This document shows positions 1 to 64,000 of a stretch of 64,000 bases of DNA, piece after piece. The DNA lies in contig NZ_JBBYXK010000001.1 of the NCBI RefSeq assembly GCF_039655875.1, positions 682,001 to 746,000 of the forward strand, written 5' to 3'. Positions within the stretch are counted from its first letter, which is position 1; each line of letters starts with the position of its first letter. The position numbers and the translations under genes are program-made. The notes under the pieces are model-generated. The model saw only the letters and a program-made list of their open reading frames with translations. It was not told the origin of the DNA and made no database searches. The stretch is from Emcibacter sp. SYSU 3D8. Lineage in GTDB: Bacteria > Pseudomonadota > Alphaproteobacteria > SMXS01.

Positions 1-86
1 TGCGGCTGACGGTGCGGTCCGGAAATGGCCCGCTGGGACACGCCGCGCCGCTGGAAAGCGTTGTTGCCTCGGCCGCACTGAACTGA
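1..86 (+). CDS. C-terminal end of a truncated ORF
   Basis: Reading frame 3 is open from the window edge to a TGA at 84-86 and gives about 27 residues ending SVVASAALN. The gene body lies outside the window, so no function can be given. It would converge on the TPR/oxygenase gene that follows. The frame could be open by chance in such GC-rich DNA. Confidence 0.3.
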   Translation, partial: RLTVRSGNGPLGHAAPLESVVASAALN

Positions 87-123
87 CGCCCAACGCAGGC
101 GGCACCTGGCCGCCACGTAGCCG

Positions 124-1299
124 CTAGGCCACCGGCTCCACGTCGAACGCCACGCAGATCCGGCGCTCGTCGCTGCGAAACGGCACGGTCCCATGATAGA
201 AATAGGACGGAAACAGGAACATCTGGCCATAGGCCGGCTGGTACTGCCGGATATCGTAGCCACCCGAGACATTCAGATGGGCCGTTGGCCTGCCGAATTC
301 CAGCCAGCCCTCGGGACGCCGCGCCGGCTCGGCGACCACCGCCGGCAGATGCAGGTAGAACACGCCGCTGAGCCAGCCGTTGGGATGGATGTGCGGCCGC
401 TCGTGTCCCTTGTCGTGCATGACCACGCCCCAGGCGGTAAGCCGCCAGCGCTCGGGCGCCCAGCGCACCGCGGGATGGGTCGGGTCGCCTGGAAGCTGCG
501 ACTTGTACCAGCGCACGGCCTCGTCGATGCGCGCCACCATGCCCTCCATGGGGCCCAGCGGCGGCTTGATCAGCTCGCCCGTATGCCGGCCGTTCTCGGT
601 CGACATGACGTTCCCCTGCAGCGTCGGGTGGGTCTTGATGTAGCGGCCGAGCGCCTTGTTGAACGAGGCCATGTCGGCGAAGCCGTCCGGCGGCTCGAAG
701 GCAAAGGTCTTCACATAAGTGTCGAAATCGAGCAGCCGCCCGGCCTCGTCGTTCCGTCCGGCTTCGGCCAGCGCATGGGCCTGATAGGCGAGCGCGTGAT
801 AGTCCCTGCCCCGCGCCGCCATGCAGGCATCGAACACGGCGACCGCATCGCCCGCCTTGCCCTGGGCCAGATAGAGATTGCCCAGATCGTAATAGGGGTC
901 GCCATAGCGCGGGTCGCGGGCGATGGCCTCGCGGAACGCGGTCACCGCCTCGTCAGGCCGCCCCAGTTTCACGCAGACGGCTCCCAGATTCATGAAAAAT
1001 CCGGGTTCGGCCGCACCCAGTGCGATGGCGCGCTGCACCATGTCGAGGGCTGCCTCGTAACGTCCCGCCTGAAACTCGATCATGCCCAGGCCGCTGAGCG
1101 CGCCAACGTGGCCGGCATCCAGCGCCAGCAGCTGGCGATAGAGGGACTCGGCCTCACGGAACCGGCTGGTCCGGTGATATTGCACCGCCGCCTGGAACGC
1201 CGAGGCGGCATTCGCCGCGGTGACGACCGGCTGCTGAGCATTGCCCGGCTGCTTGCGAAGCGACTTTTCCTGCATCCTGCGCTGTTGGCGGTTCGACAT
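124..1299 (-). CDS. TPR protein with C-terminal 2OG-Fe(II) oxygenase-like domain
   Basis: A 391-residue protein. Residues about 33-190 form tandem tetratricopeptide repeats (for example LYRQLLALDAGHVGALSGLG and the repeat around 100-150). Residues about 270-390 resemble the putative 2-oxoglutarate/Fe(II) oxygenase family that often follows TPRs (PF13759 type). Candidate metal ligands are H303 and H305 in RPHIHPNGW and H369 in SYFYHG, with arginines at 379-380 as candidate 2OG ligands. Such proteins are thought to hydroxylate proteins or small molecules, but the substrate is unknown. It starts at ATG 1299 and is divergent from the acyl-CoA synthetase, with 61 bp between them. The domain calls rest on motif recognition only. 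Confidence 0.8.
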   Translation of the reverse strand: MSNRQQRRMQEKSLRKQPGNAQQPVVTAANAASAFQAAVQYHRTSRFREAESLYRQLLALDAGHVGALSGLGMIEFQAGRYEAALDMVQRAIALGAAEPGFFMNLGAVCVKLGRPDEAVTAFREAIARDPRYGDPYYDLGNLYLAQGKAGDAVAVFDACMAARGRDYHALAYQAHALAEAGRNDEAGRLLDFDTYVKTFAFEPPDGFADMASFNKALGRYIKTHPTLQGNVMSTENGRHTGELIKPPLGPMEGMVARIDEAVRWYKSQLPGDPTHPAVRWAPERWRLTAWGVVMHDKGHERPHIHPNGWLSGVFYLHLPAVVAEPARRPEGWLEFGRPTAHLNVSGGYDIRQYQPAYGQMFLFPSYFYHGTVPFRSDERRICVAFDVEPVA

Positions 1300-1360
1300 G
1301 CTTGTCCGGCGGTCCCCGTTGTGGTTGCCTCGCCATCATAGCCGGTTTCGGGGAGCGACC

Positions 1361-2923
1361 ATGCGGCAAATTCTCGACGCGCCCAGCGCCTTCCTGCCCC
1401 ATGTGTGGGCCAACCACGCGCGGCATTTCCCGATGCGCGAGGCGATCGTCTGCGGGCCGGTGCGCTGGACCTGGCGCCAGTTCAACGAGACCATGAACCG
1501 GGTCGCCAACGGCCTTCTGGATCTTGGCGCGGGACAGGGCGACAAGGTCGCCGTGGTGATGTCCAATTCCGCCGAGATGGCTGCCGTGCTCTACGGCATC
1601 ATCAAGTCCGGCGCCTGCGTGGTGCCCGTATCGGCCATGCTGTCATCAGAACAGATCCTTGGCATGATCGAGGATTCCGGCGCGCAGGCGCTGTTCGCCG
1701 ACGCACATACAAGGCCGCTGATCGAGCCGGTGATGGACCGCCTCCAGCGCATCCGCCGCAACGGCTTCTTCGCCCATGGCTTCGAGGCCGATGGCTGGCG
1801 CGGCCTTGCCGGCTGGCTGGCCCTACAGGACACCGCCGAGCCGGACGCGGTCTACAGCGCCGACGACGAGGTGAACATCATCTATTCCTCGGGCACCACC
1901 GGCCTGCCCAAGGGCATCGTCATGAGCCACGCGGCAAGGCTGCATTTCGCCTGGTCGAACGCCATCGAGATGCGCTTCTCGCGCCGCAGTCGCGCCCTCG
2001 TGACCACTGCACTCTATTCCAACGGCACCTGGCTGATGGCACTGCCCGTCCTGTTCGCCGGCGGCACGCTGCACATCCTGCCGTCGTTCTCGCCGCAGGC
2101 CTTCCTCGAAACGGTCGGGCGCGAGCGGATCACCCACACCTTCATGGTGCCGACCCAATATATCGTGACGCTTGAACACCCGGCGCTCGACGGCGCCGAC
2201 CTGTCTAGCCTTGACGTGATGCTGTCGGCCGGCTCGCCGCTGCGGGTCGACACCAAGAAGCAGGTTATCGCCCGCATGGGTCGCGGCATTCACGAGCTGT
2301 ACGGCTATTCCGAAGGCGCGGCGACCATGATCAAGCCCGAGGATGCCGAGACGAAGTGGGGTTCGGTCGGCACGCCGGTGATCGGTTTCGACATCGCCAT
2401 CATCGACGGCGACGGCAACGAGCTGCCCTTCGGCGAGACCGGCGAGATCGTCGCGCGCGGCGGCGGCGTGATGGCCGGCTATCACAAGCGCCCGGACGCC
2501 ACGGCGGACCTCGTCTGGACGGACGGCATGGACCGGGTATGGATCAGGTCCGGCGACATCGGACGGTTCGACGAAGACGGGTTCCTCTACATCCTCGACC
2601 GCAAGAAGGACATGATCATCTCCGGCGGGTTCAACGTCTTTCCCGCTGACATCGAGCAGGTGGTCGGCGGCCATCCGGATGTGTCGGACGTGACCGTGAT
2701 CGGCATTCCACACGACAAGTGGGGCGAGACGCCGCTGGCGCTGGTAATCGGCAAGTCCGGCGCCGCGCTGGACTGCGGGGCGATCCGCGAATGGGCCAAC
2801 CAGCGCCTCGCCAAACCGCAGCGTCTGGCCGCTGTCGAAGCGCGCGGCGAGTTCCCGCGCAACGCGCTCGGCAAGATTATCAAACGTGCCCTGCGTGCGC
2901 CGTATTGGCCGGACGCCACGTGA
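1361..2923 (+). CDS. AMP-dependent acyl-CoA synthetase/ligase
   Basis: A 520-residue ANL-superfamily enzyme that activates a carboxylic acid with ATP and joins it to CoA through an acyl-adenylate. The P-loop-like A3 motif IIYSSGTTGLPKG lies near residue 173 and the A5 motif YGYSEGA near 315. The hinge DRKKDMIISGGFNVFPADIE is near 413 and the catalytic Lys is in GKIIKRALR near 504. ATG 1361 was chosen because GGGGAG precedes it and the acetyl-CoA-synthetase-like N-terminus begins there; the frame is open further upstream. The substrate cannot be read from sequence; a medium-chain or aromatic acid is plausible. Confidence 0.9.
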   Translation: MRQILDAPSAFLPHVWANHARHFPMREAIVCGPVRWTWRQFNETMNRVANGLLDLGAGQGDKVAVVMSNSAEMAAVLYGIIKSGACVVPVSAMLSSEQILGMIEDSGAQALFADAHTRPLIEPVMDRLQRIRRNGFFAHGFEADGWRGLAGWLALQDTAEPDAVYSADDEVNIIYSSGTTGLPKGIVMSHAARLHFAWSNAIEMRFSRRSRALVTTALYSNGTWLMALPVLFAGGTLHILPSFSPQAFLETVGRERITHTFMVPTQYIVTLEHPALDGADLSSLDVMLSAGSPLRVDTKKQVIARMGRGIHELYGYSEGAATMIKPEDAETKWGSVGTPVIGFDIAIIDGDGNELPFGETGEIVARGGGVMAGYHKRPDATADLVWTDGMDRVWIRSGDIGRFDEDGFLYILDRKKDMIISGGFNVFPADIEQVVGGHPDVSDVTVIGIPHDKWGETPLALVIGKSGAALDCGAIREWANQRLAKPQRLAAVEARGEFPRNALGKIIKRALRAPYWPDAT

Positions 2924-3003
2924 TCGCTCTATGCTGGGCGTGTAACGGGACCGTCATCGCCACCTTCTAGGTTGACGTTGCCATCCTCTATCCGGAAGCG
3001 CGC

Positions 3004-4713
3004 ATGCACACCCGACATCGCGGCCATATCTATCAGACCAGTCTGCGCGGCACCGAACTGCTCAGCCAGCCGCTCCTTAACAAGGGCACCGCCTTCACCC
3101 TGCAGGAGCGTGAAAAGCTGGGGCTGGTGGGACTTTTGCCGCCCCATGTGACGACACCGGAGGAGCAGCTCGCCCGCACCTACGAGGCGTTCCACGCTAC
3201 CGGGTCGGATATCGGCCGGCACATCTATCTGCGCGCCCTGCAGGACCGCAACGAGACTCTGTTCTACCGCCTGCTGATGGCGCATCTGGGCGAGATGATG
3301 CCGGTCATCTACACGCCGGTCGTTGCCGAGGCCTGCCAGCGCTTCAGCGACATCTACCGCCGGCCGCGCGGCCTGTTCATCGCCTATCCGGAGCGCGACC
3401 GCATCGAGGAGATTCTGGCCAACTGGGGCGCCGAACAGGTCGACGTCATCGTCGCAACCGATGGCGAGCGGGTGCTGGGCGTGGGCGACCAGGGCGCCGG
3501 CGGCATGGGCATTCCCATCGGCAAGCTGTCGCTCTACACCGCTTGCGGCGGCATCGACCCTGACGCGACGCTGCCCATCTTCCTCGACGCCGGCACCGAC
3601 AACCAGGAGCTGCTGAGGGACCCGCTCTATCTGGGCTGGGAGCACGAGCGCATCCGCGGCGACGACTATCTGCGGTTCGTCGATGCCTTCGTCGCCGCCG
3701 TGCGCCGGCGCTGGCCCAACGTGCTGCTGCAATTCGAGGACTTCGCGCAGGTGAATGCCGTACCGCTGCTCACTCGGTACCGCGACCAGCTGTGCATGTT
3801 CAACGACGACATCCAGGGCACCGCCGCCGTGGCGCTGGGCACCCTGATGGCCGCCGGCAATGTGGTGGGCCTGAATCTCCGCGAGCAGATTGTCGCCGTT
3901 GTCGGCGCCGGTTCCGCCGGCTGCGGTATCGCCGAGCAGATCGTCGCCGGCATGCGCGCCGATGGCCTGTCCGATGCCGACGCCCGCGCCCGCGTCTTCA
4001 TGGTGGACCGGCCCGGCCTGCTGCACACCGGCATCGCCGGCCTGCTGGATTTCCAGCAACCTCTCGCCCAGCCCGTGGCGCGCCTGTCGGACTGGCCGCT
4101 GGACCCGCACGCGCGCGTCTCGCTCCTCGATGTGATGCGCCATGCCCGCCCGACCGCGCTGATCGGCGTATCGGGGCAGCCGGGCCTGTTCACCGAGGAA
4201 GTGGTCCGCGAGATGGCGTCGCACACGCCCCGCCCGCTGATCATGCCGCTGTCGAACCCCACCTCCCGCGCCGAGGCACGGCCCGAGGAGCTGGTGCATT
4301 GGACCCTGGGCCGCGCCCTGGTCGCCACCGGCAGCCCCTTCCCCGACGTGGCTTTCGAAGGCCGCTCCCTGCGCGTCGCCCAATGCAACAACGCCTACAT
4401 CTTCCCGGGCCTTGGACTCGGCGTGATCTCGGCGCAGGCCCGGCGGGTCACCGATGGCATGCTGATGGCCGCCTCGCGCACCCTCGCCGCCCAGTGCCCG
4501 GCGCTGTCCAACGAAAGCGCCGACCTGCTGCCGCCGCTTGACGACCTGCCGCGCACCAGCATCGAGATCGCCGTCGCCGTGGGCCTGCAGGCGCAAGCGG
4601 ACGGCGTTGCCGCGCCCATCAGCGAGGACGAGTTGCGCTACCAGATCGAGCGCTATCGCTGGCATGCGGATTATCCGGTGATCGAACCGGTGGACGAGCA
4701 GTCGTTGACCTGA
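3004..4713 (+). CDS. maeA: NAD-dependent malic enzyme
   Basis: Oxidatively decarboxylates malate to pyruvate. The 569 residues match the roughly 565-residue SfcA/MaeA type rather than the MaeB type with a phosphotransacetylase tail. The divalent-metal and malate-site signature [11 protein letters not shown] is near residue 242, followed by [16 protein letters not shown]. The Rossmann motif [12 protein letters not shown] is near 301. The N-terminal RGTELL and [10 protein letters not shown] segments are typical of the family. It begins at ATG 3004, 80 bp after the ligase gene, and is probably expressed independently. Confidence 0.93.
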
Positions 4714-4762
4714 GCCGGAGCAGAGGTCCACACTCCCTGAACTCTTGGGGAGGAGCATGACC

Positions 4763-5218
4763 ATGAACCGCGGAATTCTCGACACGATCGCCCGCACCCG
4801 TTACGGCAGCATCGAGAACGTCAATTCCAACCTCGTCGACTGGCGCGAGGTGGAAGGACAGAAGGGAAACTATATCAAGGTGTTGGCGCTCGACACCTCG
4901 CGCAACCGGGTGGACTTCCTGTTCAAGCAGGACCCGCATGCCGAATTCGCCAAGCACAACCACCGCTGCCTCGCCATCGCCTATACGCTGGGCGGGCTCT
5001 GGGGCTACCGCGAAGGCGAGGAACTGCACTTTCCGGGCACGTTCTCCTACGAACCGCCCGGCAGTATCCACACGCCCTATTCCACCGCCGACGGCATGTT
5101 CCTGTACGGCAGCTTCCAGGGCGACAGCGACGTGATGCTGGAAATCCTCGACGAGGACGACAAGATCGTCGACTACCTCAAGCTGAACTTCTTCGCCCAG
5201 TATTACGACGGCAAGTAG
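4763..5218 (+). CDS. Cupin-domain protein, 2,4'-dihydroxyacetophenone dioxygenase-like
   Basis: A protein of about 151 residues with a single cupin fold. The first cupin motif is in HAEFAKHNHRCLAIAYTLGG and the second in GTFSYEPPGSIHTP. The layout resembles ChrR-like/2,4'-dihydroxyacetophenone dioxygenase and acetylacetone-cleaving enzymes, which are non-heme metal C-C cleaving dioxygenases. The substrate here is unknown. GGGGAGGAG at 4747-4755 lies 7 nt before ATG 4763, so that start is preferred to ATG 4757 or TTG 4745. The stop abuts the stop of the convergent LLM gene at 5219. Confidence 0.75.
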   Translation: MNRGILDTIARTRYGSIENVNSNLVDWREVEGQKGNYIKVLALDTSRNRVDFLFKQDPHAEFAKHNHRCLAIAYTLGGLWGYREGEELHFPGTFSYEPPGSIHTPYSTADGMFLYGSFQGDSDVMLEILDEDDKIVDYLKLNFFAQYYDGK

Positions 5219-6064
5219 CTACAGCGCGGCGACCGCCTCGCCCACTGCATCGACGATCTGCTCGGGATCGCCAAACGCCGGCACCAGCATGCGGTGGATG
5301 CCGGCATCGCGGTAGCGGCGAACATTGTCTAGGCCGGTCGGCATATGCCACATGGCGGTGATTTCGATCTCGGCGGGGTCGCGGCCCACGGCGCGGCAGG
5401 CGCTGGCGATCTCGTCGCGGCCACGCGTCACCTCCTCGAGCGTCGGGCGCGGCGTGTACCAGCCGTTGCCATATTTGGCGATGCGTTCGAACGCCTTGCC
5501 CTTGTCGCCGCCGATCACCACGGGGAGCGGCGACTGCACCGGCAGCGGATAGGACTTGAAGTTGTGCCAGTTGATGAACTCGCTCTGGTGCTCGACCACA
5601 TCGCCCGACCACACCTTGCGCATGGCCTGCAAATAGTCGTCGAACCGGGCGCCGCGCCGCTCGAACGGCACGCCCATGGCGTCGTATTCTTCCTTCAGCC
5701 AGCCGATGCCCAGGCCCAGCATGAGGCGGCCGTTCGACATGAAGTCAAGTCCGGCAGCCTGCTTGGCCATCAGCAGCGGATTGGCCTGCGGCAGGATGTT
5801 CACGCCGGTCCCCAGCCTGATCGTGCTGGTCACGCCCGCGATGGCGGCCAGGGTGATCAGTGGATCGACCAGGACGGTCTCCGGCGGCACGCCCATCTTG
5901 CCGGTGTCGTTGTAGGGATAGGGCGAGCTGTATTCGAGCGGGATGATCACATGCTCGCCGGTCCATACGGACTCGATCCCTGCGGCCTCGGCCCGGCGTG
6001 ACAGGTCAATGATCGACTGCCCCGACCGCGCACCCGTATTGATGAAGACGATACCCAGTTTCAT
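5219..6064 (-). CDS. LLM-class F420/FMN-dependent oxidoreductase
   Basis: A 281-residue luciferase-like TIM-barrel flavoenzyme. Markers are IESVWTGEHVIIP near the N-terminus, the SNGRLMLGLGIGWLKEE segment and VIGGDKGKAFERIAKYGNGW. The length and TGEH motif fit the TIGR03619 subfamily, many members of which are annotated as F420-dependent. F420 use cannot be decided from sequence, so FMN is equally possible. ATG 6064 follows GGGAGG. It is convergent with the cupin gene. Confidence 0.85.
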   Translation of the reverse strand: MKLGIVFINTGARSGQSIIDLSRRAEAAGIESVWTGEHVIIPLEYSSPYPYNDTGKMGVPPETVLVDPLITLAAIAGVTSTIRLGTGVNILPQANPLLMAKQAAGLDFMSNGRLMLGLGIGWLKEEYDAMGVPFERRGARFDDYLQAMRKVWSGDVVEHQSEFINWHNFKSYPLPVQSPLPVVIGGDKGKAFERIAKYGNGWYTPRPTLEEVTRGRDEIASACRAVGRDPAEIEITAMWHMPTGLDNVRRYRDAGIHRMLVPAFGDPEQIVDAVGEAVAAL

Positions 6065-6341
6065 GTCATGCCTCCCGAATCATGTACCGGACGGTAACAG
6101 GGTGAAGCCCGAAGGCAAGATCAGACCCACGTGATCCGGTCGTCCTCGATGGCCGTGCGCTGCAGATTGGGGATGGGCCGTCACGTGCGCGGCCTGCCGT
6201 CGGCCGGGCTTGCTTCATGTCGCGGCGAACACGCTGCCGCCCAACATTTCCGGCCGGTCGACGGTTGCGTCTTGGTCTGCATGGGACATGCCACTAACCT
6301 GCTTCGAACCGGAGCCGAAATATCGTCAGGAGAAATTTGCG

Positions 6342-7232
6342 TTGCACGTCAATTTGTTCATCCTCGGCGCCATGAAAGGCGGCACCCACGCCGCTCATAC
6401 GGTGCTCGACACGCATCCCGCCATCGCCATGTCGCGGTTCAAGGAACCCGTTCATTTCATCGACGCAGAGACATTGTCCAGAGTCACACGCCTGCCGAAG
6501 GAGTATCAGGACGAGGCAGCCTATATGTCGCTGTTCGATGTCACGAAGGACACTCGGTATCTTGGCGAGTCGAGCACGTCTTACACTCTTGTGCCTGAAG
6601 TCGAAGGCGTGGCCGATCGCATCCACAGCTACAATCCGGACGCCCGGCTGATCTATATGGTCAGGGATCCGCTGCGGCGCATCATCAGCCATTTTTTCCA
6701 TGAGCGCCGGATGGGGCAGCACCAGCGGGACTTCAAGGAAGCCCTCGCCGAGGACCCGCGCTACGTGGAAACCAGCGACTATGCCCGGCAGATCGCCCCC
6801 TATCTGGCATGCTTTCCCTCGGAGAATGTCCGGATCGTCGTGTCCGAGCGTTTCAGGGACAACACGGTCGACGAAGCGGCGGGGGTGTTTCAGTGGCTCG
6901 GCCTCGACCCGGCCGCGGCGAGGATCACCGCCACGACGCACTACAAGATGCCTGATCTGGTCGGCATGCCGCGAAACCCGCTGGTCCGCCGGCTGCGCAA
7001 CACGGCGCTGTGGAAGGAGGGCAAGAATTACGTTCCCAGGCCAGTAGAGAACCTGCTGCGCCGCGTGCTGTATACCGGCAACGTGAAGCCGGCCGACGTC
7101 GGCGTGGAGGACATCATCGAGGACGTCCGCAACCGCGTGGCGCAGAATGCCAAGGTCTTCTATGATCTCCTCGGCGGTCCGGTCCCGGAGTGGCGCGCAA
7201 CCAACGAGGCGATTGCGCGACATGCGAGGTGA
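6342..7232 (+). CDS. Sulfotransferase (PAPS-dependent)
   Basis: About 296 residues. FILGAMKGGTHAAHTVL near the N-terminus is the 5'-phosphosulfate-binding loop (the usual form is GxxKSGTT; here KGGT). YMVRDPLRRIISHFFHER is the 3'-phosphate-binding motif. Such enzymes move sulfate from PAPS to hydroxyl or amine groups of sugars or small molecules. TTG 6342 is chosen because AGGAG at 6328-6332 is 9 nt upstream and the protein then begins directly with the PAPS-binding strand. The same frame is open back to an ATG at 6210, but the extension shows no domain. Confidence 0.82.
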   Translation: MHVNLFILGAMKGGTHAAHTVLDTHPAIAMSRFKEPVHFIDAETLSRVTRLPKEYQDEAAYMSLFDVTKDTRYLGESSTSYTLVPEVEGVADRIHSYNPDARLIYMVRDPLRRIISHFFHERRMGQHQRDFKEALAEDPRYVETSDYARQIAPYLACFPSENVRIVVSERFRDNTVDEAAGVFQWLGLDPAAARITATTHYKMPDLVGMPRNPLVRRLRNTALWKEGKNYVPRPVENLLRRVLYTGNVKPADVGVEDIIEDVRNRVAQNAKVFYDLLGGPVPEWRATNEAIARHAR

Positions 7233-7293
7233 CAGGCCGCTTTATGCAAGTTAAGTAAAGAACGCTATCCATTATTCATCGGGGAGAGACTTT

Positions 7294-8265
7294 GTGCAGC
7301 TGAGCCGCGACCAACTCTTGAATGCTTACCGCCGCATGCGGACCATCCGCGAGTTCGAGGAGCGCCTGCATGTGGAGTTCCTCTCGGGCTCGGTGCCGGG
7401 GTTCCTGCACCTGTACTCCGGGCAGGAGGCCATTGCCGTCGGCATCTGCGAACAGCTCGACGATGACCGCGACTATATCGGCTCCACCCATCGCGGCCAT
7501 GGCCACTGCATCGCCAAGGGCGTCGATGTGAAGGCCATGATGAAGGAAATCTACTGCAAGAAGAACGGTGTCTGTGGCGGCAAGGGCGGTTCCATGCACA
7601 TCGCCGACCTGGACAAGGGCATGCTGGGCGCGAACGCCATCGTCGGCGGCGCGCCGCCCCTGGCGCTGGGCGCCGCGCTGAGCGCCAAACTGCTGAAGAC
7701 CGGCGGCGTCGCCGTCCCCTTCATCGGCGACGGCGCGGCCAATCAGGGCACGGTGGCGGAATCCATGAACATGGCGGCCGTGCTCAAGCTGCCCATGGTG
7801 TTCATGTTCGAGAACAACGGCTATGCCGAGTTCACCGCCGCGTCCTATGCCACGGCGGGCAGCATCGAGGCGCGCGCCAAGGCCTACAACATTCCGGCCG
7901 TGACCGTGGACGGCGCCGACTTCTTCGCCGTGCATGAAGCGGCCCGCGAGGCCATCGAACGCGCCCGCAATGGCGGCGGACCGAGCGCCATCGAGGCCAA
8001 GGCCTACCGCTTCTGGGGCCATTTCGCCGGCGATCCGCAACGTTACCGCGCGCCGGGCGAGACCAAGGAGTTGCGCGAAAACCACGACTGCCTGAAGCAT
8101 TTCAGCGAGCGGGTAACCCAGGCTGCCCTGCTCGATCAGGCCGAGATGAACGCCATCGACGTGGAAGTGATGCAGCTGATCGAGGACGCGGTAGCCGAAG
8201 CCAAGGCCGATCCGCAGCCCGATCCGGAGTCGCTCTACAAAGACGTTTACGTCTCGTACAACTGA
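7294..8265 (+). CDS. acoA: Thiamine-diphosphate dehydrogenase E1 component, alpha subunit (pyruvate/acetoin type)
   Basis: A 323-residue E1-alpha. The ThDP-binding motif runs from GDGAANQGTVAESMNMAAVL to FMFENNGYAE. The core H-x-H region is in STHRGHGHCIAKG, and KNGVCGGKGGSMHIAD is typical of acetoin or pyruvate dehydrogenase alpha subunits. It works as an alpha2beta2 enzyme with the next gene and decarboxylates a 2-oxo acid or cleaves acetoin onto ThDP. GTG 7294 follows GGGGAGAG. The beta subunit begins 16 bp downstream. Pyruvate and acetoin specificity are hard to separate, so the symbol is tentative. Confidence 0.85.
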   Translation: MQLSRDQLLNAYRRMRTIREFEERLHVEFLSGSVPGFLHLYSGQEAIAVGICEQLDDDRDYIGSTHRGHGHCIAKGVDVKAMMKEIYCKKNGVCGGKGGSMHIADLDKGMLGANAIVGGAPPLALGAALSAKLLKTGGVAVPFIGDGAANQGTVAESMNMAAVLKLPMVFMFENNGYAEFTAASYATAGSIEARAKAYNIPAVTVDGADFFAVHEAAREAIERARNGGGPSAIEAKAYRFWGHFAGDPQRYRAPGETKELRENHDCLKHFSERVTQAALLDQAEMNAIDVEVMQLIEDAVAEAKADPQPDPESLYKDVYVSYN

Positions 8266-8281
8266 TCGCGGGAGACACGAT

Positions 8282-9292
8282 ATGCCAATCAAGACCTATC
8301 GCGAGGCGATCAACGAGGCGCTGCGCCAGGAAATGGAAGCCAATGACCGCGTCATCATCATCGGTGAGGACGTGGCCGGCGGCGCCGGCGGCTCGGCCGG
8401 CGGCGCGGAAGCCGCGGGCGGCGTCATGGGCATCACCGCGGGCCTGGCCACCAAATTCGGCCGCGACCGGGTGATCGACACGCCGATCACGGAATCCGCC
8501 ATCATCGGCATGGCGGCGGGCGCGGCGCTCACCGGCATGCGGCCGGTGGCAGAGCTGATGTTCGCCGACTTCATCGGCGTCTGCCTGGACCAGATCTACA
8601 ACCAGGCCGCCAAGTTCCGCTACATGTTCGGCGGCAAGGCGCGCACGCCGCTGGTCGTACGGACCATGATCGGCGCGGGCATGGGCGCCGGGCCGCAGCA
8701 CAGCCAGGCGATCTATCCCATGCTGACCATGATCCCCGGCCTGAAGGTGATCGTGCCGTCCAATGCCTACGACGCCAAGGGCCTGCTGATCCAGGCGATC
8801 CGTGACGATGATCCGGTGATCTTCTGCGAGCACAAGAGCCTGCTGGGCGACAGCTGCGAAGTGCCGGACGAGCCCTATGCCATACCGTTCGGCCAGGCCG
8901 CCATTACCCGCAAGGGCAGCGACCTGACGCTGGTCGGCATCTCGCGCATGGTGAAGTTCTGCAACGAGGTGGCCGACCGGCTGAAGCAGGATGGCATCAG
9001 CATCGAGGTGATCGACATCCGCACCACATCGCCGCTCGACTCCAACACGATTCTCGAAAGCGTCCGGAAGACCGGCCGGCTGGTCGTCGTCGACGAGGCC
9101 AACCCGATGTGCTCGGTGGCCTCGGAGATTTCCAGCATCGTCGCCTCGGAAGCGTTCGATCATCTCGACGCGCCGATCAAGAAGGTGACCGCGCCGCATA
9201 CGCCGGTGCCCGCATCGCCGACGCTGGAGGCCCTCTACCTGCCCACCCCGGACAAGATCGAGGTCGTCATCCGCGACCTGCTCGAGAGGTGA
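8282..9292 (+). CDS. acoB: Thiamine-diphosphate dehydrogenase E1 component, beta subunit
   Basis: A 336-residue transketolase-like beta subunit. Markers are YREAINEALRQEME, IGEDVAGG, DTPITESAIIGMAAGAALTG and the C-terminal transketolase domain with VIDIRTTSPLD. It forms the E1 heterotetramer with the preceding alpha subunit, 16 bp upstream, so the two are surely cotranscribed. A strong terminator follows directly. No E2 acyltransferase or E3 dihydrolipoamide dehydrogenase gene is found next to it or elsewhere in the window. Confidence 0.88.
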   Translation: MPIKTYREAINEALRQEMEANDRVIIIGEDVAGGAGGSAGGAEAAGGVMGITAGLATKFGRDRVIDTPITESAIIGMAAGAALTGMRPVAELMFADFIGVCLDQIYNQAAKFRYMFGGKARTPLVVRTMIGAGMGAGPQHSQAIYPMLTMIPGLKVIVPSNAYDAKGLLIQAIRDDDPVIFCEHKSLLGDSCEVPDEPYAIPFGQAAITRKGSDLTLVGISRMVKFCNEVADRLKQDGISIEVIDIRTTSPLDSNTILESVRKTGRLVVVDEANPMCSVASEISSIVASEAFDHLDAPIKKVTAPHTPVPASPTLEALYLPTPDKIEVVIRDLLER

Positions 9293-9316
9293 GCGTCCAA
9301 CATCGTTGATATGATG

Positions 9317-9346
9317 GAGGGGGGATGCCAGCATCCCCCCTCTTTT
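9317..9346 (+). terminator. Rho-independent terminator after acoB
   Basis: A perfect 12-bp stem (GAGGGGGGATGC at 9317-9328 pairing with 9331-9342) followed by TTTT. It ends the E1 operon 24 bp after the acoB stop. The quinoprotein gene that follows must have its own promoter or rely on readthrough. Confidence 0.85.
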
Positions 9347-9364
9347 CATGCAGGAGGACTGAGG

Positions 9365-11197
9365 ATGGCGTTCGGGCGACGCTGGATGGTGCTGGCGCTG
9401 CTGCTGGCCGCATGCGGCGATTCAGACGCGCCCGCGCCGGAGGCGCCGCCGTCCCCGCCCTCTGCGGCAGCGCTCTACAAACAGCGTTGCGCGTCATGCC
9501 ACGACGGCGCCAAGGCAGCCGCAGCCTACGGCGACCGGTTCCGCCTCATGCGGCCCGAAGCGATCATGACCGCCATGGACGGAATCATGGCACGGCAGGC
9601 CGCCGGGCTGTCTTTAGCCCAGCGCGCATCGCTGGCCGAGTTCCTGGCCGGCAAGGAACTGGGGTTGCCCGCGAGCGAACCGCCGCCCCTGGCGTGCGAA
9701 GCGTGGCAGAACCGTATCGACGTCGACCGGCCGCCGCTTGGCACGGGCGTCGGGCTGGATTTCTCGAACACCCGCCTGACCGGCGCTGTGGCGCGCCTGG
9801 GCGCGGCGGAGCTGCCGCGCCTTGAGGTCAAATGGGCATTCGCTTTCCCGGGGGCGACGCGCGTGCTTGCCCAGCCAGCGATCGCAGGCGGCGCGGTGTT
9901 CACCGGCAGCGAGGACGGCACGCTGTTTGCCCTCGACGAGGCCGGCGGCTGTGTGCGCTGGACCTTCAGGGCGGACGCCGAGATACGTGCCGCCGCCGTG
10001 GTCAGCCCCTGGCAGCCGGGCGACCCGACGGCACAACCGGCGCTCTATTTTGGCGACGCCGCCGGCAACGCCTACCGGCTTGACGCCGCGACCGGCGTAC
10101 TCGTCTGGAAGGTCAGCGCCGACGATCATGCCAGCGCCGCCATTACCGGCACACCCGTGCTCCACGACGGCCGGCTCTATGTGCCGGTTGCCTCGACCGA
10201 GCAGGTGGCGGCAGCCGATCCCGACTATGAATGCTGCACCTTCCGCGGCAGTGTCGTGGCGCTCGACGCCGCGACGGGCAACCGCATCTGGACCAGCTGG
10301 CCGATCACCAGCGAGCCGCGGCTTACCGGTGACACCAACGCGGCCGGCACCCCGCTCTGGCAACCCGCCGGCGCAGCGATCCGGGGCAGTCCGGCGCTCG
10401 ACCCCGCGCGCAGGCGGCTCTATGTGGCGACCGGCGCCGGCTATACATCACCTGCCGCCGAATCCACCGACTCGGTCATCGCACTCGACCTGGACAGCGG
10501 CAAACAGCTGTGGCGGCATCAGGCCGTGCCGGGAGACGCCTGGACCATGTCGTGCCTGAGCAAGGACAAGACCAACTGCCCCGCCCCGAGCGGCACCGGC
10601 GCCGATTTCGCCGCGCCGCCGATGCTGGTCGCGCTGCCCGGCGGCAGGGATTTGGTTCTCGCAGCGCAGATATCGGGCCATATCCTGGCGCTCGACGCCC
10701 TGACTGGCGCAGCGGTGTGGCGGCGGAACGTGGGCGGCGTGCGCGGTGGCATGGCAGCGGACGGCACCATGCTCTACGCGCCGACGCGCACGGGCCTGCT
10801 CGCGCTCGATGCGGTAACCGGCGGACAGCACTGGTTCGCACCCACGCCCGACGCCTGCCAGCCAGAGCACAAGCCCGGTTGCGGCGGAGCGCTGATCGCG
10901 GCCGTCACCGCCCTCCCCGGTGCGGTTCTGGCCGGCGGACAGGACGGTCAGCTGCGCGCCTATGACGCCGCGAGCGGTGAGATCATCTGGTCGTTCGACA
11001 CGACAGCCGAGCAACCGACCCCGAACGGTGGATCGGTTCGCGGTGGCTCCATGCATGGCGGCGGGCCTACGGCCGCCTATGGCAGGCTGTTCGTGACGTC
11101 GGGCAGCTTGCTCGGCGGCCACATGGACGGTAATGCGCTGATCGTGTTCGAACCGGCACGGGACTACCAGCCGCGCCGGGCGCCCACCGGGGAATAG
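9365..11197 (+). CDS. Lipoprotein cytochrome c/PQQ-type beta-propeller dehydrogenase (polyvinyl alcohol dehydrogenase-like)
   Basis: A 610-residue exported protein. The signal peptide ends in a lipobox (ALLLAAC, Cys17), so it is probably a lipoprotein. A single c-type heme site CASCH (C42, C45, H46) comes first, followed by an eight-bladed quinoprotein-like propeller with repeated G-x-x-Y/F-A-L/Y-D-A-x-T-G-x-x-x-W motifs. This heme-then-propeller order matches cytochrome polyvinyl-alcohol dehydrogenases and related alcohol dehydrogenases. A vicinal Cys pair (ECC, near residue 289) recalls the disulfide beside PQQ in methanol dehydrogenase, although its position here differs. ATG 9365 follows AGGAGG. 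No pqq biosynthesis gene is in the window. Confidence 0.82.
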   Translation: MAFGRRWMVLALLLAACGDSDAPAPEAPPSPPSAAALYKQRCASCHDGAKAAAAYGDRFRLMRPEAIMTAMDGIMARQAAGLSLAQRASLAEFLAGKELGLPASEPPPLACEAWQNRIDVDRPPLGTGVGLDFSNTRLTGAVARLGAAELPRLEVKWAFAFPGATRVLAQPAIAGGAVFTGSEDGTLFALDEAGGCVRWTFRADAEIRAAAVVSPWQPGDPTAQPALYFGDAAGNAYRLDAATGVLVWKVSADDHASAAITGTPVLHDGRLYVPVASTEQVAAADPDYECCTFRGSVVALDAATGNRIWTSWPITSEPRLTGDTNAAGTPLWQPAGAAIRGSPALDPARRRLYVATGAGYTSPAAESTDSVIALDLDSGKQLWRHQAVPGDAWTMSCLSKDKTNCPAPSGTGADFAAPPMLVALPGGRDLVLAAQISGHILALDALTGAAVWRRNVGGVRGGMAADGTMLYAPTRTGLLALDAVTGGQHWFAPTPDACQPEHKPGCGGALIAAVTALPGAVLAGGQDGQLRAYDAASGEIIWSFDTTAEQPTPNGGSVRGGSMHGGGPTAAYGRLFVTSGSLLGGHMDGNALIVFEPARDYQPRRAPTGE

Positions 11198-11219
11198 GTC
11201 CGCTGGGACAGCTGGCCCG

Positions 11220-13073
11220 TCAGCGTGCCTTGCCAGCCTTGCGGTCGAGAATGGTGCGAATGCGCTCGGCCAGTTCCTCCTGCCGGTAGGGCTTGGGCAG
11301 CAGATCGAGCGGCTCCTCGCCGACGTCCACCTGCAGCGCCTCCAGATCGGTGTAGCCCGAGCTGAACAGCACCTGGATTTCAGGCCAACGTTCCTTGACC
11401 TCATTGGCCAGCTTGCGTCCGTTAAGGCCACCGGGCAGCACCATGTCGGTGAACAGCAGATCGAATGCGTGGTCGTGGTTCAGCGTCTCCAGCGCCTCGT
11501 GCGCATCGACGACCGGAACCACCTTGTACCCGAGACGCTTGAGCAAGGCCTCGACCGACGAGCGGACAAGGTCGTTGTCCTCGACGAACAGGATGCGTTC
11601 GCTGCCGCCGCGAAATTTCGGCCTGACCCGTTCAGGCTCGGCGGCCACCTCGCGCTGGATCGCCGCAGGCAGGTGGAGCGTCAAGGTCGTGCCCTGATTG
11701 ACCGTCGAGGCGATCCGCGCGCCGCCGCCAAGCTGCTTCATCAATCCGTAGATCATGCTGAGGCCAAGGCCGGTGCCCTTGCCCTGAGACTTCGTGGTGA
11801 AGAATGGCTCGAAAGCGCGCTGCACCACGTCGGGAGGCATGCCGGTGCCGGTATCGGCAACGGAAATGCAGACATACTGGCCTGGCGTCAGGTTGTCGCC
11901 GTTGCCATCGCCGTGCGCGGTGGCGACACTCTCGGACCGTGCATCGATGGTCAGATGCCCTCCCTCCGGCATGGCGTCGCGGGCATTCAGGCACAGGTTG
12001 AGAATACCGCTCTCGAGTTGTGCCTCGTCGGCCGTCGCCATGGGAAGGTTGGGCTCGATGGTTGTCGAAACCTCGATGTTCTCGCCCAGGGTCCGGCGCG
12101 CCAGCCCTTCGATACGGCGCAGCAACTGGCCCACATCCACGGGTTTGGTGCTCAGCGTCTGGCGACGGGCGAAGATCAGCAGGCGTCGGGTCAACTCGGC
12201 GCCGCGTTCGGCCGCCAGCAGGATGTAGCGGGCATTGTTGCGGACTTCTTCATCGGTTTCGTGACCGATCAACACTTCGGCATTGCCGATGATCACCTGC
12301 AACAGGTTGTTGATATCATGGGCAACGCCGCCGGTAAGTTGGCCCACTGCCTCCATCTTCTGCGACTGGAAGAGCTTCTCCTCCATCAGGCGCCTGTCGG
12401 TCATGTCGCGGATCGAGGCAAGCAAAGCGGGCCTTGCCTGCCAGTCGATGCGCGCGACCCGCACTTCCGCCCGCCGTTTGGCGCCGAGGCGCACGACCTC
12501 TATCTCGGTGACCTCGTCCTGACGCAGCGGAAAATCCAGCGATTTTCCAATCAGTTCGTCTTCGGTTTTGCCGAACAACTCCAGGGCGGCATTGTTGGCA
12601 AACTGCACGAGTTGTTCGGTGTCGGTGACAATCACCGCGTCCGGATTGGCGGAGATGATCGATTCAATCTGGCGCTGCGTGGTCTGGGCCTTGTAGCGCT
12701 CGATGGAATAGAGCAGGCCGCGCACCTGCACGCCGTAGCTGGGCGCGTTCTTCTCCACGTAATCCAGCGCGCCCTCGGCCAGTGCCTGCAGACGCAACTT
12801 GGGATCGTTGTCACCGGAATAGACGACGATCGCCACGGACTCGCTGACCCGTCGCAGCTGGCGGAAGGTTTCGATCCCCGTCGAATCCGGCAGGTTCAGG
12901 TCGAGGATGACCGCGTCGATGCGGGTTTCCTCCAGCACTTCGATCGCTCGTGTGAGGCGGTCGACGACCGTAATGTCGTGATCCGGCATCTCCGACAGAC
13001 GCTCGGCCGCAAGGTCGGCGTCGCCCGGATTATCTTCAACGAGCAGAAGCCGGAACTGCTCCTTCTTGACCAT
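11220..13073 (-). CDS. Receiver-PAS-histidine kinase-receiver hybrid
   Basis: About 617 residues. The N-terminal CheY-like receiver has phospho-acceptor D58 (VILDLNLP). A PAS domain covers about 135-225. The HisKA domain has H252 in GGVAHDINNLLQ and is followed by a HATPase (NLCLNARDAM, ADTGTGMP, GKGTGLGLSMIYG). A second receiver starts near 489, with D543 in FTDMVLPGG and the conserved Lys in LLPKPY. No membrane segment is seen, so it is cytoplasmic. It is last in a three-gene unit, 41 bp after the single receiver. ATG 13073 is preferred to GTG 13085 because a G-rich ribosome site precedes it. It probably takes phosphate from, or passes it to, the neighbouring proteins. Confidence 0.9.
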   Translation of the reverse strand: MVKKEQFRLLLVEDNPGDADLAAERLSEMPDHDITVVDRLTRAIEVLEETRIDAVILDLNLPDSTGIETFRQLRRVSESVAIVVYSGDNDPKLRLQALAEGALDYVEKNAPSYGVQVRGLLYSIERYKAQTTQRQIESIISANPDAVIVTDTEQLVQFANNAALELFGKTEDELIGKSLDFPLRQDEVTEIEVVRLGAKRRAEVRVARIDWQARPALLASIRDMTDRRLMEEKLFQSQKMEAVGQLTGGVAHDINNLLQVIIGNAEVLIGHETDEEVRNNARYILLAAERGAELTRRLLIFARRQTLSTKPVDVGQLLRRIEGLARRTLGENIEVSTTIEPNLPMATADEAQLESGILNLCLNARDAMPEGGHLTIDARSESVATAHGDGNGDNLTPGQYVCISVADTGTGMPPDVVQRAFEPFFTTKSQGKGTGLGLSMIYGLMKQLGGGARIASTVNQGTTLTLHLPAAIQREVAAEPERVRPKFRGGSERILFVEDNDLVRSSVEALLKRLGYKVVPVVDAHEALETLNHDHAFDLLFTDMVLPGGLNGRKLANEVKERWPEIQVLFSSGYTDLEALQVDVGEEPLDLLPKPYRQEELAERIRTILDRKAGKAR

Positions 13074-13114
13074 AAATACCCCCACCTCCCACGTAAATCA
13101 GGCGTCCAAAAATG

Positions 13115-13561
13115 CTATCCGGCAGTGTCGACTGTAACTTTCGGCAGCGTCGCGACGGCGAACCAAAACCCCTCGAGGGCCTGCACGACATCCTGGTATT
13201 TGCGGAAATCATCCGGCTTTGTAATGAAACAGTTTGCACCAAGTTGGTAGCTGGTCACCACATCGGATTCCGCGTCCGACGAGGTCAGAACCACGACAGG
13301 AATTTGTTTCAGGTCACGGTCGTGCTTGATTTTCGACAAGACCTGCCGGCCATCGATCTTGGGTAGGTTCAGGTCGAGCAGGATCAGATCCGGCAGAACG
13401 TGCCGCCGCGTGCTCGTGCGTCCGGTAAGCATATCGATGGCCTCCACCCCGTCCTGCGCCACGGACAACTCGACGTTGAGCCGGCTACTCAGGAAAGTCT
13501 CCCGGGTCAGCTCCACATCCGCCTCGTTGTCCTCGACAAGCAACACCTGGATAGGCTTCAT
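13115..13561 (-). CDS. Single-domain response regulator (Rcp1/CheY-like)
   Basis: 149 residues, receiver domain only. Acidic D11 is in LLVEDNEAD, the phospho-acceptor is D63 in LILLDLNLPKIDG, the Thr switch is in VVVLTSSDAE, and Lys is in FITKPDD. The sequence type is that of receivers paired with bacteriophytochrome-class kinases. Its ATG overlaps the kinase stop by 4 nt (ATGA at 13558-13561), so the two are translationally coupled. With no output domain it must act by protein contact or phosphotransfer. Confidence 0.92.
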   Translation of the reverse strand: MKPIQVLLVEDNEADVELTRETFLSSRLNVELSVAQDGVEAIDMLTGRTSTRRHVLPDLILLDLNLPKIDGRQVLSKIKHDRDLKQIPVVVLTSSDAESDVVTSYQLGANCFITKPDDFRKYQDVVQALEGFWFAVATLPKVTVDTAG

Positions 13562-16170
13562 GCAATACCTCGTTCTTCTGCAATCGGCAGGGAGAAATAG
13601 AACACCGTCCCTTCCCCGACAGTCGATGACAACCAAATAGCGCCGCCGTGGCGTTCGACAATCTTCTTTGCAATCGCCAGGCCTATTCCGTTGCCTTCGT
13701 ATTCATCCCGGCCATGGAGCCGCTGGAACATCTGGAATATACGCTCCGAATACTGATTTTCGATGCCGATCCCATTATCCCGCACGGCGAACAGCCAGGC
13801 GCCGTCTGACCGTGTAGCATCAATTATGATCGAAGGAGAACGGTCTGGCGCGCGAAACTTGATCGCGTTGCCGATAAGGTTCTGGAACAGCTGGCCCAGT
13901 TGAACCTCGTCCGCCGCTACAACCGGCAGTATTCCTGCCGTTACCTGGGCATTGCTCTCGCGGATCGTCGGCGTCATGGCGCGGATCACGTTTTTGACAA
14001 CCTTGGCCGAATCGACCGGCTCCAGCGGTTTGCCCTGGGTGCCGACGCGCGACAGGGCCAGCAGGTCGCTGACCAGCCGCTGCATGCGCCGGGCGCCGTC
14101 GACGATGTAACCGACATATTTGTCGGCCCGCTCGTCCAGCTTGCCGCCATAGCGTTCGGCCAGCAGTTCCGTATAGCTGGCAACCATGCGCAGCGGCTCG
14201 CGCAGATCGTGGGAGGCGACATAGGCAAACTGCTCTAGCTCGGCATTCGACCGCTCGAGATCCCGCGTCTTGGCCAGCAACGCCGCCGCGGCCCTGTTGC
14301 GCTCGCTGACATCGAGAACCGCCGCGAGCACCAGCAGACCGGTTTCCGTGCGGATCGGCGCCAGATTGATCTCGACCGCGAACTCGCTGCCGTCCTTGCG
14401 CCTTCCGCGCAGTTCCCGATCAACGCCGATGGGCCGTGCCGAAGGATCGGCGAGAAATGACCTCACATGCTCCGGGTGCCCGGCACGAACCCTGTCCGGC
14501 ACCAGCACTTCGATGCGCTGGCCGATCAGTTCGTCGGCTTCATAGCCGAAATTGCGTGCGATCTGAGAATTCGACAGCATGATCGTGCCGCTCTCGTCGA
14601 TCATGATCATGCCGCTGGGCGACGCCTCGAACGCCATCTGGAACTTGGCCTGCAGCTGCCGCTTCTCGGATACGTCCGACAGCATGGCGACTGCGCCGAT
14701 CAGGTCACCGGTCGGACCGCGCACCGGCGAGACCCGTGCCTCCAGCAGCAGCCGCCGGCCGTCCTTGGCCAAATGAACGACTTCCACATCGTGGAAGCCG
14801 CCGCCACTGGCGATTATCTCGAGATTTTCCCGGTAGTCCCCCTGCCTGTCCTCGGCCACAAGCATTCGGGAAGACTTGCCGAGCACCTCCTCGGCCGTAT
14901 AGCCGTAGAGCGCCTCGGCAGCCGGATTCCAGCCGGTGACGATACCCTCGGGCGTCGTCGCGATCACGGCGTCTTCCGAGGATTCGAGCGCGGCCGCGAA
15001 CATGCTCTCGCGCTGCGCGTAATGCTGGAACGCGCGCGCCAGCACACCGACCTCTCCGGGCGCATCGACCGGAAGCTGACCGGTCCCGCCGGAACGGAGG
15101 CTGTTGACAGCGTCGGTCATGCGCCGCACCGGCTGCGCCAGGGAGCGAGCCAGCCCGATGGCCACGATCACGGCCAGCGCCGTGGCCAGCGCACCGGCGA
15201 CCAGCGCCGACTGGCGGATCGGCGCCATGGCGCTGACGATCTGTTCATAAGGCACCGCCTTGATCACGGTGAGTGACGGTCCCCCGGCCAGCCGCGTGGC
15301 GACGTGGGCCACGGCATATGGCTCACCGCCCAGGCTGGTCTTCTGGCTTCCTGCGCCGGAGCCGGCCCGGATTCCAGGCATGTCGCTCTGTATCCGGAAG
15401 CGGCGGCCGAATTCGAAACCGAATTCGCGCCGGCGATCGGTGTGAATCAGATAATCGCCATCCTCGTTGACCACGAACAATCTGGCGCCATCGGTCATCG
15501 ACGCCCGCAGGTCGGCGAACGCCGAGCGCATGTCCAGATTGATCAGGATAAGTCCGAACGGCCTGCCGGCCGGCGTGAAGATCGGCGTACCCGTGCGCAG
15601 GACCGGCATGACGGGCATGGCAACGGAGCCGCCCTCGTGGTTGAGGTCGACACGTGACACATAAACCTGGCCATCCGGCAGCGCCAACGTATCGGGCACG
15701 AACGGTCGACCGCCCTTGCGCTGCAGTTCTTCCTCGGGTACGCGCCGGACGGCGCCGCCGTCGCCCAGCCGGTCGACCCGGATGATTTCCCTGCCGCCGT
15801 CCGCAACTCCGATCAGGCGTATCTTCACGTAATTCGGCTTGGACCTGGCCATCGACTCGAACAGTTCCGCCACCTGATCCTTCCAGGCCTCCTCGGCGAT
15901 GCCGGTTTCAGGATCGCGTCCGCCCGCCAGGCGGCCGCGCATGACGCCGTCCACACCAGCGGCGCCGCGCAGCACCAGCGTATCGGCGCGGGCGCTGAGG
16001 GCATAGGCGTCGAGCCGGTTCGCGAGCAGCCCGGTAGACGTTTCCAGCCGGCGCATTTCGACGGGCACAACGGATTCGTCGAGATCACGATAGATGAAGG
16101 CACTGACGATGAGCGCCGTCGCGGCCACGAGCACAACCATGGCCAGCATCAACTGCCGGGAAAATGTCAC
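13558..16170 (-). CDS. Membrane sensor histidine kinase (periplasmic sensor-HAMP-PAS-PAS-HisKA-HATPase)
   Basis: 870 residues. A first membrane helix lies at about 8-27, then a large periplasmic sensor region (about 30-300, double-Cache-like), a second helix near 310-335 (ALVAGALATALAVIVAIGLA), a HAMP, two PAS/PAC domains, HisKA with H654 in YVASHDLREPLRM, and a HATPase with VRDNGIGI and GNGIGLAIAKKIVERHGG. The SHDLREPLR-type dimerisation domain is that of phytochrome-like kinases that phosphorylate Rcp1-type receivers, which fits the overlapping downstream gene. The start is GTG 16170. The ligand is unknown. Confidence 0.88.
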   Translation of the reverse strand: MTFSRQLMLAMVVLVAATALIVSAFIYRDLDESVVPVEMRRLETSTGLLANRLDAYALSARADTLVLRGAAGVDGVMRGRLAGGRDPETGIAEEAWKDQVAELFESMARSKPNYVKIRLIGVADGGREIIRVDRLGDGGAVRRVPEEELQRKGGRPFVPDTLALPDGQVYVSRVDLNHEGGSVAMPVMPVLRTGTPIFTPAGRPFGLILINLDMRSAFADLRASMTDGARLFVVNEDGDYLIHTDRRREFGFEFGRRFRIQSDMPGIRAGSGAGSQKTSLGGEPYAVAHVATRLAGGPSLTVIKAVPYEQIVSAMAPIRQSALVAGALATALAVIVAIGLARSLAQPVRRMTDAVNSLRSGGTGQLPVDAPGEVGVLARAFQHYAQRESMFAAALESSEDAVIATTPEGIVTGWNPAAEALYGYTAEEVLGKSSRMLVAEDRQGDYRENLEIIASGGGFHDVEVVHLAKDGRRLLLEARVSPVRGPTGDLIGAVAMLSDVSEKRQLQAKFQMAFEASPSGMIMIDESGTIMLSNSQIARNFGYEADELIGQRIEVLVPDRVRAGHPEHVRSFLADPSARPIGVDRELRGRRKDGSEFAVEINLAPIRTETGLLVLAAVLDVSERNRAAAALLAKTRDLERSNAELEQFAYVASHDLREPLRMVASYTELLAERYGGKLDERADKYVGYIVDGARRMQRLVSDLLALSRVGTQGKPLEPVDSAKVVKNVIRAMTPTIRESNAQVTAGILPVVAADEVQLGQLFQNLIGNAIKFRAPDRSPSIIIDATRSDGAWLFAVRDNGIGIENQYSERIFQMFQRLHGRDEYEGNGIGLAIAKKIVERHGGAIWLSSTVGEGTVFYFSLPIAEERGIA

Positions 16171-16464
16171 CGGCGCTCGCCCGGCCGCTGATGCGCCAGC
16201 CGAGTGCGCCGCGTAATCGGGTCAGGAATAGCCCCGCCGGCAGTGTCCAGAGATCGAATCATAGCCCCACAAAGGGCCCCACTCGCCGAACCGGAAGCCT
16301 TTCCTGCGCGCGGTGACGCCCCCACCCCCCTGATAGCCCCAATACAGGCAACGGTACTCTCATACGCTGCGTGGAACAACAAGCAGACGTGAAGAATTCA
16401 ACCGCAGGATGCAGGTCGTCTTCGCCCCGGCCGGCCGTACATGACCGGCTTGACTTGGGCCTCT
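16171..16464. other. Intergenic region upstream of the sensor kinase
   Basis: About 294 bp between the kinase start and the amidohydrolase stop, both genes on the minus strand. It probably holds the promoter of the signalling operon. I see no convincing gene, hairpin terminator or repeat. A minus-strand frame with a TTG start at 16382 overlaps the kinase start by a GTGA, but its peptide looks non-coding. Confidence 0.4.
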
Positions 16465-18162
16465 CTATTCCGCCGCCAGCCGGCCCGCTTGCGGCACACG
16501 TCCCCGGCGCAGCAGGCGCCCCGGCAACGCCCCCGCCGGATCGACCTGGTCGATGCCGTTCCGCCGCAACATGGTCCCGTTGACGATAACCGCGTCGATG
16601 CCTACAGCGTCCGATTGCAGACGGTCGGCCCCGCCGGGCAGATCATGGACGCGCTTGATCGGCGCCGCGGCAATGGTCGACGGGTCGAAAACCACCACAT
16701 CGGCGGGCAGTCCGATCTCGAGCCGGCCGCGGTCGTCGATGCCGAATACCTCGGCCGGACGGGACGTCAGCGCCCGCACCCCCTGTTCGATGGTCAGCAC
16801 GCCCTTCTCGCGCACCCAGTGGCTGAGCAGATGGGTCGAGAAGCAGGCGTCGCAGAGCTGGCTGGCATGAGCGCCGGCGTCGGACAGGCCCAGCACCGTA
16901 TTGGGATCGAGCAGCATCTCGCCGATGGCGTCCTCGTCGGTGTTCAGCACGGCGGTGCGGAAGCGGGCCTTGAGATCGGTCTTCAGCGCCATATCGAATG
17001 CCAGATCCGTCGGGTCTGCGCCGAGCTCGCGGGCGACCTCGGCCAGGTTGCGCTCCTCCAGCGCCGGTTCGGGCGGATAGACGGCGATGGTGGTACGGTC
17101 CGCCCAGCCGACAAGCACCGGGATCAGGGTGTCACGCACCTGCTGGCGCCACGCCGGATCGGCGTATTTCGCCAGCCGCGCCGCGCGGGTGCCTGCACCC
17201 AGTTCGGAGAACATGGGCATGGCCTCGAACGGGAACGGCGCCTCGAACTGGAATTCGAAATTGAGCGGCCGGCACGCCACCTGGGGCACGATCCGGAGAC
17301 CTTCCTCGGCCAACTCGGCGGTGCGATCCAGCTGCTTGCGGTGGCCGCCGGGGCCAAACAGCCCGGTCAGCATGGCGGTCCAGCTGATCTGCCGGCCGGT
17401 GCGCCGGGCAATGGGCGCCAGTTCCTTGAGGTAAAAGCCGGGCCCCACATTGACCTGAAGCATGCCGCCCACATCGCCCACCGGGCTTGCCAGTTCCTCG
17501 ATCTCGTCGATTTCGGCCAGCCGGCTGGGCACGGGTTTGCCGTTATAGCCCCAATGGGTGATCGCCTTGGATGTCGAGAACCCCACCGCGCCGGCTTCCA
17601 GCCCCTCGCGGACAAGCTCGCGCATCTGCGCCACTTCCTCGGGTGTCGCGGCGCGCTCGACGGCATCCTCGCCCATCACATACATGCGCAGCGGCGTATG
17701 ACCGAGCAGCACGCCCATATTGATGGCCATGCCGTGGCGCTCGAGGGCGTCGAGATATTCGGGAAAGGTCTCGAAACCCCAGTCGTCGCCCAAGCCCTTC
17801 TCGAGCGCGTCAAGCGACATGCCCTCAACATTCTCCAGAGTCTGGAGGATCAGCCGGCGATGGTCCGGCCGGGTGGGCGCGATACCGAAGCCGCAATTGC
17901 CGACCACGGCGGTGGTGACACCGTGCCAGGGCGAGATGGTCAGCATGCGGTCCCACAACACCTGGGCATCGTAATGGGTATGGATGTCGACAAAGCCGGG
18001 GCAAACCATCTTGCCGGTGGCGTCGACCACCATGCGGCCGTCCTCGGGCGCATCGCCCAGCGCAACGACTTGCCCATCCCTGATTCCCACGTCGCCCCGG
18101 TAACGCGGCGCGCCGGTGCCATCCACGATAGTGCCGCCAACGATCTTGATGTCGTAGCTCAT
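16465..18162 (-). CDS. N-acyl-D-amino-acid deacylase family amidohydrolase
   Basis: 565 residues, D-aminoacylase type. The metal-binding H-x-H is in GFVDIHTHYDAQVLWD and is followed by the family marker VVGNCGFGIAP. A later metal-ligand region is LSDAGAHASQLCD, and the C-terminal composite beta domain has EIGLPADVVVFD. Such enzymes hydrolyse N-acyl-D-amino acids or related amides, using one or two Zn ions. The long insert with QISWTAM and PLNFEFQFEAPFPFE is typical of environmental members whose substrate is unproven. ATG 18162 follows GGGAG. Confidence 0.85.
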   Translation of the reverse strand: MSYDIKIVGGTIVDGTGAPRYRGDVGIRDGQVVALGDAPEDGRMVVDATGKMVCPGFVDIHTHYDAQVLWDRMLTISPWHGVTTAVVGNCGFGIAPTRPDHRRLILQTLENVEGMSLDALEKGLGDDWGFETFPEYLDALERHGMAINMGVLLGHTPLRMYVMGEDAVERAATPEEVAQMRELVREGLEAGAVGFSTSKAITHWGYNGKPVPSRLAEIDEIEELASPVGDVGGMLQVNVGPGFYLKELAPIARRTGRQISWTAMLTGLFGPGGHRKQLDRTAELAEEGLRIVPQVACRPLNFEFQFEAPFPFEAMPMFSELGAGTRAARLAKYADPAWRQQVRDTLIPVLVGWADRTTIAVYPPEPALEERNLAEVARELGADPTDLAFDMALKTDLKARFRTAVLNTDEDAIGEMLLDPNTVLGLSDAGAHASQLCDACFSTHLLSHWVREKGVLTIEQGVRALTSRPAEVFGIDDRGRLEIGLPADVVVFDPSTIAAAPIKRVHDLPGGADRLQSDAVGIDAVIVNGTMLRRNGIDQVDPAGALPGRLLRRGRVPQAGRLAAE

Positions 18163-18237
18163 GCCAAATCTCCCATTTGCCGCGATTAAAGCAGGGGTGC
18201 AGGTCGATGTCGAGGCGGCGTTACCGCCCGGTCCGTC

Positions 18238-18900
18238 TCATACCGGCCAGGTCTGGCGGGTATAGGCGCTGTCCCAGAACATCCACTCATACTGCACCGA
18301 ACGGATGAACGCCTGGGTCATCCCGGCGACGGCCTTCGGCGACGCATGCAGTGCCAGCCTGTCGGTAATGTCGATGACCCGCCTGACCGCCGCCGCGAAT
18401 TCCTCGCTGGCATAGGCATCGATCCAGGCCCGGTAGGGATTGTCCGGCGTGGCGCGGTCGTGGACCGTGTTGCCCACCTCCTCATAGACCCAGAAGCAGG
18501 GCAACACGGCGGCGACAGCTTCTTCGAAACTTGCCTGATGTGCAGCGGCGATGAGGAAATTGATGTAACCGAGACAGGTCGGCGACGGCTCGGCCGCGTC
18601 GATCACCGAGCGGTCAAGCCCGTATTCCTTGAAGACGCTCTCATGGAGCGAGCGCTCGACCACCAATGCCACCTGCGCCGCCTGGGCGAACTCCAGCATC
18701 ATGTCGGTTTCCGGGGCGCGCGCCGCCAGCAGCGACAGGGCCCGCGAGTAGCCGTCGAGGTAGAGGCTGTCCTGCAGCATATAGAACTGGAACGTCTCGC
18801 GCGGCAGCGTGCCCGCCGCGAGATCGCGGTTGAACGGCAGATCGAGAATCGCCCGGCGCAGCGGTAACGCCTGCTGCCAGACACCTTCGCAGAATGACAT
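18238..18900 (-). CDS. tenA: TenA-family thiaminase II/aminopyrimidine aminohydrolase
   Basis: 220 residues, the normal family length. The catalytic residues known from Bacillus TenA appear at the same numbers: D44 (MLQDSLYL), nucleophile C135 (LPCFWVYEEVG) and E205 (QYEWMF). The enzyme salvages HMP by hydrolysing base-degraded thiamine pyrimidines. ATG 18900 follows AGAGAGGA; the frame is open to 19041 but the extension has no homologous look. No THI-box is visible upstream, unlike thiC in this window, so the gene is probably not riboswitch controlled. Confidence 0.9.
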   Translation of the reverse strand: MSFCEGVWQQALPLRRAILDLPFNRDLAAGTLPRETFQFYMLQDSLYLDGYSRALSLLAARAPETDMMLEFAQAAQVALVVERSLHESVFKEYGLDRSVIDAAEPSPTCLGYINFLIAAAHQASFEEAVAAVLPCFWVYEEVGNTVHDRATPDNPYRAWIDAYASEEFAAAVRRVIDITDRLALHASPKAVAGMTQAFIRSVQYEWMFWDSAYTRQTWPV

Positions 18901-19216
18901 ATCCAAATCCTCTCTATGGCCAGGCGATGTTTCGCTTGCGGCGTCTGGCGGCGTCAAGCGTGACGCGTATGTTGCCATGGCGCAACACCAGCGAAAGAAG
19001 CGCCCGAATGCCGGCACTTTGGGGTTGCGCGACAAATGCAACTTCTTTAATCCGACGCGGGTAACACGGTAAAAGCCGGTTACATATCAGCTACTTGCAA
19101 GTCACTACCGAAACAATGCGCCCGGCTGCTGCCATGCGGTCACCGGGGTGGTCTCCGTATGTCCACGCCGGTCCGACAGGGACAGTGAATGCCGGGCCAA
19201 TCCGAAGGGGTTCCCC
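18901..19216 (+). promoter_or_regulatory. Promoter/leader region of TonB receptor 1
   Basis: 316 bp between tenA and the first TonB receptor. It contains GTAAC at 19061-19065 facing GTTAC at 19079-19083, then CATATCAGC at 19083-19091 and the perfect palindrome ACTTGCAAGT at 19093-19102. CATATCAGC recurs at a similar distance before the second receptor. A leader of roughly 110 nt would follow. Function is inferred from position and recurrence only. Confidence 0.45.
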
Positions 19217-21781
19217 ATGAAAACAACCGACTCCCGGTCACGCTTGAGAGGTCCGGCCGTGCTGCTGGCCGTCTCGACCGTCGCATTGGCGACAAGCGCG
19301 GCCTTCGCTCAGGACAACACCAGCCCGCCGGCCGACGCCGGCTACCGGCCCTCCTCGACCATCGAGACGATCACCACCCAGGCGCAGAAGATCGAGACCA
19401 ATATCCAGTCGACCCCCGTCGCGGTCACGTCGATCTCGGGCGAGACGCTGCAGCGGTCGTTCGCGCAGGATCTGCGTGATCTGAGCAAGAACACGCCGAA
19501 CGTCATGATGGAACCGGTCGGCGCCTTCCAGAACGCCTCGGCCTTCTTCATCCGCGGCTTCGGCAGCACCGACATCGAATCCGCGACCGATCCGGGCGTC
19601 GGCATCTTCGTCGACGGCATCTACCAAGCCCGGACGTCCACCGGCCTGTCGGACATGCTCGACGTCGAGGCGGTCGAAGTGCTGCGCGGTCCCCAGGGAA
19701 CCCTGTTCGGCCGCAACACCATCGTCGGCGCCGTGCTGCTCAACCACAACAAGCCCGACGTCAACGATTTCGACATGAAGGCCTCGGTCCTGGCGGGCAA
19801 TTATGGCCGCCTGGACGTCAAGGGTGTGATCAACGTGCCGCTGGTCGAAGGCGTCGCCGCCATGCGGCTCGCGGTGAAGTCTACCAACTTCGACGGCTTC
19901 TATACCAACGAGACCGACCACACCCATTACGGCACCAACGACCGGATCACCATCCTGCCGAGCTTCCGCGTGGAAGGCGAGAGCTGGGATGCCACCATCC
20001 GCGGCGAAATCGGCCGCATCCGTGACGACAGCTACGCCAACGTCCAGTACAGCCAGTGCCCGGGCACAGCAGCCGATCCGTCAATTCCAGACACGGCGGC
20101 ATTCCAGATGGTGCCGCGCATCAACTACTTGGTGAAGGGCGCCCAGGGCCTGACCGACGCCTGCGGCAAGCAGCCGGGCAAGGACGCCTACACCGTCCAG
20201 CACGACAACACCAACGGCCGCGGCTCGAATTTCGACATCTGGGGCCTGACCGGTGAATTCAACTACACCATCCCGGATGTCGGCACGTTGACCTATGTGG
20301 CCGGCTACCGCGACGCGCAGGAAGACGTCTACAACGACTTCGACGCCACCGACCTGCCGATCTACATGACCCGCCGCCAGCAGGATCACTGGCAGACCAG
20401 CCACGAACTGCGCTTCGCGTCGGAATTCTCGGACACGTTCGACTTCGTTGCCGGCCTCTACTACTTCAAGCAGAAGTACTACATGGAGCAGGACACCTAC
20501 GGCTGGCTGTTCGACTCCAATTTCTCCACCGCCTTCGTCAACGCCATCACCGGCGCGCAGGGGCTTCAGCTCACCGACCTGAACGCCAGCGCCGGCGGCT
20601 TCGGCGCCACCACCCAGAGCAACACGTCCTGGGCGGCTTTCGTCAACGCCAACTGGCACTTCACCGACAACCTGACCCTGGTGGCCGGCCTGCGCTACAC
20701 GGAAGAGACGAAGAACTTCGAGACCTGCGCGCCGTCGGCGATCAACGACCGCGCCAACCGGGCCTGCAACACCACGCCGAACCTGCCGGGCTCCACCTAC
20801 TACAACAGCGACATCTCGCTGGCCGCCGGCGACAACAACTGGAGCAATGTCAGCCCGAAGGTCGGCCTCAACTGGCAGACCACGGACGACATGTTCCTCT
20901 ACGCCAGCTGGACGCGCGGCTTCCGCTCGGGCGGCTTCAACGGCCGTTGCGGCACGCCGTTCTCATGCGCGCCGTTCGACCCGGAAACCGCCGACTCCTA
21001 TGAAATCGGCATGAAGTGGGATCCGCTGGAGGAACTGCGCATCAACCTGACCGGCTTCTGGCTCGAGTACCAGAACCAGCAGGTGACGCTGATCCGCCAG
21101 TCGCCGGCAGCCTCGGGTGGCGGCAACGAGACGGTCACGGCCAACGCCGGCCAGGCCCGCGCCAAGGGTATCGAGCTGGAAGTGACGGCAGTGCCGACCG
21201 AAGGCCTCAAATTGTGGGGGGCCCTGGGCTTCCTCGACGCCAAGCGGACCCAGTTCTGCGCCGACGTCGACGGCATCGGTGCGTTCCCCGGCGCGCCGGG
21301 CGCCTCGTGCAACCCCGCCGACGAGATCGAGGTCGCCAACGCCAACTTCCCGAATGGCGGCTATGGCTACTATCCGGTCGATGCCTCGGGCCTGCCGCTG
21401 CCGCGCGCGCCGAAGTGGACGCTGTCGGCCGGTGTCTCCTACGAAGTCCCGGTTGCCGACATGGGCTTCCTCGAATTCGCCGCCGACTGGCGCTACACGT
21501 CGCGTTCGGTCCAGACCGCCGCGGGCATTCCCCCGGGAAGCACGGCCGGCATCATGAACTACGACGGCACCCTGATCACGCCGTGGCGCGACAAGGCGCA
21601 CGTCTTCAACGCCAGCGTGACCTTCAACGAGATCGACAACCGCTACCGTGTGTCGGTGTTCATGAAGAACATCACCAACGAGCACTACATCCAGTCGATC
21701 ACCGCAGTCGCGGCCCTGTTCAACTTCATGCAGGTGAACGAGCCGCGTCATTGGGGCGTCGAGGTCTCGCTCGATTTCTGA
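19217..21781 (+). CDS. TonB-dependent receptor 1
   Basis: 854 residues. A signal peptide ends at AAFA-QD, followed by a TonB-box-like stretch (IETITT). The plug domain has FIRGFGS, GVGIFVDGIYQAR and EVLRGPQGTLFGRNTIVGAV, and a 22-strand-type barrel ends in an aromatic residue (VSLDF) as needed for BAM insertion. Cys pairs in extracellular loops (around CGTPFSC and CADVDGIGAFPGAPGASC) are shared with receptor 2. ATG 19217 follows GAAGGGG. Its substrate may be a siderophore, heme, sugar or lignin/terpenoid-derived molecule; sequence alone does not decide. It is monocistronic, with its own terminator. Confidence 0.92.
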   Translation: MKTTDSRSRLRGPAVLLAVSTVALATSAAFAQDNTSPPADAGYRPSSTIETITTQAQKIETNIQSTPVAVTSISGETLQRSFAQDLRDLSKNTPNVMMEPVGAFQNASAFFIRGFGSTDIESATDPGVGIFVDGIYQARTSTGLSDMLDVEAVEVLRGPQGTLFGRNTIVGAVLLNHNKPDVNDFDMKASVLAGNYGRLDVKGVINVPLVEGVAAMRLAVKSTNFDGFYTNETDHTHYGTNDRITILPSFRVEGESWDATIRGEIGRIRDDSYANVQYSQCPGTAADPSIPDTAAFQMVPRINYLVKGAQGLTDACGKQPGKDAYTVQHDNTNGRGSNFDIWGLTGEFNYTIPDVGTLTYVAGYRDAQEDVYNDFDATDLPIYMTRRQQDHWQTSHELRFASEFSDTFDFVAGLYYFKQKYYMEQDTYGWLFDSNFSTAFVNAITGAQGLQLTDLNASAGGFGATTQSNTSWAAFVNANWHFTDNLTLVAGLRYTEETKNFETCAPSAINDRANRACNTTPNLPGSTYYNSDISLAAGDNNWSNVSPKVGLNWQTTDDMFLYASWTRGFRSGGFNGRCGTPFSCAPFDPETADSYEIGMKWDPLEELRINLTGFWLEYQNQQVTLIRQSPAASGGGNETVTANAGQARAKGIELEVTAVPTEGLKLWGALGFLDAKRTQFCADVDGIGAFPGAPGASCNPADEIEVANANFPNGGYGYYPVDASGLPLPRAPKWTLSAGVSYEVPVADMGFLEFAADWRYTSRSVQTAAGIPPGSTAGIMNYDGTLITPWRDKAHVFNASVTFNEIDNRYRVSVFMKNITNEHYIQSITAVAALFNFMQVNEPRHWGVEVSLDF

Positions 21782-21806
21782 TCCTTGATCAGCGACGACG
21801 ACCGGT

Positions 21807-21837
21807 CGGGGAGCCTGCGGGCTCCCCGATTTTTTTT
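21807..21837 (+). terminator. Rho-independent terminator after TonB receptor 1
   Basis: A 9-bp perfect stem CGGGGAGCC/GGCTCCCCG (21807-21815 with 21820-21828), 4-nt loop TGCG, then A and a run of eight T. It is nearly the same hairpin as the one after receptor 2. Confidence 0.92.
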
Positions 21838-22173
21838 GCCTGCGGGCCCTCATGCGGCGCACCAGGAAAAGTCACCCATGCATGCAAAATGGCCACAGGC
21901 CACAGATTATGTGATTTTTTAGACACACCCAGAATCGAAATGCCAATCCCGTCACCTTCGCTGCTTTTTTCAATTGCGTTGGCGGGCGCGGCTGGCGTTA
22001 CCTATTACCGCGCGGAAACAGCGCGAGGCCCTTGCATATCAGCAGTTTCAAGCTGATGGGGCGGTCCACGGGGGAACACATGCTACATCCGCAGGCCGCC
22101 GGCACTAACCAGCCCCGCTGTTTCCAGCGGGCACCCAAAACCGCACGATTTTGATCGTTCAGGGGAGTAACAC
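21838..22173 (+). promoter_or_regulatory. Promoter/leader region of TonB receptor 2
   Basis: 336 bp with no convincing gene. It holds the repeated half-site TTACCTATTACC near 21998-22009, CATATCAGC at 22035-22043 followed by TTTCAAG, and a leader of about 130 nt to the ATG. The CATATCAGC block starts 139 bp before the start codon, against 134 bp for receptor 1, which argues for a shared promoter or operator. A 38-codon frame at 21941 was judged not to be a gene. Confidence 0.45.
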
Positions 22174-24777
22174 ATGAAGCAATCCAGATTTTTGATCGCG
22201 CCGAAATGGCCGATTGCGCTTGCGACGGTTTCCGTCGTGGCGCTTTCCGCCAGCTTCGCAGCCGCGCAGGACGCGCCGGCAGCGGTCGACGACGCCGGCC
22301 GCACTGGTCCCAGGACCCAGCTGGATACGGTCGTCACCCAGGCGACCCGTACCGAGACGTCGGCCCAGACAACGCCGGTCGCGACCACGTCGGTTTCCGG
22401 CGCGCAGCTCGAGCGCACATTCGCGACCGATCTTCGCGACCTGACAGCCGCGGCGCCGAACGTCAATCTTGAAGCAGTCGGCGCGTTTCAGAACGCATCC
22501 GCCTTCTTCATTCGCGGCTTCGGCAGCGCGGACATCGAATCCGCCACCGATCCGGGCGTCGGCGTCTTCATCGACGGCGTCTATCAGGCGCGTAGCTCGA
22601 CGGCTTTGAGCGATCTCCTCGACATCACCACCGTCGAAATCCTGCGCGGCCCCCAGGGCACGCTGTTCGGGCGCAACACCATTGTCGGCGCCGTGCTGGT
22701 CAGCCATGGCAAGCCCGACCCCACCGAGTTCGACATGAAGGGCGAGATCACCGCTGGCAATTACGGCACCATCGACGTGTCGGCCATGATCAATGTCCCG
22801 CTGGTCGCCGACAAGGCCGCGCTGCGCATTGCCGCGAAGTCGACCAATAATGACGGCTTCTACAAGAATGCCACGGATGGCACCAATTACGGCAGCACCG
22901 ACCGTATCACCATCCTGCCGTCGATCCGCTTCACGCCCAACGACAATCTGGACATCGTGATCCGCGGCGAAATCGTTCGCGAGCGCGACGATTCATGGGG
23001 CAATACGCCTTACAGCGCCTGCGGCGGCTCCAACGGCGTGTTCAACCCATTCGCCGCCGACAATTACGGCTCGGTTCCCGGCAACAATACGCAGACAGTG
23101 CCGCTGATCGCCTGGGCCTATGGCGGCCAGGCCGAGATCGACAAGGTCTGCGCCCAGGAACGCGGCAAGAACGATTTCATCGTCCATGCCGACAACACCA
23201 GCGGCCGCGGCTCCGACTTCGACATCTGGGGCATCACCGGCGAAATCACCTATGATCTGCCCGATGTCGGCACGTTCACCTATGTCGGCAATTATCGCGA
23301 CGTGCACGAGAACGTCTTCAACGACTTCGACACGACCGATCTGCCGATCTTCATGACCCAGCGCGAGCAGTGGCACTACCAGACCAGCCACGAATTCCGC
23401 TTTTCGTCCAACTTCTCGGACACGATCGACTTCGTCGCGGGCTTCTACTATTTCCACCAGAAGTACACGATGTGGCAGGACACCTACGGGTGGCTGTTCG
23501 ATCCGGGCTTCGGCGCGGCGCTTGGCTCGGCCATTGGCGGCCGTCTGACCGGCGCTCCCAATCCGGGCGCGGCGCTTGATGCGCTGAACCCGAATGCCTC
23601 AGGCTTCGGCGAGACGATCCAGGACAACACCGCCTGGGCCGCTTTCGTCAACGCCAACTGGCATATCTGGAACGGCATCACCCTGACCGCCGGCCTGCGC
23701 TACAACGACGAAAAGAAAAACATCGAGACCTGCGCGCCGTCGCCGGTGAACGATGGCGTCAACCGCGAGTGCAACCTGAATCCGCTGGTCGGCAACTACT
23801 TTGACAGCGATGTGGATATCGATACCGCAGCCGGCCGCAAGAACAACTGGAGCAATATCAGCCCCAAGGTCGGCCTGAGCTGGGAAGTCAACGACAGCCT
23901 GTTCCTCTATGGCAGCTGGACGCGTGGCTTCCGGTCGGGCGGCTTCAACGGCCGCTGCGGCTCGACCTTCACTTGCCAGCCCTACAACGAAGAAACCGCC
24001 GATTCCTATGAAATCGGCGCCAAGTGGGATGGCCTCGACAACCGCTTGCGCGTCAATCTGACGGGCTTCTACATCGACTACAAGGATCAGCAGGTTTCCA
24101 TCATTCGTCAGTCGTCCGGTTCGGGCGGCGGCCAGGAGACCGTCACCGACAACGCGGCGAACGCCAAGTCCAAAGGCATCGAACTGGAAGTCACGACGCT
24201 TCCGGCGGATGGCCTGACGATTTGGGGATCCTTGGGCTGGCTGAAGAGCAGCCGCGACTTCTGCACGGACATCGATGGTCCGACCACGGTCGATCCGGGA
24301 CCCGCGTCAGGTTCGTGCGATCCTGACAATGCCTTCTCGTATATCGACAATGGCACGACCTTCTACATCTACCCCACCCAGGTGCTCGTCCCGCTTACGC
24401 GTGCGCCGAAGTGGACGCTGGCCGCCGGCTTCGCCTACGAGGTTCCGGTCGGCAATGCGGGCACCATCGAGTTCGCCGCGGACTGGCGCTACCAGTCGAA
24501 GAACAACCAGGCCTCGAACGGCGTTCCGGCCGGCGTGACCACCGGTCTCCTCAACTACAACGGCGTGCTGGTTACCCCGATCCGCAGCAGCGCTCACATC
24601 TTCAATGCCAGCATCACCTGGCGTGAGATCGAGGATCGGTACCGGGTTTCCCTGTTCATGAAGAACATCGGCAACGTCCACTACATGCAGTCGCTGACTG
24701 CGGTGGCCGCCCTGTTCAACTTCATTCAGGACAACAACCCGCGCACCTACGGTGTAAAGGTCGCATTCGACTTCTAA
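22174..24777 (+). CDS. TonB-dependent receptor 2
   Basis: 867 residues. The signal peptide ends near FAAAQD, with a TonB-box-like LDTVVT next. The plug has FIRGFGSADIESATDPGVGV and EILRGPQGTLFGRNTIVGAV, and the barrel terminates in VKVAFDF. It is a close paralogue of receptor 1, with the same plug, loop Cys motifs (CGSTFTC) and WTRGFRSGGFNGRC signature, so a gene duplication is likely. ATG 22174 follows CAGGGGAGTAA. Substrate unknown. Confidence 0.92.
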   Translation: MKQSRFLIAPKWPIALATVSVVALSASFAAAQDAPAAVDDAGRTGPRTQLDTVVTQATRTETSAQTTPVATTSVSGAQLERTFATDLRDLTAAAPNVNLEAVGAFQNASAFFIRGFGSADIESATDPGVGVFIDGVYQARSSTALSDLLDITTVEILRGPQGTLFGRNTIVGAVLVSHGKPDPTEFDMKGEITAGNYGTIDVSAMINVPLVADKAALRIAAKSTNNDGFYKNATDGTNYGSTDRITILPSIRFTPNDNLDIVIRGEIVRERDDSWGNTPYSACGGSNGVFNPFAADNYGSVPGNNTQTVPLIAWAYGGQAEIDKVCAQERGKNDFIVHADNTSGRGSDFDIWGITGEITYDLPDVGTFTYVGNYRDVHENVFNDFDTTDLPIFMTQREQWHYQTSHEFRFSSNFSDTIDFVAGFYYFHQKYTMWQDTYGWLFDPGFGAALGSAIGGRLTGAPNPGAALDALNPNASGFGETIQDNTAWAAFVNANWHIWNGITLTAGLRYNDEKKNIETCAPSPVNDGVNRECNLNPLVGNYFDSDVDIDTAAGRKNNWSNISPKVGLSWEVNDSLFLYGSWTRGFRSGGFNGRCGSTFTCQPYNEETADSYEIGAKWDGLDNRLRVNLTGFYIDYKDQQVSIIRQSSGSGGGQETVTDNAANAKSKGIELEVTTLPADGLTIWGSLGWLKSSRDFCTDIDGPTTVDPGPASGSCDPDNAFSYIDNGTTFYIYPTQVLVPLTRAPKWTLAAGFAYEVPVGNAGTIEFAADWRYQSKNNQASNGVPAGVTTGLLNYNGVLVTPIRSSAHIFNASITWREIEDRYRVSLFMKNIGNVHYMQSLTAVAALFNFIQDNNPRTYGVKVAFDF

Positions 24778-24799
24778 ACACCAGGTCGATTCAGACAGT

Positions 24800-24829
24800 G
24801 GGGGAGCCTTCGGGCTCCCCCTTTTTTTT
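24800..24829 (+). terminator. Rho-independent terminator after TonB receptor 2
   Basis: A 9-bp perfect stem GGGGGAGCC (24800-24808) and GGCTCCCCC (24813-24821) closed by a UUCG tetraloop, then eight T. A very strong intrinsic terminator. Confidence 0.95.
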
Positions 24830-24840
24830 GTGGCCGGATA

Positions 24841-24932
24841 TTACCTCCAGGTAAGGTCAGTATTGCTGCCTGAATATTAGGCATTCACATCCGTCTCATT
24901 TTGGGTGATGTTACGGGGTGGTAATACGCAGC
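24841..24932 (+). promoter_or_regulatory. Inverted repeats upstream of TonB receptor 3
   Basis: TTACCTCCAGGTAA at 24841-24854 is a perfect palindrome with 6-bp arms. TTACGGGGTGGTAA at 24911-24924 is a second, shorter TTAC/GTAA repeat. TTACC-type half-sites also precede receptors 1 and 2. Operator function is inference. The receptor ATG is at 25038. Confidence 0.35.
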
Positions 24933-25037
24933 TGAAACGGGGAAGGGTTCAGCTCGCACTTGTATGAAATTACGGCTCCCGATGTGTTCCGGGAGACCGG
25001 GAGAGTATTGTCTGTCAACAGGGGAGGAAAAAGTCTC

Positions 25038-27788
25038 ATGGCCATCGATCATGGCTTGCTCAAGACGCTTTGGATTTCGCCTACATTACTTGCCGTCTCC
25101 GGCATCGCCCTAAGCGCCGGCAGCGCCTTTGCCCAGAATACGCCGGATCCCGCCCCGGCATCGAGCGGCCGCTCAGTCATCGAACAGGTCGTCGTCACCA
25201 CCAAGCAGGGTCAGCAGGACGTTCAGGAAATACCGGTGTCCATGACCGCGGTCACCGGCGAGCAACTACAGCAGTCCTTTGCGCAGGATCTACGCGACGT
25301 CACCCAGTTCGCGCCAAACGTGTCGCTTGAACCGGTCGGCATCTTCCAGAATTCGGCCTCGTTCTATATCCGGGGACAAGGCACGGCCGACATCGAATCC
25401 GCCTCCGACCCGAAAGTGTCGATCTTCATCGACGGCGTCTATCAGGCGCGCGTCTCCACCGCCCTCTCGGATTTCCTGGACGTGTCGCAGGTCCAGATCC
25501 TGCGCGGGCCGCAAGGCACCGAGTTTGGCCACAACACGGTGGCCGGCGCCGTCGTCGTCGAGCACAACAAGCCCGACACCGAAGACGCCAGCATCTCCGG
25601 TTCGGTGCTGGTGGGCCAGTTCGGCCGCATGGACGTCAAGGGCGTGGTCAATGTGCCGCTCGTCGAGGGCAAGGCCGCCGTCCGAGTCGCCGCCAAGTCC
25701 ACGAATTTCGACGGCTTCTGGCTCAACTCGTTCAACAACGAGAAGCGCGGCGCGAACGACCGCCTGACCTTCAACCCGTCGATCCGGTTCACCCCCAACG
25801 ACAACCTGGAAGTCATCGTTCGCGGCGAATACAGCCGTATCCGCGATGATTCCTACCCGACCCAGTCGCACAATTACTGCCGTCAGAGCACGCTCCAGGC
25901 GCTCGGCGACGGCGGTTTCGGCCCCAACGCGGCCAACGACCTGGTCATTCTGGGCGAGTTCCTGTTCGCCAACGTGGTTCAGGGCAAGGACGTCCTGACC
26001 TCTGCCGCCCAGGCCGACGCGCTGTGCGGCAAGCCCATCGAAGACGTTACCGTGAAGGAGGAATACACCTTCTATAACGAAGAGGAGCGCGGCAACTTCG
26101 CCAACAACGACATCTGGGGAATCACCGGCGAGATGAATTACATCATCCCCGACATCGGCACGATCTCCTATGTGGGCAATTACCGCTCTGTCGAGGAAAG
26201 CATCCGCTTCATCATCGAGACCTCGGCCATGGACATGTTCGCTGGAACGCGCGACCAGGAGCATTTCCAGACCACCCACGAGCTGCGCTTCGCGTCGGAC
26301 TTTTCCGAGGTTTTCGACTTCGTTGCCGGTCTCTACTACTTCAAGCAGGAATACACCATGCTGCAGCAGTCCTACGGGACGCTGTTCGAGCCCAACATCC
26401 TGTTTGGGCCGTTCTCGGGCACCACATTCACCCACCCGGACTCCAACAGCCAGGGCGGTTGGAGCAACCAGGTCAACGAGTCCTACGCCGCTTACGTCAC
26501 CGGCAACTGGCATGTGACCGACAAGCTGACCCTCACCGCAGGCGTCCGCTACACCCATGAATCGAAGACTTTCGAGCATTGTGGCGTCGGCGCCGGCGAT
26601 CCGACCGCCGACTTTGTCCACGATGCCTCGGGCTGCAACAACGTGCCGACATGGACGCCGGACCTGACCCAGCCGACCTTCCTGATCGCCGGTGCCGGCA
26701 CACCGCGCCTGGCGTTGGCCCCCGCCTACGGCTTCGACGCCAGTGGCGGCCTGGAGGGCGGATGCCGTCCGGTGATGACCGGCAACCCGGCCGATGGCCA
26801 GATCTTCTGTAACAACCGCCTGCAGGGCAAGGCGTCGTGGAGCAATTTCAGCCCGAGGGTGGGTATCAAATACGAATTCAACGACGACCTGATGACCTTC
26901 GCAACCTGGAGTCGCGGCTTCCGGTCCGGCGGCTTCAACGGACGCGCCACCACGCCCACCACCATCGGACCGTTCAATCCCGAACGCGCCGATAATTTCG
27001 AGGTCGGCATGAAGTCGGAATGGTTCGACAACCGGCTGCAGCTCAACCTCAACGGCTTCTGGACCATCACCAATGGCCTGCAGCAGGGCTTCATCCGTCC
27101 GTCGCAAGGCGCTGGCGGCCAGGAGACCGTCGTCGCCAATATCGGTTCCGTGACCAATCGCGGCTTCGAGGTCGAATGGTCGACCATCCCGGTCGAGGGC
27201 CTCAATATCTTCGGCTCCATCGGCTTCCTCGATACCAACCAGAAGGGGTACTGCACCGACGGTGACGGCTTCAGCGGCACCGATCCCAACAATCCGCCGC
27301 CGCCGCCCTTCGATTTCCTCGAGCAGTGCGCCGACGCGGAAGCCGTGTACAACGAGATCGGCCAGTTCCTCGGCTGGCTGGTGCCAACCGACAATTCCAA
27401 TCTGGTCCCGGGGCCGCGCACCTCCAAGTGGACGTTGTCCTTCGGCGCCAGCTACGATGTGCCGGTTGGCAATCTCGGCACGCTGACCTTCGCCGCCGAT
27501 GCGCTGTACCGCACCAGGCAATTCATCTCGGCCTCGACCGCGGCCGAGCTGGACGGCGTGCACCAGTTCAACGGCACGTTCCTCGACCACTACCGCCAGG
27601 CCAACTGGATCATCAACGCATCGATCGGTTTCCGCGAGATGCAGAACCGTTACCGGGTGTCGTTCTTCGTCAAGAACATCACCAACGAACTCTACAATCA
27701 GGCCACGACCAATGTGGGCGGGCTGTTCGAGTTCCGCGTACCGAACCAGCGCCGCCACTGGGGCCTGGAACTGAGTTTCGACCTCTAG
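25038..27788 (+). CDS. TonB-dependent receptor 3
   Basis: 916 residues. The signal peptide ends at SAFAQN and the TonB box is VIEQVVVT. The plug motifs are FYIRGQGTADIESASDP and QILRGPQGTEFGHNTVAGAV, and the barrel ends in LELSFDL. It belongs to the same family as receptors 1 and 2 but is more divergent: FGHNT replaces FGRNT, RGQG replaces RGFG, and it carries a longer extracellular insert around residues 470-570. ATG 25038 follows GGGGAGGAAAAAG; the frame extends to a TTG at 24960 that would disrupt the signal peptide. Substrate unknown. Confidence 0.92.
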   Translation: MAIDHGLLKTLWISPTLLAVSGIALSAGSAFAQNTPDPAPASSGRSVIEQVVVTTKQGQQDVQEIPVSMTAVTGEQLQQSFAQDLRDVTQFAPNVSLEPVGIFQNSASFYIRGQGTADIESASDPKVSIFIDGVYQARVSTALSDFLDVSQVQILRGPQGTEFGHNTVAGAVVVEHNKPDTEDASISGSVLVGQFGRMDVKGVVNVPLVEGKAAVRVAAKSTNFDGFWLNSFNNEKRGANDRLTFNPSIRFTPNDNLEVIVRGEYSRIRDDSYPTQSHNYCRQSTLQALGDGGFGPNAANDLVILGEFLFANVVQGKDVLTSAAQADALCGKPIEDVTVKEEYTFYNEEERGNFANNDIWGITGEMNYIIPDIGTISYVGNYRSVEESIRFIIETSAMDMFAGTRDQEHFQTTHELRFASDFSEVFDFVAGLYYFKQEYTMLQQSYGTLFEPNILFGPFSGTTFTHPDSNSQGGWSNQVNESYAAYVTGNWHVTDKLTLTAGVRYTHESKTFEHCGVGAGDPTADFVHDASGCNNVPTWTPDLTQPTFLIAGAGTPRLALAPAYGFDASGGLEGGCRPVMTGNPADGQIFCNNRLQGKASWSNFSPRVGIKYEFNDDLMTFATWSRGFRSGGFNGRATTPTTIGPFNPERADNFEVGMKSEWFDNRLQLNLNGFWTITNGLQQGFIRPSQGAGGQETVVANIGSVTNRGFEVEWSTIPVEGLNIFGSIGFLDTNQKGYCTDGDGFSGTDPNNPPPPPFDFLEQCADAEAVYNEIGQFLGWLVPTDNSNLVPGPRTSKWTLSFGASYDVPVGNLGTLTFAADALYRTRQFISASTAAELDGVHQFNGTFLDHYRQANWIINASIGFREMQNRYRVSFFVKNITNELYNQATTNVGGLFEFRVPNQRRHWGLELSFDL

Positions 27789-27813
27789 ACAAGCTCTCCC
27801 GTGTGGAAGAACT

Positions 27814-27839
27814 GGGGGCCGCAAGGCCCCCTTTTTTTT
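27814..27839 (+). terminator. Rho-independent terminator after TonB receptor 3
   Basis: A 7-bp stem GGGGGCC/GGCCCCC with a GCAA tetraloop, followed by eight T. It separates the receptor from the RND operon. Confidence 0.93.
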
Positions 27840-27976
27840 GCCTGTCGCGCCGCCAGATGCCTGCGCCGCAGGTGACAAACCGCCCCGCACGGCATAGAGT
27901 TCGAAATAAATCTGCGCGTGTGCTGGTTAATGGCGGCCGCCGGATCTTGGGGATACGAAAGGCAACCGGCGAACGG

Positions 27977-29044
27977 ATGCGGGACATCAGGAAAATCGGC
28001 GTCGCTGCCGTTGCCGCGCTGGTCGTGGCCGCCGGCGTCTATTGGGGCATGGTGCGCGACGGCGACCCGGCCAGCGCGGTTCCGGCCGCCGGCAGGACGG
28101 TCATCGTCGAGGCGGCGCCGGTCCAGGTCCGGCCGGTACAGCAGGAGGTCAACGCCATCGGCACCTTGCGATCAGAGGATTCGATCGTCATGCGGCCCGA
28201 ACTGGCAGGCGTGGTGACGGCCATCGGCTTCAAGGAAGGACAGCCGGTGCGCAAGGGACAGCTGCTGGTCGCCCTCGACGGCTCGATCCACGAGGCCGAA
28301 TTGGCGCAGGCTCAAGCCAGCCTTACCCTGAGCCGGGCAAACAACGATCGCACCGCCGAACTCCTCGCCAAGGGCGCCGCCTCGCAGCGGACCCGCGACG
28401 AAAACCTGTCGAAGATGCGCATGGACGAAGCGACCCTTGCCCTTGCCCGCGCGCGGCTGGCAAAGACACGGATCACCGCGCCCTATGACGGCGTGGCCGG
28501 CCTGCGCAAGGTGGCCGTCGGCGACTACGTCACGCCCGGGCAGGATCTGGTGACGCTCGATGTCATCGACCCGATCAAGCTCGAGTTCCGGGTGCCGGAG
28601 ATTTATCTCGCCCACGTCGCCATGGGCCAGACCGTGACGTTCCAGCTCGACGCCCTGCCCGGCCAGACCTTCAAGGCCGAGGTCTACGCCATCGATCCGC
28701 AGGTCGATGTCGACGGCCGCAGCCTGGCGATCCGCGCCCGCGCCGACAATTCCGGCCGGACACTGCGCCCTGGCCTGTTCGCCCGCGCCTCGCTGGGCCT
28801 GGCACGGCACGAAAACGCCATCCTGATTCCCGAAGAAGCCATTATCCCGCAGGGCACCGACCATTTCGTCTACAAGGTGACCGGTGGCAAGGCCGCCATG
28901 ACCCAGGTCAAGACCGGCATCCGCCGCGACGGCGTGGTCGAGATCGTGTCCGGCCTGGGCGCTGCGGACACGGTGGTGACCGCCGGCCAGCTCAAGCTGC
29001 ATGACGGCGCGGCGGTGAATGTCAGGAGCGCCTCGGCGGACTGA
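27977..29044 (+). CDS. RND efflux periplasmic adaptor (membrane fusion protein)
   Basis: About 355 residues. An N-terminal signal anchor (VAAVAALVVAAGVYWG) precedes a barrel-sandwich lipoyl-like half (GVVTAIGFKEGQPVRKGQLLVA), an alpha-helical hairpin (ELAQAQASLTLSRANNDRTA), the returning half RITAPYDGVAGLRKVAVGDYV, and the beta-barrel and membrane-proximal domains. It links the inner-membrane pump to an outer-membrane channel; no TolC-like gene is in the window. The stop lies 2 nt before the pump ATG, so the two are coupled. The start is uncertain, since GTG 27920 is in frame. Confidence 0.9.
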   Translation: MRDIRKIGVAAVAALVVAAGVYWGMVRDGDPASAVPAAGRTVIVEAAPVQVRPVQQEVNAIGTLRSEDSIVMRPELAGVVTAIGFKEGQPVRKGQLLVALDGSIHEAELAQAQASLTLSRANNDRTAELLAKGAASQRTRDENLSKMRMDEATLALARARLAKTRITAPYDGVAGLRKVAVGDYVTPGQDLVTLDVIDPIKLEFRVPEIYLAHVAMGQTVTFQLDALPGQTFKAEVYAIDPQVDVDGRSLAIRARADNSGRTLRPGLFARASLGLARHENAILIPEEAIIPQGTDHFVYKVTGGKAAMTQVKTGIRRDGVVEIVSGLGAADTVVTAGQLKLHDGAAVNVRSASAD

Positions 29045-29046
29045 CC

Positions 29047-32000
29047 ATGAATATTTCGGAACTCAGCATCCGCCGGCCGGTTTTTGCGACCGTGATCAAT
29101 GTGCTGGTGGTTCTGCTGGGGCTGATCGCCTTCGATCGCCTGTCCGTGCGCGAATACCCCGACATCGACGAACCCGTGGTCAGCGTCGAGACCCGTTATC
29201 CCGGCGCCAGCGCCAAGGTCATCGAATCCCAGGTGACCATTCCGCTCGAGGAAGAACTGGCCGGCATCGAGGGTATCGATTTCATCAGTTCGATCAGCCG
29301 GGCGGAAAAAAGCGAGATCACCATCCGCTTCAAGCTGGACCGCGACGAGGATGCCGCCGCCAGCGACGTGCGCGACCGCGTCTCCCGCGCCCGCGGCCAG
29401 CTGCCCAATGACATCGACGAGCCGGTGATCGGTAAGGTCGAGGCCGACGCCGGCGCGCTGATCTGGGTGGTGTTCTACAGCGACAGATTCGACCAGCTCG
29501 TCGTCACTGAAGCGGCCGACCGGCTGGTAAAAGACCGGCTGCAGGTGCTGCCCGGCGTCGCCAAGGTGATCTATTACGCTCCGCGCTACTATGCCATGCG
29601 CATCTGGCTCGACCGGACCCGCCTCGCCGCCTATGGGCTGACACCCGCCGACGTCGAGGACGCGCTGCGCCAGCAGAACGTGGAGATTCCGGCCGGCCGC
29701 ATCGAGAGCAACGAGCGCGAGTTCACCGTGCTCGCCGAGACCGACCTCAACACGCCCAAGGAATTCGAGCAGATCGTGCTCAAGGACGCCGACGGCTACC
29801 TGGTCCGCATCAAGGACGTGGCCAAGGTCGAGCTGGGTGCCGAGGAAAATCGCGAGATCGCCCGCTATTCCGGCCGTCCCGCCACCGCGCTGGGCGTGGT
29901 CAAGCAGGGCAAGGCCAATCCGCTGGCGGTGGCCGACGAGGTCCACGCCATCCTGCCCGAGTTGCTGAAGTCGCTGCCCGACGGCATCACCGGCGAGGTC
30001 AACTGGGACAAGTCCGTCTACGTGAAGGCGTCCATCGACGCCGTCTACGTCACCATCATCGAGGCCTTCGTGCTGGTGCTGGCGGTCATCTTCCTGTTCC
30101 TCGGGTCCTGGCGTGCGACCCTGATCCCGCTGCTGACCATTCCGATCGCGCTGACCGGCGGATTCTTCCTGATCTTCGCCTTCGGGTTCAGCATCAACTC
30201 GCTGACCCTGCTCGCCCTCGTGGTTGCCATCGGCCTCGTCGTCGACGACGCCATCATCATGATGGAGAACGTCTACCGGCACATGGAGAACGGCGAACCC
30301 CGGCGCGAGGCGGCGCTGAAGGGCAGCAAGGAAATCGGCTTCGCCATCATTGCCATGACCTTGACCCTGGTCGCCGTGTTCGCGCCCGTGGCGTTCACGC
30401 CCGGCCGCACCGGCAAGCTGTTCACCGAGTTCGCGCTGACCCTGGCCGGCGCGGTACTGATCTCGGGCTTCGTCGCCCTGACGCTCACGCCCATGATGTG
30501 CTCGAAGATGCTGAGCATGAAGGAGCGCGAAAGCGGCTGGCTTTCGCGCCGTATCGACCGGGTGTTCAGCGCCCTGACCACCAATTATCGCCGCGCGCTG
30601 ACGGCAGCCATGAAGCGGCGTAATGCCATCTTCCTGCTGGCCGGCTGCATCGCCGCGGGCACGGCGTTCCTGTATTCCACGCTCAAGCACGAGCTGTCGC
30701 CGCAGGAGGACCGCGGCTTCTTCGTCGGCTATTTCCTCGGCCCCGAGGGCGCGACGCCGGAATACATGAACAAATACGCCGCCGAACTCGAGAAGCTCTA
30801 CATCGGCAGCCCGGACATCCAGTCGAATTTCTATACCGCGGTGGGCCGCCCGACCATCAACCAGGGCTATTCCTTCGTGCTGCTGACACCGTGGAAGGAT
30901 CGTGGCCGCAGCTCGCTCGAGATCCAGAAGGAGCTGGCGCCCAAAATGGCGGCAGTGCCGGGCGTGATCGCCCTGCCGAACAATCCGGGCTCGTTCGGCA
31001 GCTCGCCCCAGGACGCCAATATCGATTTCGTGATCCAGACCACCGGCAGCTATGAGGAACTCAATGCGGTGGCCGACAAGGTCATGGAGCGGGCATCCAA
31101 GGTTCCCGGCTTCTCGGCGCTGCGTAATGACCTGAAGCTCAACAAGCCCGAGCTGAAAATCAACGTGAACCGCAACAAGGCGGCGGCCACCGGCGTGCGC
31201 GTCGACGATGTGGGCCGGACGCTGGAAACCATGCTGGGCAGCCGCGAGGTCACCCATTTCAAGCGCGGCAACAAGCAATACGACGTCGTGCTGAAGATCG
31301 AGGACGTCGACCGGCGCAATCCCGAGCACCTGCGGACCATCTTCGTGCGCAACCAGGACGGCCAGATGATCCCGCTGGAGAGCCTGGTCGACATGACGGA
31401 ATCGGTCACGCCGCGCGAGCTCAATCACTTCAACAAGCTGCGATCCTCGACCATCACAGCCAATCTGACGCCGGACTACAATCTGGGCGATGCGCTGGAC
31501 GTGCTGGAGAGAACCACCCGTGAAGTCGCGCCCGGCATGCAGATCGACTACAAGGGCAACGCCCGGGAATTCAAGCAATCGGGCGCCAGCATGGCCATCA
31601 CCTTCCTGCTGGCGCTGGGTTTCATCTACCTGTTCCTGTCGGCCCAGTTCGAGAGTTTCATCGACCCGCTGATCATCATGCTGACCGTGCCGCTGGCCAT
31701 CGGCGGCGCGCTGGCCACCATGAAGCTCACCGGCGGCACCCTCAACGTCTACAGTCAGATCGGCCTGATCGCCCTCATCGGGCTGATCACCAAGCACGGC
31801 ATCCTGATCGTCGAGTTTGCCAACCGGCAGATCGAGCAGGGCCAGCCCAAGGTCGAGGCGGTGATCGAGGCGGCGGTGCTGCGGCTGCGCCCCATCCTGA
31901 TGACCACGGGCGCCATGGTGCTGGGCGCGGTCCCGCTTGCCATCGCCACCGGCGCAGGCTCCGAAAGCCGCCACGAGATCGGCTGGGCGCTGGTCGGCGG

Positions 32001-32124
32001 CATGACCTTCGGCACCGCCTTTACCCTGTTCATCGTCCCGGCGTTCTACACCCTGCTGTCACGGCGCAAGCCGGAACCGGCCGCGAAGGTCACGCCCGGC
32101 GGCGCGGCAATGCCGGCGGAATAG
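29047..32124 (+). CDS. RND multidrug/solute efflux pump, AcrB/MdtC type
   Basis: 1025 residues, the usual HAE-1 length, with 12 predicted membrane helices and two large periplasmic loops. The N-terminus SIRRPVFATVINVLVVLLGL and the TM4 proton-relay region GLVVDDAIIMMENVYRHME (adjacent Asp pair) identify the family, and the C-terminal GLITKHGILIVEFANRQIE fits TM10-11. It exports hydrophobic compounds by proton antiport with the adaptor just upstream. Placement straight after three TonB receptors suggests uptake and efflux of related compounds, though the intervening terminator argues for separate transcripts. Confidence 0.95.
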   Translation: MNISELSIRRPVFATVINVLVVLLGLIAFDRLSVREYPDIDEPVVSVETRYPGASAKVIESQVTIPLEEELAGIEGIDFISSISRAEKSEITIRFKLDRDEDAAASDVRDRVSRARGQLPNDIDEPVIGKVEADAGALIWVVFYSDRFDQLVVTEAADRLVKDRLQVLPGVAKVIYYAPRYYAMRIWLDRTRLAAYGLTPADVEDALRQQNVEIPAGRIESNEREFTVLAETDLNTPKEFEQIVLKDADGYLVRIKDVAKVELGAEENREIARYSGRPATALGVVKQGKANPLAVADEVHAILPELLKSLPDGITGEVNWDKSVYVKASIDAVYVTIIEAFVLVLAVIFLFLGSWRATLIPLLTIPIALTGGFFLIFAFGFSINSLTLLALVVAIGLVVDDAIIMMENVYRHMENGEPRREAALKGSKEIGFAIIAMTLTLVAVFAPVAFTPGRTGKLFTEFALTLAGAVLISGFVALTLTPMMCSKMLSMKERESGWLSRRIDRVFSALTTNYRRALTAAMKRRNAIFLLAGCIAAGTAFLYSTLKHELSPQEDRGFFVGYFLGPEGATPEYMNKYAAELEKLYIGSPDIQSNFYTAVGRPTINQGYSFVLLTPWKDRGRSSLEIQKELAPKMAAVPGVIALPNNPGSFGSSPQDANIDFVIQTTGSYEELNAVADKVMERASKVPGFSALRNDLKLNKPELKINVNRNKAAATGVRVDDVGRTLETMLGSREVTHFKRGNKQYDVVLKIEDVDRRNPEHLRTIFVRNQDGQMIPLESLVDMTESVTPRELNHFNKLRSSTITANLTPDYNLGDALDVLERTTREVAPGMQIDYKGNAREFKQSGASMAITFLLALGFIYLFLSAQFESFIDPLIIMLTVPLAIGGALATMKLTGGTLNVYSQIGLIALIGLITKHGILIVEFANRQIEQGQPKVEAVIEAAVLRLRPILMTTGAMVLGAVPLAIATGAGSESRHEIGWALVGGMTFGTAFTLFIVPAFYTLLSRRKPEPAAKVTPGGAAMPAE

Positions 32125-32127
32125 ACG

Positions 32128-32793
32128 TCAGGCCGTCGCGAACCAGATGGTGTGCCGCGCGCCCTTGCCGACTCTGGCGCGGACCATCACCTCCTCGACA
32201 TCGAACCCGGTCTTGCGCAGGCGCTGGCTGAACCTGGCGTCGCGCCCGGCGGACCAGACGGCAAGCACGCCGCCGGGCTGCAGGGCGGCCCGCGCCCAGT
32301 TCAATCCGCCCATGTCGTAGAGATCGTCGTTCGACTCGCGGGTCAGGCCCGTTGGGCCGTTGTCCACGTCGAGCAGAATGGCGTCCCAGGCGGACCGCTG
32401 CGCGCGCATCAGCGCACCCACGTCGCCCACATGAATGGTCACCCTTGGATCGTCCAGGCAGGTGCCGAACACCGCTTCCATCGGGCCCCTCGCCCATGCC
32501 ACCACTTCCGGCACCAGTTCCGCCACATCGATCCGCGCATCGGGGCCGAAACTCGCCAGCGCCGCGCGCAGGGTGAACCCCATGCCCAGCCCGCCGATCA
32601 GGACGCGCGGCCTGGCGCGCGAACGGATGCGCGCCGCCGACATGGTGGCGAGCGCTTCCTCGGACCCGCTCAGGCGGCTGTTCATCAACTCCATGCGGCC
32701 GAGCATGATCGAGAACTCGGCGCCCCGCTGGTTCAGGCGCAGCTCGTCGCCGCCGGGGATGGTTGCTGTATCCAGGTGTTTCCAGGGGATCAA
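32128..32793 (-). CDS. Spermidine synthase-like methyltransferase-fold protein
   Basis: About 221 residues with the nucleotide-binding motif VLIGGLGMGFTLRAAL and the acidic strand DAILLDVDNGP of the polyamine synthase/SAM-methyltransferase fold. The N-terminal PWKHLDTATIPGGDELRL is typical of a conserved alphaproteobacterial subgroup annotated as spermidine synthase but lacking proof of activity. TTG 32793 is chosen because AAAGG lies about 7 nt upstream and homologues of this subgroup begin MIPW. It converges with the RND pump with a 3-nt gap. Confidence 0.75.
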   Translation of the reverse strand: MIPWKHLDTATIPGGDELRLNQRGAEFSIMLGRMELMNSRLSGSEEALATMSAARIRSRARPRVLIGGLGMGFTLRAALASFGPDARIDVAELVPEVVAWARGPMEAVFGTCLDDPRVTIHVGDVGALMRAQRSAWDAILLDVDNGPTGLTRESNDDLYDMGGLNWARAALQPGGVLAVWSAGRDARFSQRLRKTGFDVEEVMVRARVGKGARHTIWFATA

Positions 32794-32854
32794 TGATCGG
32801 CCTTTCGGTTGCGCGCGCGACCATACACCGGGTGCGACACCAAACAACATCGAT

Positions 32855-32882
32855 CGTCATCCCCACAGGCGCGGGGATAACG
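32855..32882. repeat. Intergenic palindromic repeat, degenerate copy
   Basis: A CGTCATCCCC...GGGGATAACG palindrome between two minus-strand genes. It belongs to the same family as the elements near 35981, 46917, 55667 and 55780. Confidence 0.7.
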
Positions 32883-32888
32883 ATATTT

Positions 32889-34007
32889 TCAAGGATTTAC
32901 GCCAGATTGCGAGACATCCGGAAACGCCGCCATCACCTGGCCCAGCCAGTTGTACAGCGCCTCGTAGCGGGCATAGCCGGTGCGCCCGAACCGCACCACC
33001 ACCAGATCCTTCGACGGGATCATGGCGATCACCTGCCCGCGGTGGCCGCTTGCCATGAACGCGTCGGCGGGAATGGTCGGCAGGCGCATGGGCTGCCGGG
33101 TGTTCAGCCAGGTCATGGCGCCGTAATCGCCGTCCGGCTGCGGCGTGCGCATGAAATCGACCCAGCCTTCCGGCAAAATCCGCCGGCCGTCCCACACCCC
33201 GCCGCGCAGCATCAGAAGCCCGAAACGCGCCCAGTCCCTTGCCGTCGCATGCAGCCAGGACGAGCCCACGAAAGTCCCGGCCGCGTCGAATTCAGGCTCG
33301 GCGCTGGCCATGCCGATGGGATCGAACAATTCGCGCTTCATGAAGGCCAGATAGGCCTCCCGCGTGCCGCCGGCCGCATCGCGCACGATGCCCGACAGCA
33401 GATTGGCCGTGCCGCTGGAATAGGACCACCGTGTGCCCGGCGGCGTCTTCAGCGGGCGGCTTGCCGCGAAACCGGCCATGTCCCCCCGCGCCCTGCCGAA
33501 CAACATGGGCAGGACGTCCGAGGTGAACGGGTTGAAATAGGCCTCGTTGAAGTCGAGGCCGTCGTTCATCCGCAGCAGGTTGCGGATAGAGATCGCATGG
33601 CGTGGGTCGCCTGGATCGGCCCAGGCCGGAACCGGCGCGGGGCCGTCGAGGTCAAGCGTTCCGCCCCCCACGGCGATACCGGCAAGCGCCCCCAGCACGG
33701 TCTTGGCGACCGACTGCGACAGGAATTTCCTGTTGCGGTCGAACCCGGGCGCATAGCCCTCGGCGACCAGCACGCCGCGATGGATGATGATCACCGCCCG
33801 CAGGCCCGGCACGGTCTCGCTCTCGGCCCATGCGCGGCGAAGGAGACCATCCAGTGTCGCGGTATCCACATCAGGCTGTGGCGGCCCTTCGGGCCAGTCC
33901 ATGGCGGGCCAGGGCACATCGTCCCGTTGCGGTGGCAGCGGCGTGAGCGCCTGCGCCGGGCCAGCCCCGGCCAGCATCAGGATCAGCACTGCCGCCAGCA
34001 ACCGCAT
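32889..34007 (-). CDS. Serine hydrolase, class C beta-lactamase/esterase family
   Basis: 372 residues with a signal peptide (ending near GPAQA). The catalytic SxxK is S99-V-A-K102 (LSQSVAKT), the Y-x-S/N tyrosine is Y196 (WSYSSG), and a C-terminal HxG motif occurs in SGHRGQVIAM. It is probably a periplasmic esterase, D-alanyl carboxypeptidase or amide hydrolase rather than a true beta-lactamase. ATG 34007 overlaps the TGA of the preceding small gene by one base, so translation is coupled. TTG 34010 is also possible. Confidence 0.88.
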   Translation of the reverse strand: MRLLAAVLILMLAGAGPAQALTPLPPQRDDVPWPAMDWPEGPPQPDVDTATLDGLLRRAWAESETVPGLRAVIIIHRGVLVAEGYAPGFDRNRKFLSQSVAKTVLGALAGIAVGGGTLDLDGPAPVPAWADPGDPRHAISIRNLLRMNDGLDFNEAYFNPFTSDVLPMLFGRARGDMAGFAASRPLKTPPGTRWSYSSGTANLLSGIVRDAAGGTREAYLAFMKRELFDPIGMASAEPEFDAAGTFVGSSWLHATARDWARFGLLMLRGGVWDGRRILPEGWVDFMRTPQPDGDYGAMTWLNTRQPMRLPTIPADAFMASGHRGQVIAMIPSKDLVVVRFGRTGYARYEALYNWLGQVMAAFPDVSQSGVNP

Positions 34008-34312
34008 CAACGCACCATGCAGCCGCGGCCCGGCTCGTAACGGCCAGTGGCCTCTACCAATCCCCAGATCGACGCGGTCACCTGCCGGTTGTCGGGGTCA
34101 AACCTGAATCCGGTGCCACCGAAGCCCAACGGGTCCTCGGCCACACAGAACTCACTCCCGCCGCCATCCATGTAACGGCACTGGCAGGCCCATTTGGCGC
34201 TGGTGTCGATGGCGAGCTGGCCCATACCGGGCAGCTTCCAGGCGGCGAGCGCCAGGATCGCGGCCAGGGCGGCGAGCACCCCGAGCAGGATGCGCCGCCG
34301 CCGCGCGGTCAC
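34007..34312 (-). CDS. Small membrane-anchored Cys-containing protein, unknown
   Basis: 101 residues. A basic N-terminus (TARRRRILL) and one membrane helix (about 8-25) precede a periplasmic domain with four Cys (43, 45, 56, 98), consistent with two disulfides. I do not recognise a family. GTG 34312 overlaps the stop of the SnoaL-like gene by GTGA, and its own stop overlaps the hydrolase ATG, so it sits in the middle of a tightly coupled three-gene unit. That coupling is the best evidence that it is real; the frame is open further upstream, but only inside the SnoaL-like gene. Confidence 0.65.
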   Translation of the reverse strand: MTARRRRILLGVLAALAAILALAAWKLPGMGQLAIDTSAKWACQCRYMDGGGSEFCVAEDPLGFGGTGFRFDPDNRQVTASIWGLVEATGRYEPGRGCMVR

Positions 34313-34809
34313 GACAGGGTATAGGCCAGGTCTTCCTTCGAGCGCTTGCCGGGCTCGAAATCCTCGGCCTTGTAGTACGAGCCTTCCACCTTTTCGGTCG
34401 TGCTCCAGTCGCGCACCACCACCCGCTTGATGATCAGCCACTCACCGTTACGCTTCTTCAGCTTGTCCAGGTACCGGCCGCCGAACCGGTCCAGATAGGT
34501 GGTGTCGCCATCCTTGCGCACGTGATAGGCAACAAACCAGGTCTCGGACTTGGCGGTCTCGTGATGGATATCGATGATCGACTGGTTGAGCGTGTGCGAG
34601 GTTGATTCCGTGTGCTCGGCCAGCGCCTTGGTCACATAGGGTCCGAACGCCTTGCCTGGGCCCTTGTAGCCGCCGTGGTCGTCGGTGGATTCCTCGTCAT
34701 AGACCGAGCTGACCAGCTCGGCGTCACCCCGGTCGATACCGCGCGTGTAGCGGTACAGCACCTGCCGGATCTTGTAGTCGTCGATCACCTTCTGGATGTC
34801 CGCGTCCAT
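34309..34809 (-). CDS. SnoaL/NTF2-like domain protein
   Basis: 166 residues of the cystatin-like SnoaL_4 fold: DADIQKVIDDYKIRQVLYRY opens the typical helix with the RYTRGIDRGD turn, and NQSIIDIHHETAKSETWFVAYH follows. Members include dehydratases, isomerases and ring-hydroxylating dioxygenase beta-like proteins of steroid and aromatic metabolism. GGGGAGAG precedes ATG 34809. It is divergent from the PRISE-type reductase, with 58 bp between them, and is first in the operon with the small Cys protein and serine hydrolase. Confidence 0.83.
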   Translation of the reverse strand: MDADIQKVIDDYKIRQVLYRYTRGIDRGDAELVSSVYDEESTDDHGGYKGPGKAFGPYVTKALAEHTESTSHTLNQSIIDIHHETAKSETWFVAYHVRKDGDTTYLDRFGGRYLDKLKKRNGEWLIIKRVVVRDWSTTEKVEGSYYKAEDFEPGKRSKEDLAYTLS

Positions 34810-34867
34810 TCGTCTCTCCCCTTCTTGGACAGGCCCCGACTATATTGCATCCAAAGGGAGAGACCAG

Positions 34868-35956
34868 ATGGCAAACAACAAGGTGCTGGTGGCCGGCGCG
34901 ACCGGCCTGGTGGGACGTGCCGCGATCGAGGAGTTCTCGGCGCGGGGTTGGGATGTGGTCGGTGTCTCGCGGCGCATTCCCGACGACCTCGATGCGAGCG
35001 CCGAGCTGATCTCGGTCGACCTGACCGACCGTGACGCCTGCGCCCGCGCAATTGGCGCGATGGCGGACGTCACGCACCTGGTTTTCGCCGCGCTCTACGA
35101 AAAGCCCGGCCTGTTCGCCGGCTGGCGCGAGCGCGACCAGATGGAAACCAACCTGGCCATGCTGGCCAATTTGTTCGAGCCGCTGGAGCGGGCGGCGAAG
35201 GACCTGCGTCAGGTATCCATCCTGCAAGGCACCAAGGCCTATGGCGCCCACTTCAAGCCCATCGAGGTGCCTGCCCGCGAGAACCGGCCGCGCGACAACC
35301 ACGAGAACTTCTACTGGCTGCAGGAGGACTACCTGCGCGAGCGCCAGCCCGGCAAGGCCTGGACCTGGACGGTGATCCGGCCGCAGATCGTGTTCGGCCA
35401 CGCCGTCGGCGCGCCGATGAACCCCATCGCCGCCATCGGCGTCTATGCCGCCATCCGCCGTGAACTGGGGCTGCCGCTGTCCTATCCGGGCGGCCCGCCA
35501 GTGGTGATGGAAGCGGCCGATGCCCGGATTGTCGCCCGGATGCTGGCCTGGGCGGCGCACGAGCCTGCCTGCGGCAACCAGATATTCAACGTCACCAACG
35601 GCGACGTGTTCACCTGGCCTGGCGTCTGGCCCGCCATCGCGCGCTGTTTCGGCATGGACCCCGGCAAACCCGAGAGCCTGTTCCTCGCCGAGGAGATGCC
35701 GAAATACGAAGCCGTCTGGCAGGACCTGGTGCGGCGCCACGGCCTCAGGCCGCACTCCATCAAAGAACTGGTCGGCGACTCCTTCCACTATGTCGACGGT
35801 ATCGGCGCCACCGGCCGCGACCGCGCGCCGCCGCCCGCCATCGTCAGCACCATCAAGGCACGCCAGATGGGCTTCCATGACTGCATCGACACCGAGGACA
35901 TGTTCGCCCACTGGTTCGACAGGCTGCGGGCGCTGAAGATCCTGCCGCCGCTCTAA
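34868..35956 (+). CDS. NAD(P)-dependent SDR, PRISE (progesterone 5-beta-reductase/iridoid synthase)-like
   Basis: 362 residues. An atypical SDR with the nucleotide motif VAGATGLVGRAAIEEF, the GTKAYGAHFKP strand and NFYWLQEDYLRE, which carries the PRISE active-site Tyr. Family members reduce activated C=C bonds (enones) in steroids, terpenes or small aldehydes using NADPH. ATG 34868 follows AAAGGGAGA. The divergent SnoaL-like operon suggests joint use in a catabolic route. The substrate cannot be assigned. Confidence 0.83.
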   Translation: MANNKVLVAGATGLVGRAAIEEFSARGWDVVGVSRRIPDDLDASAELISVDLTDRDACARAIGAMADVTHLVFAALYEKPGLFAGWRERDQMETNLAMLANLFEPLERAAKDLRQVSILQGTKAYGAHFKPIEVPARENRPRDNHENFYWLQEDYLRERQPGKAWTWTVIRPQIVFGHAVGAPMNPIAAIGVYAAIRRELGLPLSYPGGPPVVMEAADARIVARMLAWAAHEPACGNQIFNVTNGDVFTWPGVWPAIARCFGMDPGKPESLFLAEEMPKYEAVWQDLVRRHGLRPHSIKELVGDSFHYVDGIGATGRDRAPPPAIVSTIKARQMGFHDCIDTEDMFAHWFDRLRALKILPPL

Positions 35957-35980
35957 CTATCTGAAAACTCTAAAAACTAT

Positions 35981-36008
35981 CGTCATCCCCGCGTGCGCGG
36001 GAATGACG
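35981..36008. repeat. Intergenic palindromic repeat
   Basis: A near-perfect CGTCATCCCCGCG...CGCGGGAATGACG palindrome, 28 bp, in the 72-bp gap between two plus-strand genes. It is a copy of the same family as the 55.7-kb pair. Confidence 0.85.
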
Positions 36009-36028
36009 AGTAAGAGAAGAAGGCGTCG

Positions 36029-37099
36029 ATGCACCTCATAGTCCTGCCCGGCGACGGCATCGGTCCGGAAATCTGCGATGCGACCCTGACGGTGCTCGCG
36101 CTGTTGAACGACCGTCTCCGACTTGGCCTGACCTTCGAGAGCCACGGCATCGGCCTGGCCACCTTGGCGAGCAATGGCACGACCTTCCCCAGGGCCGCGA
36201 GGGATGCGGCCATGGCCGCCGACGGCATCATCCTCGGCCCGATCTCGCATAACGACTATCCGCCAACAGCCGATGGCGGCGTCAACGTATCGGGCGATCT
36301 GCGGCTGTCGCTCGACCTCTATGCCAACATCCGCCCTGCCCGCTCCCGCGAGGGCGTGACATTCTGGGGCCGCACGCCGATGGACCTGGTGATCGTGCGC
36401 GAGAACACGGAAGGCTTCTATGCCGACCGCTCCATGCATATGGGACCCGGCGAGTTCATGCCGACGCCCGACATGGCGCTGGCGGTGCGCAAGATTACCG
36501 CGCAGGCCTGCGCCCGCATCGCCCGGTCAGCCTTCGAACTGGCCATGGAGCGCAACCGGCATGTCACCGCCGTCCACAAGGCCAACGTGCTGCGGGTGTC
36601 CGACGGTCTGTTCCTGCGCGAGACGCGCGCCATGGCCGCCCGCTTTCCAGGCGTGACCTATGACGAACAACTCGTTGATTCCATGACCGCCATGCTGGTG
36701 CGTGACGCCGCCCGTTTCGACGTGATCGTGACCACCAACATGTATGGCGATATCCTGTCCGACGAGGCCGCCGAACTGTCGGGCAGTCTCGGGCTGGCCG
36801 GCTCCATCAATGCCGGAGAAAGCCATTGCATGGCCCAGGCCCAGCATGGATCGGCACCCGACATCGCTGGCCGGGACACGGCCAACCCGGCATCGCTCAT
36901 CCTGTCGGCCGGATTGCTGCTCGGCTGGCTGGGCCGCATGCGCGGCAGGCCGGACCTGACGGCTGCCGGCGCGCTGATCGAGCCGGCAATCGATGCGCTG
37001 ATCGCCGATCCCGCGACCCACACTGCCGATCTGGGCGGTCCATTGGGAACGGCCGGCTTCACGTCCGCGCTATGCGCGGGCATCGCCGCGCGGATGTGA
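36029..37099 (+). CDS. Isocitrate/isopropylmalate dehydrogenase family protein
   Basis: 356 residues of the beta-decarboxylating dehydrogenase fold. Markers are the N-terminal LPGDGIGPEICDA, the substrate-arm VRENTEGFYADRS, the Lys/Asn segment HKANVLRVSDGLF and the metal-binding NMYGDILSDEAAEL. It oxidatively decarboxylates a (2R,3S)-hydroxyacid; isopropylmalate, isocitrate, homoisocitrate and tartrate are all possible. No leuC/leuD neighbours are present, so a role outside leucine synthesis is likely. AGAAGG precedes ATG 36029. Confidence 0.88.
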   Translation: MHLIVLPGDGIGPEICDATLTVLALLNDRLRLGLTFESHGIGLATLASNGTTFPRAARDAAMAADGIILGPISHNDYPPTADGGVNVSGDLRLSLDLYANIRPARSREGVTFWGRTPMDLVIVRENTEGFYADRSMHMGPGEFMPTPDMALAVRKITAQACARIARSAFELAMERNRHVTAVHKANVLRVSDGLFLRETRAMAARFPGVTYDEQLVDSMTAMLVRDAARFDVIVTTNMYGDILSDEAAELSGSLGLAGSINAGESHCMAQAQHGSAPDIAGRDTANPASLILSAGLLLGWLGRMRGRPDLTAAGALIEPAIDALIADPATHTADLGGPLGTAGFTSALCAGIAARM

Positions 37100-37131
37100 T
37101 ACGCTGGCCGTCCACAGAGGGGCACGGTCAA

Positions 37132-37452
37132 ATGCAGCGCTACGACGACGAAATCCCCGAGCCGGAACTCGTGGGCAAGCAATCAGGCAGCCTTGCGTGG
37201 CGCAGCCTGATCCTGCCCGCGGCGGCTTCGGCGATCATTGCGATGGGCTTTGGCGCGGGCATCGCCTGCGAACGCGGTCCTGGCGCCTGGTTGTTGCTCG
37301 CCGCCCCCGCCTTCGCCACCATCGGCGCCGTCGCCGGCCCGATGCGAACCCTGCGCGACCGCCTATTGGTCGGCCTGTTGTCCACCGCCGTCAACCTGAC
37401 GGTGATGCTGGCCGCCGGCATGGTGTTCGGCTGGTTTACCTGCGGCCGATAA
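37132..37452 (+). CDS. Small integral membrane protein, unknown
   Basis: 106 residues with an acidic N-terminus (RYDDEIPEPELVGK) and about three hydrophobic helices (near 24-45, 52-68 and 80-102). No family recognised. ATG 37132 is preceded by GAGGGG. It follows the dehydrogenase by 32 bp and may be cotranscribed. It could be an independent membrane protein of no metabolic connection. Confidence 0.6.
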   Translation: MQRYDDEIPEPELVGKQSGSLAWRSLILPAAASAIIAMGFGAGIACERGPGAWLLLAAPAFATIGAVAGPMRTLRDRLLVGLLSTAVNLTVMLAAGMVFGWFTCGR

Positions 37453-37532
37453 GCCGGGATGCCGGACACCCGTCACCGGATGGCAGGAAGGTGCCCTTGG
37501 GCGTGCAAGACCAGCATCAAGGATGAGGGGAC

Positions 37533-38726
37533 TTAGATCGTCCCCGCCGCCTCCAGCGCTGCACGTTCTTCATCCGACTTGCCGAGCAGCCCGCCATAGA
37601 TCTCCTCGTTGTGGGCGCCCAGCGGCTCGCCGACCCAGGCGATCTTGCCGGGCGTTTCCGACAGCCGGGGAAACACGTTCTGCATGTGGATGTTGGCGAA
37701 GTCCGGATGGGGCATGTGGACGATGGCGTCGCGGGCCTTGAAGTGCTCGTCCGCCATCATGTCGGGCGCCTTGTAGATCTTGCCCGCCGGCACGCCGTTC
37801 TCCTCCATCAGGTCGGCGAGGTACTTCGCGGGAAAATCCTTCGTCCACTCGCCGATCAGCGCATCCAGTTCTTCCTGGTGCTTGCCGCGCGCCGTATGGG
37901 TGGCATAGCGCGGATCGACGGCAAGCTCGGGCTTGCCCATGGCCTCGCACAGCCGGCCGAACACGCTGTCCTGGTTGGCGGCGATCAGGATGTCGCCGTC
38001 GCTGGTGGGATAGACGTTGGACGGTGACACGTTGGGCAGCACGGCGCCGGTGCGCTCGCGGATGAAATTGGCCTCGGTGTATTCGGGAATGGTCGATTCC
38101 ATCATCGCCAGCACCGCCTCGTAGATGGCGCTGTCGATCACCTGCCCGCGCCCCGTCAGATGCCGCCGGTGCAGCGCCATCACCGCGCCCAGGCACGCCA
38201 TGGTGGCGGCCAGCGAATCGCCGATCGACAGGCCGACACGCGACGGCGGTGTGCCGGGATCACCCGCCAGGTTGCGCATGCCGCCCATGGCCTCACCGAT
38301 GGAGCCATAGCCGGCGCGGGGTGAATAAGGACCGGTCTGTCCATATCCCGACACCCGGATCATGATCAGGCCCGGGTTGATCTTCGACAATTCGTCATAA
38401 CCCAGGCCCCACTTTTCCAGCGTGCCGGCGCGGAAATTCTCGATCAGGAAATCGGTCCTGGCGACCAGCTCGCGCAACAGGTCCTGGCCGTCCTTCGTGC
38501 GCAGGTTAAGGGTCACCGACTTCTTGTTGCGGGCGATCACCGACCACCATACCGGCTTGTTGCGGCCCCATTCGCGCATCGGATCGCCCAAGCCCGGCTG
38601 CTCGACCTTGATCACTTCGGCGCCGTGATCGGCCATCAGCTGGCCGCAGAACGGCCCGGCGATCAGCTGGCCCAACTCGATCACCCGCAGACCCTGCAGG
38701 GCGCCAAATGCCTCATCATGCCCCAT
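37533..38726 (-). CDS. CaiB/BaiF family (class III) CoA-transferase
   Basis: 397 residues. GLRVIELGQLIAGPFCGQLMADHGAEVIKVE-type opening (residues about 12-40), RNKKSVTLNLRTKDGQDLL, LIENFRAGTLEKWGLGYD and the catalytic-Asp region LSIGDSLAATMACLGA are family signatures. It moves CoA between acyl-CoA and a free acid without a covalent-phosphate step. ATG 38726 follows AGGAG. It is divergent from the HMG-CoA lyase gene, with a 54-bp shared promoter region. The pairing suggests degradation of a branched dicarboxylic or terpenoid-derived acid. Confidence 0.92.
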   Translation of the reverse strand: MGHDEAFGALQGLRVIELGQLIAGPFCGQLMADHGAEVIKVEQPGLGDPMREWGRNKPVWWSVIARNKKSVTLNLRTKDGQDLLRELVARTDFLIENFRAGTLEKWGLGYDELSKINPGLIMIRVSGYGQTGPYSPRAGYGSIGEAMGGMRNLAGDPGTPPSRVGLSIGDSLAATMACLGAVMALHRRHLTGRGQVIDSAIYEAVLAMMESTIPEYTEANFIRERTGAVLPNVSPSNVYPTSDGDILIAANQDSVFGRLCEAMGKPELAVDPRYATHTARGKHQEELDALIGEWTKDFPAKYLADLMEENGVPAGKIYKAPDMMADEHFKARDAIVHMPHPDFANIHMQNVFPRLSETPGKIAWVGEPLGAHNEEIYGGLLGKSDEERAALEAAGTI

Positions 38727-38780
38727 GGTTGCTCCTGTTACGACTTCCGCCAAGTCCCTGTGACCGATATACATAAGAGC

Positions 38781-39704
38781 ATGCGCCAGGTCACCATTCT
38801 CGAAGTCAGCCCGCGCGATGGACTGCAGAACGAACCGGTCGTTTTCTCCACCGCCCAGAAGGTGGAGCTGGTTCGGCGCGCCATCGCTGCAGGCGCCCGG
38901 CGCATCGAGGTGGCCAGCTTCGTGCATCCGGGCAAGGTGCCGCGCATGGCCGACGCCGAGGCCGTGGTCGCGGCCCTGCCCGACATCGCCGACGTGCAAT
39001 ATATCGGCCTGGTGCTGAACAAGCGCGGCTATCTGCGGGCGCTGGCGACGCGCGAGGGCAACCGCCGCGGCGTCGACCAGGTCGGTTTCGTCGCCATCGC
39101 CACCGACACGTTCGGCCAGCGCAACCAGGGCCAGACCTCGGACGACTCCGTCCGCGAAGGCCTCGACATCCTCAGGCTGGCCCGGCAGGACGGCATCAGT
39201 GCCCAGGCGACGATCGCGGTCTCGTTCGGTTGCCCGTTCGAAGGCGAGGTCGACCCGGCACATGTCGTCGACATCGCCAAGCGGCTGGCCGAGGGCGAGC
39301 CGGCCGAAATCGGACTGGCCGACACCATCGGCGTGGGCATCCCGCCGCAGGTCACGGACCTGCTGGGACGACTGAACGATGCAATCCCCCATATTCCCAC
39401 CAGGGTCCATTTCCACGACACCCGTCACACCGGCGTCGCCAACGCCTGGGCGGCGTGGCTGGCCGGCGTCGACACCATCGATGCCAGCATGGCGGGACTG
39501 GGCGGCTGCCCGTTTGCGCCCAACGCCACCGGCAACGTCGCCACCGAGGACGTGGTCTACATGCTCGAGCGCGGCGGCGTCGCTACCGGTCTCGATCTCG
39601 ACACGCTGGTCGAGGGCGCGGCCTGGCTGGAAGACATTCTGGGCCGCCGGACCGACAGCGCGGTCGGCCATGCGGGGGGCTTTCCCGCCCGCGCCGGGGT
39701 CTAG
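38781..39704 (+). CDS. mvaB: Hydroxymethylglutaryl-CoA lyase
   Basis: 307 residues of the DRE-TIM fold. SPRDGLQNE carries the catalytic Arg and metal-binding Asp. SFVHPGKVPRMADAE and the terminal GLGGCPFAPNATGNVATEDV contain the active-site Cys loop of the HMGL signature. It cleaves HMG-CoA to acetyl-CoA and acetoacetate, the last step of leucine or acyclic-terpene breakdown. ATG 38781 is chosen because the conserved N-terminus begins there. It is divergent from the CoA-transferase. Confidence 0.92.
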   Translation: MRQVTILEVSPRDGLQNEPVVFSTAQKVELVRRAIAAGARRIEVASFVHPGKVPRMADAEAVVAALPDIADVQYIGLVLNKRGYLRALATREGNRRGVDQVGFVAIATDTFGQRNQGQTSDDSVREGLDILRLARQDGISAQATIAVSFGCPFEGEVDPAHVVDIAKRLAEGEPAEIGLADTIGVGIPPQVTDLLGRLNDAIPHIPTRVHFHDTRHTGVANAWAAWLAGVDTIDASMAGLGGCPFAPNATGNVATEDVVYMLERGGVATGLDLDTLVEGAAWLEDILGRRTDSAVGHAGGFPARAGV

Positions 39705-39779
39705 CGCGCCGGGTCCTTGCATCCGGCGAGCAGGCATACGAGAACATGCACAGGGCGCATCAAGGAGATCGGGGCATCC

Positions 39780-42242
39780 ATGAGACGTGAGTTGGCAGCG
39801 ATATTGACCGGCTGCCTGGCGGGCATGATCGCGCTTGCGCCGGCCGCGCACGCCCAGCCCGTCGGTCCAGCGCCGTCGCGGGCGCCCGACGTACCCCGCG
39901 TCGGCGGCAACATCGACGATTACGGTCAGTGGCGCTCGCCCTACTTCTTCTTCCGCATGGACCGCTCCACCCAGATGGAGATGCCGTTCCTCGACGTGGC
40001 GACGGCCATCGCCGACTCGCAACGCGCCCTGCTGGTGGTGAACTTCTATTACGACGGCGGCCGCTATTCGAACTATCAGCAGGCCATCCTGCGCCGCATT
40101 CTCTATTACCTGTCCAGCAAGCTGTCGAATGTGGAGGTGCGGCTGCTCGACGTGATGGTCGCCTCATCCGATGGCAGGCCGATCTACGACAAGGAATTGT
40201 TCAAGTACTACGCGCTCAATACGCTGGGTCAGTACGGCACCACCGTACAGGGTCAGCCGGTGATGCCGTACGGACAGGTCTATCTGGCAGGGAATCTGGT
40301 TTACGATTTTTCGGTGATGTGGGAAGCCAGGGACGACGACCAGGTGATGGAAAACGCCCGCGCCATCCAGTCTTCCATGATGCGCATCGCCAGCCAGGCC
40401 GCGGCGTTGCAACTCCCCCCGGAACAGGACCAGGAACCACAGGTGCGCGAGCCCGACCTGCCGCCGGAGTTGCCGCCCGAGCGGCTGCTGGGCGCACCTG
40501 AAACCGCACCGCCGCCGGCCCAGGCCAGACAGGCGCCGCCAGCACCCGCCGCGCCGTCTCCCGAGCGCGTGATGAAGGAACCGGCGCCCCTGCCGCCCGC
40601 CACCCCGCCGGCGATCGCGGCGCCGGAGACGACGCCGGCCGAGTCAGCGCCCGAGCCCACCCTTGCCGAGACGCCGGCGATCCCGGAGCAGAATAGCGAG
40701 CCCGTCCCGGCTGCTGCACCTGCACCTGCACCCGCACCCGCGCCCGCGCCAAAATCGACGGTATCGGCCGAAGATGCCGAAGCGCTGCGCCGCGCCCGCA
40801 TCAAATATCTGGAAGCCAATACACCGCCGGCGCCCGCCGCCGAGGCGGCCACGCCCACCGATGACGCCGCCCAGGCGCCAACGGCCGAGGCGCCGCCAGA
40901 GCCTCAGGCAACGCCGGCGCCGACACCGTCGGAGACCGCCGGACCGGATTCAATCGAGCCGCCTGCACCGGAGTCCCCGCCGGCATCGCCCGCCGCTGCG
41001 GAACCGGATGCTGCGCCAGAACCATCCCTGGCCGCGCCGGAACTGGCCGCGCCGACCGTCACACCGGGCGCCGGACCCGAGGACGAGCCTGTACAGCCCA
41101 GGACAACGCTGGAGGAATCCGCGCCAGATTCCGAAGTCCCTGCCCCGCCAGAGGTAACCGCTGAACCGCCTGCAACAGCAGCGACGTCATCCGAACCAAT
41201 GAGCGCCCAATCCGCGCCTTCGGCCGCCCCGCCCGAGCCGGAAGCACCTGTGCCAGCCCCCGAAACCGAGCCCCCGGCCGTTGCCACCGAGCCAACGGCG
41301 CCCGATACGCCTGCTGAGCCGGCGGTGACCGATATGGCGCCCGCCCAGGATCAAGTGGCTCCTGCATCTGCGGCGGAACCGGCTGCCACGCCGGATGCCG
41401 GGACCGCCCCGTCCGCTGAACCACTGACGGAGCCGGCGGCCCCGGCTGAAGCGCCCAATGCCGCGCCACCGCCAGCCACGCCGTCACCCCAGGAGGAGGC
41501 CCTGCAGCGGGCGCGTGCCCGCTATCTCGAGGAGCAGGCCGAGCAACCCGCTGCACCGGAGCCCGAGGCCGCGCCGGATGTGACCGCCCCGGTCCCAACC
41601 GATTCCGCAGCGCCCGCGACGGAACTGCCAGAAGAGCCGTTGTCAGGCGCCGTTCCCACCGGGACTCTCCCGCAGGCAGACTCGACCCCAGAGCCCCGAT
41701 CCGAAACAGAACCGGCGCGGGAGCCCGGCCCGGCAGCGACACCCGACAGCGCGCCTGAACCACCCGCCGCGGTGGACGATGAGCCGTCGCAGGAACCACC
41801 GAGCCCGATTTTCGAGCCGACGGCCGCGGCCGCCGATGCAATGGTCCCCAACGCCGACGCCGGGTCGCCCGTGCCGGCGCCGGCAGACGCTGCACCGAGT
41901 CCCTCGCCATCCGAACCAGCAAGCGTCCCAGCCGAGACGCCCGCCGCGCCGGCGATCAGGGTTCCCATGATCCAGCCGGAATCGTTACGTGGGCCAACGC
42001 CGCGCCCGGCGCCAGAGCCGGATGTGCCGGCATCTGCGCTGCCGGAATCGGAGCCGGAATTGCTGGAGCCGGAATTGCTGGAGCCGGATTCCGCCGCGTC
42101 TGATGTGGAGGGGCTGGAGCCGGCCACTGCCGATGAGCCAGGCCACGCCACCGTGACGCCGGCCGACGAGCAACTCATATTGCCCTATGACGACACGACC
42201 ACTGCACCGGTGGCTCTGCCAGCCGACCAGATGGCGCACTAG
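39780..42242 (+). CDS. Large secreted Pro/Ala/Glu-rich protein, unknown
   Basis: 820 residues. A signal peptide (about 1-25, ending AAHA) precedes a globular-looking region at about 40-220 with mixed helices and strands (SQRALLVVNFYYDGGR, ILRRILYYLSSKLSNVEVRL). Roughly 590 residues of Pro/Ala/Glu-rich disordered sequence follow. Within the disorder two near-identical helical segments occur: EALRRARIKYLEAN (334-347) and EALQRARARYLEEQ (573-586). No C-terminal membrane helix or cell-wall anchor is seen. It is probably periplasmic or secreted; it might span the periplasm or scaffold partners. No family recognised for the N-terminal domain. ATG 39780 lies behind AAGGAG. Confidence 0.7.
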   Translation: MRRELAAILTGCLAGMIALAPAAHAQPVGPAPSRAPDVPRVGGNIDDYGQWRSPYFFFRMDRSTQMEMPFLDVATAIADSQRALLVVNFYYDGGRYSNYQQAILRRILYYLSSKLSNVEVRLLDVMVASSDGRPIYDKELFKYYALNTLGQYGTTVQGQPVMPYGQVYLAGNLVYDFSVMWEARDDDQVMENARAIQSSMMRIASQAAALQLPPEQDQEPQVREPDLPPELPPERLLGAPETAPPPAQARQAPPAPAAPSPERVMKEPAPLPPATPPAIAAPETTPAESAPEPTLAETPAIPEQNSEPVPAAAPAPAPAPAPAPKSTVSAEDAEALRRARIKYLEANTPPAPAAEAATPTDDAAQAPTAEAPPEPQATPAPTPSETAGPDSIEPPAPESPPASPAAAEPDAAPEPSLAAPELAAPTVTPGAGPEDEPVQPRTTLEESAPDSEVPAPPEVTAEPPATAATSSEPMSAQSAPSAAPPEPEAPVPAPETEPPAVATEPTAPDTPAEPAVTDMAPAQDQVAPASAAEPAATPDAGTAPSAEPLTEPAAPAEAPNAAPPPATPSPQEEALQRARARYLEEQAEQPAAPEPEAAPDVTAPVPTDSAAPATELPEEPLSGAVPTGTLPQADSTPEPRSETEPAREPGPAATPDSAPEPPAAVDDEPSQEPPSPIFEPTAAAADAMVPNADAGSPVPAPADAAPSPSPSEPASVPAETPAAPAIRVPMIQPESLRGPTPRPAPEPDVPASALPESEPELLEPELLEPDSAASDVEGLEPATADEPGHATVTPADEQLILPYDDTTTAPVALPADQMAH

Positions 42243-42396
42243 CCCAAGTACGGAACAAGGCCAGCGAGTCAGGTTCCAGCCAACGGCTGTCAAACGTCAA
42301 AGCCGCAACCGTCGCCAATCCGCGCCGGAGCGGTTAAGCTGACCGGGTGTGAAATGCGCAACAAAGGTGCCGTTTTCCGAACAGTGGAGGCATGCC

Positions 42397-42747
42397 ATGA
42401 CAAACCGTTTCCATATTGCCCGACCGATCGCCGCCCTATCCCGGCTGGCGCGTAGCGCATCCATCGTGACATTGACCGCGGGCGCGATGGTGGTGCCTGC
42501 CAGCGCCGGAGAGCGGGACGCAGCCCAGCCGCGAGCGGACGCCGCCGGTCACGAAGGAGCCGCCGCCCACAGGGCGAGTCCTGGAGACCCCATACCCGGA
42601 ATAGATATCACGCGCGGCGCGGCCGGCGGCTCTGCGCCCGGCGCCGCCAGTCAGGACGCCAAATCCGGCGCCGGCAATGCCGCGCCTGCGGGACGGATCG
42701 CCGTAGAGGAAGAAGGCGTCAAATGCCATACGCGGACCTGCAACTGA
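42397..42747 (+). CDS. Small secreted Gly/Ala-rich protein, unknown
   Basis: 116 residues. A signal peptide of about 37 residues ends at VVPASA, then a low-complexity Ala/Gly/Asp-rich mature region, and a short C-terminus ending CHTRTCN with the only two Cys of the mature part. GTGGAGG precedes ATG 42397 at good spacing. No family is recognised. The composition resembles small exported alphaproteobacterial proteins of unknown role. Confidence 0.55.
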   Translation: MTNRFHIARPIAALSRLARSASIVTLTAGAMVVPASAGERDAAQPRADAAGHEGAAAHRASPGDPIPGIDITRGAAGGSAPGAASQDAKSGAGNAAPAGRIAVEEEGVKCHTRTCN

Positions 42748-42823
42748 ACCGCGTTAGGCGGCTGAACGCTCATGCGGTCAGCCAGCCCGTTCGCTTTCGT
42801 GCGGTAGCAGGCCCATAGGCCAC

Positions 42824-44083
42824 TCAGTTCTGGGCCACCTTGCCCGGACGCTTGGCCACGAACTTGTCCCTGGTGACCGAGGCGCGGATCACGGGAATTT
42901 CATCGTCGGACAGCGGCGCCATCCATGTCTTGCGCTGCAGCGCCGCTTCGATATACGGCGCCAGCCGCTCGGCTTTCGAAGCCTCCCGCGCCTCTGCCTT
43001 GGCCTTGAACTCGGGCAGGATGTCGTCAGCAAAGCGGTGCAGTGACTCGACGATCTGATCGTGCGGGTTACGGCCGGCTTGTTGCAGCAGGATGACCTGG
43101 TCGATGCCCGCCTTCTCGAATTCGTGCATGTGGCGGCGCACGTCGTCGGCGGTGCCGATGCCCGCGGCATATTGCGGATCCAGCGCGGCGGTGCGGACGA
43201 TCTCCTCGGTCTTGTTGCCGCGGATATCGTGGAAGTCGCGCCACAAGGTGGTGCGGCCAGGCACTGTGTCCTTGGTGACCAGCGAGGCAAGCGCGTAGCC
43301 GAAGAACTCGAAGCCGTCCTGGCCGCGCCGGATTGCCTCTGACCGGTCCGGATGGATGGAAAAGCCCGACACCATGGCGATGTTGGCGTTGACCGCATGG
43401 CCGACCGGCACGCAGGCGTCGCTCATGATCGTGTCGTAATAGATGTCGGACCAGTGCCGGGCCTCTTCCGGATTGACGAAGGCGAAGGCCAGCGCACCGA
43501 CGCCCAGGCTGGCGGCGATGCGGATGGTGTCACGGTTCGAGCAGGCCATCCACAATGGCGGATGCGGCTTCTGCATGGGCTTGGGGATCACGTTGCGCGC
43601 CGGCATGGAGAAGTAAGGACCGTCATAGCCCGGATAAGGCGTCATGGTCATCATGTTGGCGACCTGCTCGATCGCGTCGATCGCCATGATCCGCTTTTCC
43701 TTGGCGGGAATGTTGAAGCCATGCAGTTCCATGCGCGTGGCGCCCTCGCCGAAGCCAAGCTGGGCGCGGCCATTCGACACCAGGTCGAGCATGGAGACGG
43801 TCTCGGCGGTGCGCGCCGGATGGTTGTATTGCGGGATCACCTGCCGGATGCCGTGGCCCAGCTTGATTGTCTTCGTCCGCGCGGCGGCGGCGGCGAGGAG
43901 CGTCTCGGGCGACGAGCAGTGGGAATATTCATCGAGGAAGTGGTGCTCGACAGCCCAGGCATAGTCGATGCCGAGCTGGTCGGCGAGGGTGATCTGGTCC
44001 AGCGCTTCGTGAACCAGGCGGTGCTCGTCGTCCTCGCTCCAGGGCTTCGGCAGCTGCAATTCGTAAAAAACGCCAAACCGCAT
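42824..44083 (-). CDS. LLM-class flavin-dependent oxidoreductase (luciferase-like monooxygenase)
   Basis: 419 residues. The TIM-barrel flavoprotein opens MRFGVFYELQLPKPW, with DYAWAVEHHFLDEYSHCSSP as the luciferase-like HH/EH active-site region and GRAQLGFGEGATRMEL further on. It is a two-component-type FMNH2-dependent monooxygenase or related reductase. No flavin reductase gene lies next to it. It is divergent from the DMT transporter. Substrate unknown. Confidence 0.88.
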   Translation of the reverse strand: MRFGVFYELQLPKPWSEDDEHRLVHEALDQITLADQLGIDYAWAVEHHFLDEYSHCSSPETLLAAAAARTKTIKLGHGIRQVIPQYNHPARTAETVSMLDLVSNGRAQLGFGEGATRMELHGFNIPAKEKRIMAIDAIEQVANMMTMTPYPGYDGPYFSMPARNVIPKPMQKPHPPLWMACSNRDTIRIAASLGVGALAFAFVNPEEARHWSDIYYDTIMSDACVPVGHAVNANIAMVSGFSIHPDRSEAIRRGQDGFEFFGYALASLVTKDTVPGRTTLWRDFHDIRGNKTEEIVRTAALDPQYAAGIGTADDVRRHMHEFEKAGIDQVILLQQAGRNPHDQIVESLHRFADDILPEFKAKAEAREASKAERLAPYIEAALQRKTWMAPLSDDEIPVIRASVTRDKFVAKRPGKVAQN

Positions 44084-44205
44084 GGCTCAGTCTCCCCGCT
44101 TTCGAACGATGGTACAGGCCCGGTGCGGTGAAACAAGCGCCAAAGAGCGGTGCGGTCAGGCACAAATCCCGGCATCGTACGTTGACTGCCCGGAGGGTCG
44201 AGGTC

Positions 44206-45156
44206 ATGTCATCCCGCGCTATGCCGATCGAATCGAAACCCATGTCCGCGCCGCGTCCCGGCTGGCGCCGCCATTTGTGGCACGCCGGCCTGCTCGTGGC
44301 GCTGGCGCTGATGTGGGGCTCGTCCTTCCTGATGGTGAAGATCTCCCTGCGTGATTTCACGCCCGTCGAGGCGCTTGCCGGCCGCATGCTGATCGCGGCG
44401 CTGTTCTTCACCGCGGCGCTGCTGATCCGGCACAAGCGGGTCGAGCGCGGCCGCAAGGTCTGGTTGCTGATGGCGGCCATGGGCGTTATCGGCAACGTCA
44501 CCCCCTACCTGCTGATCAACTGGGGCCAGACGCGGGTCGAAACCGGCACCGCCGCCATCCTGATGGGCATCGTGCCGCTGGTGACGGCCATGCTGGCCCA
44601 GGCCTTCGTGCGCGGCGAGCGGTTCCACTTGTGGAAGGCCATCGGCATTGCCGTGGGGTTTGCCGGCATTGTGGTGCTGTTCGGCGGCCTGCAGCTTTCC
44701 GGCGGCGAAGGCGCGGCGTGGGGCGCCGCCGCCATCCTGCTGGCGGCTTTGGGGCTGGCCAGCGGCACCATCCTCGCCGACAAGGCCAGCGACTTTCATT
44801 CGATCCCGGTCGGCTTCGGCGTCATGTGGATCGCCGCGCTGGTGTCCGTGCCCATCTGGCTGGCGGACAGTGGCGGCGCCCTTCCCGAACAGGTATCGTG
44901 GCCACCGGTCGCCGCGGTCTTCGGCCTCGCTATCTTCTCGACCGCGTTGCCGACCCTGGTGCTGATCTACCTGGTCCGCACCGCTGGTCCGACCTTCGCC
45001 GGTTTCACCAATTATCTGGTCCCGGTCATCGGCGTGGTCCTGGGCATCACCTTCCTGAACGAGCCGCTGACCTGGAACGCGGTCGTCGCGCTGGGACTGA
45101 TCATCGGCGGCATCGTCGTCGGCCAGATCGGCGGCCGGCGCGGCAAGAAGGCGTGA
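44206..45156 (+). CDS. DMT superfamily (EamA) transporter
   Basis: About 316 residues with ten membrane helices in two EamA repeats: LVALALMWGSSFLMVKISLR in the first and TFAGFTNYLVPVIGVVLG in the second. Such permeases export amino acids, metabolites or drugs, so the substrate is uncertain. ATG 44206 is chosen because GGAGG lies upstream; an in-frame ATG at 44221 is also possible. Confidence 0.88.
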   Translation: MSSRAMPIESKPMSAPRPGWRRHLWHAGLLVALALMWGSSFLMVKISLRDFTPVEALAGRMLIAALFFTAALLIRHKRVERGRKVWLLMAAMGVIGNVTPYLLINWGQTRVETGTAAILMGIVPLVTAMLAQAFVRGERFHLWKAIGIAVGFAGIVVLFGGLQLSGGEGAAWGAAAILLAALGLASGTILADKASDFHSIPVGFGVMWIAALVSVPIWLADSGGALPEQVSWPPVAAVFGLAIFSTALPTLVLIYLVRTAGPTFAGFTNYLVPVIGVVLGITFLNEPLTWNAVVALGLIIGGIVVGQIGGRRGKKA

Positions 45157-45189
45157 TCCGGTGATGCACCGTTGCGCCAGGCCGGAAAG

Positions 45190-46023
45190 ATGACGGCGCA
45201 GCCCATCGGCCGGAGCGAGGACAGCCGTTTCCGGGTTGGCCTGGCGCGCGCGTTCGGCGGCGCCATCCTGTTCTCGCTGCCCATGTTCATGACCATGGAG
45301 ATGTGGTGGCTGGGCTTCCACATGGACCGGCTGCGGCTGGCCGTCTTCCTCGCCAGCGGCATTCCGCTGCTGGTCGGCCTGTCGCACTACATCGGCTTCG
45401 AGAGGACCTTCGGCTGGGTCAATGATCTGGTCGATGCCTTCGTCGCCTATGCGGTCGGCTTCGTGGCCGCGGGCGGGATCATGCTGCTGTTCTCGGTGAT
45501 CGAACCGGGCATGTCGGTCCACGAGATCGTCGGCAAGGTATCGGTGCAAGCGCTCCCCGGCGCGATCGGCGCCATGCTGGCGCAGAACCAGATGGGCCAG
45601 AACGACGAGCAGGTGGAGGAGCGGGTGCGCAGCTATGCCAGCAAGCTGTTCATCATGCTCGTCGGCAGCCTGTTCCTCGCCTTCAACATCGCGCCGACCG
45701 AGGAAATGGTGCTGATCAGTTACCAGATGACCACGGTACACGCGCTGATCCTCGCGCTTCTGACGCTGGCGCTGATGCACGCGTTCACCTATGCGGTGGG
45801 GTTCAGCGGGCAACAGGAGCGGCGCCCGGAGGGCGTGCCGTTCTGGAGCGTGTTCATCCGCTACACGATGACGGGCTATGCCGTCGCGCTGCTGGTCAGC
45901 CTGATCGCGTTGTGGCTGTTCGGAAGGACCGACGGCACCGGCCTCGAGGAAACGGCGATGGCCATGCTGGTCCTCGGCTTTCCCGCCGCCATGGGCGCCG
46001 CCGCCGCCCGGCTGATCCTTTAG
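45190..46023 (+). CDS. TIGR02587 family (DUF2391) integral membrane protein
   Basis: 277 residues with about seven hydrophobic helices. The conserved regions include FSLPMFMTMEMWWLG and FNIAPTEEMVLISYQM. I recognise it as the TIGR02587 family, which is normally encoded beside a TIGR02588 partner, exactly as here (10 nt downstream). Function unknown. ATG 45190 follows GGAAAG. It follows the DMT transporter by 33 bp. Confidence 0.8.
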   Translation: MTAQPIGRSEDSRFRVGLARAFGGAILFSLPMFMTMEMWWLGFHMDRLRLAVFLASGIPLLVGLSHYIGFERTFGWVNDLVDAFVAYAVGFVAAGGIMLLFSVIEPGMSVHEIVGKVSVQALPGAIGAMLAQNQMGQNDEQVEERVRSYASKLFIMLVGSLFLAFNIAPTEEMVLISYQMTTVHALILALLTLALMHAFTYAVGFSGQQERRPEGVPFWSVFIRYTMTGYAVALLVSLIALWLFGRTDGTGLEETAMAMLVLGFPAAMGAAAARLIL

Positions 46024-46033
46024 GAGAGCAATC

Positions 46034-46441
46034 ATGTCCGCCGAGAAATCCCCCTGGCAGGACGCCGCCAGCATCCCGCGGTCGGAATGGGCGGTGGCCA
46101 TCGCCGGTGCGCTGCTGGTGCTCGTAGTCATCGGCTACATGGTCCACCTGGCGCTCACCGAAAAGGGGACGCCGCCCGACATCTCGGTGGCGATCGAGAC
46201 CGTGCGGCCGGCCAGCGGTGGCTACCTGGCCGAGATCAAGGCGGTCAATGAGGGCGGATCGACCGCCGCCGACGTGACGATAGAGGCTGCCATGACGGAT
46301 GACGGACAGGAGGTCGAGGCGCGCCAGGTGATGCTGGATTTTCTGCCGATGCATTCCGAGCGCACCGCCGGTATCGTGTTCGAACACGATCCCGGACGGT
46401 TCCACGTCGAACTACGGGTGCTGTCTCACCGGGAGCCGTAG
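46034..46441 (+). CDS. TIGR02588 family membrane-anchored protein
   Basis: 135 residues: one membrane helix (EWAVAIAGALLVLVVIGYMV) followed by a periplasmic domain with a small beta-sandwich look (YLAEIKAVNEGGSTAADVTI, HSERTAGIVFEHDP). Family function is unknown. It is the obligate neighbour of TIGR02587 proteins and probably forms a complex with one. GGAGAG precedes ATG 46034. Its stop directly abuts the trmO start. Confidence 0.8.
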   Translation: MSAEKSPWQDAASIPRSEWAVAIAGALLVLVVIGYMVHLALTEKGTPPDISVAIETVRPASGGYLAEIKAVNEGGSTAADVTIEAAMTDDGQEVEARQVMLDFLPMHSERTAGIVFEHDPGRFHVELRVLSHREP

Positions 46442-46903
46442 ATGAACCGTATCACGCTTGAGCCCATCGGCACGGTGCGCAACGAACGGACCGAGCCGAT
46501 CGACGACGGCTGGGATGCCGTCGAGAGCCGCATCGTGCTCGACGGCCGGTTCGGCGCCGACGCACTCGCCGGCCTCGGCGCCTTCTCCCATATCGAAGTG
46601 CTGTTCGCCTTCCACCTGGTCAGCGACGAGAAGGTCAACACCGGCGCCCGGCATCCGCGAGGCCGCGAGGACTGGCCCGAGGTCGGGATCTTCGCCCAGC
46701 GCGGCAAGGACCGGCCCAACCGGCTGGGGCTGTGCACCTGCCCGCTGATCAGGGTGCAGGGGACCGCGCTGACCGTGCGCGGCCTGGACGCCATCGACGG
46801 CACGCCGGTGCTGGACATCAAGCCCTGGATGAAAGGCTTCGCCCCGCGCGGCGAGATCCGCGAGCCGGACTGGGCCGCCGAGATCATGCGGGATTACTGG
46901 TAG
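46442..46903 (+). CDS. trmO: TrmO/YaeB-type tRNA (N6-threonylcarbamoyladenosine) methyltransferase
   Basis: 153 residues of the UPF0066/TsaA beta-barrel family. Conserved elements are the N-terminal PIGTVRNERTEP, the SAM-site HPRGREDWPEVGIFAQRGKD and RPNRLGLCTC, followed by LDAIDGTPVLDIKPW. Bacterial TrmO methylates t6A37 of some tRNAs; short members without the C-terminal domain may have other substrates. It begins immediately after the TIGR02588 stop, so translation is coupled. Confidence 0.85.
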   Translation: MNRITLEPIGTVRNERTEPIDDGWDAVESRIVLDGRFGADALAGLGAFSHIEVLFAFHLVSDEKVNTGARHPRGREDWPEVGIFAQRGKDRPNRLGLCTCPLIRVQGTALTVRGLDAIDGTPVLDIKPWMKGFAPRGEIREPDWAAEIMRDYW

Positions 46904-46916
46904 CCTCACCCTCGGT

Positions 46917-46943
46917 CGTCATCCGGCGAAGGCCCGGATGACG
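46917..46943. repeat. Intergenic palindromic repeat between convergent genes
   Basis: CGTCATCCGG...CCCGGATGACG between the convergent trmO and thiC genes. The hairpin could also act as a bidirectional transcription terminator or RNA stabiliser, but no T-run follows. Confidence 0.7.
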
Positions 46944-46970
46944 ATATGAGAAGCGGTGCGAGCGGAGCCC

Positions 46971-48827
<1,857 letters not shown>

Positions 48828-48868
48828 TCAAAAATAGGCCATGTGCGGGAAATGGAGTGTCCGGAAGC

Positions 48869-48957
48869 TCCTTCCCTTCGCCGGCATGACCCGGATCAGG
48901 TTCGAAGGGTTTGCGCGGCTCTTCCCCGCGTCCTCTCAGCCCTGCGGGCACCCCTGG
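48869..48957 (-). promoter_or_regulatory. TPP riboswitch (THI-box) upstream of thiC
   Basis: Read on the minus strand, the region holds GGGGTGCCCGCAGGGCTGAGA and then AACCCTTCGAACCTGATCC and GGGTCATGCCGGCGAAGGG, the conserved core of the THI element. The aptamer ends about 57 nt before the thiC ATG. TPP binding would be expected to hide the ribosome site or cause premature termination. Outer boundaries are approximate. Confidence 0.95.
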
Positions 48958-49064
48958 AACGAGCCCACTATGTGACCCAAACCCCCGCCACGTCAACCGG
49001 CACCGGAAGACCCAGGTCGATTCCGGACTTGCCGCCGCGCTGATTCAGATATATCTGTTTATTA

Positions 49065-49098
49065 GTTATAACGAATATATCGTTATATCTATAACGAT
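49065..49098 (+). promoter_or_regulatory. Double palindromic operator before the PadR gene
   Basis: Two overlapping perfect inverted repeats lie in the AT-rich leader: TATAACGA-ATATA-TCGTTATA (49067-49087) and ATCGTTATA-TC-TATAACGAT (49079-49098). The half-site TATAACGA therefore occurs three times in alternating orientation. The site is just upstream of the start codon, so binding would block transcription or translation. Autoregulation by the PadR/NfeR-like product is inferred from position. Confidence 0.75.
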
Positions 49099-49108
49099 GA
49101 GGATCCAG

Positions 49109-49726
49109 ATGCACCATCACTTCAAGGACGCCCTGTTCGGCCGGTCGCACGCACGCGGCATGCGCCATGGCCAGCGGGAGGACCGTCAGGAGGCCATGCG
49201 CCGCGGCGGCGGCCGGATCGGCCGGTTCCTGGCCCACGGCGACCTGCGCTTCCTGCTGCTCAAGCTGATTTCGGAAAAGCCGAGTCATGGCTACGAGCTG
49301 ATCAAGGAGATCGAGGACCGGGTCGCCGGCGCCTACACGCCCAGTCCCGGCGTAATCTACCCCACCCTCACCCTGCTCGAGGAACTGGGCTGGGCGCGCG
49401 TGGCCCGGAGCGAGGGCACGAAGAAATTGTTCGAGGTCACGGCGGACGGCCTGCTGGCAATCGAGGCCAACAAGGCCACCGTCGACGATATTTTTGCGCG
49501 CATGGACAGGGCCCATGCCGAAAGGGAAGCCCAGCCGGCGGAAGCAGAAGGCGATGTCGCCGCCTTCTGGAAGCACCGCCACCGCCACCGTGAGATGCGC
49601 AACGCCCTGCACGAATTGCGCGATGCCTTGCGTCACCGGGCGTTCGAGCGTGCGCTCGACGAGTCCCAGGTGGACAGCATCGTCGACATCATCCGCACCG
49701 CAACCAAACAGATCCGCGGCGCCTGA
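49109..49726 (+). CDS. PadR-family regulator, NfeR/YqjI-like (metal responsive)
   Basis: 205 residues. A His/Arg-rich N-terminal extension of about 40 residues (MHHHFKDALFGRSHARG...) precedes the PadR winged helix: HGDLRFLLLKLISEKPSHGY, then AGAYTPSPGVIYPTLTLLEE. The C-terminal dimerisation helix carries WKHRHRHREM. This layout matches YqjI (NfeR) of E. coli, a Ni/Fe-responsive repressor. ATG 49109 is chosen with GAGG 6 nt upstream; ATG 49097 lies inside the palindrome. It is cotranscribed with DUF2218, 11 bp downstream. Confidence 0.85.
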   Translation: MHHHFKDALFGRSHARGMRHGQREDRQEAMRRGGGRIGRFLAHGDLRFLLLKLISEKPSHGYELIKEIEDRVAGAYTPSPGVIYPTLTLLEELGWARVARSEGTKKLFEVTADGLLAIEANKATVDDIFARMDRAHAEREAQPAEAEGDVAAFWKHRHRHREMRNALHELRDALRHRAFERALDESQVDSIVDIIRTATKQIRGA

Positions 49727-49737
49727 AGGAGAACCAC

Positions 49738-50022
49738 ATGACCCGGTCCAGCGCGACGATCGAAACCGAATTTGCCAGCCGTTACCTGCAGCAACTCTGC
49801 AAACACTTCGCACACAAGATACCGGTCGAGTTCTCGAAGACCGCGGGCCGTATGGAATTCGAGGGCAACACCTGTCTGCTGGAGGCCGATCAGAAGGCGC
49901 TGACCATCTCCATCCAGGCGGCCGACGCCGATATCAACAGAAGGCTGCAGGATGTCATCGTGCGCCACCTCGACCGCTTCGCGTTTCGCGACAGGCCGGA
50001 GGTGCGCTGGAAGGCCGGTTAA
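49738..50022 (+). CDS. DUF2218 family protein
   Basis: 94 residues, the full length of the DUF2218 family: SSATIETEFASRYLQQLCKH at the start and QDVIVRHLDRFAFR near the end. The fold is a small alpha/beta protein and its function is unknown. In many proteobacteria these genes lie beside siderophore-interacting or ferric-reductase genes, which points to iron metabolism. Here it follows the PadR gene by 11 bp with GGAGAA before the ATG. Confidence 0.85.
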   Translation: MTRSSATIETEFASRYLQQLCKHFAHKIPVEFSKTAGRMEFEGNTCLLEADQKALTISIQAADADINRRLQDVIVRHLDRFAFRDRPEVRWKAG

Positions 50023-50144
50023 TCCCGGCAATCTTCGGGAGGGATCGGTTGCAGATGAATTCAATTCAAAGTTGAAATATCCATTGAATGAGGCGAAGGC
50101 CGGCGATATTGTGGCGAAAGTAAGATCAACACAGAGTGGATCCC

Positions 50145-50339
50145 ATGACCGCGCACCTCGCCAATCATCCCGGAACCGTGAACCTGTTCGCCCGGCGCAC
50201 CCGCGGGGAATTGGTGGAGATGCTCGTCCGGGCTCACCGCAACGGCGACTCGGGCATGACTGAGACCTGCAACGCGGAGCTCGACCAGCGTACGCGGCAA
50301 TACCGTGACTCCGGCCGGGCGGCCCTCGGTCCGCGCTAG
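50145..50339 (+). CDS. Small protein of unknown function
   Basis: 64 residues, charged, with LFARRTRGELVEMLVRAHR and RQYRDSGRAALG, probably two amphipathic helices. The ATG is at 50145, with a GTG at 50136 as an alternative; the ribosome site is weak. It lies 122 bp after DUF2218. No family recognised. Confidence 0.45.
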   Translation: MTAHLANHPGTVNLFARRTRGELVEMLVRAHRNGDSGMTETCNAELDQRTRQYRDSGRAALGPR

Positions 50340-50414
50340 GCGTCTCTCCCCGCCAGGGCATCCGATACACGTTCTGCCTGCGGCGGCGGGATGAAAGCCC
50401 CAGACCAGCCGGAA

Positions 50415-51502
<1,088 letters not shown>

Positions 51503-51506
<4 letters not shown>

Positions 51507-52162
51507 TCCGTGCCCCCAGGCTGTTTGCCGTATGTCGCATAGCGCGCCAGCGCCTCGTCCATCTCGGTCTCGGTCAGCAGCACGGGCGTGCCGGTCTGGC
51601 GGGCGATGCAATATTGCCGCGCCAGCGCCTCGACCTCGACGGCGAGCGACAGGGCACGCTGCATGTCGGTCTCGCACACGATCATGCCGTGATTGGCGAG
51701 CAGGCAGGCCTTCCGGCCTTCCAGCGCCGTCACCATGGCTGACGACAGCTCGGCGCTGCCATAGAGCGCGTAGTCCGAACAGCGGATATCCGGCCCGCCC
51801 GCCGCGGCCACCATGTAATGGAATCGCGGAATGCCTTCGCGCAGGCACGACAGCGCCGTGGCATAGGGCGGATGGGCGTGCAGCACCGCGTTCATCTCGG
51901 GCCGCGCCCGGTAGATGTCGCAATGCATGCGCCATTCGCTCGACGGCGCCCGCGCGCCGTGCGCATGGCCGTCGAGGGTGACATAGACCAGGTCGGCGGG
52001 CGTCAGCGTCTCGTAGCGCAGGCCCGTCGGCGTCACCAGAAAGCCTGCCAGCCAGCGCGCCGAGCCATTGCCGGACGTGCCGTGGTTGACGCCCAGCGCC
52101 GTCATGGCGCGGCACGCGTCGATCACGGACTGGCCGATGGAATTGCGGTCGCTGGCGGTCAT
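51503..52162 (-). CDS. Class II aldolase (FucA/Ald2-like), probable 5-deoxy- or 5-methylthio-ribulose-1-P aldolase
   Basis: 219 residues if it starts at ATG 52162 (TTG 52198 also open). Residues match fuculose-1-P aldolase at a constant offset of three: E76 in SSEWRMHCDIY, H95 and H97 in VLHAHPPYATALS, and H158 in LLANHGM. These are the catalytic Glu and Zn ligands. Coupled to mtnA, it probably cleaves the MtnA product into DHAP and an aldehyde, as in the DHAP shunt of Rhodospirillum rubrum (Ald2). A MtnB dehydratase is the alternative; length and residues favour the aldolase. Confidence 0.82.
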
Positions 52163-52246
52163 CGGGGCATCGGTCGTATCTGGCTCATGCACGCGCAACA
52201 GGTACTACACGCTGCGGTGAAATTCGCAACCTCCCTGCGCGCAATC

Positions 52247-52597
52247 CTAGGCCATCAAGGTCAGCGTGTTGCCCGACGGATCGCGGAAATAGGCGAGTGT
52301 CCCGCCCCAGGGCTGCGTCTCGGGCTCGCCCACGAACGGCACGCCCCTGGCGGTGAGGTCGCGGTAGGTCGCGTCCATGTCCTCGACGATGATCGACACG
52401 CCGACGAAGCGGCCGGGCGAGCCGCCCATGGCCGATTCTCCGTCCGATCTGGTGACGATGAACTGCACCGGCTCGACTTCCACGCCGAACGCGCCCACTT
52501 CGGCGATCTCCCAGGCCAGCTTCAGGCCGAGCGTATCGACGTAAAAGGCCCGGGCGGCGGCGATATCGTCGACGAGGATCTGGATGCCGTAAACTTT
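52247..52597 (-). CDS. VOC (glyoxalase/bleomycin-resistance) superfamily protein
   Basis: 116 residues, two beta-alpha-beta-beta-beta modules: YGIQILVDDIAAARAFYVDT and VSIIVEDMDATYRDLTARG, ending AYFRDPSGNTLTLMA. Members bind a metal ion and include glyoxalase I, dioxygenases and resistance proteins. GTG 52597 follows GGGAGAG and gives the standard VOC N-terminus; the longer frame to 52672 is not convincing. Confidence 0.83.
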   Translation of the reverse strand, partial: KVYGIQILVDDIAAARAFYVDTLGLKLAWEIAEVGAFGVEVEPVQFIVTRSDGESAMGGSPGRFVGVSIIVEDMDATYRDLTARGVPFVGEPETQPWGGTLAYFRDPSGNTLTLMA

Positions 52598-52610
52598 CAC
52601 AATTCTCTCC

Positions 52611-53069
52611 CTAACGGTCCTTATGCCAGTCGGCCACGCCCCAGGACTCGGCAAGCGATTCCCGGCAGGCATGGGCCAGCTTCAGCGATAACTGCCTGAT
52701 CTCGCCCTTGTCCGCGCCGGCCTGAAGGCCACGGCCAAAACCGACCATGGCGGCTTCCACGCCCCGATCCTCGACCAGCGCCAGTTCGCCCCAGTACAGC
52801 GACCAGAATGCTTGTGCCGCCCTGGCCAGTTCAGCCTCGTCGTCGGACGTGGCCAGGGTGGCGGCATTCTTCGTCGCTTCGGTGTAGAGTACAAGCTGCT
52901 TGTCGAGGAACGGCTTGCGCGCCTCGATGCGGCGCGTCTCGGCCTGCTGGTGCTGGACCGTAGTGAACTGGAACACGCCCCAGGCGAAGGTGGCCACGGC
53001 GCCGAGAATGGCCAGGATCCTGCCGATATCGGTAAAGTAGGCCAACGCGCTCGTGCTGGTCTCGGTCAT
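52611..53069 (-). CDS. Single-pass membrane protein, unknown
   Basis: 152 residues with one membrane helix near 15-33 (DIGRILAILGAVATFAWGVF) and a cytosolic helical remainder rich in Ala, Glu and Arg. The FTTVQHQQAETRRIEARKPF segment is a coiled-coil type helix. No family recognised with confidence. It ends 13 bp before the VOC gene and may be cotranscribed with it. Confidence 0.7.
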   Translation of the reverse strand: MTETSTSALAYFTDIGRILAILGAVATFAWGVFQFTTVQHQQAETRRIEARKPFLDKQLVLYTEATKNAATLATSDDEAELARAAQAFWSLYWGELALVEDRGVEAAMVGFGRGLQAGADKGEIRQLSLKLAHACRESLAESWGVADWHKDR

Positions 53070-53122
53070 GGCGCGACGTCTCCCCTGTGTCCTCAGGCCC
53101 GTCAACGGTAACACGGCGGCGC

Positions 53123-53584
53123 TCAGGCTTCCCGCGAATCCATCCAGATGGTGAACGGGCCGTCGTTGACCAGCGACACCTGCATGGACGCTGCGAAGCG
53201 GCCCGTCTCGACGGGCACGCCCTCGGCCGCCAGCAGCGCGCAGAATGCCTCGTAGAGCGCCCTCGCCTCATCCGGCGCGGCAGCGCGGGAGAAACCGGGA
53301 CGGTTGCCCTTGCGCCAGTCGGCCGCCAGGGTGAACTGGCTGACGACCAGCGCCGCGCCGTTCACGTCGCGCACCGACAGATTGGTCTTGCCCGCGTCGT
53401 CCGGGAACAGCCGCATGCGGGCGATCTTGCCGGCGAAATAGCGGGCGTCGTCGCCGGTGTCGCCATGCTCGGCGCACAGCAGCACCAGAAGGCCCGGACC
53501 GATCGCCCCGACCGTCTCCCATTTACCTTCTGGATTGGCCACCGAAACGGCGGCTTCCGTCACCCGTTGCAGCAGCGCAAGCAT
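53123..53584 (-). CDS. dtd: D-aminoacyl-tRNA deacylase
   Basis: 153 residues. DTD removes D-amino acids and glycine mischarged onto tRNA. Signature [18 protein letters not shown] carries the catalytic Thr/Ser region, and [11 protein letters not shown] the Gly-cisPro gate. [15 protein letters not shown] is the standard opening. Length and motifs are canonical. Confidence 0.95.
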
Positions 53585-53655
53585 CGCTTCCTCTGGTTTT
53601 GCGCCCCCGTCGGCGCTATGTGTGTCTAAACAACGGATACGCGCAGGACAATGCC

Positions 53656-54321
53656 ATGAAGGTCGCCATCAATCCCGTCACGCCGTTTGCCCAGAACTCT
53701 TGTGTGATCTGGTGCGAGAAAACCATGCGCGGCGCGGTCACCGATCCAGGCGGCGACCTGGACAAGATCCTCGCGGTCGCCGAGGAAAACGGCGTCACCA
53801 TCGAGAAGATCCTGATCACCCATGCCCATCTCGATCACGCCGGCGCCACCGCCGATCTGGCCGAGAAACTGAATGTGCCCATCGAAGGCCCGCACCGGCG
53901 CGACCAGTTCCTGATCGACGCCCTGCCCAAGTCGGCGGCACAATACCGCTTCCCCGAGGCCCGCACCTTCGTGCCGACCCGCTGGCTCGAGGACGGCGAC
54001 ACCGTCACCGTCGGCGAGGAAGTGCTGGACGTGGTGCATTGCCCCGGCCACACGCCCGGCCACGTCGTGTTCATCAGCCGCACATCGCGCATCGCCATCG
54101 TCGGCGACGTGCTGTTCCAGGGTTCCATCGGCCGCACCGACCTGCCGCAGGGCAATTACGGCCACCTGATCGACGCCATCACCAACAAGCTGTGGAAATT
54201 CGGCGACGACATCACCTTCGTCCCCGGCCACGGCGGCACGTCGACCTTCGGCAACGAGCGCAAGTGGAACCCGTTCGTGTCGGATTTCGCGGTCAGCATG
54301 AATAGTGGACAGGGTGTGTAG
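53656..54321 (+). CDS. MBL-fold metallo-hydrolase (YcbL/glyoxalase II-like)
   Basis: 221 residues. The metal site [10 protein letters not shown], the next ligand in [11 protein letters not shown] and [18 protein letters not shown] are those of the short glyoxalase-II/YcbL group. It probably hydrolyses a thioester such as S-lactoylglutathione. ATG 53656 follows CAGGA. It is divergent from dtd with 71 bp between. Confidence 0.88.
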
Positions 54322-54368
54322 TAGACGCACTGCTGCCCTTACGCAGCTGTCTAGCATGAAGGCTGAAG

Positions 54369-54560
54369 ATGGACCTCAGATGGTCACAACTGCGGATTTT
54401 CGCCCGTGCCTTCGGCGCAATCCTCGGCCGGCGCCCGCCGGGTTTTCCCGAGGCCGAACAGTCCTCGCTTACTGAAGAGGAACGCGCGCTTATCGTCGCT
54501 TCGGCATCGCGCGGCGTGAAGCGATCGTTCTTTCGGCGGATCAATCAGGACATATCATAG
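54369..54560 (+). CDS. Small basic protein, unknown
   Basis: 63 residues, Arg-rich (RWSQLRIFARAFGAILGRR), with one possible amphipathic helix. ATG 54369 follows AAGGCTGAAG. It lies 47 bp after the MBL gene. It may be a real small protein or a chance frame; I found no family. Confidence 0.4.
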   Translation: MDLRWSQLRIFARAFGAILGRRPPGFPEAEQSSLTEEERALIVASASRGVKRSFFRRINQDIS

Positions 54561-54627
54561 CGCGCACATGCACACAGTTTCCATCCGGTAACATCGGCGC
54601 TATGCTGGTGCCAAACGGAGGAACATC

Positions 54628-55659
54628 ATGGCCAAGTTGGCGCCCGGTCTGAAGCTGCGTCTCGACCCGCAGGACGAGTACACGCATACGCCCGAAGCGG
54701 CGAAGAACTACAACGAGAGCATGTATTTCAACATGTACGATCCGGCGCAGCGGATCGGCGGCTGGTTCCGCATCGGCAACCGGCCGAACGAGCACTATGC
54801 CGAGATGTCGTGCTGCCTTTACCTGCCCGACGGCAAGGTGGCCTTCATCTTCAAGCGCGCCGAGATCGCGAACAACGACGCCATGGACGCGGGCGGCATG
54901 CGCATCGACGTCATCGAGCCGTTCAAGCGGCTGAAGGTCACCTTCGAGGGCGACGCCTGCCTGCTGTCGGACCCGCACCAGATGGCCAACCCGAAGAAGG
55001 CGTTCGCGGAAAATCCCAAGGTCAAGGTCGCCATGAACCTGGATTACACCGGCGTGTCGCCCATGGATGGCGGCGAGATCGTCAACGAGGACGGCTCGAA
55101 GCTGGCGCTCGATCCGGAGAAGAGCTTTCTGCGCGGCCATTACGAGCAGCACATGGCGGCTGCCGGGACCATCTCGGTCGATGGCCGGTCATGGACGGTC
55201 AACGGCTACGGCGTGCGCGACAAGTCGTGGGGGCCGCGCCACTGGCAGGCGATCAGCTGGTACAAGTGGCTGCCGATGAATTTCGGGCCGGACTTCGGCA
55301 TGGTGATGACCGTCTCCGGCACGCCGGACGGCCAGCGCGCCAGCGGCATGGTGTTCGAGGACGGCCGCTACTGGCCCATCGAGGACGCGCGCATCGAGGC
55401 CGAGTTCGACGAGAACTGGTACCAGAAGTCGCTGACCGCCTGGTGCCGCACGGAAAAGGGCGAATACCGCGTCGACGGCAAGGTCCTGTCGCTGATCCCG
55501 CTGCGCAACCGCCGCACCTCGCCGGACGGCACCCTGCTCAGCACCCGGATCACCGAGGGCATGACCGAATACCGCTGCAACGGCAAGGTGGGCTACGGCC
55601 TGTCCGAGTTCCTCGACCAGGTGATCGACGGCGTGCCGGTGAGTGTGGCAACCGCGTAA
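54628..55659 (+). CDS. CrtC/AttH-like (lipocalin-type) hypothetical protein
   Basis: 343 residues, soluble, mostly beta strand. NESMYFNMYDPAQRIGGWFR, GYGVRDKSWGPRHWQAISWY and CNGKVGYGLSEFLDQV resemble proteins related to hydroxyneurosporene synthase/AttH folds and to DUF7064-like proteins found in bacteria that degrade hydrophobic substrates. Catalysis is not proven for this group. GGAGG precedes ATG 54628. Confidence 0.65.
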   Translation: MAKLAPGLKLRLDPQDEYTHTPEAAKNYNESMYFNMYDPAQRIGGWFRIGNRPNEHYAEMSCCLYLPDGKVAFIFKRAEIANNDAMDAGGMRIDVIEPFKRLKVTFEGDACLLSDPHQMANPKKAFAENPKVKVAMNLDYTGVSPMDGGEIVNEDGSKLALDPEKSFLRGHYEQHMAAAGTISVDGRSWTVNGYGVRDKSWGPRHWQAISWYKWLPMNFGPDFGMVMTVSGTPDGQRASGMVFEDGRYWPIEDARIEAEFDENWYQKSLTAWCRTEKGEYRVDGKVLSLIPLRNRRTSPDGTLLSTRITEGMTEYRCNGKVGYGLSEFLDQVIDGVPVSVATA

Positions 55660-55666
55660 TAATCAG

Positions 55667-55807
55667 CGTCATCCCCGCGCACGCGGGGACCCAGATGGGG
55701 AAAGGGCGATGGCCGCGGTGTCGTTCGGTTACGACAAACTTCTTCACGGCCCTGACAAAGGTCCGAGCCCTACGAAGAGCTGGGTCCCCGCGTGCGCGGG
55801 GATGACG
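55667..55807. repeat. Inverted-repeat element with perfect 28-bp ends
   Basis: Two 28-bp palindromic units at 55667-55694 and 55780-55807 are exact reverse complements. They begin with CGTCATCCCCGCG and end with GGGGACCCAG (or its complement), and flank 85 bp of unique sequence. The whole looks like a small non-autonomous element or REP doublet. The single copies near 32.9, 36.0 and 46.9 kb match its outer part. Confidence 0.85.
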
Positions 55808-55877
55808 ATTTTTTGTGTGGTAGATATTATTCATCGGGCCCAAATATCCTGAACGAAACCACCCAAGGAGCCCTCCC

Positions 55878-56744
55878 ATGCCCTCACCCGTCGAACTGGT
55901 CATCGAGCCCCGGCCCCGCGATCTGGGCGGGTTCGAGGTGCGGCGCGTGCTGCCGTTCGTGACGCGGCGCATGGTGGGACCGTTCGTGTTCCTCGACCAT
56001 ATCGGCCCGGCCGTGTTCGCGCCGGGCACCGGCGTCGACGTGCGGCCGCACCCGCATATCGGGCTGGCTACCGTCACCTATCTGTTCGAGGGCGAAATGA
56101 TGCACCGGGATAGCGTCGGCGCGGTGCAGAACATCATGCCGGGCGACGTCAACTGGATGACCGCCGGGCGCGGCATCGTGCATTCCGAGCGGACGGCGCC
56201 CGAGGCGCGGGCGCGCGGCTTTGCCATGCACGGCATCCAGGCCTGGGTGGCGCTGCCGGTGGAGGACGAGGAGACCGAGCCCAGCTTCCACCATCACGGC
56301 AAGGACAGCCTGCCGATGATCGAGCACGACGGTGTCAGCCTGCGGCTGATCGCGGGATCGGCCTATGGCAAGACGTCGCCGGTCAAAACCTATTCGCCGA
56401 CCTTCTATCTGGACGCGGTCATGGCGGCGGGCAGCACGCTGCCACTGACCGGCGAGCACAAGGAGCGCGCGGCCTATATCGCCGAGGGGACAATCGATGT
56501 CGCGGGTGAAGCGTATGAAAGCGGCCGCATGCTGGTCTTCGCCCCGGACACAGAGGTGACACTCCGTGCCCAGTCGGATGCGCGATTGATGCTGCTGGGC
56601 GGCGCCAATATCGGGAAACGGCACATCTGGTGGAATCTGGTATCGAGCCGGCCCGAGCGCATCGAGCAGGCCAAGGCCGCCTGGAAGGAGCAGCGGTTCC
56701 CGCCGGTGCCGGGCGAAACCGAGTTCACGCCCCTTCCAGAATAG
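55878..56744 (+). CDS. Pirin family protein
   Basis: 288 residues, two-domain cupin. The metal site is formed by [15 protein letters not shown] and the later GIVHSERT. The [10 protein letters not shown] segment is typical of pirins. Bacterial pirins are metal-binding regulators, and some have quercetinase-type dioxygenase activity. ATG 55878 follows AAGGAG. It is downstream of the palindromic element. Confidence 0.9.
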
Positions 56745-56771
56745 CCATCGGCAGATCGAACCCGGAGCGGC

Positions 56772-57176
56772 TTACTGGGCCGGCTTGCCGGCCTTGGTGA
56801 CTTCCTCGAACTCACCCAGCGGGCACGGACCGTAGACGGCGCCGCCGGTCGATATCGGGGTGATCACGTCCACATTGCACAGCTTGTTGAGACCGCGCAG
56901 CGTGTAGCTGAACCCGTCCTGCATCTTCAGGCCCGAACACCGGTGCGGCAGGTGATTCATGTACAGCTTGTTGCCGTTGGTGCGGAACAGGATGTTCTGG
57001 TTGTCGATGACATCCGTTTCCTTGATCTGGTAGGTGTCGAGGCAATTCACCGTCTTGCCGGTGGGCTGATACTGGGCCAGCTTTTCCTCGGAAGAGGCCG
57101 CCAGCGACGCCCCGGCTAGAGCAAGGGACGCAACCGAAGCGGCTGCCGCCGCCAAAGCGATCCGATGGAGTTTCAT
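56772..57176 (-). CDS. Small secreted protein, DUF6491-like
   Basis: 134 residues with a signal peptide ending near ASLAAS. The mature part has NCLDTYQIKETDVIDNQNIL, HRCSGLKMQDGFSYTL and KLCNVDVI, with four Cys likely disulfide linked. This fits the small periplasmic DUF6491 family, of unknown role. ATG 57176 is chosen for the signal peptide; the frame is open to 57236. It is divergent from feoA. Confidence 0.75.
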   Translation of the reverse strand: MKLHRIALAAAAASVASLALAGASLAASSEEKLAQYQPTGKTVNCLDTYQIKETDVIDNQNILFRTNGNKLYMNHLPHRCSGLKMQDGFSYTLRGLNKLCNVDVITPISTGGAVYGPCPLGEFEEVTKAGKPAQ

Positions 57177-57364
57177 GATACGGCTCCTGATGTTGCAATG
57201 GGCTGTAGGTAGTAAGTTCGAAAGAATATTAAACACTTCCTATACGCAGGCTGAACGGATATGGGGATTGTTGGTTCCCGGCATCATTTTTTTGCGCGAG
57301 ATCAATGCTGGCCGTGGCGCCAACATTCACCTTAACAAAACCTTGAAATCTGATACATTGCGGC

Positions 57365-57384
57365 GCAAGTTGGGAATGACTTGC
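57365..57384 (+). promoter_or_regulatory. Candidate operator before feoA
   Basis: The inverted repeat GCAAGT-N8-ACTTGC ends 17 bp before the feoA ATG. The same half-sites meet as ACTTGCAAGT upstream of TonB receptor 1. An iron-regulator role (Fur/Irr family) is inference from the adjacent iron genes; the sequence does not fit the classical Fur box well. Confidence 0.4.
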
Positions 57385-57401
57385 AGTTGCATGGGAAACC
57401 G

Positions 57402-57668
57402 ATGAAGCCTCTGGCAAACACTCGAACCCTGGGTTCGCTCCGGCCCGGTCAGAAATGCCGCGTGATCGGCATGGCCGACCAGGCGCTCCACGCCGATCTG
57501 GAAGAGCGGCTCCTCCGCATGGGCTTCGCCGAGGACGCCTGTATCGAGGTGCGCCACGAAGGGCCTGTTGGCCGGGACCCCATGGCGGTCAAGGTGGACG
57601 GCGTCATCCTGGCGCTGCGCCGGCGCGAAGCCGATACCATTCTGGTCGAGGTCGACACATCTAGATGA
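57402..57668 (+). CDS. feoA: FeoA ferrous iron transport accessory protein
   Basis: 88 residues, SH3-like FeoA fold: LRPGQKCRVIGM, DLEERLLRMGFAEDACIEV and DPMAVKVDGVILALRRREA. It is needed for FeoB function. ATG 57402 is preferred; TTG 57381 is also in frame. The end overlaps the feoB ATG by four bases (ATGA). Confidence 0.93.
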   Translation: MKPLANTRTLGSLRPGQKCRVIGMADQALHADLEERLLRMGFAEDACIEVRHEGPVGRDPMAVKVDGVILALRRREADTILVEVDTSR

Positions 57669-59533
57669 CTCCCGGCGCTGCCTACCGCGTCGCCCTTGTC
57701 GGCAATCCCAATTGCGGCAAGTCGGCGCTCTTCAATGCACTCACGGGCGGCCGCCAGAAAGTCGGCAATTATCCGGGCGTCACCGTCGAACGGCGGGTCG
57801 GCCGGCTGCAGACGCCGTCCGGCATGGCCATCGACCTGATCGATCTGCCGGGCAGCTACAGCCTGACACCCCACAGCGCCGACGAAGAGGTCACCAACAA
57901 GGTCATTCTCGGCCAGCAGGCCGGCGAATTGCCGCCGGACGCCATTCTGTGCGTGGTCGATGCGACCAATTTGGCGTTCCACCTGCCTCTGGTGCTGGAA
58001 CTCAAGCGGCTGGGCAAGCCCATGCTGCTGACCCTGAACATGAACGATCTGGCCGAACGCGACGGCATCAGCATCAATGTGGACGCCCTCTCGAGCGAAC
58101 TGGGCATGCCGGTCGTCAGGTCGGTTGCGGTGCGCAAGGCCGGCACGGGTGAGTTGATCGACGCGCTCTCAAGGCGCCTGGCCGCACTCGGCGAACAGCC
58201 GCCGGCAGATGACCCCGCCCTTCCCTCCGACGTGCGCAGCCTGCGCCGGGAGGCCCGGCGGATCGCGGCGGCCGCCATCGAATCGGAGGGCAACGAACAC
58301 AAGATCACCCGTATCCTGGATCAGATATTCCTGAACCGCGTGGCCGGACCGGCGATCCTGTTCGGGCTGCTGTTCCTGATGTTCCAGGCCGTGTTCTCGT
58401 GGGCCGAGACGCCCATGAACTGGATCGACGCGGGCGTGGTCGGCCTGCAACAGGTGGCCTCGTCCGAAATCGCCAACCCGGCGCTGCAAAGCCTGCTGGT
58501 CGACGGCATCCTTGCCGGCGTGGGCAGCGTGGTGATTTTCCTGCCGCAGATCCTGATCCTGTTCCTGTTCATCCTGGTGCTGGAAGCCTCGGGCTACATG
58601 GCCCGCGCCGCGTTCCTGATGGACCGGCTGATGGCGGGCGTCGGCCTGAACGGACGCGCCTTCATCCCGCTGCTGTCGAGCTTCGCCTGCGCCATTCCCG
58701 GCATCATGGCGGCGCGCACCATCGACAGCCAGCGCGACCGGCTGACCACGATCATGGTGGCGCCGCTGATGACCTGCTCGGCCCGGCTGCCGGTCTACAC
58801 CCTGATCATCGCCGCCTTCATTCCCAACCGGACCGTGCTGGGCGCGATCGGGTTGCAGGGGCTGGTGATGTTCTCGCTCTATGTCTTCGGCATCGTCGCC
58901 GCACTGGTGGTGGCAGCGGTGCTGAAACGCACCATGCTGCGCGGCGAGGCCCAGCCGCTGTTGCTGGAGCTGCCCAAATACCAGATGCCGATCTGGCGCG
59001 ACGTGGCCATCGGCCTGTGGCAGCGGGTGAAGATCTTCATGCGCCGCGCCGGCGGCATCATCCTGATCTCGATGATCGTGCTCTGGGCGCTGTCGTCGTT
59101 CCCGCCGCCGCCGGAAGGCGCGACCCAGCCGCCGATCTATTACAGCGCCGCGGCGTGGGTCGGCAAAGGGTTGCAGACCATCTTCGCCCCCATCGGCTTC
59201 AACTGGGAAATATCCATCGCCCTGATTCCGGGCCTCGCCGCCCGCGAAGTCGCCGTGGCGGCGCTGGGCACGGTTTACGCGCTGAGCGGCACCGAGGACG
59301 CGGTGACGACCAGCCTGGTCGAGACCCTGCGCGGCGCCTGGACGCTGCCCACCGCGCTGTCGTTCCTGGTGTGGTACGTGTTCGCGCCGCAGTGCCTGTC
59401 GACCCTGGCGGTCGCCAAGCGCGAGACCAATTCGTGGCGCTGGACCTTGTTCATGGCGGGGTACCTGTTCGCCCTCGCCTACGCGTTCTCGTTCGTCACC
59501 TACTGGACCGCCAAAGAGATCGTCGGCCTCTAG
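57665..59533 (+). CDS. feoB: FeoB ferrous iron transporter
   Basis: 622 residues. The N-terminal G domain has G1 GNPNCGKS (13-20), G3 DLPGSYSL and an NMND-type G4. Two Gate regions follow; the first includes SSFACAIPGIMAART, and the membrane part has eight or more helices. At 622 residues it is at the short end of the family. It overlaps feoA and imports Fe2+ across the inner membrane. No feoC is present. The stop shares a CTAG with the convergent cupin gene. Confidence 0.95.
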   Translation: MTPGAAYRVALVGNPNCGKSALFNALTGGRQKVGNYPGVTVERRVGRLQTPSGMAIDLIDLPGSYSLTPHSADEEVTNKVILGQQAGELPPDAILCVVDATNLAFHLPLVLELKRLGKPMLLTLNMNDLAERDGISINVDALSSELGMPVVRSVAVRKAGTGELIDALSRRLAALGEQPPADDPALPSDVRSLRREARRIAAAAIESEGNEHKITRILDQIFLNRVAGPAILFGLLFLMFQAVFSWAETPMNWIDAGVVGLQQVASSEIANPALQSLLVDGILAGVGSVVIFLPQILILFLFILVLEASGYMARAAFLMDRLMAGVGLNGRAFIPLLSSFACAIPGIMAARTIDSQRDRLTTIMVAPLMTCSARLPVYTLIIAAFIPNRTVLGAIGLQGLVMFSLYVFGIVAALVVAAVLKRTMLRGEAQPLLLELPKYQMPIWRDVAIGLWQRVKIFMRRAGGIILISMIVLWALSSFPPPPEGATQPPIYYSAAAWVGKGLQTIFAPIGFNWEISIALIPGLAAREVAVAALGTVYALSGTEDAVTTSLVETLRGAWTLPTALSFLVWYVFAPQCLSTLAVAKRETNSWRWTLFMAGYLFALAYAFSFVTYWTAKEIVGL

Positions 59534-59868
59534 GCTTCGCCGTCCGGAAAGTGCACCGCCAGCCAGACCGTCGGCTGGTGTGGATCGGTTTCCTCGACAC
59601 GGTGGCGCGCGCCGGCCGGAATATGGCACCACTCGCCCGGTCCCAGCACCAGCATCCGGTCGTTTCCGGCGAACCGCAGTGTGCCGCTTCCCTGCAGCAC
59701 CAGCACCCACTCGTCCTCATCCGAGGTCTGCCAGTCGGTGACATGGCCGGTCGAGACGATGCGGGTGATGCGGATACCGGGCGCGGCGACCAGATCGAGG
59801 ATCTGTTCATCGGCGAGATGCGCGTGAACGTCCGCGAAAAGGTTTCCCGAGCCGAACGGCCTACTCAC
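59530..59868 (-). CDS. Cupin-domain protein
   Basis: 112 residues, one cupin barrel: TSDEDEWVLVLQGSGTLRF and LGPGEWCHIPAGARHRVEET carry the conserved His/Glu metal positions. Function unknown; it is likely a metal-binding small-molecule enzyme or sensor. GTG 59868 follows GGGCGG. Its TAG and the TAG of feoB share the palindrome CTAG. Confidence 0.85.
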   Translation of the reverse strand: MSRPFGSGNLFADVHAHLADEQILDLVAAPGIRITRIVSTGHVTDWQTSDEDEWVLVLQGSGTLRFAGNDRMLVLGPGEWCHIPAGARHRVEETDPHQPTVWLAVHFPDGEA

Positions 59869-59891
59869 CGATGCCGCCCGGCGTCACCGGG

Positions 59892-60092
59892 TCAATCCTC
59901 GATGATGCTGAGCGCGCCGGTCGGGCACGCGCTGACCGCCCAGGATACGTCGCTCTGTACTTGAGGGTCGTCGGGGATATCGGCGGATTTCAGCACCGCG
60001 TGGTTGCGTTCGTCCTTGCCGAACACGTCGGGTACGTTTTCCCAACACCTTGCCCCGCCCCGGCAAACGGCGGTATCGAGCCTGATCTTCAT
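59892..60092 (-). CDS. Short 3Fe-4S-type ferredoxin
   Basis: 66 residues with three Cys arranged C10-x5-C16...C56-Pro (VCRGGARC and SACPTGAL). The central position of the first motif is Gly rather than Cys, so a 3Fe-4S cluster is expected. Such ferredoxins feed electrons to cytochrome P450s or Rieske enzymes. None is in the window, but a flavin monooxygenase lies divergently 119 bp away. It ends 23 bp before the cupin start, on the same strand. Confidence 0.85.
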   Translation of the reverse strand: MKIRLDTAVCRGGARCWENVPDVFGKDERNHAVLKSADIPDDPQVQSDVSWAVSACPTGALSIIED

Positions 60093-60211
60093 GATGCCTC
60101 CCCTGACGCTCCGGTCATCCAAGATTGTAGGCGATCGGGCGGGCGCGCGCCAACCACGAACGCATTTCCATCGTTAGCCGTCATGCTATGCTGTTACCGG
60201 GGAGGAACAAA

Positions 60212-61660
60212 TTGGTGCGGATCGCGATCATCGGTGCGGGTGTCTCTGGGTTGTGCGCGGCCATGCAGCTGAAGCGGGCCGGCATCGACAGTTTCACCGT
60301 CTATGAACGGTCGGAGGCCGTCGGCGGCACCTGGCACGACAACATCTATCCGGGCTGCGCCTGCGACACGCCGTCGCACCTTTATTCCTACTCTTTCGAG
60401 CCCAATCCCGACTGGAGCCGCATCTGGGCGGAGCAGCCCGAGATCGAGGCGTATTTCAACCGCTGCGCCGACAAATACGGCCTACGGCCCCATATCCGCT
60501 TCCGCACGCCCATTGCCTCTGCCCGGTTCGAGGAAACCAGCAAGCTCTGGCGGCTGACGCTGGCCTCGGGCGAGGAGGAAACCGCCGATATCCTGATCAG
60601 CGGCCTGGGACAGCTGAACGTCCCGGCATTTCCCGACATTCCAGGCATGGTGACGTTCGCCGGCACGTCGTTCCATTCCGCCCGCTGGGACGCGACACAC
60701 GATCTTGCAGGCAAGGACGTGGCGGTCATCGGTAATGGCGCCAGCGCCACCCAGTTCATCCCGCGCATTGCCCCCTTGGTGAAGTCGCTGACCATCTTCC
60801 AGCGCAGCCCGAACTGGATCGGCCCCAAGGAAGACGCTGAATACACCCAGGAGCAGAAGCAGACCTTCGCGCGTTCGCCCCTGCGCCGGAAGCTGCACCG
60901 GCTGATGATTTTCCTGCGCTTCGAGTGGCTGTTCGGCAGCTTTTTCAAGGGGAGCATCCTGCGCCCCAAGCTCGAGACGCAACTTACGATCTTCATGAAG
61001 CACCACATCAAGGACAAGGCGCTGCGCGCCAAGCTGACGCCTGACTATCCGGCCGGCTGCAAACGCATCCTGTTGTCCTACGACTATTATCCGGCGCTCG
61101 CGCTGCCCAATGTGGAGGTGGTGACCGAGCCCATCGGCCATATCGACGCCAGCGGCATCGTCACCAGCGACGGCACGGCGCGGACCTTCGACACAATCAT
61201 CTACGGCACCGGCTTCAAATCCACCCAGTTTCTGTCGCCGGTCGAGATCACCGGGCTGGGCGGAGTCAGCCTGAACGAGGCGTGGCGCGGCGGCGCCGAG
61301 GCGCACCGTGGTGTCGCTGTCGCGGGATTTCCGAATTTCTTCATGCTCTATGGCCCGAACACCAATCTGGGCCATGCCTCGATCATCTACATGGTCGAGG
61401 CGCAGGTGCGCTACGTGCTGCGCTGTCTGGGGCACATGGCGCGCAAGCGGCTGCGCTACATCGATGTGCGGCAGGATGTCATGGCCCGCTACAACAGGCG
61501 CCTGCAGCGGCAGCTCAAGGACCTGGTCTGGGATGCCAATTGCGGCAGCTGGTACAAGACCAGCACCGGCAAGATCACCAACAACTGGCCGCGCTTCGCC
61601 TTCCAGTATGCGCTGGGCATGCGCTACCCGCGCTGGCGCGAATACGACCTGCGCGGCTAG
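60212..61660 (+). CDS. Flavin-containing/Baeyer-Villiger-type monooxygenase
   Basis: About 482 residues. FAD motif RIAIIGAGVSGLCAA at the N-terminus; FAGTSFHSARWD is the BVMO-like fingerprint FxGxxxHxxxW; a second nucleotide motif VAVIGNGASATQF binds NADPH. The TATGTG-like IYGTGFKSTQFL follows. It inserts oxygen into ketones or oxidises S/N atoms; substrate unknown. Start uncertain between TTG 60212 (GGGGAGG 6 nt upstream) and GTG 60215; the upstream ATG 60188 would place the ribosome site inside the gene. Confidence 0.88.
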   Translation: MVRIAIIGAGVSGLCAAMQLKRAGIDSFTVYERSEAVGGTWHDNIYPGCACDTPSHLYSYSFEPNPDWSRIWAEQPEIEAYFNRCADKYGLRPHIRFRTPIASARFEETSKLWRLTLASGEEETADILISGLGQLNVPAFPDIPGMVTFAGTSFHSARWDATHDLAGKDVAVIGNGASATQFIPRIAPLVKSLTIFQRSPNWIGPKEDAEYTQEQKQTFARSPLRRKLHRLMIFLRFEWLFGSFFKGSILRPKLETQLTIFMKHHIKDKALRAKLTPDYPAGCKRILLSYDYYPALALPNVEVVTEPIGHIDASGIVTSDGTARTFDTIIYGTGFKSTQFLSPVEITGLGGVSLNEAWRGGAEAHRGVAVAGFPNFFMLYGPNTNLGHASIIYMVEAQVRYVLRCLGHMARKRLRYIDVRQDVMARYNRRLQRQLKDLVWDANCGSWYKTSTGKITNNWPRFAFQYALGMRYPRWREYDLRG

Positions 61661-61692
61661 ATCACCCGGCCATCACGCCTACGCAGGCCGCG

Positions 61693-62226
61693 CTAGGCCT
61701 TCAGCAGATCCTTGAATTTCTGGCGCGCCTTGACGACCTTGGGCGCCACCACGGCCATGCAATAGGGCTGGCCCGGATTGTTCGCGTAATAGTCCTGGTG
61801 ATAGGTCTCGGCCGGCCAGAAAACGGTCGCCGGACGAAGCTGGGTCACGATCGGTTCGTCCCACACCTGTCCGGCGCGGGCGATGGCGGCCTCGGCCTCG
61901 TGCTTCTGCGCCTCGGAATGATAATACACCGCCGACCGGTACTGGGTGCCCTCGTCCGCGCCCTGGCGATTGAGCTGGGTCGGATCGTGGGTCGCGAAGA
62001 AAATGTCGAGGAGCGTGGCGTAGGACACCACGTCCGGATCGAACCGCACTTCCACGGCTTCGGCGTGCCCGCTCGTGCCCGAGCATACCTCGCGGTAGGT
62101 AGGATTGCTGGTCAGGCCGTCGGTATAACCCGACCGCACCGACTCGACGCCCCTGATCGGAAGAAACACGGCCTCGGTGCACCAGAAGCAACCGCCTGCC
62201 AGCGTCGCGGTTTCAATGTCAGCCAT
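61693..62226 (-). CDS. msrA: Peptide methionine-S-sulfoxide reductase MsrA
   Basis: 177 residues. The catalytic GCFWCTEAVF has C13 as nucleophile. RSGYTDGLTSNPTYREVCSG and FFATHDPTQLNRQGADEGTQ are family markers. It repairs S-oxidised Met. ATG 62226 is used; the frame extends to 62256. Confidence 0.96.
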   Translation of the reverse strand: MADIETATLAGGCFWCTEAVFLPIRGVESVRSGYTDGLTSNPTYREVCSGTSGHAEAVEVRFDPDVVSYATLLDIFFATHDPTQLNRQGADEGTQYRSAVYYHSEAQKHEAEAAIARAGQVWDEPIVTQLRPATVFWPAETYHQDYYANNPGQPYCMAVVAPKVVKARQKFKDLLKA

Positions 62227-62293
62227 GGTCCACTCCCTTGCTCGCCCGTGCGGCATTAAATCGTGCGCCGCACGGGATTTGCAAGCGCCCGGC

Positions 62294-63139
62294 TCAGCGG
62301 CCGGACATCACGTCCAGCTTCTTGTATCCGGCCGGCGGCTGAAAGAACGAAGCCTCCAGCGCCTGTTCCCTTGCGCCCTTGAAAGTGGACTCGGACTCAA
62401 GCGCGCCGTTGTCGAAGGTGCGCGTCCGGACCGGGACACCATCGATCTCCTTGAGCAGCGCCATGGAATCGTCCGCGGCCCGGCTCGCCGCCGGCATGCT
62501 CTCGAACATCCGCTTCATGAACGCCGACATGTCAAGGAACGCCGGCATGACCCGGGTGCCATAGGGGAACGCCGACGCGCCGGCGGCGCAATATTCCGCG
62601 GTCTTCGCACCGGCTTCCCACTTTTCCCAGATCTTGCACGCAATGCCGTCCACCTTGTCGGTCCGGCCGGTGGCCCGGATCTCCCGCGTCGACGGCGCCG
62701 GCGCGCCCGGCATGGCGCCGGGCGGCATGCGCTGCATCACAGCCGCGCGCTGTTCGGGAGTCAGCCGCTTCATCGCCTCGGCCATGGCCGAGTTCGCGGC
62801 GCCGGCTTGCCCGGACATCATGCTGCCGAGCCGCTTGAACGTCTGCTCGTCCATCACGCGATAGGCCTTTTCGTCATGGCTGATGATGATCATTTCGGGA
62901 CCGCGGCCCGCGGCTGCCGGATGATAGATCATCTCGGACATTCCGCCGGACTTCTGCCCGCCGCGCCCGTTCTCGCGAACCTGGGTTCTGACGAACTTGC
63001 CGTCGACCGACATCTGGGCCGTCGTCGTCGAACCGGACGCGACGTCGCGCGTCTCCATGTCGATCACCACGCCTGCATGCGCTGCGGCCGGAAAGGCCGC
63101 CAACGGCAGCAACAGGACAAGTTGACGCAAAATCCCCAT
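62294..63139 (-). CDS. Secreted DUF4412-like protein
   Basis: 281 residues with a signal peptide (LVLLLPLAAFPAAAHA). The mature part has VVIDMETRDVASGSTTTAQ, MIIISHDEKAYRVMDEQTF and DGIACKIWEKWEAGAKTAEY, resembling the DUF4412/LolA-like beta-sheet periplasmic proteins. Function unknown. ATG 63139 is preceded by GGGAGAG. Confidence 0.75.
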   Translation of the reverse strand: MGILRQLVLLLPLAAFPAAAHAGVVIDMETRDVASGSTTTAQMSVDGKFVRTQVRENGRGGQKSGGMSEMIYHPAAAGRGPEMIIISHDEKAYRVMDEQTFKRLGSMMSGQAGAANSAMAEAMKRLTPEQRAAVMQRMPPGAMPGAPAPSTREIRATGRTDKVDGIACKIWEKWEAGAKTAEYCAAGASAFPYGTRVMPAFLDMSAFMKRMFESMPAASRAADDSMALLKEIDGVPVRTRTFDNGALESESTFKGAREQALEASFFQPPAGYKKLDVMSGR

Positions 63140-63338
63140 GATCGTTCTCTCCCGTATGAAACGATGACTTCCGGCCGGAACGGGCCGCCGGACATCCATG
63201 ATCTCCATGCCATGTCGGATCGACACGGCCTCGCAACATTATAGGCAACCGCGCCCGGCGGCGCACCCCCTTGCAATTCAAGGGCTTCTGGGCAGAATGC
63301 GCGGTTCGGCCAACGCCAATGAGAGGGCTTTAACGGGG

Positions 63339-63848
63339 ATGACAGCCAAACAGATCTATACCGAGTGGCAGCAGACCGCGGTCGCCGATCCGCGGGCGGC
63401 GACGGTGCCGCAACTGGTGCACGGCATGGAACGGATCACGGCTGCCGAGGGCCCCATCCTCGAGGACCGGCTTTATGCGCTGTATTCTCGTGCCGGCGAC
63501 CTGGGCCGCATCTACGACCATACACGGCGCCGCTTTACCACCGCGCTCGCCCATGCAAAGAGCGAGGGCATCCTGGCCATCGAGATCGAGACATTCGGCG
63601 ACAACGAGGAAAAGGTGATCCGGCTGCCCGGTCAACCGCAGGTGATCGTCCGCAGCCGGGGGTCGCGCACCCTGCATGAGGTGCCGGCGTCGGAGCTGGC
63701 CGAGGTGATGATGGAAATCCGCGTCAACCACGACCTGATTTCCCGCGAGGAGCTGTTCAGGGCGGTGCTGGAGGAATATGAGCTCAAGCGCCTTACCCAG
63801 GCCACCGAGAATCGTCTGAACGATATCCTCAAGACCTGGCTCGCCTGA
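63339..63848 (+). CDS. Stand-alone DUF3320-like protein
   Basis: 169 residues. The region VHGMERITAAEGPILEDRLY followed by RIYDHTRRRFTTALAHAKSE is like the DUF3320 domain, usually found at the C-terminus of very large helicase/nuclease proteins. Here it is encoded alone with a further predicted helical tail. The family call is tentative. ATG 63339 follows ACGGGG. No nuclease or helicase neighbour is seen before the window end. Confidence 0.6.
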   Translation: MTAKQIYTEWQQTAVADPRAATVPQLVHGMERITAAEGPILEDRLYALYSRAGDLGRIYDHTRRRFTTALAHAKSEGILAIEIETFGDNEEKVIRLPGQPQVIVRSRGSRTLHEVPASELAEVMMEIRVNHDLISREELFRAVLEEYELKRLTQATENRLNDILKTWLA

Positions 63849-63938
63849 CCGGAAAAGTCTGTTCGCGCGTTGGCGCTCATGCTACCCCCACAGTGACTGG
63901 CAAAACCTGCTACTGGTCGCAGGCTAAAGGGGGCGAAT

Positions 63939-64000
63939 ATGAACGGTACAACGGCGTTGAATCTTATCCGGCGGCTGGGCGGCATCTGCCTTGCCATCCT
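63939..64000 (+). CDS. Start of a truncated ORF at the window edge
   Basis: ATG 63939 behind AAGGGGGCGA opens a frame to the window edge; the first residues NGTTALNLIRRLGGICLAI suggest a signal peptide or membrane helix. The rest lies outside the window. Confidence 0.6.
   Translation, partial: MNGTTALNLIRRLGGICLAI

Follow-up and report, generated by a model that had tools for sequence, protein, structure and literature searches.

A predicted NfeR-type PadR-DUF2218 operon and its putative box array in Emcibacter sp. SYSU 3D8

The closest described system is the NfeR/YqjI-NfeF/YqjH pair of E. coli and Klebsiella. In Klebsiella, nfeF is derepressed when NfeR is lost, and nickel has been reported to relieve NfeR repression in E. 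coli (PMC7981267). In the 64,000-nt stretch of DNA analysed here (the window), we find a PadR gene that resembles this system in its PadR fold, its His-bearing tail, its iron-linked partner and the GATATATC box in the regulator's own promoter, a box that E. coli also carries in the effector promoter. Kinship extends beyond the helix-turn-helix: over 156 residues the protein is 35% identical to E. coli NfeR (2e-26). The arrangement differs, however, since DUF2218 lies downstream in one operon where E. coli has a divergent ferric reductase, the tail is shorter than that of E. coli NfeR and free of Cys, and the boxes stand in tandem at 17 bp. We consider it likely that the locus is an autoregulated, metal-responsive operon of the NfeR type, with DUF2218 as the iron-handling effector.

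Table 1. Positions of the features of the locus in the window.
Feature	Position	Strand	Details
TPP riboswitch before thiC	48855-48965	-	68.6 bits
Sigma-70-type promoter (likely)	49029..49057	+	TTGCCG 49029-49034, 17 bp, TATCTG 49052-49057; overlaps box 1
NfeR box 1, perfect palindrome CAGATATATCTG	49046..49057		core GATATATC 49048-49055; conserved, putative family operator
Degenerate NfeR box 2, GTTATAAC (6/8)	49065..49072		17 bp after box 1; covers most of first TATAACGA
TATAACGA / TCGTTATA / TATAACGA palindromes	49067..49097		not conserved as such
Additional off-register match AATATATC (7/8)	49074..49081		kept in same-genus species
Degenerate NfeR box 3, GTTATATC (7/8)	49082..49089		34 bp after box 1
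NfeR-type PadR repressor gene	49109..49726	+	205 aa; PF03551 3.1e-15
NfeR-type PadR protein, layout			disordered His-bearing N-terminal tail; winged helix ~45-120; then C-terminal helices
DUF2218 gene, probable effector	49738..50022	+	94 aa; PF09981 1.2e-31

The regulator and its operon

The PadR and DUF2218 genes form a compact two-gene operon on the + strand, with 11 bp between them, situated between a divergent thiC with its riboswitch and an mtnA-like region. Both domain assignments of the preliminary description hold, and the DUF2218 match is full-length at 109.4 bits against a curated cut-off of 29.1. The most likely start of PadR is the ATG at 49109, which we prefer to the in-frame ATG at 49097 because a GAGG Shine-Dalgarno sequence (49099-49102) lies 6 nt upstream and the resulting N-terminal length equals that of the same-genus orthologue.

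In the AF2 model, tail residues 1-37 mostly have a pLDDT below 50 and the domain lies above 90. The gene had been described as His-rich, which is true to a modest degree: six His precede residue 44 and Cys is absent, compared with a stretch of E. coli NfeR in which 12 His and 7 Cys were counted, and the HHH of the window tail is lost in the same-genus orthologue. We counted this tail as His-rich all the same. A second His cluster, KHRHRHRE at residues ~155-162, is present in both the window protein and the same-genus orthologue. On a quick PadR tree with many weak branches, these two proteins form a long branch away from enteric NfeR, and we therefore use "NfeR-type" for a common fold, tail and operator, not for orthology. 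In this sense the kinship with NfeR/YqjI proposed earlier is borne out, both by the identity to E. coli NfeR and by the same operator core. The ferric reductase had been noted as absent, and a search of the whole 4.07-Mb genome found no FAD_binding_9 (NfeF-type reductase) gene. The place of a neighbouring NfeF (FAD_binding_9/SIP) gene is taken by DUF2218. As the NfeF neighbour is missing here and is not universal among relatives (28 of ~111 loci), the locus was filed as NfeR-type and not as NfeR-NfeF.

In a number of Enterobacter loci (L111, L116, L118, L119, L123, L126, L131-L133, L136 and L139) the NfeR tail, with starts chosen by rule, looks short and has ~2 His, unlike that of E. coli NfeR. 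Even within the enterobacteria, the way a His-rich tail senses nickel may vary.

A conserved leader box and its tandem copies

The most informative element of the leader, which the preliminary description missed, is the perfect palindrome CAGATATATCTG. Its core AGATATATCT is found a single time in the 4.07-Mb genome, at this palindrome, and twice in the E. coli nfeF-nfeR intergenic region, with one copy before each gene. Of 111 NfeR-like PadR genes, E. coli included, 100 have the box GATATATC upstream, in most cases 200-400 nt ahead of the HTH core, and it occurs at no other place within +/-1.5 kb. The box recurs across Proteobacteria; because the set includes close relatives, such as the Enterobacter loci, the counts do not stand for independent events. 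The box is found at 29/30 DUF2218-paired, 29/29 NfeF-type and 42/52 solitary loci, and most leaders without an exact copy bear 7/8 copies, several with a spacing of 17 bp. A search of 385 whole alphaproteobacterial genomes for the tandem form GATATATC-N9-GATATATC is less biased and gave seven matches, every one just upstream of an independently found PadR gene. The broad 16-mer WTTHGATATATCDAAW also matches genomes, for the most part small, in which no such PadR occurs, so that a single box lacks specificity there and the tandem form is specific. From position and conservation, we predict that GATATATC is the operator bound by the window PadR and that it corresponds to the sites footprinted for NfeR. 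An exact GATATATC was found within ~1.5 kb of none of 13 isolated DUF2218 genes, which indicates that the box goes with PadR and not with DUF2218; control of those genes in trans by the box was rejected on this ground. We likewise rejected other targets in the genome, where AGATATATCT is found only at this locus and the best degenerate match elsewhere (contig C4) lies inside an unrelated gene.

Box 1 begins an array. The three positions GATATATC (49048), GTTATAAC (49065) and GTTATATC (49082) together give 21/24 matches, a score reached by 0/5000 dinucleotide shuffles, and at box 2 TTAGTTATAACGAA differs from TTMGATATATCKAA by at most two mismatches. Tandem boxes at 17 bp are frequent in the family, with 20 exact pairs among the leaders; a second box of at least 6/8 stands at offset 17 in 31 leaders, compared with at most six at any other offset from 9 to 39. 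In the same-genus species (L062) all four array positions of the window recur, with GATGTATC at the box 3 site (L062:4546). In that species one more exact GATATATC (L062:4474-4481) precedes box 1 by 38 bp. In 55 of 100 leaders a TTG precedes the first box by 18-21 bp, with three or fewer at any other offset, and given this spacing box 1 would overlap the -10 element while boxes 2 and 3 would cover the transcript start. The predicted overlap, a geometry drawn from promoter consensus, fits repression by occlusion.

The preliminary description had instead placed the operator in two overlapping palindromes built from TATAACGA. The half-sites and palindromes are present as described (49067-49074 on the + strand, 49080-49087 on the - strand and 49090-49097 on the + strand, with 0.2 expected in the whole window), one palindrome having perfect 9-bp arms with a 2-bp loop and the other perfect 8-bp arms with a 5-bp loop. 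When the AT-rich leader was shuffled with dinucleotides kept, some 8-mer occurred three times in 1.9% of shuffles. However, no TATAACGA palindrome was found in the leaders of other relatives, and the same-genus species keeps box 1 exactly and has TATATCGA, closer to the box consensus, in place of TATAACGA. With homologous leaders lacking the palindromes, the claim fails and TATAACGA was rejected as a family operator; the box common to the leaders is GATATATC, itself a palindrome. The suggestion that two dimers bind side by side is lost in the TATAACGA register and survives in another, in which up to three boxes follow one another in 17-bp steps. The TATAACGA palindromes are largely degenerate box copies 2 and 3 at the 17-bp period of the family: the first palindrome reflects the mirror symmetry between these two boxes, with its centre midway between them, and the second, centred at 49088.5 and outside the 17-bp register, may be incidental.

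DUF2218 and other partners of NfeR-like genes

DUF2218 had been presented as the partner of the regulator, and the adjacency recurs. Among 385 alphaproteobacterial genomes, 48 (a hand count from the table) have a PadR match at E<=1e-13, and in 19 of the 48, spread over 11 families, DUF2218 directly follows PadR on the same strand, including one pair (G148) whose DUF2218 match is below the curated cut-off. In the wider set of ~111 loci the partner is DUF2218 in 30 and NfeF in 28-29, with neither in ~52-53; since roughly every second NfeR-like PadR gene is solitary, DUF2218 is not obligatory. These partner labels switch at least 21 times across the PadR tree, the weak branches of which also bear on this number. 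We found no common further partner for the solitary genes except a ferredoxin in the same-genus species L062 (G005), where PadR is ~75% identical, the thiC synteny is the same, no DUF2218 lies near PadR, and a 2[4Fe-4S] ferredoxin gene (L062:4570-4869) sits between the NfeR-box leader and PadR. Another same-genus genome, G002 (L002), has the PadR-DUF2218 pair with its PadR on a different branch from that of the window, and the genus may thus have gained the pair on more than one occasion.

The AF2 model of DUF2218 has a pLDDT of 96, and its best fold match is 2jpi (PA4090 of P. aeruginosa, TM 0.84), deposited as a hypothetical protein, which has the same fold and keeps the Cys/His set. Near-invariance of C21, H23, H26 and H77 among relatives suggests a metal or heme site; W91 is near-invariant as well. 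Three links point to iron, from which we infer the function: isolated DUF2218 genes adjoin TonB receptor, Peripla_BP_2 (periplasmic binding protein) and FecCD permease genes in siderophore and heme uptake clusters; DUF2218 is fused to reductases; and DUF2218 genes are contained in the methylolanthanin and rhodopetrobactin loci (PMC11317620). As to the fusions, eight of the eight DUF2218-positive frames of 345-410 aa that were taken out carry NfeF-type reductase domains, five confirmed by Pfam, and the fused copies retain C21/H23/H26/H77 only partly. The window copy differs from these settings in lying under an NfeR-type regulator. A possible model for metal or heme binding by DUF2218 is the DRI domain (DUF2470; Dri1, HugZ, ChuZ), which is small, has three conserved His, occurs in SIP-domain fusions and lies near iron genes (PMC11014987). 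This is an analogy only; Pfam gave no DUF2470 match up to E=5 in 42 relatives and the DRI/DUF2470 fold was not among the 50 best fold matches of DUF2218, so with kinship detected in neither sequence nor fold we rejected homology.

Readings of the locus

We propose that PadR dimers would bind the array of self-palindromic boxes, GATATATC and its weaker copies in 17-bp steps, and that the bound array, overlapping the -10 region and the transcript start, would repress padR and DUF2218 together. Excess Ni2+ or Fe2+ on the His-bearing tail would, by analogy with NfeR, release the repressor, and the derepressed DUF2218, a small cytosolic protein, would then help to handle imported iron in a job connected with that of NfeF in E. 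coli. The DNA itself shows the families of both genes, the conserved box with its exclusive link to this type of PadR, the array and its geometry relative to the predicted promoter, the operon layout, and the ties of DUF2218 to iron uptake through fusions and neighbourhoods; binding by PadR, the metal signal and the role of DUF2218 are deduced from these and from NfeR. Against it we count the modest, Cys-free tail, the non-conserved HHH, the solitary PadR genes, the long branch and the imperfect boxes 2 and 3.

PadR proteins sense varied ligands. The regulator could thus be autoregulated through GATATATC and sense something other than nickel or iron, such as another metal, heme, redox state or an organic ligand, with DUF2218 still serving iron uptake; the window tail is poor in metal ligands, and the same-genus ferredoxin partner is compatible with redox or Fe-S stress. 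Operator and family identity close to NfeR, together with partners that are repeatedly iron-related, make this unlikely in our view. That the TATAACGA palindromes form a second, separate operator beside the GATATATC box, used by another regulator or as a lineage-specific mode of PadR, we regard as quite improbable. In its favour are the three exact half-sites in alternating orientation, three such 8-bp inverted repeats arising in 0.14% of shuffles, and ATCGTTATATCTATAACGAT, a nearly perfect palindrome of 20 bp whose centre falls 3 bp off box 3, but every other leader lacks the TATAACGA palindromes, TATATCGA in the same genus shifts toward the box consensus, and two of the three half-sites match the 17-bp spacing at which tandem boxes stand in the family. 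It is harder still to credit DUF2218 as a passive hitchhiker or chance neighbour with no functional link: half of the PadR relatives, L062 among them, do without it, yet chance adjacency would be ~1e-4 per genome against the 19 same-strand pairs in 11 families, and the pair recurs at scattered positions on the PadR tree.

The NfeR-type operon that we favour would widen the range of a regulator known from enterobacteria to include many alphaproteobacteria and give its operator a conserved sequence that is specific genome-wide. It would also place DUF2218 in iron handling via operon, fusion and uptake clusters as three independent links, making the metal response and the function of DUF2218 directly testable. 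Speculating further, and with somewhat more doubt than conviction, we suggest a proteobacteria-wide NfeR-type switch, marked by GATATATC often in tandem at 17 bp, with NfeF, DUF2218 and 2[4Fe-4S] ferredoxin as interchangeable effectors, in which DUF2218 may bind metal or heme as a partner in ferric-siderophore reduction and be able to replace the reductase arm of the NfeR response.

Downstream of the operon, the window holds a short open reading frame (50136-50339, 67 aa, no Pfam match), and the same-genus species has an evident counterpart of it after its own PadR (L062:5623-5817).
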